43,136 bases of DNA from contig DASQAT010000051.1 of assembly GCA_035635555.1 (NCBI GenBank), positions 1 through 43,136 on the forward strand, read 5' to 3'. The position numbers and the translations under genes are program-made. Positions within the stretch are counted from its first letter, which is position 1. Every line of letters starts with the position of its first letter. Origin of the DNA: Candidatus Dormiibacterota bacterium. Lineage in GTDB: Bacteria; Acidobacteriota; Polarisedimenticolia; Gp22-AA2. The notes beneath the pieces were generated by a model. The model was not told where the DNA came from and searched no databases. It saw nothing but the letters and a program-made list of their open reading frames with translations. This document shows positions 1 to 43,136 of this stretch, one piece after another.

Positions 1-575
<575 letters not shown>

Positions 576-605
576 GCCGGTATCCTTCCGCCGATTAAGG
601 CGGGT

Positions 606-634
606 AATGTACGGATCGCCCTTCCCAATGTCAA
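606..634 (-). promoter_or_regulatory. sigma-70 promoter for the sigma-54 activator gene
   Basis: On the minus strand the -35 box TTGACA (634-629) and the -10 box TACATT (611-606) are separated by exactly 17 nt. The predicted transcript starts near 599, leaving a 5' leader of about 24 nt with an AAGGA site before GTG 575. The -35 box overlaps the stop codon of rsfS (631-633), so the activator can be transcribed apart from the ribosomal operon. Seen directly; activity is inferred. Confidence 0.75.
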
Positions 635-1041
635 CCCTTGCGGGCGGCCGAAGCCCCTCTGTTCCTGCGGTTTTGCGGACCCGCGAGGGCCATGCGCGGA
701 GCGTCGCCCCAGAGATTCTCGAGTCCGTAGAACTCGCGGGTCTCCCGGGTGAACACGTGCACGACGAGATCGGCATAGTCGATCAGGATCCAGTCCCCGA
801 GCTTGTACCCCTCCACGTGCCCGGGGTGCTGCCCCTTCTCCGCCAGGCGCTCGATGACGGCGTCGCAAATCGCCTGCGTCTGCCGCCTCTGGCTTCCCCC
901 GACGATGACGAAGCAGTCGGTGAACGTCGCGATCCCTTTCAGGTTCAATGCGACCGGATCTTCCGCCTTCCTGTCGGCGGCGGCCGCGATGGCCAGCTGC
1001 ACCTTTGTCTTCAGTTGTATGGATGCCTCCTCTGCGGACAA
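631..1041 (-). CDS. rsfS: ribosome silencing factor RsfS
   Basis: A 136-residue protein of the RsfS/Iojap family, which binds ribosomal protein L14 on the 50S subunit and blocks subunit joining when nutrients are short. The family core is clear: [19 protein letters not shown], then [15 protein letters not shown], then an [21 protein letters not shown] stretch and the closing [12 protein letters not shown]. Length is typical (105-140 residues), with a basic C-terminal tail of about 20 residues after the core. It begins 8 nt after the obg stop and is therefore probably co-transcribed with rplU-rpmA-obg. The nadD gene often found next to rsfS is absent here. Cytoplasmic. Confidence 0.95.
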
Positions 1042-1049
1042 GACGTGAC

Positions 1050-2120
1050 TCAGCGCCCCGCGGATTCGGGTCCGGGCGCGCGCAGGGTCTCGCGGGGCTC
1101 GGCGGCGGTAAGCACCGCCCTGTCCCCCTGTGCAGCCAGCACGGACCAGACCTCCTCCAGGAGGTCCCGTACTCCTTCACCACTCACCGCCGACACCGCG
1201 TGGAACGGCACCCCCGCGGCTTCGCAGCGCGCCTGCAGGCCGGACAGCCGCTTCCGGTCGGCGAGCGCGTCGAGCTTGCTGGCCGCGACGATCTGAGGCT
1301 TGCCGGCGAGGCCTTCACCGAAGGCGCGCAGCTCGGCGTTCACCACGTCCAGATCGCTCACCGGGTCCCGCCCCGACATTTCGGAGACGTCCACCAGGTG
1401 GATGAGGACACGCGTGCGCTCGATATGTCTCAGGAACTTCATCCCCAGTCCCTGGCCGTGGTGCGCCCCCTCGATCAGCCCTGGGATGTCGGCCACCACG
1501 TACGTCCGGAACTCGCCGAGGTCCACCACCCCCAGGTTCGGCTGGAGCGTGGTGAAAGGATACGCCGCAATCTTCGGCCGAGCCGAGGAGATTCGCGAGA
1601 TGAGAGTCGATTTCCCCGCGTTCGGGAACCCGACGATACCCACGTCGGCGATGAGCTTCAGCTCCAGGACCAGGCGGCGCTCTTCGCCGTCCGCCCCGGG
1701 CTCGGATTCACGCGGCGCCTGGTGCGTGGACGTCGCGAAGGCCGCGTTGCCGCGCCCGCCGCGGCCACCCGCGGCCACCTGCACGACATCGCCGGTGTGC
1801 GACAGGTCGGCGAGGAGCGTGCCGCTCTCGTCCCGCACCATCGTCCCGGGTGGAACTTTGATATGGAGGTCCTCGCCCCCGTGCCCGGCCCGGTCGCTCC
1901 CCTCGCCGTGGCGGCCGCGCTCCGCCTCGAACCTTCGCTTGTAGCGGAAGGCGTTCAGCCCCTTGAGGGATGGGTCCGCGACCATGAAGACGGAGCCGCC
2001 GTCCCCCCCGGGACCGCCGTTCGGGCCCCCCCTGGGAACGTACTTCTCGCGGCGGAAGCTCACGCAGCCGTTGCCGCCGCGTCCCCCGGCGACCACGATC
2101 GTGGCCTGATCGATCAACAT
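1050..2120 (-). CDS. obg: GTPase Obg (CgtA), ribosome assembly GTPase
   Basis: A 356-residue Obg GTPase acting in late 50S subunit assembly and stress control. The N-terminal glycine-rich Obg fold (about residues 1-158) shows the usual [15 protein letters not shown] and [12 protein letters not shown] stretches. The G domain follows with P-loop GFPNAGKST, switch region [13 protein letters not shown], the [16 protein letters not shown] motif and a later ASKLD base-recognition motif. The C-terminal extension is short, so this is the minimal Obg form without a TGS or large acidic domain. It is the third gene of the rplU-rpmA-obg order, which is conserved across bacteria, and rsfS follows 8 nt later. 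Start at ATG 2120 gives a normal N-terminus (MLIDQATI). Confidence 0.97.
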
Positions 2121-2199
2121 GTGAACGCCCTGCTCGCGAGGGTTGGCGGGGCTTTCACGCTGCCCGGCAATGAGGTTCGGAGGAAAGGAGGGCGCGTAT

Positions 2200-2475
2200 C
2201 TAAGGCCGGGCGGGGGCGGCCTCCGAGGGGAGGACGCTGATGTACTTTCCCATGCGCCCGCGATCCTGGAACTTCACGAATCCGTCGATCAGGGCGAACA
2301 GGGAATCGTCCCGTCCCAGACCGACGTTGTGGCCCGGCTTGAAGCGTGTGCCGCGCTGCCGAACCAGGATCGAGCCACCGGTGACGAACTGTCCGCCGTA
2401 GCGCTTCACCCCCAGGCGCTGGGAGTTGCTGTCGCGGCCGTTTCTCGAACTGCCTCCGGCTTTCTTATGGGCCAT
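2200..2475 (-). CDS. rpmA: 50S ribosomal protein L27
   Basis: A 91-residue bL27. The diagnostic N-terminus [19 protein letters not shown] is followed by [22 protein letters not shown] and the [21 protein letters not shown] core. L27 lies near the peptidyl-transferase centre and its N-terminal tail contacts tRNA. No Firmicute-type cleavable leader precedes the MAHKK start. A GAGGA ribosome site lies about 7 nt before ATG 2475. It sits between rplU (24 nt upstream) and obg in the standard operon order. The C-terminal tail SEAAPARP is slightly longer than in E. coli. Confidence 0.98.
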
Positions 2476-2499
2476 TCGGTATCCTCGTCCGTCCTCTGC

Positions 2500-2817
2500 C
2501 TATCCGGCGTGAATTTCCTCGACAACCACCGCCGTGAACGGCTGCCGGTGGCCGCGCGTGCGCCGATACTGTTTGCGCTTCTTCTTCTTGAAGATCAGCA
2601 CCTTCTTGGCCTTGTCCTGCTCGACGACGCGACCGACCACCCGCGCGCCCTTCAGGACGGGGCGGCCGACCTGGAGCCCGCCCTCGGTCTGCAACGCCAG
2701 GACCTCGTCGAAGGTCACCTTGTCGCCGACCCCGGCCACGATCTTCTCGACCCTGATCCGATCGCCGACGGCGACCTTGTGCTGCTTGCCTCCGGCGGAT
2801 ATTACGGCGTAGCTCAC
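2500..2817 (-). CDS. rplU: 50S ribosomal protein L21
   Basis: A 105-residue bL21, a 23S rRNA-binding protein. It opens with the family signature SYAVISAGGKQHKVAVGDRIRVEK and ends with RRTRGHRQPFTAVVVEEI. The frame stays open 11 codons further to 2850, but GTG 2817 is the better start: it puts the signature at residue 2, and a GAGGAG ribosome site lies 5 nt before it. The transcript leader from the promoter at 2850-2879 also fits. This is the first gene of the ribosomal operon. Confidence 0.97.
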   Translation of the reverse strand: MSYAVISAGGKQHKVAVGDRIRVEKIVAGVGDKVTFDEVLALQTEGGLQVGRPVLKGARVVGRVVEQDKAKKVLIFKKKKRKQYRRTRGHRQPFTAVVVEEIHAG

Positions 2818-2849
2818 ACTCGCTCCTCTTTTCCCTGGATGGACCGGCA

Positions 2850-2879
2850 ATTATACTGGGCGCCTCGTGGCACTGTCAA
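2850..2879 (-). promoter_or_regulatory. consensus sigma-70 promoter of the rplU-rpmA-obg-rsfS operon
   Basis: On the minus strand TTGACA (2879-2874) and TATAAT (2855-2850) are both perfect consensus boxes, 18 nt apart. Predicted start of transcription is about 2843, giving a 5' leader of roughly 25 nt before GTG 2817. A near-perfect promoter fits the strong expression expected for ribosomal protein genes. No L21 autoregulatory structure is visible in so short a leader. Confidence 0.88.
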
Positions 2880-2925
2880 CGCACAATCTGCGCCCCGATT
2901 CTCCGAACCCCCTGAGCGGGACGCG

Positions 2926-3229
2926 CCGCGTCGTGGCTCATGCTCGCTCGCGCGGGCTACCCGGTGATCGAGTCACGCGCATGGCGCGGCTCGAAATCGC
3001 CACGACGCGGCGCGTCCCGCCCAGGACTTGCGGGGCTCACCAACGGCCGATCGGGCCGTTGGCAGTGCCGTTCTCAGGCTTATACGGGAACGGCACAGAC
3101 AGATTGAACCGGCCGGCGTCTTCGGGGAGCGGAGGCGGGCGGGGCCGCGTCGGGGCGATTTCGAGCAGCGCCATGGGTTTGCCCGCGGCCTCGCCTGCTC
3201 CGCGCGAGCGAGCATGAGCCACGATGCGG
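2926..3229. repeat. 304-bp imperfect inverted repeat in the rplU / glycosyltransferase intergenic region
   Basis: Two pairs of matching blocks face each other around one common centre at about 3077.5. Block A is 2926-2955 against 3200-3229 (29 of 30 match on the opposite strand). Block B is 2980-3011 against 3144-3175 (30 of 32). The 24-nt stretch between A and B is the same length on both arms but unrelated in sequence. The middle holds two further hairpins: CCAACGGC/GCCGTTGG near 3040-3062, and GTGCCGTTC/GAACGGCAC at 3065-3073/3088-3096. The right arm contains the proposed ATG of the downstream glycosyltransferase. This may be a palindromic mobile or REP-like element, or two inverted copies of a short conserved sequence. 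Confidence 0.85.
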
Positions 3230-5211
3230 CCCCGCCCGCCTCCGCGGGCCGGCACGGGGCGGTGGATTTCTTGCGCCGTGTGGTGGATCCGCGGGCTGTC
3301 CTCGTATTCCTGCTCGCGTACGCCGTACGGATCGTGTACGTCCTGCAGATCCGGCACATGCCGTACTTCGATGTTCCGCTGGTCGACGGCCCCAACTATT
3401 TCCGGATGGCGACGGCGATCGCGTCCGGGTCGCTCACGGGCGGCCACGAGGTGTTCTGGCAGCCGCCGCTCTACTCCTACTTTCTAGCGCTTCTGTTCGT
3501 GACGGTGGGCACGCGCATGGAGGCGATCTACGCCGTCCAGGCGGCGATCGGGTCGCTGTCGTGCGTCCTCGTGTACGCCATCGGACGGCGCCTGTTCGGC
3601 CCGCGCGCCGCCCTGTGCGCCGGCCTGGTCATGGCGCTCTATGGACCTCTGGTCCATTTCGACGCCCAGCCTCTCATCCCGGTCCTGCACATCGTCCTGG
3701 TCCTGGGCGGCCTCCTGATGCTCCTGCGCCGCCGCGGTTTCGGCGCCGGCGTCCTCTGGGGTCTCGCGGCCACGGCGACCCCCAACATCCTCTTCGCGGT
3801 CCCCGCTGCGTCGTGGTGGGCCTGGCGCCGGATCCGAACCCTGGCGATGCCGGGTCTGTTCGTCCTGGGGGTCGCGCTGCCGGTTCTCGCCGTCGCGGCG
3901 CGCAACTGGATGGTGGCCGGCGAGACCGTGTTGATCTCGAGCAACGGCGGCATCAATTTCTACATCGGCAACAACCCCGACTACGACCGGACCATCCGCC
4001 TGCGGCCGGGCGGTGAATTCGAGCGCCTGGCGCAGGAGCCGGAAAATCTCGGCATCGTGAAGGCGTCCGCCCGCTCGCGCTACTTCGCGGGGCGCGCCTG
4101 GCAATTCCTGCGGGAGTATCCCGCCGAGGCATTTCGGCTGTATGCGCGCAAGGCCAGGGATCTTGTCGCGGGACGGGAGATCCCGCGCAACCAGGATCCC
4201 TACGTCTACCGGCGCGAATCGTCCCTGTTCTCCCTTCTTCTGTGGCGCTCGTTCGTGTCGTTTCCGTTCGGTCTCGTGGCCCCCCTCGCGCTCGCCGGTC
4301 TCGTCGCGGGCTCGCGGGGCTCGAGCGACGATCGCCGCTCGGGCGTCCGGCTCCTGCTTCTCTACGCGGCATCGTATGCCCTCTCGATCCTCCTGTTCTT
4401 CCCGACCGATCGCTACCGGCTTTCTCTGGTGCCGGTCATGGCGCTCCTGTCGGGGAATCTCCTGGCGGCCGTACCGGCGAGCCTGCGCCGGCCGGGTGTG
4501 ATCGCCGCCCTCCTGGGCGGACTCGTCCTGTTCAACCTGGACGCGCTCCACCCGGGCGAATCGTATCCGGAGGAGGAGGCGCTCAACCGGGCGTACGCGC
4601 TCCGGTCCAAGGGCCGCGTCGAGGAGGCGCGCGACGCCTACCTGCAGGCGATCCTCCTGAACCCGCGCCGGATCGACGCGTACAACTCGCTCGCCACGAT
4701 GGCCGCCGAGCAGGGGCGCTGGGACGAGGCCGTGGCGCGCTACACCGATCTCCTGGAGGTCGCCCCGGACTTCGTCGACGTCAGACGCAGTCGGGGCGAA
4801 GCCTACCTCGCCCTCGGCCGGAAGGAGGACGCCCGGCGTGAGTGGCAGGTGGCGATCCACCTCGCCCCGGGCGCGGGTCTGGCTCTTGCCGACCTGTGCA
4901 TGTCGTATTACGACGAGGGGGTCCTCGTCGACGGCGCGCCCTACTGCGAACAGGGCGTCCGGGTCCGTCCCGATCTCCCCGAGACGCACCTCGCCATGGG
5001 CCTGGTCGCCCGCGCCCTGCGACAGCGCGATCGCGCGCGGGCCGAGCTGACCGAGGCGTCCCGCCTCTTCCCGGCGGGCGCCCCCGGCCGGGCTCGCGCG
5101 GAGGAGATTCTCGACCGGATGCGCCGCCACGACGAGCGCGTCCCCGGCGGCGCGCCGCCGCCGGTTCCGCAACCTGAGACGGACCGCGGGCAGGAGGACC
5201 AGCGGAAATGA
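3214..5211 (+). CDS. GT-C family membrane glycosyltransferase (PMT/ArnT-like) fused to TPR repeats
   Basis: A 665-residue membrane protein. The N-terminal ~430 residues hold many hydrophobic helices, beginning AVLVFLLAYAVRIVYVLQ, followed by the first extracytoplasmic loop with YFDVPLVDGPNYFRMA and PPLYSYFLALLF, typical of the PMT_2/ArnT fold that moves sugars from polyprenyl-phosphate donors. From about residue 455 to 620 come tetratricopeptide units (for example ALRSKGRVEEARDAYLQAIL and AEQGRWDEAVARYTDLLEV), so the TPR part probably faces the periplasm and may bind the acceptor protein. The tail is Pro/Arg rich. The start is uncertain: ATG 3214 lies inside the right arm of the inverted repeat and has no clear ribosome site; GTG 3262 would also keep all membrane segments. 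Acceptor and sugar are unknown. It ends only 19 bp from convergent mglA. Confidence 0.8.
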   Translation: MSHDAAPPASAGRHGAVDFLRRVVDPRAVLVFLLAYAVRIVYVLQIRHMPYFDVPLVDGPNYFRMATAIASGSLTGGHEVFWQPPLYSYFLALLFVTVGTRMEAIYAVQAAIGSLSCVLVYAIGRRLFGPRAALCAGLVMALYGPLVHFDAQPLIPVLHIVLVLGGLLMLLRRRGFGAGVLWGLAATATPNILFAVPAASWWAWRRIRTLAMPGLFVLGVALPVLAVAARNWMVAGETVLISSNGGINFYIGNNPDYDRTIRLRPGGEFERLAQEPENLGIVKASARSRYFAGRAWQFLREYPAEAFRLYARKARDLVAGREIPRNQDPYVYRRESSLFSLLLWRSFVSFPFGLVAPLALAGLVAGSRGSSDDRRSGVRLLLLYAASYALSILLFFPTDRYRLSLVPVMALLSGNLLAAVPASLRRPGVIAALLGGLVLFNLDALHPGESYPEEEALNRAYALRSKGRVEEARDAYLQAILLNPRRIDAYNSLATMAAEQGRWDEAVARYTDLLEVAPDFVDVRRSRGEAYLALGRKEDARREWQVAIHLAPGAGLALADLCMSYYDEGVLVDGAPYCEQGVRVRPDLPETHLAMGLVARALRQRDRARAELTEASRLFPAGAPGRARAEEILDRMRRHDERVPGGAPPPVPQPETDRGQEDQRK

Positions 5212-5230
5212 CGGGACGAGAGCCGGGGGC

Positions 5231-5818
5231 TCAGCGCCCCTTGCGCAGATCGATGAGAACCATCTTGGCGATGGTCTTGAGGGTCTCGAAGACGCCGTTC
5301 CCCTTCGAGGCGATCGCCTCGAACACAGGCTCACCCTTGCGGATCAGCTGGCGCTTCATCTCCTCGACCTGCAGGGCGGAAGGAAGGTCGCGCTTGTTGA
5401 GCTGCAGCACGTAGGGAATGGCGCGCAGGTCGTACCCCTGCTCCTTGAGATTGAGGTCGAGGTTCCGCAGGCTCTCGAGATTCGCCTCCATGCGCGCGGC
5501 CTGCGAGTCGGCGACGAAGACGACCCCGTCCACGCCCTTCAGGATCAGCTTGCGCGACGCGTCGTAGAACACCTGGCCCGGCACGGTGTAGAGGTGGAAG
5601 CGGGTGCGGAAGCCGCGGATCTCGCCCAGGTCCAGCGGCAGGAAATCGAAGAACAGGGTTCGGTCAGTCTCGGTGGCCAGGGAGATCAGCTTCCCCTTGG
5701 AGTTCGGGTTGGTCTTCTCGTAGACGTACTTGATGTTCGTCGTCTTGCCGCCCAGGCCGGGGCCGTAGTAGACGATCTTGCAGTTGATCTCTCGTGCCGC
5801 GTAATTGATGAACGTCAT
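5231..5818 (-). CDS. mglA: MglA-type Ras-like GTPase
   Basis: A 195-residue small GTPase of the MglA family, the polarity switch that sets leading-pole identity in gliding and twitching bacteria. The P-loop is GPGLGGKTT near residue 20, followed by a conserved [12 protein letters not shown] segment, the switch region [17 protein letters not shown] and the base-specificity motif LNKRDLP. As in other MglA proteins, the DxxG motif of ordinary Ras proteins is replaced by the PGQ sequence. It follows mglB by 27 nt, the usual order for the GTPase and its activating protein. No motility genes or polarity partners (RomR, FrzS) are in the window, so a role in motility is inferred from the family only. 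Confidence 0.95.
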
Positions 5819-5845
5819 GGGCCCGGTGGCAGCTCCCGTACTCGT

Positions 5846-6340
5846 CTAGTCGCTGAACAGCTTGTCGATGTCCTCGTCCGTGATCTCGGAGAACGGAGAT
5901 CCGCCCGCGGCGGCCTTGCGCGGCTGGGCGGATTTCTTCAGCATCACGTCCAGGATGGCCGAGAGCTCCGACGAACCCTTCTTGACCCGCAGCCTCACGA
6001 GCCCGAGCGACGATCGCTCGTCGAAGATGACGACGAGGATCACCCGCCCGCTGACCACGGAGATGTGCAGGTTGTCCCGCTCCCCCTCGTGGAACAGGAC
6101 GGAGAATTCCTTCTCGCCGATGAGCCGGGCCAGCGAATCGGTGGCCGCGACGTTGCCGGCGGCGAGGGAGGCCAGGGCGGTGGTGTCGATCGCGTGCAGG
6201 TCGCCGGTCGCGGCGATCTGCTGGCCGTTCTTGTCGACGAGGAAGACGACCTTGGCGTTGCACTCGGTCCGCAGGCGGTCGATCACCTCGCGGATCTTCG
6301 TGTACTCCTCTTCATGAAGGACCAGATCGGTGCCGGGCAT
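5846..6340 (-). CDS. mglB: MglB-type Roadblock/LC7 protein, GAP partner of MglA
   Basis: A 164-residue protein with a Roadblock/LC7 domain spanning about residues 12-125: the opening helix EEEYTKIREVIDRLRTE, then AKVVFLVDKNGQQIAATGD, the DTTALASLAAGNVAATDSL helix and the FHEGERDNLHISVVSGRVILVVIFDE strands. MglB homodimers stimulate GTP hydrolysis by MglA. The C-terminal ~40 residues are a charged linker ending in an acidic segment (EITDEDIDKLFSD) that could be a partner-binding peptide. A GAGGA site lies about 9 nt upstream of ATG 6340. The preceding 184 bp (6341-6524) contain no gene and no promoter I can call with confidence. Confidence 0.92.
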   Translation of the reverse strand: MPGTDLVLHEEEYTKIREVIDRLRTECNAKVVFLVDKNGQQIAATGDLHAIDTTALASLAAGNVAATDSLARLIGEKEFSVLFHEGERDNLHISVVSGRVILVVIFDERSSLGLVRLRVKKGSSELSAILDVMLKKSAQPRKAAAGGSPFSEITDEDIDKLFSD

Positions 6341-6524
6341 TCAGTAGGGTCCTCGGCCTTACCTGCCGCGCCGCCGCGTCAAGCAGCCGACGGACGGATG
6401 GCGGCGCGTGTCAATATGGGGCACCTGCCCGCAAAGATCAACGGCCCCCGGGGAGTCCGCGCCGGATGCGGCGAGGAGGGCGCCGCGCCGGCGGACGGTG
6501 AGGGCCCCGCGGGTGGGACGGTTC

Positions 6525-6935
6525 TCACTCCCGCGGGAGATCAATCGTTTCCACGTGGACGCGCGCGGCGGCGGCGCGGGCCTCGCCGCTCCCCCGCGCC
6601 AGGAACTCGTCGCGGGGGACGAAGGAGAATCCGCACGGGTGATCCGGCGACACGATGTCCCGGTCGAGCAGGTCGCGCTCGTCGATCGGGAAAAGGCGGC
6701 AGACCTTCGGCTTGAACTCGTGGATGGTGCAGCGCACGGGGTCGGCGCGGCGGTCGAGGAGCGGGCAGGTGAACATGAGATTGCAGCAGGCGCCGGTCCG
6801 GTTGCACTGCCCGACCCTGCGGGCCAGGCTCTCGCGCACGTAGGCCGGGCGGAAGTGGGCCAGGTAGAAGCGGCGCACCTTGCCCCAGCCCAAGGTCGCG
6901 CGTTCGTGGAACGTCAGGCTCGAGAGCTTCCTCAC
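6525..6935 (-). CDS. YkgJ-like Cys-cluster (putative zinc/iron-chelating) protein
   Basis: A 136-residue protein from GTG 6935. The core CNRTGACCNLMFTCPLLD plus later C-T-I-H-E-F and CRLFPIDERDL matches the YkgJ/UPF0153 family of putative zinc- or iron-chelating proteins. The cysteines follow a C-x5-CC-x5-C pattern with two more downstream (VRCTIHEFKPKVCRLFP). Biochemical function is unknown for most members; some are linked to metal delivery or protein modification. GTG 6935 is chosen because the frame upstream overlaps the preceding gene and loses family similarity, and because a GGGGGTG site lies just before. It begins 14 nt after the stop of the 100-residue unknown protein, suggesting one transcript. 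Confidence 0.78.
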   Translation of the reverse strand: MRKLSSLTFHERATLGWGKVRRFYLAHFRPAYVRESLARRVGQCNRTGACCNLMFTCPLLDRRADPVRCTIHEFKPKVCRLFPIDERDLLDRDIVSPDHPCGFSFVPRDEFLARGSGEARAAAARVHVETIDLPRE

Positions 6936-6949
6936 TTCACCCCCGCGTT

Positions 6950-7252
6950 CTAGGAGCCCTGGGGCTTCGTCTCCAGGAGGTATCGACGCTTCACGACCTC
7001 CATCCCCTCGTTCGCGAAGTAATTGGTGAGGATGCGGGCGGCGTAGTCGGCGGCCGCGGCCGGCGTGGCCCCGACCCACTGCTTCGGCAGGGCGGGTGCC
7101 TTCGGCTCGGACCGGTTCATTGTCCAGAACGTGCCGTCGGGCAGGCGAATCTGGGCGATCCAGTGGCCGGGCGCCTGCTCGACCAGGATCGCATAACTTT
7201 CATCGCTCTGACGTGTTCGGACGGTGTACTCGAAGGCGACTTCCTGCGCCAT
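6950..7252 (-). CDS. conserved-looking hypothetical protein (100 aa)
   Basis: A 100-residue soluble protein that I do not recognise. It has no signal peptide or membrane segment. The first 50 residues look like a beta-rich domain (FEYTVRTRQSDESYAILVEQ, WIAQIRLPDGTFWTMNR) and the second half is helical (AAAADYAARILTNYFANEG). Codon use and G+C match the neighbours and there is a TATAAT box just upstream, so it is very probably a real gene. It heads a likely transcript with the YkgJ-like gene. Confidence 0.7.
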   Translation of the reverse strand: MAQEVAFEYTVRTRQSDESYAILVEQAPGHWIAQIRLPDGTFWTMNRSEPKAPALPKQWVGATPAAAADYAARILTNYFANEGMEVVKRRYLLETKPQGS

Positions 7253-7262
7253 GGCGTCATCT

Positions 7263-7268
7263 ATTATA
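7263..7268 (-). promoter_or_regulatory. -10 box for the 100-aa hypothetical gene
   Basis: Perfect TATAAT on the minus strand, ending 10 nt before ATG 7252. Transcription would start only about 3-4 nt before the start codon, so the message would be effectively leaderless. No convincing -35 box is visible. Confidence 0.5.
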
Positions 7269-7310
7269 CACGTCGCGCCGCGAGGGCTTCGGCGCCCCCG
7301 GGTCGGGGCC

Positions 7311-8315
7311 TCACAGAGGGAGCGTCTGACCCAGACCCTCGGCCCGGGCGCGCGTCATGACGACTGTCGCCGCCGCGACGTCCTGCACGCCCACGCCGGT
7401 CAGATCGCACACCGTGATCTCGGCGTCGGTGCTCCGTCCGGGCCGCCGTCCCGCCGTGATCTCCCCCAGCTCGCTGTCGATCCGGCCCGCGGGAATCGCT
7501 CCTTCGGCGACGGCGTGGTGGATCTCGCCCAGCCGGAGGCATTGATCCCTGCTGTCGGCGACGATCCGATCGGCTCTCCTCAGAACGTCGGTGTGCAGCT
7601 CCCGTTTGTCGGGTCCGTCGGAGCCCACCGCCGTGACGTGCGCGCCCGGAGAGAGCCACTCGGCGCACACGAGCGGCTCGCGGCTGGGCGTGACGGTGAC
7701 GACGATGTCGGCCCCCTCGACCGCCTCGTGCACCGTGGGAACGGCCATGAAGCGGCAGCCCTCCGGCATTCCACGGTGCCGCGCCATTTCGTCGGCGCAG
7801 GCGCGCGCTCTGTCGGGGCGGCGGCCATAGATGCGCACCTCCTCCGGCCGCCGCACCAGGGCGAGCGACTCGAGCTGGTAGCGCGCCTGGTTGCCGCATC
7901 CGACCACGCCGACGACGCGCGCGTCGCGGCGGGCCAGGTGCTTCGCCGCCACGGCCCCTGCGGCCCCGGTGCGCTGCTCGGTGATGAAGCCGTTGTCGAG
8001 AAGGATCGCGACTGGAACGCCGGTCTTCGCGTCGAACACGAGGACCATCCCGTCGTTCTGTGGCAGCCCCTTCGCCGGATTGCCCTGAAATCCGGAGGCG
8101 ATCTTCACGGCGTAGTGGGATCCATGACGCAGGTGTCCCGCCTTGATGTGGATCTCCCCCTTGTGCTCCTCGACGTCGAGGTTGATGACGGCCGGCAGGG
8201 AGGCGCCGCCGGTGGTATAGGCGGTGAACGCCTCCTCGACCGCCTTCAGGCATGAGGCCGGGTCGAGCAGGCGCCTGATCTCCTGCTCGCGCAGGACAAG
8301 AACCGTTCGCTCCAT
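7311..8315 (-). CDS. ornithine cyclodeaminase / mu-crystallin family NAD(P)-dependent enzyme
   Basis: A 334-residue member of the OCD/mu-crystallin family, which includes ornithine cyclodeaminase, alanine dehydrogenase and ketimine or opine-type reductases. The substrate-domain sequence HYAVKIASGFQGN (with the conserved Lys), the FDAKTGVPVAILLDNGFITEQRTGAAGA segment and the Rossmann motif VVGVVGCGNQARYQLE are all present, followed by VTPSREPLV and a DGPDKRELHTDVLRRADRIVADS stretch. The exact substrate cannot be told from sequence. ATG 8315 restores the family N-terminus; the longer open frame upstream runs into the inverted repeat. It is divergent from a PLP aminotransferase, and both could act in amino-acid breakdown. 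Confidence 0.9.
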   Translation of the reverse strand: MERTVLVLREQEIRRLLDPASCLKAVEEAFTAYTTGGASLPAVINLDVEEHKGEIHIKAGHLRHGSHYAVKIASGFQGNPAKGLPQNDGMVLVFDAKTGVPVAILLDNGFITEQRTGAAGAVAAKHLARRDARVVGVVGCGNQARYQLESLALVRRPEEVRIYGRRPDRARACADEMARHRGMPEGCRFMAVPTVHEAVEGADIVVTVTPSREPLVCAEWLSPGAHVTAVGSDGPDKRELHTDVLRRADRIVADSRDQCLRLGEIHHAVAEGAIPAGRIDSELGEITAGRRPGRSTDAEITVCDLTGVGVQDVAAATVVMTRARAEGLGQTLPL

Positions 8316-8377
8316 GGGCCCAAGACTACCATCACCGGCCGTCCTCCTGACTGGCCCCCCCTTTTCGCCGCCGCGAC

Positions 8378-8542
8378 GCCGGGGAGCGGGCCCGGGCTCC
8401 CCCGCGCGGCACGGGTCCGGCTTGCTGCGCAAGCCTCCCCTCGGTTCGCCTCGCGCCGCCCACCGCGCTGGTGTGCGCGCGGCGGGGCCCCGGCGCGAGG
8501 TCTCACACGGCCGCGCGGGGGAGCCCGGGCCCGCTCCCCGGC
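8378..8542. repeat. 33-bp perfect inverted repeat flanking a structured 99-nt core
   Basis: 8378-8410 and 8510-8542 are exact reverse complements over 33 nt (starting GCCGGGGAGCGGGCCC). The 99-nt loop contains its own hairpins: GGCTTG/CAAGCC near 8418-8434, and CCTCGCGCC against GGCGCGAGG near 8451/8492. The element lies between two divergent genes, so it is not a shared terminator. It looks like a palindromic repeat element or the template of a long structured RNA. No coding potential that I trust is present. Confidence 0.9.
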
Positions 8543-8614
8543 GGGGGACGCACAGGCTGCCGCGCGTCGTGCCCCCGAATACCAACACACACGCCGCGCG
8601 ATTGAGTAGCGCGC

Positions 8615-8644
8615 TTTACAAAGATCTGGGGGCGCTGATATTCT
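8615..8644 (+). promoter_or_regulatory. candidate sigma-70 promoter for the aminotransferase gene
   Basis: TTTACA (8615-8620) and TATTCT (8639-8644) separated by 18 nt, matching consensus at 5 of 6 and 4 of 6 positions. Transcription would start near 8651, leaving a leader of about 78 nt with a GAGGAG ribosome site before GTG 8729. Moderate support only. Confidence 0.45.
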
Positions 8645-8728
8645 CGGCCTGTCTCGCGAGAACCGCTTTCAGGGAAATGTGCATCGCGGCCGGTTCGGGG
8701 CCGCGCCTGTGCGTCTGAGGAGATTGTC

Positions 8729-9928
8729 GTGCGCATCGAGCCGTTCCGGATGGAGAGGATGCAGTCCACCTACGAGAACTACGTCGATTACAACTTGTCC
8801 GAGAGCGGTGTGCAGCCGATGAGCGTGCGGGAGCTGCTCCGGGAGAGCGGTGCCGTGGATCCGTTCCTGTCCACCGAGATGGGGTACATCCAGTCGAACG
8901 GCTCGGAGGACCTGCGCGACAAGATCGCCGCCTTCTACCCGGGCGCCTCGCGCGACAACGTGCTCGTGACCAACGGCGGGAGCGAGGCGAACTATGCCAC
9001 CTTCTGGTCGCTTCTCGAGCGCGGCGATCGGGTGGCGTTCATGCTTCCCAATTATCTCCAGACCTGGGGCCTGTCGCGCGCGTTCGCCTCGGCGGTGGCT
9101 CCGTTCCGTCTCGTGATGCGCCGCGCTGGGGGTGTCGAACGCTGGGCCCTCGACGTCGAGGGGCTGCGCCGGGCGGTCACGAAGAAGACCCGCGTCATCC
9201 TGGTCACGAACCCGAACAATCCGACCGGCGGTGTCCTGACCGAGGCGGAGATGGACGCGATCGTGGACAACGCGCGGCGGAGCGGCGCCTTCATCGTCGC
9301 CGACGAGATCTATCGAGGGGCCGAAGTCTCGGGGACGACGACTCCGTCCTTCTGGGGGCGCCACGACCGGGTTCTGATCACCTCCGGACTGTCGAAGGCG
9401 TTCGGTCTGCCGGGCCTGCGGATCGGCTGGGTGGTCGGACCGAAGGCCACGGTGCAACGGCTCTGGTCCTACCGTGATTACACGACGATCGCCCCCGGCG
9501 CCCTCTCCGACCGCCTGGCCCGGATCGCCCTGGAGCCGGAGCGACGCGAGGCGATCTTCGCCCGCACCCGCGGCATCATCCGCGCGAACCTGCCGGTCCT
9601 GGAATCGTGGATGCAGGCGCGCCCCGATGTCTTCCGGTATGTCCCGCCGCTGGCCGGGGCCATCCTGTTCGCGCGCTACGACCTGCCGATCGGGTCGGTC
9701 CCCCTGGTGGACAGGCTGCGGGTCGAGAGATCGGTCCTGATCGTCCCGGGTGATCAGTTCGGGACGGCGCGCCACCTGCGCGTCGGGTTCGGCTCCGACT
9801 CGGGGTACCTGTCGCGGGGACTCGCACGCATCGACGAGACGATCGCCGCGCTGCGTAGAGAGGGCCGACCGGTCCGCAGGGGATCGTCGGCGCCGGAGCG
9901 CCGTCCGGCCCGAAGCGCCTCCTCCTGA
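8729..9928 (+). CDS. class I/II PLP-dependent aminotransferase
   Basis: A 399-residue fold-type I aminotransferase. Visible landmarks are TNGGSEANYATFWSLL (cofactor phosphate site), the VTNPNNPTGGVLT motif (about 159-171), ADEIYRG with the PLP-ring Asp (about 191-197), and the Schiff-base lysine K223 in SGLSKAFGLPGLRIGW. The closest general class is aspartate/aromatic-type aminotransferases; substrate is not predictable. GTG 8729 has a GAGGAG ribosome site 7 nt upstream. The C-terminal 25 residues are basic and probably disordered. It is transcribed away from the ornithine-cyclodeaminase-like gene and ends 25 bp from the convergent cca-like gene. Confidence 0.92.
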   Translation: MRIEPFRMERMQSTYENYVDYNLSESGVQPMSVRELLRESGAVDPFLSTEMGYIQSNGSEDLRDKIAAFYPGASRDNVLVTNGGSEANYATFWSLLERGDRVAFMLPNYLQTWGLSRAFASAVAPFRLVMRRAGGVERWALDVEGLRRAVTKKTRVILVTNPNNPTGGVLTEAEMDAIVDNARRSGAFIVADEIYRGAEVSGTTTPSFWGRHDRVLITSGLSKAFGLPGLRIGWVVGPKATVQRLWSYRDYTTIAPGALSDRLARIALEPERREAIFARTRGIIRANLPVLESWMQARPDVFRYVPPLAGAILFARYDLPIGSVPLVDRLRVERSVLIVPGDQFGTARHLRVGFGSDSGYLSRGLARIDETIAALRREGRPVRRGSSAPERRPARSASS

Positions 9929-9953
9929 GAGCCGGCCTCCGCATGGAGCGTCG

Positions 9954-11393
9954 TCAGGACGTGTTGACTTCGCCCTCGTTCAGCAGTCGCCGCGCCTCGC
10001 GCCTGGCCTCCTCGAGATCCCTGATCCTGCCGTCGAGCTGGAGCTCGTAAATCGCCCGGGTGATCCGACCGATGGCCGGTCCCGGAGGGAGCCCCATCTC
10101 CAGGAGGTGCCGGCCCATGAGGATCGGCGCCGGCGGCCGGCTCTGGACGCTCAGGTCGCGCACCCTGCCGATGAACCACTCCTGCGCCTCCGTGGAGAAG
10201 TCGCCGGTGCGCCCGAGACAGTCGGCGCGCGAGACCCGATAGAGAAGGTCCGGCTCCAGCCGTCGTGCCAGACGGCGGAAGGCTCCGTCGCCGACGTTCT
10301 CCCGGTTCTTGAAGTAGTGACTGGGCGTCAGGTGATGGGCGACGAGCTGCACCACCTGCTCCCGCACGTCGTAGCCGTGCAGCGTGCGGATGTTCAGACG
10401 ATCGAGAAAGGCCCGCGCCGGGAGGATGCCCGCCTCCTCATGCTCGTAGGACCGGATTCGACCGTCCACGACGGCGGTCGTCGAGGGCTTCCCGAAATCG
10501 TGGCAGATGACCGCCAGCAGCACGGTCAGCGCCTTCTCGATCGGCAGGCCGTCGATCTCCCGCTTCGCCTGGTCGACCGCCATGAGCGTGTGCACCCAGA
10601 CGTCCCCCTCGGGGTGCCATTCCGGCTCCTGGGGACAACCCTGGAGCGCCTTCATCTCCGGGAACAACCTGTCGACCACGCCCAGGCGGGACGCCCACTC
10701 GAGCCCGATAGACGGGCGCGCGGCCTTCAAGAGCAGCTTCTCGATCTCGCCCCAGATCCTCTCGGCGGGCAGATCGGAGAGGTCGATCCCCCGGCACAAA
10801 TCGACCGTGCCCGGTTCCACGCCGAAACCGAGGCGGGCGGAGAACTGGACGGCGCGCAGGACCCGCAGGCTGTCCTCGATGAAGGTCGAGGGATCGACCG
10901 CCCGCAGGAGCCCGGCGCGCAGATCGTCACGGCCGGACCACAGATCGATTGTCTCCCGCTCGAGCGGGTCGTACATCATGGCGTTGACGGTGAAATCGCG
11001 GCGGCGCGTCGCCTCCCGTTGCGACAGGTTCGGGTCTCCCTGCACCTCGAATCCCCGGTGACCCATGGCGACCTTGGTGTCGCGGCGCGGCAGGCTGACG
11101 TCGATGGCCGCTCCCGTTCCGGAACCGCCTGCGGGGCGCGGGACGAGCTTGTAGACCGCGAACGACTGGCCGACCAGCCTCACTTCGCCGAAGCGCCCGA
11201 GGAGCGACGCCAGACGGTCGGCCGGCACACCGTACACCTCGAGATCGAGCTCCCCCGCGGTCGGAAAATCGGCGAGTCCCTGCAGGCGCCGAATCTCAAG
11301 GTCGCGCACCCATCCCCCGACGAGGAAGGCGCGGCCTCCTTCATCGAGAACCGCCTTGCAGAGTTCGAAGATAAGGGGCGGCAGGGGCTCCAT
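9954..11393 (-). CDS. cca: CCA-adding / poly(A) polymerase family nucleotidyltransferase with HD domain
   Basis: A 479-residue class II tRNA nucleotidyltransferase-like protein. The head holds FLVGGWVRDLEI (nucleotidyltransferase glycine motif) and DFPTAGELDLEVYG with acidic metal ligands, then the RRRDFTVNAMMYDP flexible-loop motif and the EDSLRVLRAVQFSARLGF template motif. The C-terminal half carries an HD domain (HTLMAVDQAK, then VICHDFGKPSTT), as in bacterial CCA enzymes with phosphohydrolase activity. Whether it adds CCA, only A, or only CC cannot be read safely. The metal motif is DLEV rather than the more common DxD. ATG 11393 is preferred over the frame opening at 11426 because a TATACT box lies between them. 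Confidence 0.9.
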   Translation of the reverse strand: MEPLPPLIFELCKAVLDEGGRAFLVGGWVRDLEIRRLQGLADFPTAGELDLEVYGVPADRLASLLGRFGEVRLVGQSFAVYKLVPRPAGGSGTGAAIDVSLPRRDTKVAMGHRGFEVQGDPNLSQREATRRRDFTVNAMMYDPLERETIDLWSGRDDLRAGLLRAVDPSTFIEDSLRVLRAVQFSARLGFGVEPGTVDLCRGIDLSDLPAERIWGEIEKLLLKAARPSIGLEWASRLGVVDRLFPEMKALQGCPQEPEWHPEGDVWVHTLMAVDQAKREIDGLPIEKALTVLLAVICHDFGKPSTTAVVDGRIRSYEHEEAGILPARAFLDRLNIRTLHGYDVREQVVQLVAHHLTPSHYFKNRENVGDGAFRRLARRLEPDLLYRVSRADCLGRTGDFSTEAQEWFIGRVRDLSVQSRPPAPILMGRHLLEMGLPPGPAIGRITRAIYELQLDGRIRDLEEARREARRLLNEGEVNTS

Positions 11394-11400
11394 GGCCGTC

Positions 11401-11406
11401 AGTATA
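11401..11406 (-). promoter_or_regulatory. -10 box directly before cca, suggesting a leaderless transcript
   Basis: TATACT on the minus strand ends 7 nt before ATG 11393, placing the transcription start at or next to the A of the start codon. No ribosome site is visible, which fits a leaderless message. No good -35 box is present. Confidence 0.45.
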
Positions 11407-11584
11407 ACGGGAGTCGCTGCGGCCACTGGTACTGCCGGCGCGGGCCTTTCCGGGGAAGTGCCCAGATCACGGACACCTCCGGCACGGCCCCGTCCTTGAC
11501 TCCACCCCGGGGAAACCTACCTTTGACTCGATGTTCGATGCGGTCCCGTCGGACCCCTGACGGGTCGCCCGGGGAGGCCTGCGC

Positions 11585-12580
11585 GTGGAAGGGATGCGGT
11601 GTGGGTTGAAGGCGTCGCTCCTTCTCGGGGCGATCGTGGCCGTCCTCCTGGCTCCTCTCCCGGGTTGTCTGAGCCGCCCGACTGAGCCGCTGCGCATCGG
11701 CGTCAACGACTGGCCCCCCTTCGAGCTGATGTACCTGGCGCGGGCCCGCGGCTATTTCAACGTCGAGAACGTGGACGTGGATCTGGTCGAATTCTCCTCG
11801 TATACGGGAATCCTGAGGGCGTACCACCAGGGGAACATCGACGGGTTTCTCGCGACGCTCAACGAGGTGCAGATCGCCGACAACTTCCAGGATCTGCCGG
11901 CCGTGATCCTGGTGGTCGATTACTCCTTCGGAGGCGACGCCCTGGTCGTGCGCGACGGAATCGTCGATCTCAAGGGGTTGCGCGGCCGGCGCATCGCCTT
12001 CGAGGAGTCGGCGCTCGGCTCGTACGAGCTGGAGCGCATCCTGGAGATCGGCGGGCTCAAGCCCGGGGAGATCCTGGCGGTCAGCCGGCTTCCGGAGGAG
12101 GCGGAGCAGGACTTCCACAGAGGAGCCGTGGACGGGGTGATCACCTACGAGCCGGGGCTCGGCCGCCTGCTGCGGGACAGGGGAGCGCGCGTGCTGTTCT
12201 CGTCGCGCGCCATTCCCGGGGAAATCGTCGACGTCCTCGCGATGCGGCGCGTCATCCTCGATCGGCGCCCCGAGGAGGTGCGACGGGCCGTGCGCGCCTG
12301 GTTCCGGGCGGTCGCCTCGATGCAGGAGCATCCGGAGGAGGCCGCGGCCGAGATGGCGCACAGGCAGCACCTGACGATCGAGGAGTTTCTGCACGGCCTG
12401 CAGGGTGCGCGCATCCCCGATCTGGCGGAGAACCGCGATCTGCTCGGGCGCGACCGTTCGGGAGGCCGGCTGCACCAGACGGCCGCCCGTCTCGCCGAGT
12501 TCCTCGTGCGCCGCGGCCTGACCAGGAAGGCGACGTCGGGAGACGATCTCATCCGGGCCGATTTCCTGGACGCTCCTTAG
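11585..12580 (+). CDS. NMT1/THI5-like solute-binding lipoprotein
   Basis: A 331-residue periplasmic binding protein. A hydrophobic leader (about residues 8-27) ends in APLPGC, a lipobox-like site with Cys28, so the protein is probably lipid-anchored. The body begins LRIGVNDWPPFELMYLARARGYF and continues with GNIDGFLATLNEVQIA and LRGRRIAFEESALGSYELERIL, the pattern of nitrate/taurine/thiamine-precursor (SsuA/THI5) binding proteins. GTG 11585 has a GGAGG site 7 nt upstream; ATG 11594 is a less likely start. There is no ABC permease or ATPase gene beside it. A hybrid histidine kinase begins 8 nt after its stop, so it may serve as that kinase's ligand receptor rather than as a transporter component. 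Confidence 0.88.
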   Translation: MEGMRCGLKASLLLGAIVAVLLAPLPGCLSRPTEPLRIGVNDWPPFELMYLARARGYFNVENVDVDLVEFSSYTGILRAYHQGNIDGFLATLNEVQIADNFQDLPAVILVVDYSFGGDALVVRDGIVDLKGLRGRRIAFEESALGSYELERILEIGGLKPGEILAVSRLPEEAEQDFHRGAVDGVITYEPGLGRLLRDRGARVLFSSRAIPGEIVDVLAMRRVILDRRPEEVRRAVRAWFRAVASMQEHPEEAAAEMAHRQHLTIEEFLHGLQGARIPDLAENRDLLGRDRSGGRLHQTAARLAEFLVRRGLTRKATSGDDLIRADFLDAP

Positions 12581-12588
12581 GACTCTCC

Positions 12589-14970
12589 GTGCGCCACATC
12601 CTCTCGCGTTTCCAGACTTCGACATTGATGGGGCTCGCGTTCACCGTCCCGGCGATGCTCATCGCGGGGCTGCTCCTGTTCTATCACTCGATGGGGGCAC
12701 GCCGGTTCATGGCGGACGAGGGCGTGCGTTATGGAGACATGCTCGCCGACCAGCTCCTGTCGGCCTCGCAGCGCTTCCTGCGGCTGGGATCGCTGTCCGC
12801 CGTCCAGGAAATGATCGAGGAGACGGGCAGCAGGCGATCGGTGCTGGCGGTCGCCCTGATCGGCAAGGACGGGAGGGTCATCGCCAGCAACAAGCGCGAC
12901 TGGATCGGCGGCGACGAGTCGGTCATCCCGGATCCGGATTTCACCGCCGTGGCCGCGGCCGCCCGCGCCACCGCGCAGGCACAGCACCGCCTGGTGGACG
13001 GCGGCACGCGCCTGATCCTGGTCTCGCCCCTCGTGCTCGAAGGGGTCAACCCGAAACTCTCCAACCTGGGGGGGCTCCTCTACCTGAAGGTGGACCAGCA
13101 GAAACAGCTCTACGCGATCTACGCCAGCATCCTGGAGCGCGGCATGGTGTCGGCCCTGGGAATCCTCCTCGTCAGCCTCATCCTGCTGTTCTGGGTGCGG
13201 GTGCACCTCGCGCAGCCGCTCCTGCGCGTCGCCGCGTTCGTGAGGGAAATCGCCGCGGGGTCGACCGGGGCGCCTCCGCGCGCGGCCGGCACGCGCGAGG
13301 TCGCGGAGCTCACGGAGGACGTCGCGCGCATGGCCGCCGACCTCGAGGAGAAGCAGTCGGCCCTCGCCGCCTCGATGGAGCGCCATCGCCGGCTGCTCGA
13401 GGGGGCCTACGACGCCATCCTCACCGCCGACCCCGAAACGGGACGCGTCCTCGAAGTGAACAACATGTTCTGCTGCATGTTCGGCTACGTCCCGGAGAAG
13501 GCGGTGTCGCTCGTCCTGCGCGATCTGCACCCCGAAGAGGAGCGCGAGCGGTTGATGGAGGCGTACGGTTCGGCGTCGGCCAGGGGGCAGCGCAGCTTCC
13601 ACGACCTTCCCTGCGTGCGCAGCAACGGCGAGCGCTTTCTCGCGGACGTGCGCGGCGGGCCGATCTCCCTGGGGAACCGCACCGTGACCGAGTGGATCCT
13701 GCGGGACACGACCGAACGGCGGACGCTCGAGGATCAGCTCCGCCAGGCGCAGAAGATGGAGAGCGTCGGGACGCTCGCCGGGGGGATCGCGCACGACTTC
13801 AACAATCTGCTCACCGGCATCCTGGGGTACACGCGTCTGGTCAAGATCCGTCTCCAGGCCGAAGATCCGAACCGCAAGAAGCTCGAGCTGATCGAGAAGT
13901 CGGCGATGCGCGCGGCGGAGCTGACCGCGCAGCTCCTGACCTTCAGCCGCAGGGCGGCCTCCCGTCCGGCCCCCGTCAACCTGAACGAGCTTGTGGCGCG
14001 CGTGATCGCCGTGGTCAAGCCCGACCTGCCGCCGGCCATCGAGCTGCTCTTCGAGCCGGCCGCCGACCCGTGGACCGCGGCAGTCGACGCCGCCCAGGCG
14101 GAGCAGATCCTGCGGCACCTGTGCGCCAACGCCCGCGACGCGATGCCCGGTGGAGGACGTTTGACGATTGCCACGGGAAATCGCGCGCTCACGACGTTGG
14201 AAGCGCAGGGGAACCTCGAGGCGCGGGCCGGGCGCTTCGTGACACTGACGGTGAGCGACACCGGACGCGGCATCGACTCGCGGATCCTGTCGCGCATCTT
14301 CGAGCCGTTCTTCACGACCAAGGAAATGGGCCAGGGCGCCGGTCTCGGTCTCTCGATCGTGCACGGGGTGGTGAAGGGGCATGACGGCTGGATCGAAGTC
14401 CGGAGCCAGCCGGGACGCGGCTCGGACTTCGTGGTCCATTTCCCCGTGTGGGACGAGGCGCAGGCGGCGGCGCGCGTAGCCGCCGAGTCCCCCGCGGCGC
14501 TCCTGGAGCGACTCGCCGGGCTCAAACCTCAAGCCGAGGTGTCGGGTCGGAGGTCGCCCTCCGCGCGTCCGTCGCCGAAGCGCACGGTCCTGGCGGTGGA
14601 CGACGAGTCCACCGTCCTCGCGCTGGCGCGCGACATCCTGGAGATGCACGGCTACCTCGTCCTCACGGCGCGCAACGGCGAAGAGGCGCTGCGCGTGTTC
14701 CGCGATAACCCGGGCAAGATCGATCTGGTGCTGCTCGATCTCACCATGCCGGTCATGGGAGGACGCGACTGCCTCAAGCTCCTGAAGCAGATCGACCCGC
14801 GGGTCCGCGTCCTGGTCAGCAGCGGTTTCTCGGCGGAGGGCACGGCGACCGAGCTCATCGACGAAGGGGCTCTGGCCTACGTGCAGAAGCCGTACGACGT
14901 GGACGCCCTCGCGCGGATCGTGCGGCAGGCGATTGAACGGGATCCAGGGCTCCTCACGAACCCCAATTGA
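12589..14970 (+). CDS. hybrid sensor histidine kinase (HAMP-PAS-HisKA-HATPase-REC)
   Basis: A 793-residue inner-membrane sensor kinase. Order: TM1 (about 12-32), an extracytoplasmic single-domain sensor (33-180), TM2 (186-205), HAMP-like linker (206-260), PAS (about 264-378), HisKA with the phospho-His402 in GGIAHDFNNLLTG, an HATPase domain with N box LCANARDAMP and G boxes DTGRGID and GQGAGLGLSI (to about 622), then a C-terminal receiver (665-785) with DD at 671-672, acceptor D717 (LVLLDLTMP) and YVQKPYD. The REC domain could feed back on the kinase or hand the phosphate to a separate regulator. GTG 12589 follows the binding-protein gene by 8 nt. Confidence 0.93.
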   Translation: MRHILSRFQTSTLMGLAFTVPAMLIAGLLLFYHSMGARRFMADEGVRYGDMLADQLLSASQRFLRLGSLSAVQEMIEETGSRRSVLAVALIGKDGRVIASNKRDWIGGDESVIPDPDFTAVAAAARATAQAQHRLVDGGTRLILVSPLVLEGVNPKLSNLGGLLYLKVDQQKQLYAIYASILERGMVSALGILLVSLILLFWVRVHLAQPLLRVAAFVREIAAGSTGAPPRAAGTREVAELTEDVARMAADLEEKQSALAASMERHRRLLEGAYDAILTADPETGRVLEVNNMFCCMFGYVPEKAVSLVLRDLHPEEERERLMEAYGSASARGQRSFHDLPCVRSNGERFLADVRGGPISLGNRTVTEWILRDTTERRTLEDQLRQAQKMESVGTLAGGIAHDFNNLLTGILGYTRLVKIRLQAEDPNRKKLELIEKSAMRAAELTAQLLTFSRRAASRPAPVNLNELVARVIAVVKPDLPPAIELLFEPAADPWTAAVDAAQAEQILRHLCANARDAMPGGGRLTIATGNRALTTLEAQGNLEARAGRFVTLTVSDTGRGIDSRILSRIFEPFFTTKEMGQGAGLGLSIVHGVVKGHDGWIEVRSQPGRGSDFVVHFPVWDEAQAAARVAAESPAALLERLAGLKPQAEVSGRRSPSARPSPKRTVLAVDDESTVLALARDILEMHGYLVLTARNGEEALRVFRDNPGKIDLVLLDLTMPVMGGRDCLKLLKQIDPRVRVLVSSGFSAEGTATELIDEGALAYVQKPYDVDALARIVRQAIERDPGLLTNPN

Positions 14971-15224
14971 GCCGGAACAGGCCCTGCAACCGTACTGTCG
15001 CAGGTCATTTTCCTTATGATCCCTGAGCCTCGATCCCATACACCCTATGCGATCCCCCTCCGCGGCTCCCACCGGAACATCCCCTCCACCTCGAAATAAA
15101 GTCTCGATGCTCCTGCACTTCCGCGCGAGCCGGGCGATGGAGGGCCCGTCCTCGTTCCTGGCCTGCCGATTGCTAGGCGTTAGGACGTCAGCCGTACAAC
15201 AACACACTTGGGGAGGTACTGCGA
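14971..15224 (+). other. 254-bp intergenic region with candidate sigma-54 promoter
   Basis: No gene or RNA is apparent here. Apart from the -24/-12 candidate at 15159-15173 and the GGAGGT ribosome site at 15212-15217 I see nothing specific; there is no convincing terminator after the kinase gene. Confidence 0.6.
15159..15173 (+). promoter_or_regulatory. candidate sigma-54 (-24/-12) promoter
   Basis: TGGCCTG-CCGA-TTGC, with the invariant GG (15160-15161) and GC (15172-15173) exactly 10 nt apart and a T following TTGC. This matches the consensus TGGCACG-N4-TTGC at all key positions. The transcript would start about 12 nt downstream (about 15185), leaving room for the GGAGGT site at 15212. Two sigma-54 activators are encoded nearby (1-575 and 18839-20233). 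Confidence 0.55.
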
Positions 15225-16451
15225 GTGAGAGGCTGGACGATCGTCTTGATGGGCGCGCTCCTTGCAGTCGTGCCGTGGAACGGGTCGGCCTGGGCCCAGG
15301 GCTGAGTCCTCATACGCCAAAACGCGCCCGTGTTCGGCGCGTCCGCCGATCCCTATCTGCAGAAAGGGGAATGGCTGTTCGGCACCGCCGTCCGCGCCCT
15401 GCGCTCGCACGACCACTACAACGGCACGGTCGAGCAGACCCAGAGACAGGACCAGCACACTTACGTCGTCAACATCCAGGACTCGCTCGACCTGTCGGGC
15501 ACCTACGCCGTGACGCGCCGGTTCAGCATGGCGCTGGGCCTGCCGATCGTCCGCGCCTCCTGGTCGATCCCGCTTCCCGTCAACGCCACCGGGCAGCGCA
15601 ACGAGCAGAACGCCCAGGGAATCGGCGACGTGACCGTGACCGGCCGCTACTGGATGTTCAATCCGGAGGTGCACAGAAGAGGGAACCTGTCCCTCGGACT
15701 TGGATTGAAGGCGCCCACCGGAAAGGATGACGTCACCGACACGTATCCCTACCTCACCGGGGCGAGCCCGCAGGACAAGGCGGTGGACCAGTCGATCCAG
15801 CCGGGGGACGGAGGATGGGGGGCCGTCGTCGAGATCAACGGTTTCAAGCGGATCGGCAGCGCTTCCTATTACGGCAGCGGCACCTATCTGGTCAATCCCA
15901 AGGACACGAACGGCACGCCGTCGATCATCGCCGGGCTGGTCCCTGGGGCAGCCTCGAACCCTGCCCTGGCAGGCCGGATCGAGAACTCGGTGCCGGATCA
16001 GTACGTCCTGAGGACCGGCATGGCCTTCGCCCTCGGGAAGAGCCCGTTCGCCGCCGCCCTCGGGTTCAGGATGGAGGGTGTGCCGCGCTACGATCTGTCC
16101 GGCGCCAGCCATGGCTTCAGGCGCCCCGGCTACGAGACCTTCGCGGAGCCCGGTTTCTACTACTCGCGCGGGAACGACACCTGGTCGGTGAACGTTCCGA
16201 TCGCACTGAAGCGAAACCGGCGTCCCGACCCGTACACCGGCGCCGCCGGGGACGCGACGTTCCCCAACCACATCTACCTGGTGTCGTACACGCATCGCTT
16301 CGGCGGCCCGGCTTCGGCGCCGAGGGAGGAGGCCCGGCCGGGCGTCGACGAGGCGCCTTCGAAGCCGGCCGAGACAGGCGCGTCCCCTTTGGCCCCGCCC
16401 CTGGCGGCGTGCGTGGAACCGGGGTTTGACTCGTCGGCGGGAGCGCCCTAA
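15225..16451 (+). pseudogene. outer-membrane beta-barrel protein interrupted by in-frame UGA after the signal peptide
   Basis: GTG 15225, with a GGAGGT ribosome site 7 nt upstream, opens a 26-codon signal peptide (hydrophobic core ending SAWAQG). The next codon is TGA (15303-15305). The same frame then runs without a stop for 381 codons to 16451. The body has amphipathic strand-like stretches with alternating residues (LDLSGTYAVTRRFSMALGLP, NLSLGLGLKAPTGKDD, FAAALGFRMEGVPRYDLSG) and a barrel-like closing segment IYLVSYTHRF. A Pro/Ala-rich tail of about 50 residues follows, unusual for a barrel end. Possible readings: recent nonsense mutation, assembly error, readthrough, or re-initiation at GTG 15330, which would lack the export signal. 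General family: MetA/transporter-like barrels; I cannot name a substrate. Confidence 0.65.
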
Positions 16452-16553
16452 GATAGGGGCCTCTTGAGCACCTGACCCACTGCCGGTCCGCGCGGTACAG
16501 CGCGCGGGGAACGCCACGGGGCGCACCCCGGATTATTCAGGGAGGTATTTCGC

Positions 16554-16937
16554 ATGAAGAAGATCGCAACCGTCTTCGCGCTGATGGCGCTCGTCGCCCT
16601 GTCGGCGGCGTTCGCCTGCGACAAGACCAAGAACACCGCAACGCAGGCCGCCGTCTCCGACCCCTCGGGAGGGGCCAAGGAAGTCGCCCTCACCGGATAT
16701 CTGACCGACTCCAACTGTGGAGCGGCGAACGCCAACGCCAAGGGCAAGAGCTGCGCGGCCCGCTGCGTCAAGGGGGGTGCCAAGGTCCAGCTGTACGCCA
16801 ACGAGAAGCTTTACACCCTCGACAAGGCGAGCGTGGCCGAGAACCAGTTCGGCGTGCCGGTGAAGGTGACGGGCCAGCTGGATGAGTCCACCGGCACGAT
16901 CAAGGTCGCCTCGATCGAGGTGGTGAAGGAAGGCTGA
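16554..16937 (+). CDS. small secreted lipoprotein-like protein with paired cysteines
   Basis: A 127-residue exported protein. The leader MKKIATVFALMALVALSAAFAC ends in a lipobox-like AFAC (Cys22). After a Ser/Thr/Ala linker comes a compact beta domain: EVALTGYLTDSNCG, SCAARCVKGGAKVQLYANEKLYTLDK and VKVTGQLDESTGTIKVASIEVV. The VTGxLTDSxCG ... CAxxCxxGGA pattern recurs in small exported proteins of unknown function, often acidobacterial, that resemble OB-fold domains. The three cysteines in the domain could form a disulfide or bind metal. A GGAGGT site lies 7-8 nt before ATG 16554. It ends before a strong terminator. Confidence 0.8.
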   Translation: MKKIATVFALMALVALSAAFACDKTKNTATQAAVSDPSGGAKEVALTGYLTDSNCGAANANAKGKSCAARCVKGGAKVQLYANEKLYTLDKASVAENQFGVPVKVTGQLDESTGTIKVASIEVVKEG

Positions 16938-16999
16938 TCCTTCGGGAGCCGGCGCGCTGATCAGGTGAGGCGCCCAGGCGCTCCAAACCGGGTTTCTTG

Positions 17000-17026
17000 A
17001 AAGGGCCGCGGGAACGCGGCCCTTTT
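17000..17026 (+). terminator. Rho-independent terminator after the small lipoprotein gene
   Basis: Stem AAAGGGCCGCG (17000-17010), loop GGAA, then CGCGGCCCTTTT (17015-17026): an 11-bp G+C-rich hairpin with A/T pairs at its base ending in T4. It lies 62 bp after the stop at 16937 and 52 bp before the next start, insulating the lipoprotein gene from the kinase operon. Confidence 0.8.
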
Positions 17027-17065
17027 CATGTGTCCCGGGCGGACCGGGGAGCCGCCGTCGTGCGC

Positions 17066-17071
17066 TATATT
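17066..17071 (+). promoter_or_regulatory. -10 box directly before the histidine kinase gene
   Basis: TATATT ends 7 nt before ATG 17079, so transcription would begin at or next to the start codon. No ribosome site is seen between the two, fitting a leaderless message and the same layout as cca. No clear -35 box. Confidence 0.42.
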
Positions 17072-17078
17072 GAGTCGG

Positions 17079-18818
17079 ATGTCCACGGCGCGAGGTGGCG
17101 AATCGACAGAGGGCCCGTCGGGTCCGGCGCAGGGGGGAAGGGCCTGGCGGCCGCCCGTGGGCTGGCTGACCGCTGTCGCCGTCCTCGCCGCCATCGCCAT
17201 CAACGTGGCCGGCATCGGTGCCATCGCCGTGGCGCAGCGCGGTGTCGTCGAGGAGGCGCGGAGGCTTCTGCGACTGGAAACCGAGGCGCGCGCCGGGGCG
17301 CTCGAGAGCGTCCTCGCGTCGACGCGAGCGGACCTCGCGTTCCTGACCGGCTCACCGGTCTTCTTCGGACTCGAGTCGGCGCTGGTGTCGCGCGACCCCC
17401 GGGAAGCCCGCTGGAGGAGACTCGAGGCGGAGGGGGCGCTCCTGCTGTTCCTCCGCGGGCATGCGGAGACGGCGCATCTGGCGGCGCGATCCGCACAGGG
17501 GGTGGTCCTCGTCTCGGCCGGCCGGCGCGGCGGAATCCCGGTCCTCTGGAACCCCCGCGACACCGAGCGGGCGGTGCAGGCGGAGGCCGCCGCGGGATCG
17601 GAGGCGGGCACGGAGCCGTTGGCGGGCAGGGGGATCACGGGGCGGTTCGAGTTCGCGACGGGTGTCCGGAGGGTCACCGGGGCGGTCATGCTCGAAGCGA
17701 CGATCGACGGGGGGAGCCTTCTGGCCCACAACCGGGCGGTCGAGAATCCGGCGCGCGCCTGCGCCCTCCTGGACCGCGCCGGTGCGCTCCTGGCGGCGGA
17801 GCCGGACGCGGCGAACGCCGTCGCCCGGGCGACGGCGGGTGCGGCCATGGGTGAGGCAGGCGAGGGGTCGCTGTACGCCGGGGCGCCGGTGCACACCGAG
17901 AGCTGGTCGGCTCCGTCCCCCTGGCGTCTGGTCTGCACCCAGCGCCGCGGTCCGGCGGAGGCCCTGGTGGCGCCGCTGTCGGCGCGCTACCGCATGACGC
18001 TCCTCCTGAACCTGGCGGTCATGAGCCTGGCGCTGCTGCTCGGGATGTTCGCGGTCAGGGAGGGGCGCCGTCGCCAGTCGCTCGAGGCGGCCGCGCGGGA
18101 GGAGGCGCGCGTGCGTGATCTGGAGCGACAGCTGTTCCACAGCGAGAGGCTCAGCACGGTCGGTCGGCTCGCCGCCGGCATGGCGCACGAGATCAACAAT
18201 CCCCTGGAGGGAATGTCGAACTATCTCAGCCTGGCGCGTGAGGACCTGCAGCGCGGCGACGCGGCGTCAGCGGCGCGGCGGCTGGAGATGGTCCAGGAGG
18301 GGCTGCGGCGCGCCGGGGACATCGTGCGCCAGGTACTGCAGCACGCCGACCCGGCGACCACGCCGCGCGTGATCCTGGACCTGAGCGGCGTTCTCCGGCA
18401 GACGGTCGATTTCGTGAAGTCGCGTCCCGAGTTCCGGGCGATCCATTTCGAGCAGGATCTTTCCGCCCGGCCTCTGGACGTGAAAGGAAGCGAGGCGCTC
18501 CTGGGACAGGTGTTCATGAACCTGATCCTGAACGCCTGCGAGGCGCAGCCCGCGGGGGGTGAGGTGCGGGTGGGCACGCGGCGCGACGGGGAGAGGATGA
18601 TCGCGGAGATCGCCGACCGGGGTCCGGGCGTGCCACGGGAGGAGAGCGCGCGCATCTTCGAGCCGTTCTACTCGACCAAGCACTCGACCGGGCTCGGTCT
18701 TTCCATCTGCTATTCGATCGTCACGCAGCACGGCGGCGACCTCGTGGTCCTGGATCGCGAGGGGGGCGGGGCGATCTTCCGGGTCAGCCTTCCCGCGGCG
18801 CAGCGGCGCGTCGCCTGA
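17079..18818 (+). CDS. membrane sensor histidine kinase (NtrB-like)
   Basis: A 579-residue kinase. TM1 is at about 29-51, then a large extracytoplasmic region (52-305) without recognisable motifs, TM2 at about 306-326 (MTLLLNLAVMSLALLLGMF), a short coiled linker, HisKA with phospho-His370 in GRLAAGMAHEINNPLEG, and an HATPase domain with N box LILNACEAQP and G boxes DRGPGVP and STGLGLSICYS. It lacks PAS and HAMP domains. ATG 17079 is preferred over the longer open frame because that frame begins inside the terminator. The partner NtrC-type regulator starts 20 bp after its stop. The signal sensed is unknown, but the downstream cytochrome suggests redox, electron-acceptor or envelope status. Confidence 0.93.
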   Translation: MSTARGGESTEGPSGPAQGGRAWRPPVGWLTAVAVLAAIAINVAGIGAIAVAQRGVVEEARRLLRLETEARAGALESVLASTRADLAFLTGSPVFFGLESALVSRDPREARWRRLEAEGALLLFLRGHAETAHLAARSAQGVVLVSAGRRGGIPVLWNPRDTERAVQAEAAAGSEAGTEPLAGRGITGRFEFATGVRRVTGAVMLEATIDGGSLLAHNRAVENPARACALLDRAGALLAAEPDAANAVARATAGAAMGEAGEGSLYAGAPVHTESWSAPSPWRLVCTQRRGPAEALVAPLSARYRMTLLLNLAVMSLALLLGMFAVREGRRRQSLEAAAREEARVRDLERQLFHSERLSTVGRLAAGMAHEINNPLEGMSNYLSLAREDLQRGDAASAARRLEMVQEGLRRAGDIVRQVLQHADPATTPRVILDLSGVLRQTVDFVKSRPEFRAIHFEQDLSARPLDVKGSEALLGQVFMNLILNACEAQPAGGEVRVGTRRDGERMIAEIADRGPGVPREESARIFEPFYSTKHSTGLGLSICYSIVTQHGGDLVVLDREGGGAIFRVSLPAAQRRVA

Positions 18819-18838
18819 CGGGGAGAAGGGTCCAGGTC

Positions 18839-20233
18839 ATGCCTGAGAAACGACCGGCGCGCGGCCGGGTCCTGGTCGTGGAGGACGAGGCGTACGTGCG
18901 CTCCTCCCTGGGGGAGCTCCTGGGACAGCGGGGCTTCGACGTGGACCTGAGCGGGAGCGTCGCCGACGCGGTCGCGTCCCTGGCGCGGTCGCCGGTGGAC
19001 GTCGTCCTGACCGATCTCCGCATGCCGGGGTCCGACGGACTCGATCTGGTGAAGAAGATGCAGGCGGCCTGCCCGCTGATCCCGGTCGTCGTCCTCACGG
19101 GACAGGGGACGATCGCCTCGGCGGTCGAGTGCATCAAGGCGGGCGCCAGCGACTACATCCTCAAGCCGGCCGATCCGGACGCCCTCGAGGTCGCGCTCGA
19201 TCGCGCGCTTCGCACGCGGGCCCTGCAGCGTGAGGTGGACTACCTGCGCGGCGGGGCGCTGGACAGGGACGACCAGCCGGCCGGCGTGTCGCCCGCCTGG
19301 ACGGCCGTGATGGAGACGGTGCGCTCGGTCGCGTCCAGCGACTCGACGATCCTGCTGCTCGGCGAGTCGGGCACCGGCAAGGAGCTGGTGGCGCGGATGA
19401 TCCACCGCCTGGGACGGCGATCGAAGGGGCCCTACGTGCGCGTGAACTGCTCGGCCATCCCGCTGGAGATGTGGGAGAGCGAATTCTTCGGCCACCGCAG
19501 GGGCTCGTTCACGGGCGCCGTCGCCGATCGCGAGGGACGCTTCCGGCTGGCCCATCGCGGCACGCTGTTCATGGACGAGATCGCCGACATGCCCCTCCAG
19601 GCCCAGGCCAAGATCCTGCGCGTGCTGCAGGACGGAGAGTTCGACCGGCTCGGCGACGAGCGGCCGACACGCGTGGACGTACGGGTCGTGGCGGCCACCA
19701 ACAGCGACATCGACCGCGCGGTCGCCGAGCGGCGCTTCCGCCAGGATCTGTTCTACCGGCTCGACGTCGTGCGCATCACGCTCCCGCCGCTGCGCGAACG
19801 CAAGGAGGACGTGCCGATCCTCGCGGAACGCTTCGCCGGCGAGGTCGCGTCACGCCTGGGGCGGCCCGCGCCCAGGATCGCGAAAGATGTCCTCGCCGAC
19901 CTGATGGCGTACTCGTGGCCCGGCAACGTGCGGGAGCTGCGCAATGTGATCGAGCGGGCCCTCATCCTCGACCCCGGTCCCTCCCTGGCGTCGCTCGATC
20001 TCCCGCCGGTCGCGGGCCTGGCCGCGACTCCCGAGGCGACGGCGCGGCCGGAGGAGGGGGACCTGAACATCCGGTCGGTCCTGGCGCGACGCGAGAAGGA
20101 GGTCGTCCTCGAGGCGCTCAGGCGCTCGAAGGGACTGCGCAAGGAGGCGGCGCGCCTCCTGGGGATCGACCAGCGCAATCTGGCGTACTACCTGCGCAAG
20201 CACGGGATCGATCCCGACGAGGCGGCCGACTGA
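18839..20233 (+). CDS. NtrC-family sigma-54 response regulator (REC-AAA+-Fis HTH)
   Basis: A 464-residue regulator. Receiver domain at about 9-125 with acidic pair ED (15-16), acceptor D59 in VVLTDLRMPG and K109 (ILKPAD). AAA+ domain at about 150-385: Walker A GESGTGKE (175-182), sigma-54 loop GSFTGA (222-227, Ser in place of the usual first Ala), Walker B LFMDEIAD (243-250), RQDLFYRLDVVRI and SWPGNVRELRN. Fis-type helix-turn-helix at the C-terminus (VVLEALRRSKGLRKEAARLLGIDQRNLAYYLRKHGI). Phosphorylated by the kinase encoded just upstream, it should activate sigma-54 promoters such as the candidate at 15159. The cytochrome gene starts 1 nt after its stop. Confidence 0.96.
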   Translation: MPEKRPARGRVLVVEDEAYVRSSLGELLGQRGFDVDLSGSVADAVASLARSPVDVVLTDLRMPGSDGLDLVKKMQAACPLIPVVVLTGQGTIASAVECIKAGASDYILKPADPDALEVALDRALRTRALQREVDYLRGGALDRDDQPAGVSPAWTAVMETVRSVASSDSTILLLGESGTGKELVARMIHRLGRRSKGPYVRVNCSAIPLEMWESEFFGHRRGSFTGAVADREGRFRLAHRGTLFMDEIADMPLQAQAKILRVLQDGEFDRLGDERPTRVDVRVVAATNSDIDRAVAERRFRQDLFYRLDVVRITLPPLRERKEDVPILAERFAGEVASRLGRPAPRIAKDVLADLMAYSWPGNVRELRNVIERALILDPGPSLASLDLPPVAGLAATPEATARPEEGDLNIRSVLARREKEVVLEALRRSKGLRKEAARLLGIDQRNLAYYLRKHGIDPDEAAD

Positions 20234-20234
20234 G

Positions 20235-23198
20235 ATGGCGGGCCGGCGGATGGACGACGGCGGGCGCGGCGTGCGTGACACCGCGGCGCGCCCCAGCACG
20301 CGGCTCCTGCGCGGCCTGCTGATCTTCGAGCTGTTGAACGCCTCGTACCTCGCCGCCTTCGATTCCGCGACGATCTTCTATCACGCGCAGGTCGTGGCGC
20401 ACCTCGTGGCGGGGCTTCTCATCGTCCTGGTCCTCCTGGCGCGCGGTCTCCCGGCCGTGCGCAGGCTCCGGGACCGCTGCGGCAACGCCTCGGCCCGGGC
20501 CTGGCTCGCGGTCGTCGGCGCCGCCTCGATCGTCGCGGTCGGGACCAGCCTGGTGCTGGCGGTCACCGGGACCGCCACGCGCTGGCGGCTCCTCCTCGGT
20601 GCGCACATCGGCTCCGCCGTCCTGGCGCTCGCCGCCGCCGTCTTCTGGCAGAGGGCGCGCGGCAACCGGGTCGGCGCGCGTCGTGTCGCCGTGGTTCTCC
20701 TCGCCGCCCTGGCGCTGCCGGCCGCAGCGCGCGGGCGCCTCTGGCTGTTCCCGCCGCCCACCGCCACCATCGTGAACCCGACCGCCCCGCCGCAGACGCC
20801 GTTCGAGGAGGGGGGGGGCGAGAAGAGCCCGTTCTTCCCTTCCTCGGTCACCACGGTCAACGACCGCCTGATCCCGCACGACTTCTTCCTGGAATCGAAG
20901 GCCTGCGGCAACAGGGGCTGCCACCCGGACATCACGGCGCAGTGGGAGTCCTCGATGCACCATTTCTCGTCGTTCAACAACCAGTGGTACCGGAAGTCGA
21001 TCGAGTACATGCAGGAGGTCGTCGGGACGCGTCCCTCGAAATGGTGCGGAGGATGCCACGACCAGGCGGTCCTGCTGACCGGCCGGATGGACACTCCGAT
21101 CGTGCAGCAGATCGACACGCCGCAGGCCCAGGCCGGGATCGGCTGCCTGGTGTGCCACTCGATCGTGGCGGTGAAGGACACGATGGGTCAGGGGGGGTAC
21201 GTCCTGGAGTACCCGGAGATGCACCGGCTGGTGGCGAGCCGCAACCCGCTGCTTCACACCCTCCACGACTACATGACGCGTCTCGACCCCGGGCCGCACA
21301 AAGCTACGATGCTGAAGCCGTTCCATCGCCAGAGCCGCGCCGAGTTCTGCTCGGCCTGTCACAAGGTGCACCTGGACGTGCCGGTGAACCATTACCGCTG
21401 GTTCAGGGGCTTCAACGAGTACGACGCCTGGCAGGGCAGCGGCGTCTCGCACCAGGGGGCGCGCGCCTTCTACTACCCGGACAAGGCGAAGGACTGCGCC
21501 GACTGCCACATGCCGCTGGTCCGTTCCGACGACCAGGGAAACGAGGCCGGCTTCGTGCACTCGCACCGGTTTCCGGGGGCGAACACCGCCGTGCCGTTCG
21601 CCAACCGCGACGAGACCCAGCTTCAAGCCACAAGCGATTTCCTCAGGGCCGGCATCCTGACTCTCGACATCTTCGCGGCCAGCGAGGCGCTGCCTCAGGC
21701 CCCCGCCCGCAGATCGGGCGCCCCGCCCAGAGCACCCCTCGGCGACGCCGCCGAGCCGCAGGCCGCCTCCTTCTTTCCGGAGCTGCCCGAGGTGGGACCG
21801 GGCGGGACGCCGGCCCCCGGGGCCCTCCCGCGCGCGAAGCGTCCCCTCCTGATCGCCCCTCTCGATCGCGCCGATCCGTTCCTGCGGACCGGCAAGACCT
21901 ACCGCATCGACGTCGTGGCGCGCACGCGCGGCGTCGGTCATTTTTTCCCGGGAGGGACCGTGGACGCCTTCGATGTCTGGCTGGAGCTGAAGGCGGAGGA
22001 TGCGAAGGGCAGGATCTTCTACTGGAGCGGCTTCATCGAGGACGGCGGCAAGGGGCCGGTGGAAGCGGGGGCGCATCGCTACAGGTCGCTCCTGATCGAC
22101 GCGCACGGGAACGAGATCAACAAGCGGAACGCCTGGGCGGCGCGGGCGCTCGTGTACGCGCGCCTGATCCCGCCCGGGGCGGCCGACGTCGGCCGTTTTC
22201 GCGTCACGATTCCTGCGGGCGCGCGTGGTCCGATCACGCTCACGGCCCGCATGAACTACAGGAAATTCCACTGGTACAACACGCAGTTCTCCTTCGCGGG
22301 TCAGGGAGACCCGGAGGCGGCGGCGGGGGCCGTGACGCCCGATTTCGACGACAGGGTCTTCCGGTTCACCGGCGACACCTCGCGCGTCTCCGGGCAGATC
22401 AAGGGGATCCCCGACCTGCCGGTGGTTGTGGTGGCCGAGGACAGTCTGACCCTGCCGATCCGTCCCGCCGGAGACAGGAGCAACCGCAGAGTGGCGCCGC
22501 GGCCCCAGCCCATGGATCGGGAGCGTTTCAACGACTACGGCATCGGCATGCTGCTCCAGGGGGATCTGGTGGCGGCGAAGGAGGCGTTCGAGCGGGTCAC
22601 GACCCTCGACCCGAAATACGCCGACGGCTACGTCAATGTCGGCCGGGTGCTGGTGCAGGAGGGGGACCAGGCCGCGGCGGTGCCGAGACTCGAGCGGGCC
22701 CTCTCCCTCCAGCCGGACCTGGCGAGCGCCCATTACTTCCTGGCCCTGGCGCTGAAGGCGCGCGGCCGCTACGACGAAGCGCTCCTGCACCTCCGGGCGG
22801 CGGCGGAGCGTTTCCCGCGCGACCGGGTCGTGCGCAACCAGATCGGGCGGATCCTCTTCCTGAAGCGCCACCATTCGGCGGCCATCGCCGAGTTCGAGAA
22901 CACCCTGCGCGTCGACCCCGAGGACCTGACGGCGCACTACAACCTGATGCTCTGCTACAGGGCTCTCGGCCGTGAGAAGGACGAGAAGCGCGAGGAGGCC
23001 CTCTACACCCGCTTCAAGGCCGATGAGTCCGCCCAGGCGATCACCGGCCCGTACCGCCGCCTGAACACCGAGATGAACCTGGAGCGACAGCCGATCCACG
23101 AGCACCCGAACCGCTACAGTGAACCGTCCCCGGCCGCGTCCCTCCGCCGGGCGGACACCCCTCCCGGCGCCGGCCGGGGGAAGGAGACCGGTCGATGA
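20235..23198 (+). CDS. membrane-anchored pentahaem c-type cytochrome with TPR repeats
   Basis: A 987-residue protein. The N-terminal ~170 residues hold four to five hydrophobic segments (about 25-45, 51-71, 89-112, 119-141, 151-167) with intramembrane-like His50, His56 and His124. Then five c-haem motifs: C224-x4-C229-H230 (CGNRGCH, an unusual CX4CH), CGGCH (271), CLVCH (304), CSACH (372) and CADCH (421), with extra His residues for axial ligands. A beta-rich region follows (about 540-720; PFLRTGKTYRIDVVARTRGVG, FFPGGTVDAFDVWLEL), then TPR repeats at about 755-900. The haem part must be periplasmic. It is translationally coupled to the regulator before it and the FG-GAP gene after it (ATGA overlap). 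Likely an electron-transfer or redox-sensing protein; partners unknown. Confidence 0.88.
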   Translation: MAGRRMDDGGRGVRDTAARPSTRLLRGLLIFELLNASYLAAFDSATIFYHAQVVAHLVAGLLIVLVLLARGLPAVRRLRDRCGNASARAWLAVVGAASIVAVGTSLVLAVTGTATRWRLLLGAHIGSAVLALAAAVFWQRARGNRVGARRVAVVLLAALALPAAARGRLWLFPPPTATIVNPTAPPQTPFEEGGGEKSPFFPSSVTTVNDRLIPHDFFLESKACGNRGCHPDITAQWESSMHHFSSFNNQWYRKSIEYMQEVVGTRPSKWCGGCHDQAVLLTGRMDTPIVQQIDTPQAQAGIGCLVCHSIVAVKDTMGQGGYVLEYPEMHRLVASRNPLLHTLHDYMTRLDPGPHKATMLKPFHRQSRAEFCSACHKVHLDVPVNHYRWFRGFNEYDAWQGSGVSHQGARAFYYPDKAKDCADCHMPLVRSDDQGNEAGFVHSHRFPGANTAVPFANRDETQLQATSDFLRAGILTLDIFAASEALPQAPARRSGAPPRAPLGDAAEPQAASFFPELPEVGPGGTPAPGALPRAKRPLLIAPLDRADPFLRTGKTYRIDVVARTRGVGHFFPGGTVDAFDVWLELKAEDAKGRIFYWSGFIEDGGKGPVEAGAHRYRSLLIDAHGNEINKRNAWAARALVYARLIPPGAADVGRFRVTIPAGARGPITLTARMNYRKFHWYNTQFSFAGQGDPEAAAGAVTPDFDDRVFRFTGDTSRVSGQIKGIPDLPVVVVAEDSLTLPIRPAGDRSNRRVAPRPQPMDRERFNDYGIGMLLQGDLVAAKEAFERVTTLDPKYADGYVNVGRVLVQEGDQAAAVPRLERALSLQPDLASAHYFLALALKARGRYDEALLHLRAAAERFPRDRVVRNQIGRILFLKRHHSAAIAEFENTLRVDPEDLTAHYNLMLCYRALGREKDEKREEALYTRFKADESAQAITGPYRRLNTEMNLERQPIHEHPNRYSEPSPAASLRRADTPPGAGRGKETGR

Positions 23199-24916
23199 GG
23201 CGGATGCCGCTGGCGGGACGGGCGGCGCTCCTGGCCGTGCTCGCGCTCGCGGGGTGCGGGCGCAGGAACGCGTCGCCGGCCGCGGAGACCAAGGCGCCGG
23301 CGCCACCGGCGAACGCGGTGCTGTTCACGGACGTGACGCGGGCGGCGGGGATCGGCTTCGTGCACAACAGCGGCGCCTCCGGCAGGAAATACCTGCCGGA
23401 AACGATGGGTTCGGGCGTGGCGTTCCTGGATTACGACGACGACGGCCGACAGGACCTGTTCTTCGTCCAGAGCGCCGACTGGCCCGGGAATCGGCGCCAC
23501 AAGACCACCCAGGCGTTGTACCGCAACAAGGGGGACGGCACGTTCGAGGACGTGACCCGGAAGGCCGGTCTGGCGGTGGAGCTGTACGCCATCGGCGTGG
23601 CGGCCGGCGATTACGACAACGACGGCCACGTCGACCTGTTCATCAACGCACTCGGTCCCGACCGGCTGTTCCGCAACCGCGGTGACGGGACGTTCGAGGA
23701 CGTGACGGAGAAGGCGGGCGTGTCCGACCCCGGCTTCGGGACGAGCGCCACCTGGGTCGACTACGACAGGGACGGCCGGCTCGACCTGTTCGCGTGCAAT
23801 TACGTGCAGTGGTCCCGGAAGGACGACATCTTCTGCACTCTCGACGGCGTCGACAAGTCGTACTGCACGCCCGAATCGTACCGCGGCGTGACCAACCGTC
23901 TGTTCCGCAACAGGGGGGACGGGACCTTCGAGGACGTGTCGGAAAGAGCGGGGGTCTACGACCCGACCGGGAAATCGCTCGGGGTCGTCGCCCTCGACTA
24001 CGACGGTGACGGCTGGCCGGACCTGGCCGTCGCCAACGACACGCAGCCGAACTTCCTGTACCACAACAAGAGGGACGGCACGTTCGAGGAGGTGGGCAAG
24101 GTCGCCGGCATCGCCTTCAGCGAAGAGGGCAAGGCGCGCGGCGCCATGGGGATCGATGCCGCCGACTACGACGGCAGCGGGCGCGACAGCCTGGTGATCG
24201 GCAACTTCTCGAACGAGATGCTCGCCCTGTACCACAACGAGGGACGCGGCCTGTTCATCGACGACGCGGCGATGTCCGGCATCGGCCAGCCCAGCCTCCT
24301 CACCCTCGCCTTCGGCTGCTTCTTCTTCGATTTCGACCTGGACGGTGTCCTCGACATCTTCGTGGCGAACGGCCACGTCGAGAACGACATCAACCGCGTG
24401 CAGCCGTCCGTGACCTACGCCCAGCCGCCGCACCTGTTCCGGGGTCTCGGGGGTGGGCGCTTCGAGCCGATCGGGGGCCGGTCGGGGGCCGACCTGCAGC
24501 GGCCGCTCGTGGCGCGCGGCGCCGCTTACGCCGACTTCGACGGCGACGGCGATCTGGACATCGCCGTCGCCGCCAACAACGGCCCGCCCGTCCTCCTGCG
24601 CAACGACGGCGGCAACTCCTATGGCTGGCTGCGTCTGCGCCTCGTCGGCCGCGGCAAGTCGAACCGGGACGCGGTCGGCGCCGTCGTCCGGCTCAAGGCG
24701 GGCAGCATCACCGGCACGCGCACCGTCCGCTCCGCCGCGTCCTACGCGTCGCAGAGCGAGCTCGAGCTGACCTTCGGTCTCGGCCCCGCCCGGCACGGAG
24801 ACTCCCCGACCGTCGATCTCCAGATCACGTGGCCGGACGGCACGCAGCAACCGGTCTTGGGGATCGAGCCCGGCCGCCTGCACGTGATCGAGGAATCCTC
24901 CCAGGTCGATCGATAG
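23195..24916 (+). CDS. FG-GAP/VCBS repeat lipoprotein with ASPIC/UnbV domain (CRTAC1-like)
   Basis: A 573-residue exported protein. The leader ends LALAGC (lipobox, about Cys21). FG-GAP-type beta-propeller blades repeat along the body with calcium-binding DxDxDG loops: DYDDDGRQDLFF, DYDNDGHVDLFI, DYDRDGRLDLFA, DYDGDGWPDLAV, DFDLDGVLDIFV and DFDGDGDLDIAV, each near an LFRNRGDGTFEDVT segment. The C-terminus (about 470-570) is an ASPIC/UnbV domain (GWLRLRLVGRGKSNRDAVGAVVRL ... TWPDGTQQPV). Such proteins are common in Acidobacteriota, Planctomycetota and Bacteroidota, usually with TPR partners; adhesion or ligand binding is assumed. The ATG overlaps the stop of the cytochrome gene, implying a joint role. 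Confidence 0.94.
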   Translation: MRRMPLAGRAALLAVLALAGCGRRNASPAAETKAPAPPANAVLFTDVTRAAGIGFVHNSGASGRKYLPETMGSGVAFLDYDDDGRQDLFFVQSADWPGNRRHKTTQALYRNKGDGTFEDVTRKAGLAVELYAIGVAAGDYDNDGHVDLFINALGPDRLFRNRGDGTFEDVTEKAGVSDPGFGTSATWVDYDRDGRLDLFACNYVQWSRKDDIFCTLDGVDKSYCTPESYRGVTNRLFRNRGDGTFEDVSERAGVYDPTGKSLGVVALDYDGDGWPDLAVANDTQPNFLYHNKRDGTFEEVGKVAGIAFSEEGKARGAMGIDAADYDGSGRDSLVIGNFSNEMLALYHNEGRGLFIDDAAMSGIGQPSLLTLAFGCFFFDFDLDGVLDIFVANGHVENDINRVQPSVTYAQPPHLFRGLGGGRFEPIGGRSGADLQRPLVARGAAYADFDGDGDLDIAVAANNGPPVLLRNDGGNSYGWLRLRLVGRGKSNRDAVGAVVRLKAGSITGTRTVRSAASYASQSELELTFGLGPARHGDSPTVDLQITWPDGTQQPVLGIEPGRLHVIEESSQVDR

Positions 24917-24973
24917 AGGGACCGCCCCGCCGCCGGCGGGGACACGAAGCCATCCCGGCAGGTGAGCCAGAGC

Positions 24974-25513
24974 ATGGCCCAGACGGCGACGATCTACAGC
25001 CTGGACACCGAGCTGGCCGACATCGATCGCGGCGTGTACGAGACCTTCGGGTTGCGCCTGGCGAGGCAGCCGTCCGAGACCCTCGAATACATGCTGACCC
25101 GGTTCCTCGCCTACTGCCTCGAATACACCGAAGGGATCGAGCTCACCGAGGGGGTCGCGGCGGGGGACGAGCCGGCCGTGCTGGTGCGGGACAGGACGGG
25201 CCGCGTCACGGCCTGGATCGAAGTCGGCATGCCCGAAGCGCAACGGCTGCACCGGGGCAGCAAGCTCGCCGGCCGCGCGGCCGTGTACACACATCGGAAC
25301 ATCGCCCAGGTGCTGGCGGGCCTGAGCGGGAAGAACATCCACCGCGCGCCGGAGATCCCGGTCTACGAGCTCGGCCGTGGCTTCGTGGACGCGATCGCCG
25401 CAGTGGTGCAGCGGCGGGCCGCGGTGACCGTCTCGATCACGGAGCGCGAGATGTACCTGGACATCGACGGACGGGCCTTCAGCACCACGGTGGTGGAGCA
25501 TCGCATCGGATGA
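24974..25513 (+). CDS. yaeQ: YaeQ family protein
   Basis: A 179-residue protein of the YaeQ family (E. coli YaeQ is 181 residues), which has a PD-(D/E)XK nuclease-like fold. The match includes ATIYSLDTELADIDRGVYETF, LRLARQPSETLEYMLTRFLAYCL, TEGVAAGDEPAVLVRD and WIEVGMPEAQRLHRGSKLAGRAAVYTH. Cellular role is unclear; the E. coli protein was studied as a suppressor linked to RfaH. ATG 24974 is preferred over GTG 24962 because AGGTGAG lies 7 nt before it. Its stop overlaps the start of the following flavoprotein gene (ATGA). Confidence 0.92.
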   Translation: MAQTATIYSLDTELADIDRGVYETFGLRLARQPSETLEYMLTRFLAYCLEYTEGIELTEGVAAGDEPAVLVRDRTGRVTAWIEVGMPEAQRLHRGSKLAGRAAVYTHRNIAQVLAGLSGKNIHRAPEIPVYELGRGFVDAIAAVVQRRAAVTVSITEREMYLDIDGRAFSTTVVEHRIG

Positions 25514-26733
25514 AGCGTGTCGCGGTGATCGGCGCCGGCGCAGCAGGAACGATGGCGGCGATCTTCGCGGCGTCGCAGGGGTCGCAGACACTCCTCCTGG
25601 AGCGCACCGCGGACGGCGGACGGAAGATCCTCATCAGCGGCGGCGGTCGATGCAACATCCTGCCCGCACGGGTCGACGAGTCCCGCTTCGTCACCGATTC
25701 CTCCTCCGCCCTGATGCGCAAGATGCTCCGGTCCTGGCCCCTGCGCGAGCAGATCGCCTTCTTCGAGGACGAGGTCGGTCTGAGGCTCGTGGAAGAGCCG
25801 GAGTCGGCGAAGCTCTTCCCGGCCTCGAATCGGGCCCGTGAGGTGCGGGACGGGCTGCTCGCGCTGGCGGCCCGCCGGGGGGCGACCCTGCTGATGAACA
25901 CCAGGGTGACCGGATTCGCGCCTTCCGGCCGGGGCTGGCGGATCGAGCGGGAGGGGGACGCCTCTCTGCAGGCGGATGCGGTGGTCGTGGCCACGGGCGG
26001 TCTCTCCGTTCCGTCCACCGGCAGCGACGGCCTCGGTCTCCAGGTCGCCGAGCGGCTGGGTCATGCGGTCCATCCGACCTACGCGGCGCTCACGCCGATC
26101 ACGGCCGACCCCGCTCCATTCGCGAATCTCGCGGGCGTTTCGCTGAACGTCACGATCACAGCCCGGGCCCAAGGGCGGGCCGCCACTTCGACCGGAGGAT
26201 TCCTGTTCACGCACCGCGGCTACAGCGGACCCGCGGTGCTCGATGTTTCGCACGTGGCCGTGCGCTCGCGGGCCGCCACGACATCGCCGGCGCGTTTTCT
26301 GGTGCGCTGGACGCCGCTCGGGGACGAGGACTGGGAGTCGGCCCTGCGCCCGCGGGGGACCGGGACCGTGTCGGGGGCGCTGCGAGCGGTGCTCCCGGAC
26401 CGCCTGGCGGCCGCGCTATCGGCGTCGGTGTCGGTCGACCCGGGGCGGACGCTCGCGGGGCTGCGCCGCGACGAGCGTCTCCGGCTGATCGAGACGCTGG
26501 TGCGCGGCGTCCTTCCTTGGACGGGGGACGAGGGGTACAGGAAGGCCGAAGTGACCGGGGGCGGAGTGAGCCTGTCGGAGATCGATCCCGGAACGATGGA
26601 GAGCCGGAGGCATCCCGGCCTGTTCCTCTGCGGGGAGATGCTCGACTCGTTCGGCCCGATCGGCGGCTACAACTTTCTCTGGGCGTGGGCGACGGGACGC
26701 GCCGCGGGGCTCGGAGCCGCGCGCGCGTCGTGA
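25510..26733 (+). CDS. HI0933/YhiN family FAD-dependent flavoprotein
   Basis: A 407-residue flavoprotein. The N-terminal dinucleotide motif is VAVIGAGAAGTMAAIFAA, followed by LLERTADGGRKILISGGGRCNI, a hallmark of the HI0933-like family. Later come VVVATGGLSVPSTGSDGLG, GGFLFTHRGYSGPAVLDVSH and the C-terminal FLCGEMLDSFGPIGGYNFLWAWATGR. Members are NAD(P)/FAD oxidoreductase-like proteins of mostly unknown substrate. Translational coupling to yaeQ suggests shared expression rather than a known shared pathway. Cytoplasmic. Confidence 0.94.
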   Translation: MKRVAVIGAGAAGTMAAIFAASQGSQTLLLERTADGGRKILISGGGRCNILPARVDESRFVTDSSSALMRKMLRSWPLREQIAFFEDEVGLRLVEEPESAKLFPASNRAREVRDGLLALAARRGATLLMNTRVTGFAPSGRGWRIEREGDASLQADAVVVATGGLSVPSTGSDGLGLQVAERLGHAVHPTYAALTPITADPAPFANLAGVSLNVTITARAQGRAATSTGGFLFTHRGYSGPAVLDVSHVAVRSRAATTSPARFLVRWTPLGDEDWESALRPRGTGTVSGALRAVLPDRLAAALSASVSVDPGRTLAGLRRDERLRLIETLVRGVLPWTGDEGYRKAEVTGGGVSLSEIDPGTMESRRHPGLFLCGEMLDSFGPIGGYNFLWAWATGRAAGLGAARAS

Positions 26734-26742
26734 ACGGACCGG

Positions 26743-28338
26743 TCAGGACACGCTCCCGAGCCGCGCGAACCAGGCGCGCATCCCACGCACCAGCCTCCGG
26801 CCGGCGGGAGTGAGGAGACCCGAGCGCGAGGCCTCCTCGAGATCCCGCAGCGCGGAGGCGATCATCCGCTTCTCGCGGTGGAGCTCGCGGCGGACGAAGG
26901 CGCTCTCGGTCGCCCCGAGCCGGGCGCCGGGGGCGCGCATCCGGTCGCGCTGCACCCGCAGCACGCGGCGGAACAGCTCGGCGCGAAACAGGAACGTGTA
27001 GGCGCCGTGCAGGAGGCCGTGCAGAGGCCGGCGCGCCCCGCGCCACGGCGAATCGAAGGCCTGCACCTCCAGCGTCTCCGGGCCGGGCACCAGGAGATCG
27101 ACCGTTCCCTGCAGGTCATGCAGGCGGTGGTGCGCGGTCTCGTGCAGGAGGTCGTCGGCCAGATCGATCGGCGACTTGCCGGACACGTTGATGAACGAAA
27201 TGCCGGGTCGCGCGGCCATCGAGTAACTCACGGTCCCGGGTTCACGGATCGGCACGACCATGAAGGTGCGCCGCTCGATCTCGCGCTGCGCCTCGGGCCA
27301 CGACACCCGCACGATCCGGAGGGCGCCCGCCAGTCTGGGGCCGAGCCCCCGGGACTCCCGCAGCACGCGCGGGGGGCGGCGACTCGACAGGACGACCGGG
27401 GCGAGGACGATGGCCGTTCCCGGGAGACTCTCCCGGCGCTGCAGGCGGAGCGCGGCGCCGCGCGCCCCCGGACGCCGGCGCCGCGCGCCCGGCACCAGGT
27501 CCGGAGCGAGGAGACCCGTCCCGGCGGCCGGCACGATGACGCGTCCCGCGCCCGGTGCTCTCAGATCGAGCCGCGCGCCGCGGAGCGTGGCGCGCACGTG
27601 CCGCTCCGCCGCAGGGCGCAGCGTGCCCGCGGGGCGGGGTCGTCCGCCGGGCCTGCCGGCGCGGGTGATGGCGAGCGGTCCCGCAGGTCCGGCCAGGGTC
27701 CCCAGATCGATCCGGTCGCGGGGCCGGCCCTGCTCGGCATCTTCACGAAACCTGAGAACGACGCTGAGGGGGCCGGGCTGCCTGTAGGCGAGCCGCAGTC
27801 CGAGGACGAGCGCCGCGAGATCGAAGGTGGCGTCGTCGAGACGTTTCCTGGCGAAGGTCCCGCAGCGGCGGGCGAATCCGGAGTCGACACGCCCCCGGGG
27901 AACGAGTGTGCCGAGGTGCTCCGTCCCGCAGACGAGATGGAACAGCCGCGCCGTCGTCGACCCCGTCCCGCCACGACCGCCGGGCGCCTTACGGTGGACG
28001 CGGCGCGCGAGGAGGAGCCGGGACAACCGCCCCGCCTCGAGCCATGTCTCCGCCTCGGCGAGAAACCCCCGAATGTCCGGCCCGACCAGGATCCTGTCGC
28101 GGACCGGCCGGGGCAGGGCGCGCAGCGTGGCGAGGAGGCCGTCCAGGAGCGGGACAGCCCGCCGCACCGAGGCGGCGCGGGGGAGGGAGGCGAGCCTGCG
28201 CCGCGTCCGTCGCAGCCTCCAAAGGCCGAGACGGGCCAGCCGGGGCGACAGGTTGTCCGTCTCCAGTCCCTGCTCTACGGTCACAGCGCCGACGGTCGTG
28301 ATGGCAGAAACCTCCCGGGGCGGGTCATTCTCGTTCAA
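26743..28338 (-). CDS. aKG-HExxH-type peptide beta-hydroxylase-like protein (stand-alone)
   Basis: A protein of up to 531 residues whose C-terminal half carries the hallmarks of the HExxH putative peptide-modification family: FINVSGKSPIDLADDLLHETAHHRLH (H399-E-T-A-H403 if the TTG start at 28338 is used) and, about 40 residues on, SPWRGARRPLHGLLHGAYTF with a third His (H444). In this family, alpha-ketoglutarate/iron-dependent members hydroxylate ribosomally made peptides. The N-terminal ~340 residues, with PVRDRILVGPDIRGFLAEAETWL, also look like the family's usual N-terminal region. No radical SAM enzyme, transporter or obvious precursor peptide adjoins it. The start is uncertain: TTG 28338 lacks a ribosome site but sits near a divergent -10; GTG 28284 is the alternative. 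High arginine content. Confidence 0.72.
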   Translation of the reverse strand: MNENDPPREVSAITTVGAVTVEQGLETDNLSPRLARLGLWRLRRTRRRLASLPRAASVRRAVPLLDGLLATLRALPRPVRDRILVGPDIRGFLAEAETWLEAGRLSRLLLARRVHRKAPGGRGGTGSTTARLFHLVCGTEHLGTLVPRGRVDSGFARRCGTFARKRLDDATFDLAALVLGLRLAYRQPGPLSVVLRFREDAEQGRPRDRIDLGTLAGPAGPLAITRAGRPGGRPRPAGTLRPAAERHVRATLRGARLDLRAPGAGRVIVPAAGTGLLAPDLVPGARRRRPGARGAALRLQRRESLPGTAIVLAPVVLSSRRPPRVLRESRGLGPRLAGALRIVRVSWPEAQREIERRTFMVVPIREPGTVSYSMAARPGISFINVSGKSPIDLADDLLHETAHHRLHDLQGTVDLLVPGPETLEVQAFDSPWRGARRPLHGLLHGAYTFLFRAELFRRVLRVQRDRMRAPGARLGATESAFVRRELHREKRMIASALRDLEEASRSGLLTPAGRRLVRGMRAWFARLGSVS

Positions 28339-28351
28339 GTTGAAAATGCCC

Positions 28352-28359
28352 TACAATAC
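28352..28359. promoter_or_regulatory. overlapping divergent -10 boxes
   Basis: On the plus strand TACAAT (28352-28357) ends 8 nt before ATG 28366. On the minus strand TATTGT (28359-28354) overlaps it and lies 15 nt before TTG 28338. One A/T-rich patch could thus serve both divergent genes, each with almost no leader. No strong -35 boxes. Confidence 0.4.
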
Positions 28360-28365
28360 CCCGCC

Positions 28366-29436
28366 ATGACAAGTCACATCGTGCGGATCGCCGTTCGTCT
28401 CGGGGTCCTGCCGGCCTTGGTCTGCGCGGGGCCTGAGATCTTTGCGCAGGGGTTCGGCGGGACGGTCGCGGACCACCTGGTGCGCGGCGACAGCCTGCTG
28501 GCGCAGAAGAAGGGGGCGGAGGCGATCATGCAGTTCCAGGAGGCGCGCACTCTCTGTGCGGAGCCGGACGAGATCGTTTCGGCTCTCGAGGGCGAGGCGC
28601 GCGGGCACCTGCTGCAGGACGAGATGCTTCCGGCGGTCGGTCTCCTCGAGGAGGCCGCGACGCGCTTTCCGGATGACCCGCGCGCCTCGAACCTTCTGTT
28701 CCAGGCGGGCTCCGTGTCCCAGAGCGCGGGCGAGTTCGACAAGGCGATCGACCTCTACCGCAGGGCGCTGGCGAGAAACCCGACAGCGGACATCCTGCCG
28801 CCCCTCAAGCTCCAGCTCGCCCTCGCGCTGCGGATGACCGGACGGGCGGGAGAGGCGATCGAGGTCCTGAAGGACTTCGAGAAGGATTTTCCGGACCACG
28901 GTCTCCTGCCGACGGCCCTGTACCAGCTGGCCATCGCCACGCACGATCTGGGCACCGGCAACAAGGACCGCGCCAAGCTCGAGGAGGCGGTGGCGATCTA
29001 CAGGAAATTGATCGAGAAGTTCCCGGGCAAGCCCGCGACGATCGAAGCCCACTTCGAGATGGGCCTCGTCCTGTCCGAACTGCGGCAGAGCGCGGAGGGG
29101 GCGGACTACTTCACCCAGTACGTCTCCATGAATCCGACGTCCGCGGAAGCGCCGGCCGCCCTCGAGAAGGCGGCCGATCTGCTGCTGCTCCGCTCCCCGA
29201 AGCAGAGCGCGCAGCTCTACGCGCTGGCTCAGATCAAGGCGAAGACGAACCCGAAGCCGACCAACCCGGAGTGGGCCCTGACCCGGTGGCTCCCGGCGAA
29301 GCAGAGGCTCGCCGACACCCTGTCGAGTGTCTGGGTCCTGGTGATCCTGGGCCTGCTCGTCCTCGGGGGGATGGCACTGGTCGGCCGGCTGGTCGTGAGG
29401 CGAATCCGGAAAGCCCCGGCCCCGGCGGGCGCCTGA
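28366..29436 (+). CDS. TPR-repeat exported protein with C-terminal membrane anchor
   Basis: A 356-residue protein. A signal peptide (about 1-28, ending EIFAQG) is followed by TPR-like helices from about 36 to 285 (LVRGDSLLAQKKGAEAIMQFQEA, SAGEFDKAIDLYRRALARNP, TGRAGEAIEVLKDFEKDFPD, KLEEAVAIYRKLIEKFPGKP, ELRQSAEGADYFTQYVSMNP) and a C-terminal membrane segment (about 322-345, WVLVILGLLVLGGMALVGRL) with a basic tail. Topology suggests a periplasmic TPR domain tethered to the inner membrane, similar in layout to YbgF/BamD-like scaffolds, though I cannot assign it. It diverges from the HExxH protein and could present its substrate, which is speculative. Confidence 0.85.
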   Translation: MTSHIVRIAVRLGVLPALVCAGPEIFAQGFGGTVADHLVRGDSLLAQKKGAEAIMQFQEARTLCAEPDEIVSALEGEARGHLLQDEMLPAVGLLEEAATRFPDDPRASNLLFQAGSVSQSAGEFDKAIDLYRRALARNPTADILPPLKLQLALALRMTGRAGEAIEVLKDFEKDFPDHGLLPTALYQLAIATHDLGTGNKDRAKLEEAVAIYRKLIEKFPGKPATIEAHFEMGLVLSELRQSAEGADYFTQYVSMNPTSAEAPAALEKAADLLLLRSPKQSAQLYALAQIKAKTNPKPTNPEWALTRWLPAKQRLADTLSSVWVLVILGLLVLGGMALVGRLVVRRIRKAPAPAGA

Positions 29437-29455
29437 GGGACGGCCGGCGCCGGCT

Positions 29456-29746
29456 TCAATCGGCGTCGAAGGGTCGGGGCGGGGGCTCGTCGGATTCGGC
29501 GGCCTTCTTGCGCGCCTCCTGGAATTTCTTCTCCAGGATCTCCTCGCGGTGTCGCGCCTCGTCCATCGCCCGGGCGAGCTTGTCCTCGGCTTCCTTGCGC
29601 TGGGCCTTGACCTGCCCCATCGCCTCGTCGAGCGACTGGTGCTCGCGGTGCCGGCGCCGCTCCTCGAGGAGAATCGCCCCTGTCCGGGGGTCGACGGTCA
29701 GGAGAGTATCGCAGCAGGGACAGACGATCTTCAGGCTCTTCGACAT
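29456..29746 (-). CDS. small zinc-ribbon/coiled-coil hypothetical protein
   Basis: A 96-residue protein. The N-terminus KIVCPCCDTLLTVDPRTGAIL has a CPCC knuckle followed by a treble-clef-like turn; only one cysteine cluster is present, so full zinc coordination would need a dimer or other ligands. Residues about 30-85 are a charged coiled coil (EERRRHREHQSLDEAMGQVKAQ and on). The C-terminus is acidic/proline-rich. Function unknown; likely cytoplasmic. Confidence 0.75.
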   Translation of the reverse strand: MSKSLKIVCPCCDTLLTVDPRTGAILLEERRRHREHQSLDEAMGQVKAQRKEAEDKLARAMDEARHREEILEKKFQEARKKAAESDEPPPRPFDAD

Positions 29747-29775
29747 GGCGGGACCGCACCCGAAACTGAACCCTC

Positions 29776-29781
29776 ATTATA
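29776..29781 (-). promoter_or_regulatory. -10 box for the zinc-ribbon protein gene
   Basis: Perfect TATAAT on the minus strand, 29 nt before ATG 29746, in the 51-bp gap between two divergent small genes. -35 box not convincing. Confidence 0.45.
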
Positions 29782-29797
29782 GCGTGAAGGGAGCCGC

Positions 29798-30139
29798 ATG
29801 AGCGACGACAGACCGAAGAGCGCCTACGAGATCACGATGGAGAAGCTGAAGGCGCGCGATCGCGAGCGAGGCGAGACCGCCCCCGCGGCCTTGACGGACG
29901 GACAGAAGAAGAAAATCGCCGACCTGCGCAAGGTCCACGAGGCCCGGCTGGCCGAGCGGGAGATCCTGCACCGCTCGGAACGGGCCAGGCTCCTCTCCGA
30001 TCCCGAGGGAGCGGAGAAGCTCAAGGAGCTCGAGGAGCATTACCTCGGCGACAGGCGCCGGATCGAGGAGCAGCGGGACAAGGCGATCGAGGAGGTGCGA
30101 TCGGGCAAGGGAGGGGCCAGGACGAAGCGGTCTACCTGA
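29798..30139 (+). CDS. coiled-coil hypothetical protein (113 aa)
   Basis: A 113-residue highly charged protein, nearly all helical. It starts MSDDRPKSAYEITMEKLKARDRE, and the rest is a long coiled coil ending in a basic tail (KGGARTKRST). An AAGGGAG site precedes ATG 29798. SAYEITMEKLKARDRE resembles short conserved proteins found in several Acidobacteriota-like genomes, but I cannot give a function. It overlaps the end of the convergent thioredoxin-like gene by 8 bp. Confidence 0.72.
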   Translation: MSDDRPKSAYEITMEKLKARDRERGETAPAALTDGQKKKIADLRKVHEARLAEREILHRSERARLLSDPEGAEKLKELEEHYLGDRRRIEEQRDKAIEEVRSGKGGARTKRST

Positions 30140-30950
30140 CCGCGCCGAAGATGTCGGCCAGCTCCGTCTCGGGGACCGCGCCGGGCTGGGATCCCATCCG
30201 GGTGATCTCCCGCCCGTCGATCTTCACGATGATGGTCGGGATCGAGTTGATGTTCCGGCCCTGCCAGGGCCCCGGTGCCTGGGTGAACCCCTTCGGCACG
30301 CCGTAGAGATTGACCTTGATGTTGGGGTTCTTGACTTCCGAGACGACCCGCAGGAACTTCGGCATGTACTCTTTGCAGTGGGGGCACCAGGTCGCGAAGA
30401 AGGCGTCGATCTGGACCTTCTTCGTGTACTTGTTCAAGGCCGCGATCGACTCTCCCTTGGGCGCGTACTCCCGCATCCCCTCCCGGTACTCCGGCCGGTC
30501 GGCGACGAGCGTGTCCATCTCGACCGCCCCGACGATCGGCGGGCGGTCCAGGCAGCGCAGGATGCGCACCTTCTTGTCCTCGGCCTGGAACTGCACGAAG
30601 GGTCCGTCCACCGCCAGGGCGTAGGCGGTGGCGGTCGGAGGGGCGGTGTCGTTCATCTGAAGGCCGCCATCCACCTGCTTGATCTGCTCGCGCGGCACCG
30701 CCACGACCTTGCGGGCCTTCATGTCCATGAGCAGGCCGGTCTTGCACGCCGGGACGTCGACGTAATACATGCCGGGGCTCGCCGCCTGGTAGAGGGTGGC
30801 GTTCTTCGGATAGGAGCCGTCGACCTCGACGCTGTAGTCGTAGTTCGGCTTGCACACGATCGCGTCCGCGAGCGCCGGTGAGGTCGCGGCGAGCGCCAGT
30901 GCCAGGACCGGCAGAAGACGGATCGTCCGGAGAGAGGCCATATCAAGCAT
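30132..30950 (-). CDS. exported thioredoxin-like protein with CPHC motif
   Basis: A 272-residue exported protein. Signal peptide about 1-30 (RLLPVLALALAATSPALADA). Residues ~31-170 form an unassigned domain with three cysteines (C33, C69, C133). The C-terminal thioredoxin fold (about 178-270) has FFATWCPHCKEY (C189-PH-C192), as in DsbA/TlpA-like reductases, and a cis-proline-type segment NINSIPTIIVKIDG. Starts at 30950, 30953 and 30968 are all possible; GGAGG lies 7 nt before ATG 30950, while ATG 30968 overlaps the preceding stop. Operon position after the MauE/DoxX-like gene fits a disulfide or electron-transfer pair, with the membrane protein supplying reducing or oxidising power. Confidence 0.85.
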   Translation of the reverse strand: MLDMASLRTIRLLPVLALALAATSPALADAIVCKPNYDYSVEVDGSYPKNATLYQAASPGMYYVDVPACKTGLLMDMKARKVVAVPREQIKQVDGGLQMNDTAPPTATAYALAVDGPFVQFQAEDKKVRILRCLDRPPIVGAVEMDTLVADRPEYREGMREYAPKGESIAALNKYTKKVQIDAFFATWCPHCKEYMPKFLRVVSEVKNPNIKVNLYGVPKGFTQAPGPWQGRNINSIPTIIVKIDGREITRMGSQPGAVPETELADIFGAVR

Positions 30951-30964
30951 CATGAGGCCTCCGA

Positions 30965-31903
30965 TCATAGCAGGTCTTTCGCCTCCGGGGGAGCGCCGTC
31001 GTAGACCGCCGTCACGCGGCCGGAGTCGACCAGGAAGAAGCGCGGCAGCCTCCGGTAGAGCACGGGGATCACCTCGCGGTCGATTCGCTTGACCTCGAAC
31101 GCCGGCACCGCCGTCCACAGGAAGGCGTCGATCTCCTGCTCGGTCGAGGGCGTGAGACCTAGGATCGGCGGGGCTCCCTGCGTCGCGGCGAGGGCGTTCA
31201 GCGCCTCGGCGATCCCCGCCGCGCGCGCGTCGGTCACGTCGAAGAGGGCGACGAGGTGACGCCCCTCGGCGAGCGCGGGCAGACGCTTCTCGAGTTTGAG
31301 GTCCGCCAGGACCGCCCCGGGAGCCAGTCGCGTGATGACGGGAATGTTGAAGAACGGCAACGAAGGGGACGCGACCACGAAGGCCGTCGAGATCAGGAGA
31401 GACGCGACCAGCACGGCGCCGGCCCCGCCGGCTCGGAGTCCTTCCCATCCCCTCGATCCCCAGATCGCGATCGCACCCAGGAGGACGAACAGCAGATCTT
31501 CGCCGATCACCTCCGCCGGGGTCCTGCTCGAGTAGGCCCCGAAACAGCCGCACGCCTCCGTGCGACCGGCCGAGAGGCCGTAGGCCTCGATGCCGATGAA
31601 GATCAGCAGCAGGACGATGGATGCGCCCGCGGTCAGGACCGGCCGCACGGCGCACACCAGCGCCACGCCGAGGACGATCTCGAACACGATGAGGGCGGGG
31701 GCGGCGAGGGCCGTCAGGCGTGGACCGAGGATGCCGTATCCCGCCACCTGTTGCGTGAACTCGGAGGGAGTGAGTCCCTTGGCGATTCCGGAGAACAGGA
31801 AGATCGCACCGAGGAGAATCCGCCCGGCATGCCCCAGGCCGCCGCGCCAGGATGGCCAGCGGGCGTTCCGCTGCAGGGCGTGCGCCTCCGTCGCCGCGTC
31901 CAT
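30965..31903 (-). CDS. MauE/DoxX-like membrane protein with C-terminal soluble domain
   Basis: A 312-residue protein. The first ~175 residues hold four to five membrane helices (GRILLGAIFLFSGIAKGLTPSEF, LIVFEIVLGVALVCAVRPVL, ASIVLLLIFIGIEAYGLSAG, LLFVLLGAIAIWG) and the TEACGCFG motif typical of MauE/DoxX-family proteins, where the C-G-C pair is thought to take part in disulfide exchange. The remaining ~130 residues look like a thioredoxin-like fold without a CxxC (HLVALFDVTDARAAGIAEAL, PRFFLVDSGRVTAVYDG). The stop overlaps a possible start of the CPHC protein gene, supporting a joint redox role. Confidence 0.85.
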   Translation of the reverse strand: MDAATEAHALQRNARWPSWRGGLGHAGRILLGAIFLFSGIAKGLTPSEFTQQVAGYGILGPRLTALAAPALIVFEIVLGVALVCAVRPVLTAGASIVLLLIFIGIEAYGLSAGRTEACGCFGAYSSRTPAEVIGEDLLFVLLGAIAIWGSRGWEGLRAGGAGAVLVASLLISTAFVVASPSLPFFNIPVITRLAPGAVLADLKLEKRLPALAEGRHLVALFDVTDARAAGIAEALNALAATQGAPPILGLTPSTEQEIDAFLWTAVPAFEVKRIDREVIPVLYRRLPRFFLVDSGRVTAVYDGAPPEAKDLL

Positions 31904-31907
31904 GTCC

Positions 31908-32129
31908 TCAGGTCCTCCGCTTCGGGATCTGGCCGCTGCGATACAGCCGGATCTGGACCTTCTCGATCGTGGCGAGTCCCTCCGGGATTGCGGCGTCGAC
32001 GATGGGCAGGTCTTCGGAGAGGCGCAGGATCTTGGCGGTGTGAAGGCGGCTGTGGGCGCCGAACCCCTCCACCCCCCGCAGCACCGTGGCTCCCGCCAGG
32101 CCCTGCTCGCGCGCCTTCCTTACCTTCAT
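31908..32129 (-). CDS. miniature/truncated DUF190 (PII-like) protein
   Basis: A 73-residue protein whose core VRKAREQGLAGATVLRGVEGFGAHSRLHTAKILRLSEDLPIV is a clear DUF190 match. Full family members are about 100-115 residues. Here the first ~30-35 residues (first strand and start of helix 1) are missing, and about 17-18 residues after LPIV (the EIVD...FLP helix) are gone as well, yet the frame resumes with EGLATIEKVQIRLYR. Both losses keep the frame. The FAD-oxidase stop lies 7 nt before its ATG. It could be a decaying gene or a minimal variant. DUF190 genes usually adjoin fluoride or other ion exporters; none is seen here. Confidence 0.75.
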   Translation of the reverse strand: MKVRKAREQGLAGATVLRGVEGFGAHSRLHTAKILRLSEDLPIVDAAIPEGLATIEKVQIRLYRSGQIPKRRT

Positions 32130-32136
32130 CGGGATC

Positions 32137-33528
32137 TCACGGACCGTAGTCGATGAACCCGGGGTTCAGGACGCCGTCCGGGTCGTAGGTCGTCTTGAGA
32201 CGGCAGAGCTCGTCCCAGCGCGTCCCGAAATGCTGCTTCCAGCGCTTCCGGTCGAACTCGATGAAGCCGGAGAGATAGCGCTTCGCGCCGGCCGCCAGGC
32301 TCATGTCCGACACCAGGTTCAGGCGCGCCTTCGCCTGCGGCAGGAGGTCCGGCGGGACTCCCGGCAGGATTCCGAAGCCCATCACGAGCGGTGTCTGAGG
32401 GTACATGAAGAAGGGAATGTGCGACACGGTGCCGCGGCAAGGCCAGAGAAGGACATGCCCCCCTCCGAGCGCGGTGGGCGGCAGGCCGGCGAGGACCTGC
32501 GTGATGAACGGCTGGGCCGCCCCCCACGGGATGATCGTTTCCGTCCACGGGTGCGCCATCCCCCAGTTCCCCATCCGCTTCCAGATGGCGAACAGCGGCT
32601 CCAGGCGGGCGGCGAAGCCGAGGAGATCCTGGTCGTCGATGTGGGTGCGGCGGTACGGCGCGAGCCCCTGCAGGACGCGCGCGTCGTCGGGTGGCGACTG
32701 CGGCTCGAACTCGACCGTCAGCTGCAGGGGAAAGAACCAGGCGGCGAACGCCTCCTTGCCGGAGGGCGTGCTCTTGAACCCCTGCGGGCAGGGGGAGCAG
32801 GTCGCCTCGATGTAATCCACCCGGTCCTGCTCGATGGCGAGCTGGGCGTCGCGCATGATCGCCCCGAGATCGTCGTACAACAGGAAATAGGTGCGAGTCC
32901 TGGGCCTGCAGCGGCGCAGCTTCAACCGGGCGCGCGTGATCACGCCGATCTGCCCGAAGGTCGAACGCACCGCATCGAAGACCGCGTGCTCACGCGACTC
33001 CGACGCGACCACGATGTCCCCCAGGCCTGTGACCGCCTCGATCTCGGTGACGTTGTCCCCCTGCGCTCCGAAGCGGAAGGAGGCCACCCCCAGCCCGGCG
33101 ACCGACAGCGTTCCCCCGACCGTGACGCCGAGGTTGTTGGTCAGGACCGGCGGCACGAGTCCTTGCGGAATCGCCTGGCGCACCAGGGTCTCCCACTTGA
33201 CGCCGGCCTGGCAGTCCGCCAGAAGACCCACGGGATCGATCGAGAGGATGCGATCGAGGGAGGTCAGGTCGATGAGGATCCCGTCCGCCACGGTGGCCTG
33301 GCCGCTCTGGGTGTGCGCCTCGCCGCGCGTGGCGACCGGCACGGAGTTCTTGCGGGCGTAGCGGATGACTTCCGCGACGTCCTGGGTCGAGGACGGCCGG
33401 ACCACGACCCCCGGGACGCGCCTGATCATCCGGCCGAAATCGCTGCTCGCGTCGGCGCGGAGGGCCTGGTCGTCCAGCACCTGTCCCGCGATGAGCGCCC
33501 TGAGGTCGCCCGCCAGATTTCCCGCCAT
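32137..33528 (-). CDS. FAD-binding (PCMH-type) oxidase, cytokinin dehydrogenase-like
   Basis: About 463 residues. The PCMH FAD domain is visible as VVVRPSSTQDVAEVIRYARKNSVPVATRGEAHTQSGQATV, where the H in GEAHTQSGQ occupies the covalent-FAD site of the GHS motif, followed by GLVPPVLTNNLGVTVGGTLSVAGLG and TGLGDIVVASES. The C-terminal half resembles the cytokinin-dehydrogenase substrate domain, ending YDPDGVLNPG. Substrate is unknown. Open frame extends to 33591, but ATG 33528 is chosen because a promoter at 33563-33591 would start transcription near 33556. ATG 33564 is the alternative. Confidence 0.9.
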   Translation of the reverse strand: MAGNLAGDLRALIAGQVLDDQALRADASSDFGRMIRRVPGVVVRPSSTQDVAEVIRYARKNSVPVATRGEAHTQSGQATVADGILIDLTSLDRILSIDPVGLLADCQAGVKWETLVRQAIPQGLVPPVLTNNLGVTVGGTLSVAGLGVASFRFGAQGDNVTEIEAVTGLGDIVVASESREHAVFDAVRSTFGQIGVITRARLKLRRCRPRTRTYFLLYDDLGAIMRDAQLAIEQDRVDYIEATCSPCPQGFKSTPSGKEAFAAWFFPLQLTVEFEPQSPPDDARVLQGLAPYRRTHIDDQDLLGFAARLEPLFAIWKRMGNWGMAHPWTETIIPWGAAQPFITQVLAGLPPTALGGGHVLLWPCRGTVSHIPFFMYPQTPLVMGFGILPGVPPDLLPQAKARLNLVSDMSLAAGAKRYLSGFIEFDRKRWKQHFGTRWDELCRLKTTYDPDGVLNPGFIDYGP

Positions 33529-33562
33529 CACCCTGTTCCGTGAAGAGTGGTCAAGACCGGCC

Positions 33563-33591
33563 ATGATACGGGATCGAAACGGGTCCTTCAA
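33563..33591 (-). promoter_or_regulatory. candidate sigma-70 promoter of the FAD oxidase operon
   Basis: On the minus strand TTGAAG (33591-33586) and TATCAT (33568-33563), 17 nt apart (4 of 6 and 5 of 6 matches). It predicts a start near 33556 and a leader of about 28 nt before ATG 33528. Confidence 0.55.
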
Positions 33592-33629
33592 GCGTGCTCC
33601 GGCCCTCCGTTTCCGGCCGATGGGCTGGT

Positions 33630-33646
33630 GTAGACTGGATGTCTAC
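33630..33646 (+). promoter_or_regulatory. GTAGAC/GTCTAC dyad near the start of the secreted protein gene
   Basis: Perfect 6-bp dyad GTAGAC-TGGAT-GTCTAC overlapping a possible -10 (TAGACT, 33631-33636) upstream of the GGAGGG site for ATG 33663. Could be an operator or RNA hairpin; short enough to be chance. Confidence 0.3.
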
Positions 33647-33662
33647 TCCGGGGAGGGACGGG

Positions 33663-34598
33663 ATGAGGGTGTCGCTGCGGGGAGCATGCTGCACGGCCGC
33701 GCTGTTGCGCGCGGGCCTCGCGCTGGCCTGCCTGATCGTCTCCCCGGCCACCGCATCGGCGCAGGCCGACCGGCCGGCGGAGGAGACGCTGCTGTCGTTG
33801 CAGGAACGCGGGCGTCTGATCGCCCTCTACCTGCAGGCTGTTGACCGGACGGCCGATCTCCTCAAGGCCCAGGGAAGCGGCGCGCCTCCCTCGGACCGCA
33901 CCGTGGTCCTCCCGGACAGCGCCGGCTGGCGCGTCGTCTGCCTCAAGGATCTGACGAAGGAGCCCGGCATGGCCGCCCCTGCCCGCGGCGGGCTCTCGAT
34001 CGTGGGCGAGACCACCTTCAGCCCGGACTCCGGGCAGGTGGGGACGCTCGGCCTGATCGTGCCGCCGCGATCGGCCCCGGCGACGATCCAGGCGTACAGC
34101 CGCGCCCTGGACGAGGCCGAGAGCGCGACGCTCAGCCGTCCCGAGGCCGGGCCGCCGTTCGTGGACGCGGTGATCCGGGAGAAGGACTCCACGTTCACGG
34201 TGTACGTCATCTCGCAGAAGCCGGATGAGGCGGCGCCCGCGCCCGCCACGCCGCCGAGCATCGTGATCGGGCGCGATTTCATCGTCAGGGTCGCGGCGAA
34301 CGGCCGGCAGGTACTTTCCGTTGACAGGCTGCACGACAGCGTGGCCTCCCTGTCGCTCCTGCCGCGCGCGCCCGGCGCGCCGCTTTTGCACGAGCACGAC
34401 AAGGGAGATCTCCCGGCTCCCACCGACGTGGCCCTGGTGATGCGCCAGCCGGTCTTAGCGCCGCTCCTGGTCCTGACGGGACGCTTCATGTTCCGCGTCG
34501 ATCGGGAGGGAGGGGTCACCTGGCTCGGTCCGAACCCGACACCCTTGGTGAAACCCGCCCCGAGCCCGCCCCCCCCGGGTCGGGGAGGCGCGCGGTGA
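33663..34598 (+). CDS. secreted hypothetical protein (311 aa)
   Basis: A 311-residue protein with a signal peptide of about 35 residues (ending SPATASAQA). The mature part starts with a helix (EETLLSLQERGRLIALYLQAVDRTADLLKAQ) and is then mostly beta and loop sequence, finishing in a proline-rich tail. I do not recognise a family. ATG 33663 has GGAGGG about 5 nt upstream and is preferred over the upstream open frame. Its stop overlaps the GTG of the DCC-domain fusion, so the two proteins are probably made together. Confidence 0.78.
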   Translation: MRVSLRGACCTAALLRAGLALACLIVSPATASAQADRPAEETLLSLQERGRLIALYLQAVDRTADLLKAQGSGAPPSDRTVVLPDSAGWRVVCLKDLTKEPGMAAPARGGLSIVGETTFSPDSGQVGTLGLIVPPRSAPATIQAYSRALDEAESATLSRPEAGPPFVDAVIREKDSTFTVYVISQKPDEAAPAPATPPSIVIGRDFIVRVAANGRQVLSVDRLHDSVASLSLLPRAPGAPLLHEHDKGDLPAPTDVALVMRQPVLAPLLVLTGRFMFRVDREGGVTWLGPNPTPLVKPAPSPPPPGRGGAR

Positions 34599-35926
34599 GC
34601 GCCCCGGCCCGCTACGTCGCGCTGTACGACGGCGACTGCAGGTTCTGCATACGCTGGCGGGATCGGATGATCCGGCGCGATTCGAAAAGGGCGATCGAGT
34701 GGGTGTCGGTGCACGATCCGTCGGTCACGACGCGCTTCCCCGGCATCGACCGCGAAGACGCGCTGCGCCAGATGTGGGTCTACACTCCCGACGGATCGGT
34801 CCACAAGGGGGCGGAGGGCTGGCGCATCCTGTTCGGCGTTCTGGATGGACTCTCGTGGGTGTCCGGCCTCTACAGGATACCGGGTGTCCCCTTCGTGATG
34901 GACCGCGTCTACCGTTACATCGCGGCGCGGCGGTATCGCCTGTCCTGCAGCAACGCCGCCTGTCGCGGGCAGGCGGGCGCCGGTCCGCGGGCGCTCGGTC
35001 TTCTGGCCCTGCTGGTCCCGACGCTGGTCGCGTCGACCTCGGTCTGGGGTTGCGGGGAAGGCCCGCCCGACCTCGTGTCCGAGCGCCTGCAGGCGATCGC
35101 CGACCCGCAGGCCGAGGACGTCGTCCTCGCGATGTTCGAGGCGTACGGCCCCCACACCGCCTGGAGCGCCCACCACAACGTCGAGTACACGTACAGGCTG
35201 CAGCTCTACGCCGGCGGGAAGGAGCCGCAGAAGATCGTGCACCAGGTGCACCGGATCGATCTCGGCGCCGGCGAGAGATCGTTCGCCCAGGACCTCGAGG
35301 GGGCTGAACTCCAGGTGGTGAGGGTGGCGGGCTCGCGCATCGAGGTCATCCGGTCGGGCGCCCCGGTGACCGAGCCGACGCAGCTCGAGTTCCCGCGGGC
35401 CTTCATGCGGATCGCGCGCTTCACGTTTCTTCTTCCCTGGAACCTGCTCGACACGGAATCGCGCCTGCAGTACAGAGGAGAGAGGACGCCTCCCCGGGCG
35501 GGCCACGTGCCGTCCGACGAGTGCGATGTCGTGAGGCTCACCTTCGATGAGAAGGACCCGTCGCGCAAGGACGACTGGCACGACCTCTATGTGAGCCGCG
35601 TGAACCACCTCATCGACCGGATCCATTCGTACCGCGGGGAGGACCGGTCCTACTGGCTGTCGCTCTGGTCCGACCACAGGACATTCGGCGGCGTGCGCGT
35701 CGCGACGCGCCGCGAGACGCATGCCTCGGACGTGGCCGCCACGATCGGACCGCTCGAGGCGGTGGTGGAGTACTCGGACGTCCGCTTCGACGCCCCGTTC
35801 GGGGACGAGGTCTGGGCCGGCATGCCGGAGGAATCCGAGGCGCCGTCGATCCCGGCGGTCCCCGCCACCGCCGGCCGCCTCGCCCCGCCGGACCCGTCCG
35901 CCCCCCCGCGAAACGACGCGCAGTGA
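34595..35926 (+). CDS. DCC (DUF393) thiol-disulfide domain fused to membrane/lipoprotein-like C-terminal domain
   Basis: A 443-residue protein. Residues 5-125 form a DCC-family domain with the diagnostic YDGDCRFCIRW (C15, C18), usually found as small soluble thiol-disulfide proteins of about 120-140 residues. A hydrophobic segment at about 133-152 (ALGLLALLVPTLVASTSVWGC) ends in a lipobox-like VWGC (C153), followed by a ~290-residue domain with many aromatic and charged residues (TYRLQLYAGGKEPQ, CDVVRLTFDEKDPSRKDDWHDLY, VNHLIDRIHSYRG). That part resembles exported outer-membrane-associated proteins. The gene looks like two proteins joined in one frame; no internal start with a ribosome site is obvious. 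GTG 34595 overlaps the preceding stop (GTGA). Confidence 0.72.
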   Translation: MSAPARYVALYDGDCRFCIRWRDRMIRRDSKRAIEWVSVHDPSVTTRFPGIDREDALRQMWVYTPDGSVHKGAEGWRILFGVLDGLSWVSGLYRIPGVPFVMDRVYRYIAARRYRLSCSNAACRGQAGAGPRALGLLALLVPTLVASTSVWGCGEGPPDLVSERLQAIADPQAEDVVLAMFEAYGPHTAWSAHHNVEYTYRLQLYAGGKEPQKIVHQVHRIDLGAGERSFAQDLEGAELQVVRVAGSRIEVIRSGAPVTEPTQLEFPRAFMRIARFTFLLPWNLLDTESRLQYRGERTPPRAGHVPSDECDVVRLTFDEKDPSRKDDWHDLYVSRVNHLIDRIHSYRGEDRSYWLSLWSDHRTFGGVRVATRRETHASDVAATIGPLEAVVEYSDVRFDAPFGDEVWAGMPEESEAPSIPAVPATAGRLAPPDPSAPPRNDAQ

Positions 35927-35944
35927 GTTGCGGGCCTCCTCCGA

Positions 35945-35962
35945 CCGGAGTATCTTCTCCGG
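35945..35962 (+). other. 6-bp perfect hairpin upstream of the tiny ORF
   Basis: CCGGAG (35945-35950), loop TATCTT, CTCCGG (35957-35962). It ends 6 nt before the extended Shine-Dalgarno sequence and could affect access to it. No T-tract, so not a terminator. Confidence 0.5.
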
Positions 35963-35968
35963 TACACG

Positions 35969-35987
35969 AGAAAGGAGGTGGTCCAGC
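35969..35987 (+). promoter_or_regulatory. hyper-extended Shine-Dalgarno sequence
   Basis: AGAAAGGAGGTGGTCCAGC is complementary to the conserved bacterial 16S rRNA 3' tail (GCTGGATCACCTCCTTTCT) over 19 consecutive positions with a single G-U wobble, far longer than the usual 4-8. It ends 2 nt before ATG 35990. The organism's own 16S tail is not in the window, so the canonical tail is assumed. Confidence 0.75.
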
Positions 35988-35989
35988 AG

Positions 35990-36049
35990 ATGAGTTATCA
36001 CAGTAGAAGCGAGGTGTTCGACCGGACCCGTGAGGTGGCGGCAACTTAG
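35990..36049 (+). CDS. 19-codon small ORF / candidate leader peptide
   Basis: ATG 35990 to TAG 36047-36049 encodes MSYHSRSEVFDRTREVAAT. The GGAGG core lies 11 nt upstream within a 19-nt anti-SD match, making initiation here very likely if transcribed. The peptide is hydrophilic, with three Arg and no membrane segment or run of one amino acid, so classical amino-acid attenuation is not evident. A structured element follows 62 nt after the stop, before the aminotransferase gene. It could be a leader peptide, a stable small protein or a ribosome-binding decoy. Confidence 0.5.
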   Translation: MSYHSRSEVFDRTREVAAT

Positions 36050-36110
36050 GCGGACCCACGGTCATCGGGCCGCTCGGTATCTCCGCCTGAGGAATACCGG
36101 CCGGCCACCG

Positions 36111-36185
36111 AACCCGGAAGTCCCGGCGCAGGTCCAGCCGGGGCGGCGCGCTGCGCCGCAGACGCTTCCGGGTTTTCTCTTTCTC
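36111..36185 (+). terminator. terminator- or attenuator-like structured element
   Basis: AACCCGGAAG (36111-36120) pairs with CTTCCGGGTT (36165-36174); the 44-nt interior has a GCGGCG/CGCCGC hairpin. The outer stem runs straight into TTTTCTCTTTCTCT. This could end the DCC-fusion transcript or act as an attenuator ahead of the aminotransferase gene at 36325. The long interior is atypical for a simple terminator. Confidence 0.45.
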
Positions 36186-36324
36186 TGGTAGACTCGGCGC
36201 TTCAGCCGCACCATCTGCACCAGGCCGAGGCAGTCCCGGTGTCCCCCCGCCGGACCGGCCTGCATGGGACAGAACCCCCCAACGACGGGTGGTCCCGGTA
36301 CCGGGCGGCGGGGAGGTACGCAGG

Positions 36325-37665
36325 ATGTCCAGCACCTACGACGCGATCGTCAACCGCTACATCGAACGGACGAGGAAATCCCGCGAGCTGCACGGCGAGG
36401 CGAAGCGCCTCCTGCCTCGCGGCGTGTCCTCCAACTTCAGGGTGGTCGACCCGAACCCGATCTTCATCGAGACGGCGGTCGGTGCCGTGATCACGGACGC
36501 CGACGGCAACCGGTACACCGATTTCTCCAACGCGTTCGGTGCGCTGCTCGTCGGCCACGCCCACCCCAAAGTCGTCCAGGCGATCGAGTCGCAGGCGAAG
36601 CGCGGCACCCTGCACGCCATGCCGCACCGTCTGGAGATGTCCGTCGCGAAGGAGCTGAAGGAGCGCTTCGGCCAGGAGCAGTGGCGTTTCGCGAACTCCG
36701 GGACCGAGGCGACCATGCACGCCATCCGGCTGGCGCGCGGCTACACGGGGCGGTCCAAGGTGATCAAGTTCGAGGGGGGATACCACGGGGCGCACGACAC
36801 AGTCCTCGTCTCCAACAAGCCACCGCTGCGTCTGGCCGGCCTTCGATCCCGCCCGCGCGTGGTCAGCTGGAGCGAGGGGATCCCGGAGGAGTCCTACGCC
36901 CACACGCTGGTCGCCTCCTTCAACGACCTGAAGGGGGTGCGCGCCCTGTTCGAAGAGCACCTGAACGAGGTCGCCTGTCTCATCCTCGAGCCGATCATGA
37001 TGAACATGGGAGTGACCGAGCCGCTGCCGGACTTCCTGCCCGGTCTGCGCGCGCTGTGCAGCGAGTTCGGCGCCCTGCTCATCTTCGACGAGGTGAAGAC
37101 CGGCGTGAAGATCGCGCGCGGCGGCGCCACCGAGTATTTCAAGGTCAGACCGGACATCACCGTCCTGGCGAAGGCGATCGGCGGGGGGATGCCTCTGGCC
37201 GCGTTCGGCGCCTCGGCGGAGATCATGGAGGAGCTGAACTCGCTCCGCGTCATTCATGTCGGCACCTATGCCAGCAATCCGGTCACCCTCGCGGCGGCCG
37301 AGGTGACGCTCAAGGAGATCCTCACCGACGAGGCGTACCGCCGGGTGTTCTCCCTCAACAAGAGACTGGTCGACGGGTACAGCCAGATCATCCGCGACCA
37401 CGGCATGCCCTGCTACGCCAACGGAGTCGGCTGCATGGGGACGATCAACTTCAGGAAGGACGTCATCAAGGACTACCGCGACTGGGCCTCCGTCGACAAG
37501 CTCGCCTCGCAGGCCTGGTACCTGGCGATGCTGAACGAAGGGATCATCCCTCAGCCGCCCGGCCCCGACGAACAGTGGACGATCACGGTGCAGCACACCG
37601 AGGCCGACGTCGAAACGCACCTCAAGGCCTTCGCGAAGGTCGCACCCCTCCTGAAATCCCTCTGA
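36325..37665 (+). CDS. class III PLP aminotransferase, glutamate-1-semialdehyde aminomutase-like
   Basis: A 446-residue fold-type I, class III aminotransferase. Landmarks: ANSGTEATMHAIRLARGY (123-140; PLP phosphate site), FEGGYHGAHD (149-158), LLIFDEVKTGVKIARGG with D255, and Schiff-base K283 in LAKAIGGGMPLAAFG. Overall similarity is to glutamate-1-semialdehyde 2,1-aminomutase (HemL), but many catabolic relatives share it. ELHGEAKRLLPRGVSSNFR at the N-terminus is typical of the GSA-like catabolic clade. GGAGG lies about 9 nt before ATG 36325. The M20 peptidase gene starts 26 nt after its stop; a catabolic rather than haem role is more likely. Confidence 0.9.
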   Translation: MSSTYDAIVNRYIERTRKSRELHGEAKRLLPRGVSSNFRVVDPNPIFIETAVGAVITDADGNRYTDFSNAFGALLVGHAHPKVVQAIESQAKRGTLHAMPHRLEMSVAKELKERFGQEQWRFANSGTEATMHAIRLARGYTGRSKVIKFEGGYHGAHDTVLVSNKPPLRLAGLRSRPRVVSWSEGIPEESYAHTLVASFNDLKGVRALFEEHLNEVACLILEPIMMNMGVTEPLPDFLPGLRALCSEFGALLIFDEVKTGVKIARGGATEYFKVRPDITVLAKAIGGGMPLAAFGASAEIMEELNSLRVIHVGTYASNPVTLAAAEVTLKEILTDEAYRRVFSLNKRLVDGYSQIIRDHGMPCYANGVGCMGTINFRKDVIKDYRDWASVDKLASQAWYLAMLNEGIIPQPPGPDEQWTITVQHTEADVETHLKAFAKVAPLLKSL

Positions 37666-37691
37666 GGACCGCTCCGGGCGGTGACCAGTCG

Positions 37692-38840
37692 ATGAGCCGG
37701 GCGCGGGAGCTTCTCGCCTATTTCGAGGCACGCGGGGACCGGACCCTCGATCTGCTCGGGCGACTGGTCGCCATCGACTCGCCGACATCGGACAAGGGGG
37801 GGGTCGACCGGGTCGCGGCGCTCCTCGCCGCGGAGCTTCGGGAGGCGGGCGCGAGCGTCGACATCCTCCGTCAGGAGAGGGCCGGCGATGTCCTGAGGGC
37901 GGCGTTCGGCTCCCAAGGCGGGCGCCCCGCGATGCTCCTGGGTCACCTCGACACCGTCTGGCCGGACGGGGAGGCGGCCCGTCGCCCGTTCCGCGTCGAG
38001 GGCTCCTGGGCCTTCGGGCCGGGTGTCTTCGACATGAAGGTTGGGCTGGTGCTCTGCGTTCTCCTGGCGCGGGCGGCCAGGGAGAACGTCCTCAGGCCCT
38101 GCCTGCCGGTCGTCTGTCTCTTCAGCGGCGACGAGGAGACCGGGAGCCCGGCGTCGCGCGCGCACATCGAGGCGGAGGCTCGCGGCTCGCGCTACGTCCT
38201 GGGACTCGAGCCGAGCAATCCGGACGGCGGGGCGAAGACGGAGCGGAAGGGAGTCGGTCGGGTCGTCGTCGAGGTGCAGGGGGTCGCGGCCCACGCCGGC
38301 ATCGACCCGGAGAAGGGGGTCAACGCCATCGAGGAATTGGCGGCGCAGGTTCTGGCGGTCAAGCTCCTGGAATCGGGGCCGGCCGGGACCACGCTGCACG
38401 CGGGACTCATCGGGGGGGGCGTGGCGAAGAACGTCATAGCACCCAAGGCGCGCGCCGAGTTCGACGTGCGCGTCCCGTCGCTTCCGGAGTGGAGACGCGT
38501 GGAGACGGCCGTCCTCAATCTGCGGACGCGCCACCCGAAGGCCCGCCTGCGCGTCGAGGCGGCCCTGACCCACCCCCCCATGGTCCGCACCGAGGCGATC
38601 GCCTCCCTGTACGGGAAGGCCCGGCGGGTGGCGGGGGAGCTTGGCTTCGACCTGCGGGAAGGATCGACCGGAGGGGGGAGCGACGGGTCGTACTGCGCCG
38701 CGCTCGGTGTTCCGATCCTCGACGGTCTCGGTGTCGAAGGGGAAGGGGCGCATGCCGTGAGCGAAAGGGTGCGCACCGACCGGATCGCATGGCGGGCCGC
38801 CTTCCTGGGCTCCCTGCTCGAGCAGGTCGAAGGCGCCTAG
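37692..38840 (+). CDS. M20 family metallopeptidase (glutamate carboxypeptidase-like)
   Basis: A 382-residue zinc peptidase of the M20/ArgE/CPG2 family. Metal and catalytic residues are visible: LLGHLDTVWPDG (H85, catalytic D87), FGPGVFDMKVG (D114), and SGDEETGSP (E148 catalytic base, E149). The dimerisation domain starts near GVAAHAGIDPEKGVNAIEEL, and the C-terminal lid has a GSDGSYCAALGVPILDGLG metal-loop segment. The best match is glutamate carboxypeptidase (CPG2-like), which removes C-terminal glutamate; exact substrate is unknown. No leader peptide, so cytoplasmic. Possibly one transcript with the upstream aminotransferase. Confidence 0.93.
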   Translation: MSRARELLAYFEARGDRTLDLLGRLVAIDSPTSDKGGVDRVAALLAAELREAGASVDILRQERAGDVLRAAFGSQGGRPAMLLGHLDTVWPDGEAARRPFRVEGSWAFGPGVFDMKVGLVLCVLLARAARENVLRPCLPVVCLFSGDEETGSPASRAHIEAEARGSRYVLGLEPSNPDGGAKTERKGVGRVVVEVQGVAAHAGIDPEKGVNAIEELAAQVLAVKLLESGPAGTTLHAGLIGGGVAKNVIAPKARAEFDVRVPSLPEWRRVETAVLNLRTRHPKARLRVEAALTHPPMVRTEAIASLYGKARRVAGELGFDLREGSTGGGSDGSYCAALGVPILDGLGVEGEGAHAVSERVRTDRIAWRAAFLGSLLEQVEGA

Positions 38841-38846
38841 AAAAAT

Positions 38847-39578
38847 TCAGCTCAACGCCTGCAGCGCCACCAGGACCAGGCCGACCGGAACGCCGACCAT
38901 CAGTCCCGCAAGCACGAACGCGCCGAACGCCCTCCAGGCGGAGAAACGCTCTGCCTCCGCGATGCACTTCAGCGTGATCAGGAATCCCCAGATGCCGATC
39001 AGGTCGTGCGCCAGCTGCAGGAATCCGAAGAGAAGCGCCGCGGGCGGGTTCCCCTCGATGGTCGCGGGGAGGGACTGGAAGGTCTTCTCACCGAGGAGCG
39101 CGGCTCTCGGCAGCCAGAGCGCGAGGCCCCAGATCGCCGGCGCGTAGCTCCACGCCAGAGCCGCCATGACCGCGGACATGCGTCCCTGGCCCCCCAGCCA
39201 GCGGCCCGCCAGACCCACCAGGCTCGTCAACAGGAACAGGGCCAGGATGCCGCCGACGGCCCCGCCCGCAATGCAGACGACGAGGACGACCGACGCGGGA
39301 TGTGTGTCACCGAAGCCGGAGGTGGACGCGAGCCTCAGAGCTCCGGCCACACCACCCAGGGCGGCGAGCCGGTACACCGAGCGGCGCGGGTCGGAGTCGA
39401 GGATCTGCCGGAGCGTGGCGCGCGGGCGGGTCCAGATCGAGATCCAGGGGACCAGCGGCTCGGCCGGAGCGGCCGAACCGGCCTGAGTGCCGGAGGAGGA
39501 GGTGACGACCGGTGGCGGTTCGAGGAGCGGGGGTGGCGTCGCTCCGTGCGCGCCCGGAGCAGAGGTCATCTCGCTCAT
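38847..39578 (-). CDS. Yip1 domain membrane protein
   Basis: A 243-residue membrane protein. A Pro/Ala-rich cytoplasmic N-terminus (1-45) leads to WISIWTRPRATLRQILDSDP, the opening motif of bacterial Yip1-domain proteins, and then five hydrophobic helices (about 68-85, 96-122, 137-158, 182-203, 215-241). Function of bacterial Yip1 proteins is not established. A GGGGGAG site precedes ATG 39578. It converges on the M20 gene, 6 bp away. Confidence 0.85.
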   Translation of the reverse strand: MSEMTSAPGAHGATPPPLLEPPPVVTSSSGTQAGSAAPAEPLVPWISIWTRPRATLRQILDSDPRRSVYRLAALGGVAGALRLASTSGFGDTHPASVVLVVCIAGGAVGGILALFLLTSLVGLAGRWLGGQGRMSAVMAALAWSYAPAIWGLALWLPRAALLGEKTFQSLPATIEGNPPAALLFGFLQLAHDLIGIWGFLITLKCIAEAERFSAWRAFGAFVLAGLMVGVPVGLVLVALQALS

Positions 39579-39694
39579 CGAACTCCCCCTCGGAGCAACC
39601 CCTCCGCCCGCGGGCTCGGAGCGCCGGCGCCATCGGACGCCGGCCGCCCGTCGGGCGGAGGAGCGGACTCCGTCACTCGCGGCTTCTGTCCTGG

Positions 39695-39720
39695 CGCCCG
39701 AGCCTGCGCGGACTCGGGCG
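39695..39720. other. 8-bp hairpin downstream of the SWIB gene
   Basis: CGCCCGAG (39695-39702), 10-nt loop, CTCGGGCG (39713-39720), in the 174-bp gap between the SWIB stop (39753) and the Yip1 start. It could slow or end minus-strand transcription but has no U-tract. Confidence 0.4.
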
Positions 39721-39752
39721 GCCGCGGAGACGGGTGATCCGCGCGACGAGGT

Positions 39753-40022
39753 TTACTTGAGGTGCTTGGAGACCAGCTTGGTCATCTCGAACATGCTGAC
39801 CTGCTTCTTGCCGCCGAAGACCTTCTTGAGCGACTCATCCGCGTTGATCATGCGGCGGTTCTTGCTGTCCTGGAGCTTGTTCTTCTTGATGTAGTCCCAC
39901 AGCTTCTTGGTCACCTGCGTGCGCGGCAACGCCTTCGACCCGATGACCTCGGCGAGCGCGTCGCTCGGCATCAGCGGCTTCATGAAAGCGGCGCTCGGCT
40001 TTCGACCTTTCTTGGCTGCCAT
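39753..40022 (-). CDS. SWIB/MDM2 domain protein
   Basis: An 89-residue protein that is almost entirely a SWIB domain: AAFMKPLMPSDALAEVIGSKALPRTQVTKKLWDYIKKNKLQDSKNRRMINADESLKKVF, ending with FEMTKLVSKHL. SWIB domains are best known from eukaryotic chromatin remodellers and chlamydial topoisomerase fusions; stand-alone bacterial copies are scattered and of unknown role, perhaps in DNA binding or nucleoid organisation. The N-terminus MAAKKGRKP is lysine-rich. GGAGGAG lies 3-4 nt before ATG 40022. Single-gene unit. Confidence 0.95.
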   Translation of the reverse strand: MAAKKGRKPSAAFMKPLMPSDALAEVIGSKALPRTQVTKKLWDYIKKNKLQDSKNRRMINADESLKKVFGGKKQVSMFEMTKLVSKHLK

Positions 40023-40157
40023 CTGCTCCTCCAGCTAGAGTGTTGGAATCGGACCGGACCGGCAAAACCGCCGAAACTCTACCACGGGTGAGGCCCGCCC
40101 GTTGCTGCGACGTCAAGAAGGCCCCGGGAGGGACGAGGCCGGGGATCGAGCGGGCGG

Positions 40158-41468
40158 TCACCGGTTCAGGAGCGACCAGGCCATCCCGACCAGTGCGCCG
40201 GCAGGGACGAGATACTGAATCGGCAGCCTGAACCGCACGATCGCGGCGAGCGATGCGAGCGCCAGGACCAGGGCGAACACGTCGAGGCCGCGGCCCGCGG
40301 GGAGCAGCACATGCGCGCCGAAGAACGTCGCGAGGTTCAGGATCACGCCGACGACGGCCGACGTCACTCCCACCAGGGCGGCCTGCAGCCTGCGATTCCC
40401 GGCGAGCGCCTCCACGTACGGCGCCCCGACGAAAATGAACATGAAGCAGAAGAGGAAGGTGACGTAGGTCGTGATCAGCGCGCCGAGCACGCCGCTGGCG
40501 AGCGGGCTGAGACCGTGCGCCTGGTTCCAGGCGCCGATGAAGCCGACGTACTGGGTGACCATGATGAGCGGTCCGGGGGTCGATTCGGCGAGGGCCAGAC
40601 CCTGGATCATCTGGTCGGCGGTCAGCCAGCCGTACACGTTCACCGCCACGTGCGCGATGTAGCTGAGGACGGCGTACGCGCCGCCGAAGGTGATGAGCGC
40701 GGCCCGGGTGAAGAACAGGGCCTCCTTCACGAGGACGTCTCCGCCTCCCCGCCACAGGCGGAGGAGGCCCACGGGCAGCGCCCACAGCGCGGCGAACAGG
40801 AGAACGATCCGCGCGGCGCGTCCGGCCGGCGGGTAGGACGATCCGGTCGGGGCGGACCGGGCTCCCGGCACCGCTCGATTCGCGCCGGCGACGGGACGTT
40901 CCGCATCGGGCGTGCCTGCGCCGCGCGCGCGGACGGCCTCCGGAAGCGCGCGCTCGAGGAGGATGCCTGAGGCGGCGGCCGCCGCCACGATGAGCGGGAA
41001 CGGCACGGCGAAGAAGGCGATCGCGATGAAGGCCGCCGCCGCGAAGAGGTACAGGGCCGGATGGCGCAGGGTCCTTCGGCCGATCCGCAGCACCGCCTCG
41101 GCCACGATGGCGATCACGACCGGCCGCACGCCGTAGAGCAGGCCCGCCACAGCCGGAACATCGGCGTGCGCCGCCACCAGCCAGCTCAGGACCAGCAGGA
41201 CGAAAATCGAAGGCACCACGAAGAGCACGCCGGCGGCGATGCCGCCGGCCGTGCCGTGCAGGAGCCAGCCGATATACACGGCGAGCTGCTGGGCCTCCGG
41301 CCCGGGGAGGATCATGCAGAAGTTGAGGGCGCGCAGGAACTGCTCCTCCGGGATCCAGCGCCTGCGCTCGACGATCTCCCGGTGCATGATGGCGATCTGT
41401 CCGGCCGGTCCGCCGAAGTTGATGAACCCGAGCTTCACCCAGAAGCGCAGGGCCTCGCGGAAGCTCAC
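40158..41468 (-). CDS. chrA: chromate transporter ChrA family, two-domain form
   Basis: A 436-residue membrane protein with two repeated CHR domains, the long ChrA type. The first begins FREALRFWVKLGFINFGGPAGQIAIMH and contains the conserved LNFCMILPGPEAQQLAVYIGW; the second has FFTRAALITFGGAYAVLSYI and LALAESTPGPLIMVTQYVGF. A ~60-residue hydrophilic linker separates them. Proton-driven efflux of chromate is the family's known activity; not all members confer resistance. GTG 41468 overlaps the stop of the DUF486 gene (GTGA); a second GTG at 41471 is equally possible. Confidence 0.93.
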   Translation of the reverse strand: MSFREALRFWVKLGFINFGGPAGQIAIMHREIVERRRWIPEEQFLRALNFCMILPGPEAQQLAVYIGWLLHGTAGGIAAGVLFVVPSIFVLLVLSWLVAAHADVPAVAGLLYGVRPVVIAIVAEAVLRIGRRTLRHPALYLFAAAAFIAIAFFAVPFPLIVAAAAASGILLERALPEAVRARGAGTPDAERPVAGANRAVPGARSAPTGSSYPPAGRAARIVLLFAALWALPVGLLRLWRGGGDVLVKEALFFTRAALITFGGAYAVLSYIAHVAVNVYGWLTADQMIQGLALAESTPGPLIMVTQYVGFIGAWNQAHGLSPLASGVLGALITTYVTFLFCFMFIFVGAPYVEALAGNRRLQAALVGVTSAVVGVILNLATFFGAHVLLPAGRGLDVFALVLALASLAAIVRFRLPIQYLVPAGALVGMAWSLLNR

Positions 41469-41794
41469 CACTTCTTGAAGATGACGAAGACCGCCAGGAT
41501 CATCAGGCCGAATCCTGCGAGGTAGTTCCACTTCAAGTCTTCCCGAAGATACAGGACCGAGAAGACGCAGAACACGGCCAGCGTGATGACCTCCTGGATC
41601 GTCTTGAGCTGGGTGGTCGTGAACCGGGCACTGCCGTAACGGTTCGCGGGTACTTGAAGACAGTACTCGAACGAGGCGATGAGCCAGCTGAAGAGGACCG
41701 CCTTCCACAGCGGCGAGGACTTGTACTTGAGGTGCCCGTACCAGGCGAAGGTCATGAAGATGTTGGAGAGCGTGAGAAGGACGATCGTCATCAT
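41465..41794 (-). CDS. DUF486 (DMT-like) small membrane protein
   Basis: A 109-residue protein with four hydrophobic helices (MMTIVLLTLSNIFMTFAWYGHL, WKAVLFSWLIASFEYCLQVPANR, IQEVITLAVFCVFSVLYL, LAGFGLMILAVFVIF). The AWYGHLKYK and FEYCLQVPANRYG motifs are diagnostic of DUF486, a drug/metabolite-transporter-like family of unknown substrate. It overlaps its neighbours on both sides (ATGA with the methyltransferase, GTGA with chrA), showing tight co-expression. Confidence 0.93.
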   Translation of the reverse strand: MMTIVLLTLSNIFMTFAWYGHLKYKSSPLWKAVLFSWLIASFEYCLQVPANRYGSARFTTTQLKTIQEVITLAVFCVFSVLYLREDLKWNYLAGFGLMILAVFVIFKKW

Positions 41795-42621
41795 CGTCCT
41801 GCATCCCCGGCCGCGCCCCCGCCGCGTTTCTCCCAGACCATCCCGAGCGTCTCGTACCCGTGCCCCGGGTGTCGCGCCGCCTTGCTCTCCTTCCCGATCG
41901 GCACGTCGTACCGGGGGTCGCCGAGGAGCGCGAGGGTGCAGTGGGCCAGGAGCTCCCCGTAGACCCGGTCATCGGCCTCTTCGGGGGTCATGTCGAGCGT
42001 GATGACCAGTCGGCCGCCGGGTTTCAGGACACGCTCGAACTCACGCATGCAGCCCTTCCAGGCGGCCCGTGGAATGTGCTCCATGACGCTCAGGCAGAAC
42101 ACCCTTTCGAAGCGCCGGTCTTCGAAATCGAGCCGGTCGGCCGGGCAGGCATGATAGCGGACGGGGCGCCGGCCGTCTTCGCCTGGAAGCCCCCACAGCG
42201 AGTGGATCCCGGCGGCGCGGAAGATCAGCCGCTTGGCCAGGGAGCGGGTGTTCCTGTACAGGCTCTTTTTCGGATCGAAAACGAAGCTCGTCCCCTGATC
42301 GAGGGACGGGTCGGCCACGTGTGACTCGTGACCGCGGGCCGCGAGGTAGAGGGAGAACGGGCTCCCCCCGCCACCCACGTCGAGCACAGCGAGCGGCCGC
42401 GGCCCCAGGTCGGCGGCCAGGACCGCCCAGGGATATTCCCAGGCGCGCGACCAGTGGTCGTAGCCGGTCATGGCCTGCAGGGCGCGGCTCTTCGTCAGGA
42501 GGGGGCGGAACCAGCGTGGCTGCTGCGACAGATCGAGCTCGAGCATGTCGCGATGGATCGCTGCAAGAGCGCCGTCACGGCAGTCCCGCATGTCGAGCAG
42601 CCTGGATTGCATGCACGTCAC
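41791..42621 (-). CDS. class I SAM-dependent methyltransferase
   Basis: A 276-residue methyltransferase. The SAM-binding motif I is LAVLDVGGGGSPFSLYLAARG (about 79-99); later come the acidic post-I region HVADPSLD, the FERVFCLSVMEHIPRAAW segment (motif II/III) and LKPGGRLVITLDM. Substrate is unknown; small-molecule methyltransferases of this shape are common. It starts at GTG 42619-42621, 3 nt after the preceding stop, and overlaps the DUF486 start. Confidence 0.85.
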   Translation of the reverse strand: MTCMQSRLLDMRDCRDGALAAIHRDMLELDLSQQPRWFRPLLTKSRALQAMTGYDHWSRAWEYPWAVLAADLGPRPLAVLDVGGGGSPFSLYLAARGHESHVADPSLDQGTSFVFDPKKSLYRNTRSLAKRLIFRAAGIHSLWGLPGEDGRRPVRYHACPADRLDFEDRRFERVFCLSVMEHIPRAAWKGCMREFERVLKPGGRLVITLDMTPEEADDRVYGELLAHCTLALLGDPRYDVPIGKESKAARHPGHGYETLGMVWEKRGGGAAGDAGR

Positions 42622-42624
42622 GCG

Positions 42625-42990
42625 TCAACTCTTCTTCTCGGGCGGCTCGTCCGCGAGCTCCAGGTGGAATCGGTGCAGGAAGCGGTGCACCGCGGGTGCG
42701 AGCAGGACGGCGGCGATGGTCAGGAAGGTCACGCCGCTGAACAGGGCGTAGAACGACTCGAACAGTTTGCCCGACACCGAGGTGATCGGATCGACGGGAC
42801 CCATCCCCGCCAGAATCATCGAGGCGTTGACGAGGGCATCGAGCCAGTCGAGACCGCCGAAGCGATGATATCCGAGCACACCCAGACCGAGAGATCCGAT
42901 GACGACCACCCCGGCCACGCCGGCGCTCCGGGCCAGGTGCTTGAGGAAGAACCTGGGGGGGTGCATCGGAACGGGACGGGGTTCGCGCAT
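42625..42990 (-). CDS. two-helix channel-like membrane protein
   Basis: A 121-residue protein with two membrane helices (about 23-42 and 83-104) joined by a re-entrant-like loop DWLDALVNASMILAGMGPVDPI and FESFYALFSGVTFLTIAAVLL. The layout mimics a two-TM potassium channel pore, but the selectivity sequence TVGYG is replaced by GMGPVDP, so ion conduction is doubtful. The C-terminus FLHRFHLELADEPPEKKS is cytoplasmic. It begins 6 nt after the aldehyde dehydrogenase stop, in the same operon. Confidence 0.75.
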   Translation of the reverse strand: MREPRPVPMHPPRFFLKHLARSAGVAGVVVIGSLGLGVLGYHRFGGLDWLDALVNASMILAGMGPVDPITSVSGKLFESFYALFSGVTFLTIAAVLLAPAVHRFLHRFHLELADEPPEKKS

Positions 42991-42996
42991 CCCCGG

Positions 42997-43136
42997 CTAC
43001 TTGTACCACCCGATCGGCCGCTCGTCGAGGTTGATGTAGACGTGCTTGACCTCCAGGTACTCGTCGAGGCCGTGCGGACCGAGCTCGCGCCCGAACCCGG
43101 ACTGCTTGTAGCCGCCCCACGGGGCCTCCACGGGGG
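42997..43136 (-). CDS. aldehyde dehydrogenase, C-terminal fragment (cut by window edge)
   Basis: The last ~46 residues of an NAD(P)-dependent aldehyde dehydrogenase: [19 protein letters not shown], then [15 protein letters not shown], ending RPIGWYK. The [14 protein letters not shown] motif is typical of betaine-aldehyde/succinate-semialdehyde-type enzymes, and the ending is betaine-aldehyde-dehydrogenase-like. The catalytic Cys and Glu lie outside the window. First visible gene of the minus-strand operon running to chrA. Confidence 0.93.

Follow-up and report, generated by a model that had tools for sequence, protein, structure and literature searches.

Gene content, catalytic motifs and fold

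Within the window, by which we mean the whole 43,136-nucleotide stretch analysed, a reverse-strand open reading frame (26743-28338) encodes a protein with a HETAH motif, followed by RRPLHGLLHGAYTF, hereafter referred to as the hydroxylase. Both the frame and the motif are present as the initial annotation had reported, but the start codon it assigned, TTG 28338, is in all likelihood not the true one, as discussed below. By tblastn, the frame is conserved at 51-66% identity (best segment) in five Acidobacteria MAGs. Its neighbours are those previously described, namely a TPR protein divergent from the hydroxylase and two small coiled-coil proteins (Table 1). The conserved stretch between the two divergent genes is likely to be a promoter of one or both of them; it contains TACAAT in the direction of the TPR gene. 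Further along the window, at 30132-31903, a thioredoxin-like protein with a signal-like start lies beside a MauE-family membrane protein, an arrangement conserved in the family.

Table 1. Features of the hydroxylase locus, in window coordinates
Feature	Position	Strand	Remarks
aKG-HExxH hydroxylase gene, from the probable AUC start	26743..28302	-	519 aa; TIGR04267 86.8 bits; ATC with Shine-Dalgarno pairing of -11.0 kcal/mol
Catalytic domain, TIGR04267 positions 1-177	26779..27333	-	profile match
SPWRxxxRPLxGLLHGAYTF motif	26992..27051	-	alignment of 14; counterpart in ChlH is SPWREDLRPPSGLLH
HETAH metal-binding motif	27130..27144	-	residues 399-403 of the 531-aa frame; aligned with HEHRH of ChlH
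Probable ATC (AUC) start codon	28300..28302	-	in-frame, 16-17 codons before a conserved LS/LE anchor in 6/7 family orthologues
Shine-Dalgarno-like GGGAGG	28311..28316	-	8 bases before the ATC; anti-Shine-Dalgarno of the organism assumed
Conserved intergenic stretch, TPR/HExxH genes	28325..28358		34 bases, closely similar across five genomes in the genus
TPR protein	28366..29436	+	N-terminal signal-like and C-terminal membrane segments; 7/41 class genomes
96-aa coiled-coil protein with N-terminal CPCC motif	29456..29746	-	36/41 class genomes
113-aa coiled-coil protein	29798..30139	+	35/41 class genomes
FAD_binding_4/Cytokin-bind oxidoreductase	32137..33591	-	beside the hydroxylase gene in family f2

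The HETAH protein had been assigned to the HExxH peptide-modification family, and profile, motif and structural comparisons all bear this out. Its score to NCBIfam model TIGR04267, 'aKG-HExxH-type peptide beta-hydroxylase', is well over the cutoff of 40 bits, the match spans the full profile, and it is the sole match over cutoff in the window's 4.28 Mb genome; the search did not place the protein in an unrelated metalloprotease family. By sequence, one PDB entry was matched, that of ChlH (8s5f, E 9.8e-8). A profile of 14 relatives returned 8s5f at E 2.7e-15 and 22nu at 1e-8, and aligned HExxH, SPWR, RP and GLLH of the hydroxylase to ChlH. The aKG-HExxH domain of ChlB/ChlH seen in PDB 8s5f was reportedly described by Morishita et al. 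in Nat Chem in 2024. Across the alignment of 14, H399, E400 and H403 are invariant, as are S430, P431, W432, R433, R437, P438, L439, G441 and H444 around the SPWR motif.

An AlphaFold2 model of the hydroxylase (pLDDT 83.0, pTM 0.85) shares the ChlH fold, with a Foldseek E-value of 6.6e-8 to 8s5f and a VIA-align Z of 25.0 to 8s5f_A (301 residues, rmsd 3.0). Because this match runs over model residues 18-528, the fold is that of the whole protein and not of the motif alone. The second structure, SjiH (22ob), aligns with Z 23.7 over 366 residues, and rows after these two aKG-HExxH-type structures score 10.6 and lower. The window frame belongs to the aKG-HExxH family over its full length. Unlike ChlB/ChlH, it is a stand-alone protein among ordinary genes. 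SjiH (22ob, 22nu) shares HExxH and PWRKDLRP with it but aligns a Q to the LLH histidine; a literature search for SjiH found no paper.

Distribution and gene neighbourhoods

TIGR04267 matches occur in 16 of 41 genomes of the class, one in each and all over cutoff. The hydroxylase is present in 11 of the 12 genomes of the window's order, the lone exception being 63% complete. Across the phylum, 25 of 396 genomes match, 22 of them over cutoff; these include the 16 class genomes, and the other nine comprise six over cutoff and three weak matches. In a tree of 23 rows, which has long outgroup branches, 15 of the class sequences, from the window's own taxonomic family (f1) and from families f2, f4, f8 and f11, form one moderately supported group (81/95); the hydroxylases of f1, f2 and f8 each lie on a single branch of their own. 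The 16th class member (G032, family f10) is placed apart from this group. We read this pattern as that of a vertically inherited gene, since lost in places or gained a few times. A plasmid collection yielded 10 records with weak hydroxylase matches (29-36% identity). In another class of the phylum, two TIGR04267 genes stand in tandem (L104:6826-9497, reverse strand), adjoining aldo/keto-reductase-like and glycosyltransferase-like genes.

Neighbourhoods were viewed for all 16 class members, five of them in named records of the same contigs; for the f10 member (L030) this amounted to mapping its neighbours. In f1 the gene order is cytochrome-ASPIC-HExxH-TPR-coiled coil-coiled coil-thioredoxin-MauE-FAD, kept in the seven enzyme-bearing genomes as far as the contigs reach, with a few inserted genes; in the window itself, ASPIC is separated from HExxH by two insertions, YaeQ and an HI0933-type flavoprotein. 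The order is conserved within the family but not beyond it. In the four f2 genomes the HExxH gene is followed by the FAD gene and then by an 88-aa gene (L025:9039-12070; equivalents in L027, L028 and L029), with LytB/IspH nearby. Elsewhere the gene also lies among housekeeping genes: uroporphyrinogen decarboxylase and ferrochelatase in f4, transketolase and an aminotransferase in f8, and TatD in f11.

The initial annotation had placed the gene outside any recognisable RiPP cluster, and this stands. No precursor peptide gene is adjacent, the gaps to the flanking genes being about 10 and about 60 bases, and Pfam and NCBIfam detect no radical SAM enzyme, MNIO or other maturase among the window neighbours. 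An FxsB-type radical SAM search of the window's own genome gave no match at E 1e-10, and no RiPP genes were seen near other members of the hydroxylase clade in the neighbourhoods examined. Of the six loci taken as an outgroup, from the over-cutoff genomes in other classes of the phylum, two do lie beside FxsB/YhhB-type radical SAM enzymes, in both cases shortly upstream of the HExxH gene: the YhhB-type enzyme of L099 scores over cutoff (470 bits against 445), the FxsB-like enzyme of L103 below it (299 against 370). Inspection of neighbourhoods can therefore detect RiPP genes when they are present. PflC/PosC and PesO belong to clusters with a precursor and an MNIO (PMC12636437, PMC13060819), whereas the window enzyme has no adjacent precursor.

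The same annotation had suggested that the divergent TPR protein might present the substrate, and this did not hold up, on grounds of both distribution and topology. The TPR family occurs in only 7 of the 16 enzyme-bearing class genomes, all of one taxonomic family (Fisher p with the enzyme by genome 5e-4, 41 class genomes). The TPR protein has a signal-like start and a membrane segment at 322 and, with the usual orientation assumed, its TPR domain is predicted to lie outside the cytoplasm (periplasmic). The hydroxylase lacks a hydrophobic segment, none of its 19-residue stretches exceeding 1.34 by Kyte-Doolittle; together these features argue against presentation, and we rejected the TPR protein as a partner.

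The two coiled-coil genes are the only precursor-sized genes near the hydroxylase, and both are class-wide. They were rejected as substrates because they are present in most genomes that do not have the enzyme and show no specific association with it (Fisher p 0.14 and 0.38 in the same 41 genomes). The 96-aa gene does, however, also occur within 1 kb of the hydroxylase in f11 (L032). Its product has no Pfam or NCBIfam match over cutoff, ends in a PPPRPFD tail and is 69-92% identical in the family. The 88-aa gene was likewise rejected as a substrate, since it is confined to the four f2 genomes among the 41 of the class and so cannot explain f1; the L025 copy has no Pfam match.

A probable AUC start codon

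In-frame start candidates and their pairing energies to an assumed anti-Shine-Dalgarno sequence were surveyed in seven f1 orthologues. The anti-Shine-Dalgarno sequence used was the generally known one; GGAGG-like stretches before several neighbouring starts fit it. The sole match to a 16S 3'-end pattern in the window's own genome was rejected as rRNA for want of an Rfam match. Six of the seven orthologues (the window, L004, L005, L006, L008 and L024) have an in-frame ATC with Shine-Dalgarno pairing of -9.3 to -12.3 kcal/mol. The hydroxylase of the window probably starts at the ATC at 28302-28300, and initiation at AUC in vivo is what these sequence comparisons suggest. In the seventh orthologue, L007, there is an ATG with poor pairing and no good Shine-Dalgarno at its ATC.

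Alternatively, the AUC start may be unreal, with translation from TTG 28338 or GTG 28284 in the window and from other rare codons in its relatives. An in-frame TTG is indeed available upstream in the window and L024, and a GTG downstream in the window and L008. Such candidates pair poorly, at -3.4 to -1.1 kcal/mol, against the values given above for the ATC; TTG 28338, at -3.4 kcal/mol, also lies inside the conserved stretch beside the divergent TPR gene. In the case of L006, where the frame is open into the divergent TPR gene, canonical codons there were set aside as lying inside that gene, and a TTG nearer its ATC pairs at -2.4 kcal/mol. L004 and L005 have no ATG, GTG or TTG between an in-frame TGA and the conserved helix. 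In these two the lack of a usable canonical start is strict, and the ATC is kept in six of the seven family orthologues. An ATG in a conserved GAGAATG was also rejected as a start, being out of frame, in a frame that by eye ends within about 16 codons in the window and L004. We consider a start other than AUC unlikely.

Conservation of the codon points the same way. The ATC is invariant in the six orthologues while flanking columns average 38% pairwise identity, a descriptive figure given that the alignment was anchored at the ATC itself. When runs of codons were drawn at random from these N-terminal regions, 0.041% of draws gave one codon shared by all six; this resampled null (4e-4) ignores kinship, and five of the six orthologues are of one genus. 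From the ATC to the GPD motif, differences are largest at third codon positions in all six pairs compared; the excess is strong in L008/L024 and L005/L024 and weak in window/L004 (28, 29, 35). Among 71 gene instances in the f1 loci, a canonical start before about residue 20 is missing from two only, each of them a hydroxylase gene; the count is two among the seven hydroxylase instances and 0 among the 64 of neighbouring genes. In families other than f1, ATG or GTG starts are available to the hydroxylase, some with poor Shine-Dalgarno pairing, and L029 reads ATC-GTG, whereas no clear start stands out in L033; L028, cut by its contig, was left out of the survey.

The gene infC served as a positive control. 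In all eight f1 genomes inspected (L106-L113) it has an ATC start behind GGAGG, with pairing of -10.3 to -11.6 kcal/mol. In several of these genes a stop codon stands in frame one or two codons before the ATC, which makes a canonical start impossible. In earlier reports, infC starts with AUU in E. coli and AUA in S. aureus (PMC13009471; E. coli through its reference list and that of PMC9845219), and pcnB, cvfC1 and ccpN also have non-AUG starts (PMC13009471; E. coli cases through reference lists including that of PMC9845219). AUU and AUA starts with strong Shine-Dalgarno sequences lower initiation in S. aureus and are described as IF3-modulated (PMC13009471). The hydroxylase resembles infC, pcnB, cvfC1 and ccpN in combining a non-canonical start with a strong Shine-Dalgarno and conservation between species; it differs from them in using AUC and in being a gene of the peptide-hydroxylase type.

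Proposed function and alternatives

Our preferred reading, to which we give a probability of about 0.5, is that the protein is a cytoplasmic Fe(II)/aKG oxygenase with the aKG-HExxH fold, acting by hydroxylation on a polypeptide whose gene lies elsewhere in the genome, and that it represents a vertically inherited, chromosomal, non-cluster branch of this acidobacterial lineage, AUC-started in the window's family. The enzyme would bind Fe(II) through HExxH and would bind aKG, a dependence on both that its family membership leads us to expect. By family, it would hydroxylate the carbon of a residue in a peptide (PMC12636437, PMC13060819, PMC12707348). No precursor lies nearby in any family of the clade, and the substrate is therefore most likely encoded elsewhere; it would be a peptide or protein recognised in trans. 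The AUC start behind a strong Shine-Dalgarno would keep synthesis low, and translation may be sensitive to initiation factor 3, as with infC, the IF3 link being by analogy only.

The characterised aKG-HExxH members described in the literature consulted act on RiPP precursors within clusters (PMC12636437, PMC13060819), which makes a non-RiPP substrate an extrapolation. The sequence match to ChlH covers the catalytic part only, and for that reason the substrate class may differ. PflC is also reported to cleave a truncated substrate hydrolytically (PMC12636437), so that the hydroxylase may have protease activity as well.

A possible though less favoured explanation is that the enzyme matures an orphan RiPP: its precursor would be encoded at a different locus, possibly along with partner enzymes, for instance near an MNIO gene. 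This would agree with the RiPP role of the characterised members and with the biphenomycin and pes clusters, which pair an MNIO with an aKG-HExxH enzyme (PMC12707348, PMC13060819). The window's own genome does encode one MNIO (PF05114, E 5.1e-108; G000:C48:140975-141757, locus L105), far from the window. An MNIO elsewhere in the family means that a remote RiPP pathway could operate in the same cell. However, the MNIO does not track the enzyme: among class genomes it is present in 7 of the 16 with the enzyme and in 6 of the 25 without (Fisher p 0.30), and the orthologue-bearing genomes of f2, f8 and f11 have neither an MNIO match nor an FxsB match over cutoff. The negative radical SAM search of the own genome, which was of FxsB type, weighs against it too. 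Of the f2, f8 and f11 genomes just mentioned, two (G004 and G028) show TIGR04269 matches below cutoff.

More doubtful is a role as an oxygenase of small molecules or amino acids, in partnership with the linked FAD oxidoreductase. The FAD gene stands behind the hydroxylase on the same strand in all four f2 genomes, and f1 loci containing it have it a few kb away in the same orientation. Among the class genomes, 17 of 41 carry it, and in 14 it accompanies the enzyme, leaving exceptions of 2 and 3 (Fisher p 1.9e-6, n=41). Counted by taxonomic family, with the membership of G032, of another subclade, left out, the association is not significant (p 0.29). Moreover, enzyme and FAD gene are on different contigs in f8 and f11, and in f4 the enzyme occurs with no FAD gene at E 1e-60.

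A zincin-type zinc metalloprotease, suggested by the HExxH and by the single Pfam match to the protein (Peptidase_M78, E 0.028), is improbable, given that this match is below the gathering cutoff (14.6 of 22 bits), that the two best solved relatives are both of the aKG-HExxH type, and that SPWRxxxRP and the GLLH histidine, common with ChlH, are invariant across the alignment of 14.

Neither the enzyme family, nor its fold, nor the use of non-AUG starts is novel. As far as our literature searches show, what is new is the lineage-wide non-cluster branch and an AUC start in such a gene: no account of a stand-alone chromosomal aKG-HExxH branch or of an AUC-started member was found, in searches that covered few subscription papers. 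We also entertain, as a speculative and rather unlikely extension, the idea that the target hydroxylated by this non-RiPP, lineage-wide branch is a conserved cellular protein, which might belong to the translation apparatus, and that in one family the dosage of the enzyme is tied to IF3 through the infC-like AUC.

A branch passed down vertically and not tied to clusters would widen the aKG-HExxH family to include cellular substrates. A conserved AUC start, common with infC, would make the gene prone to mis-starting or truncation by gene finders, and offers a dosage-control hypothesis open to direct testing.
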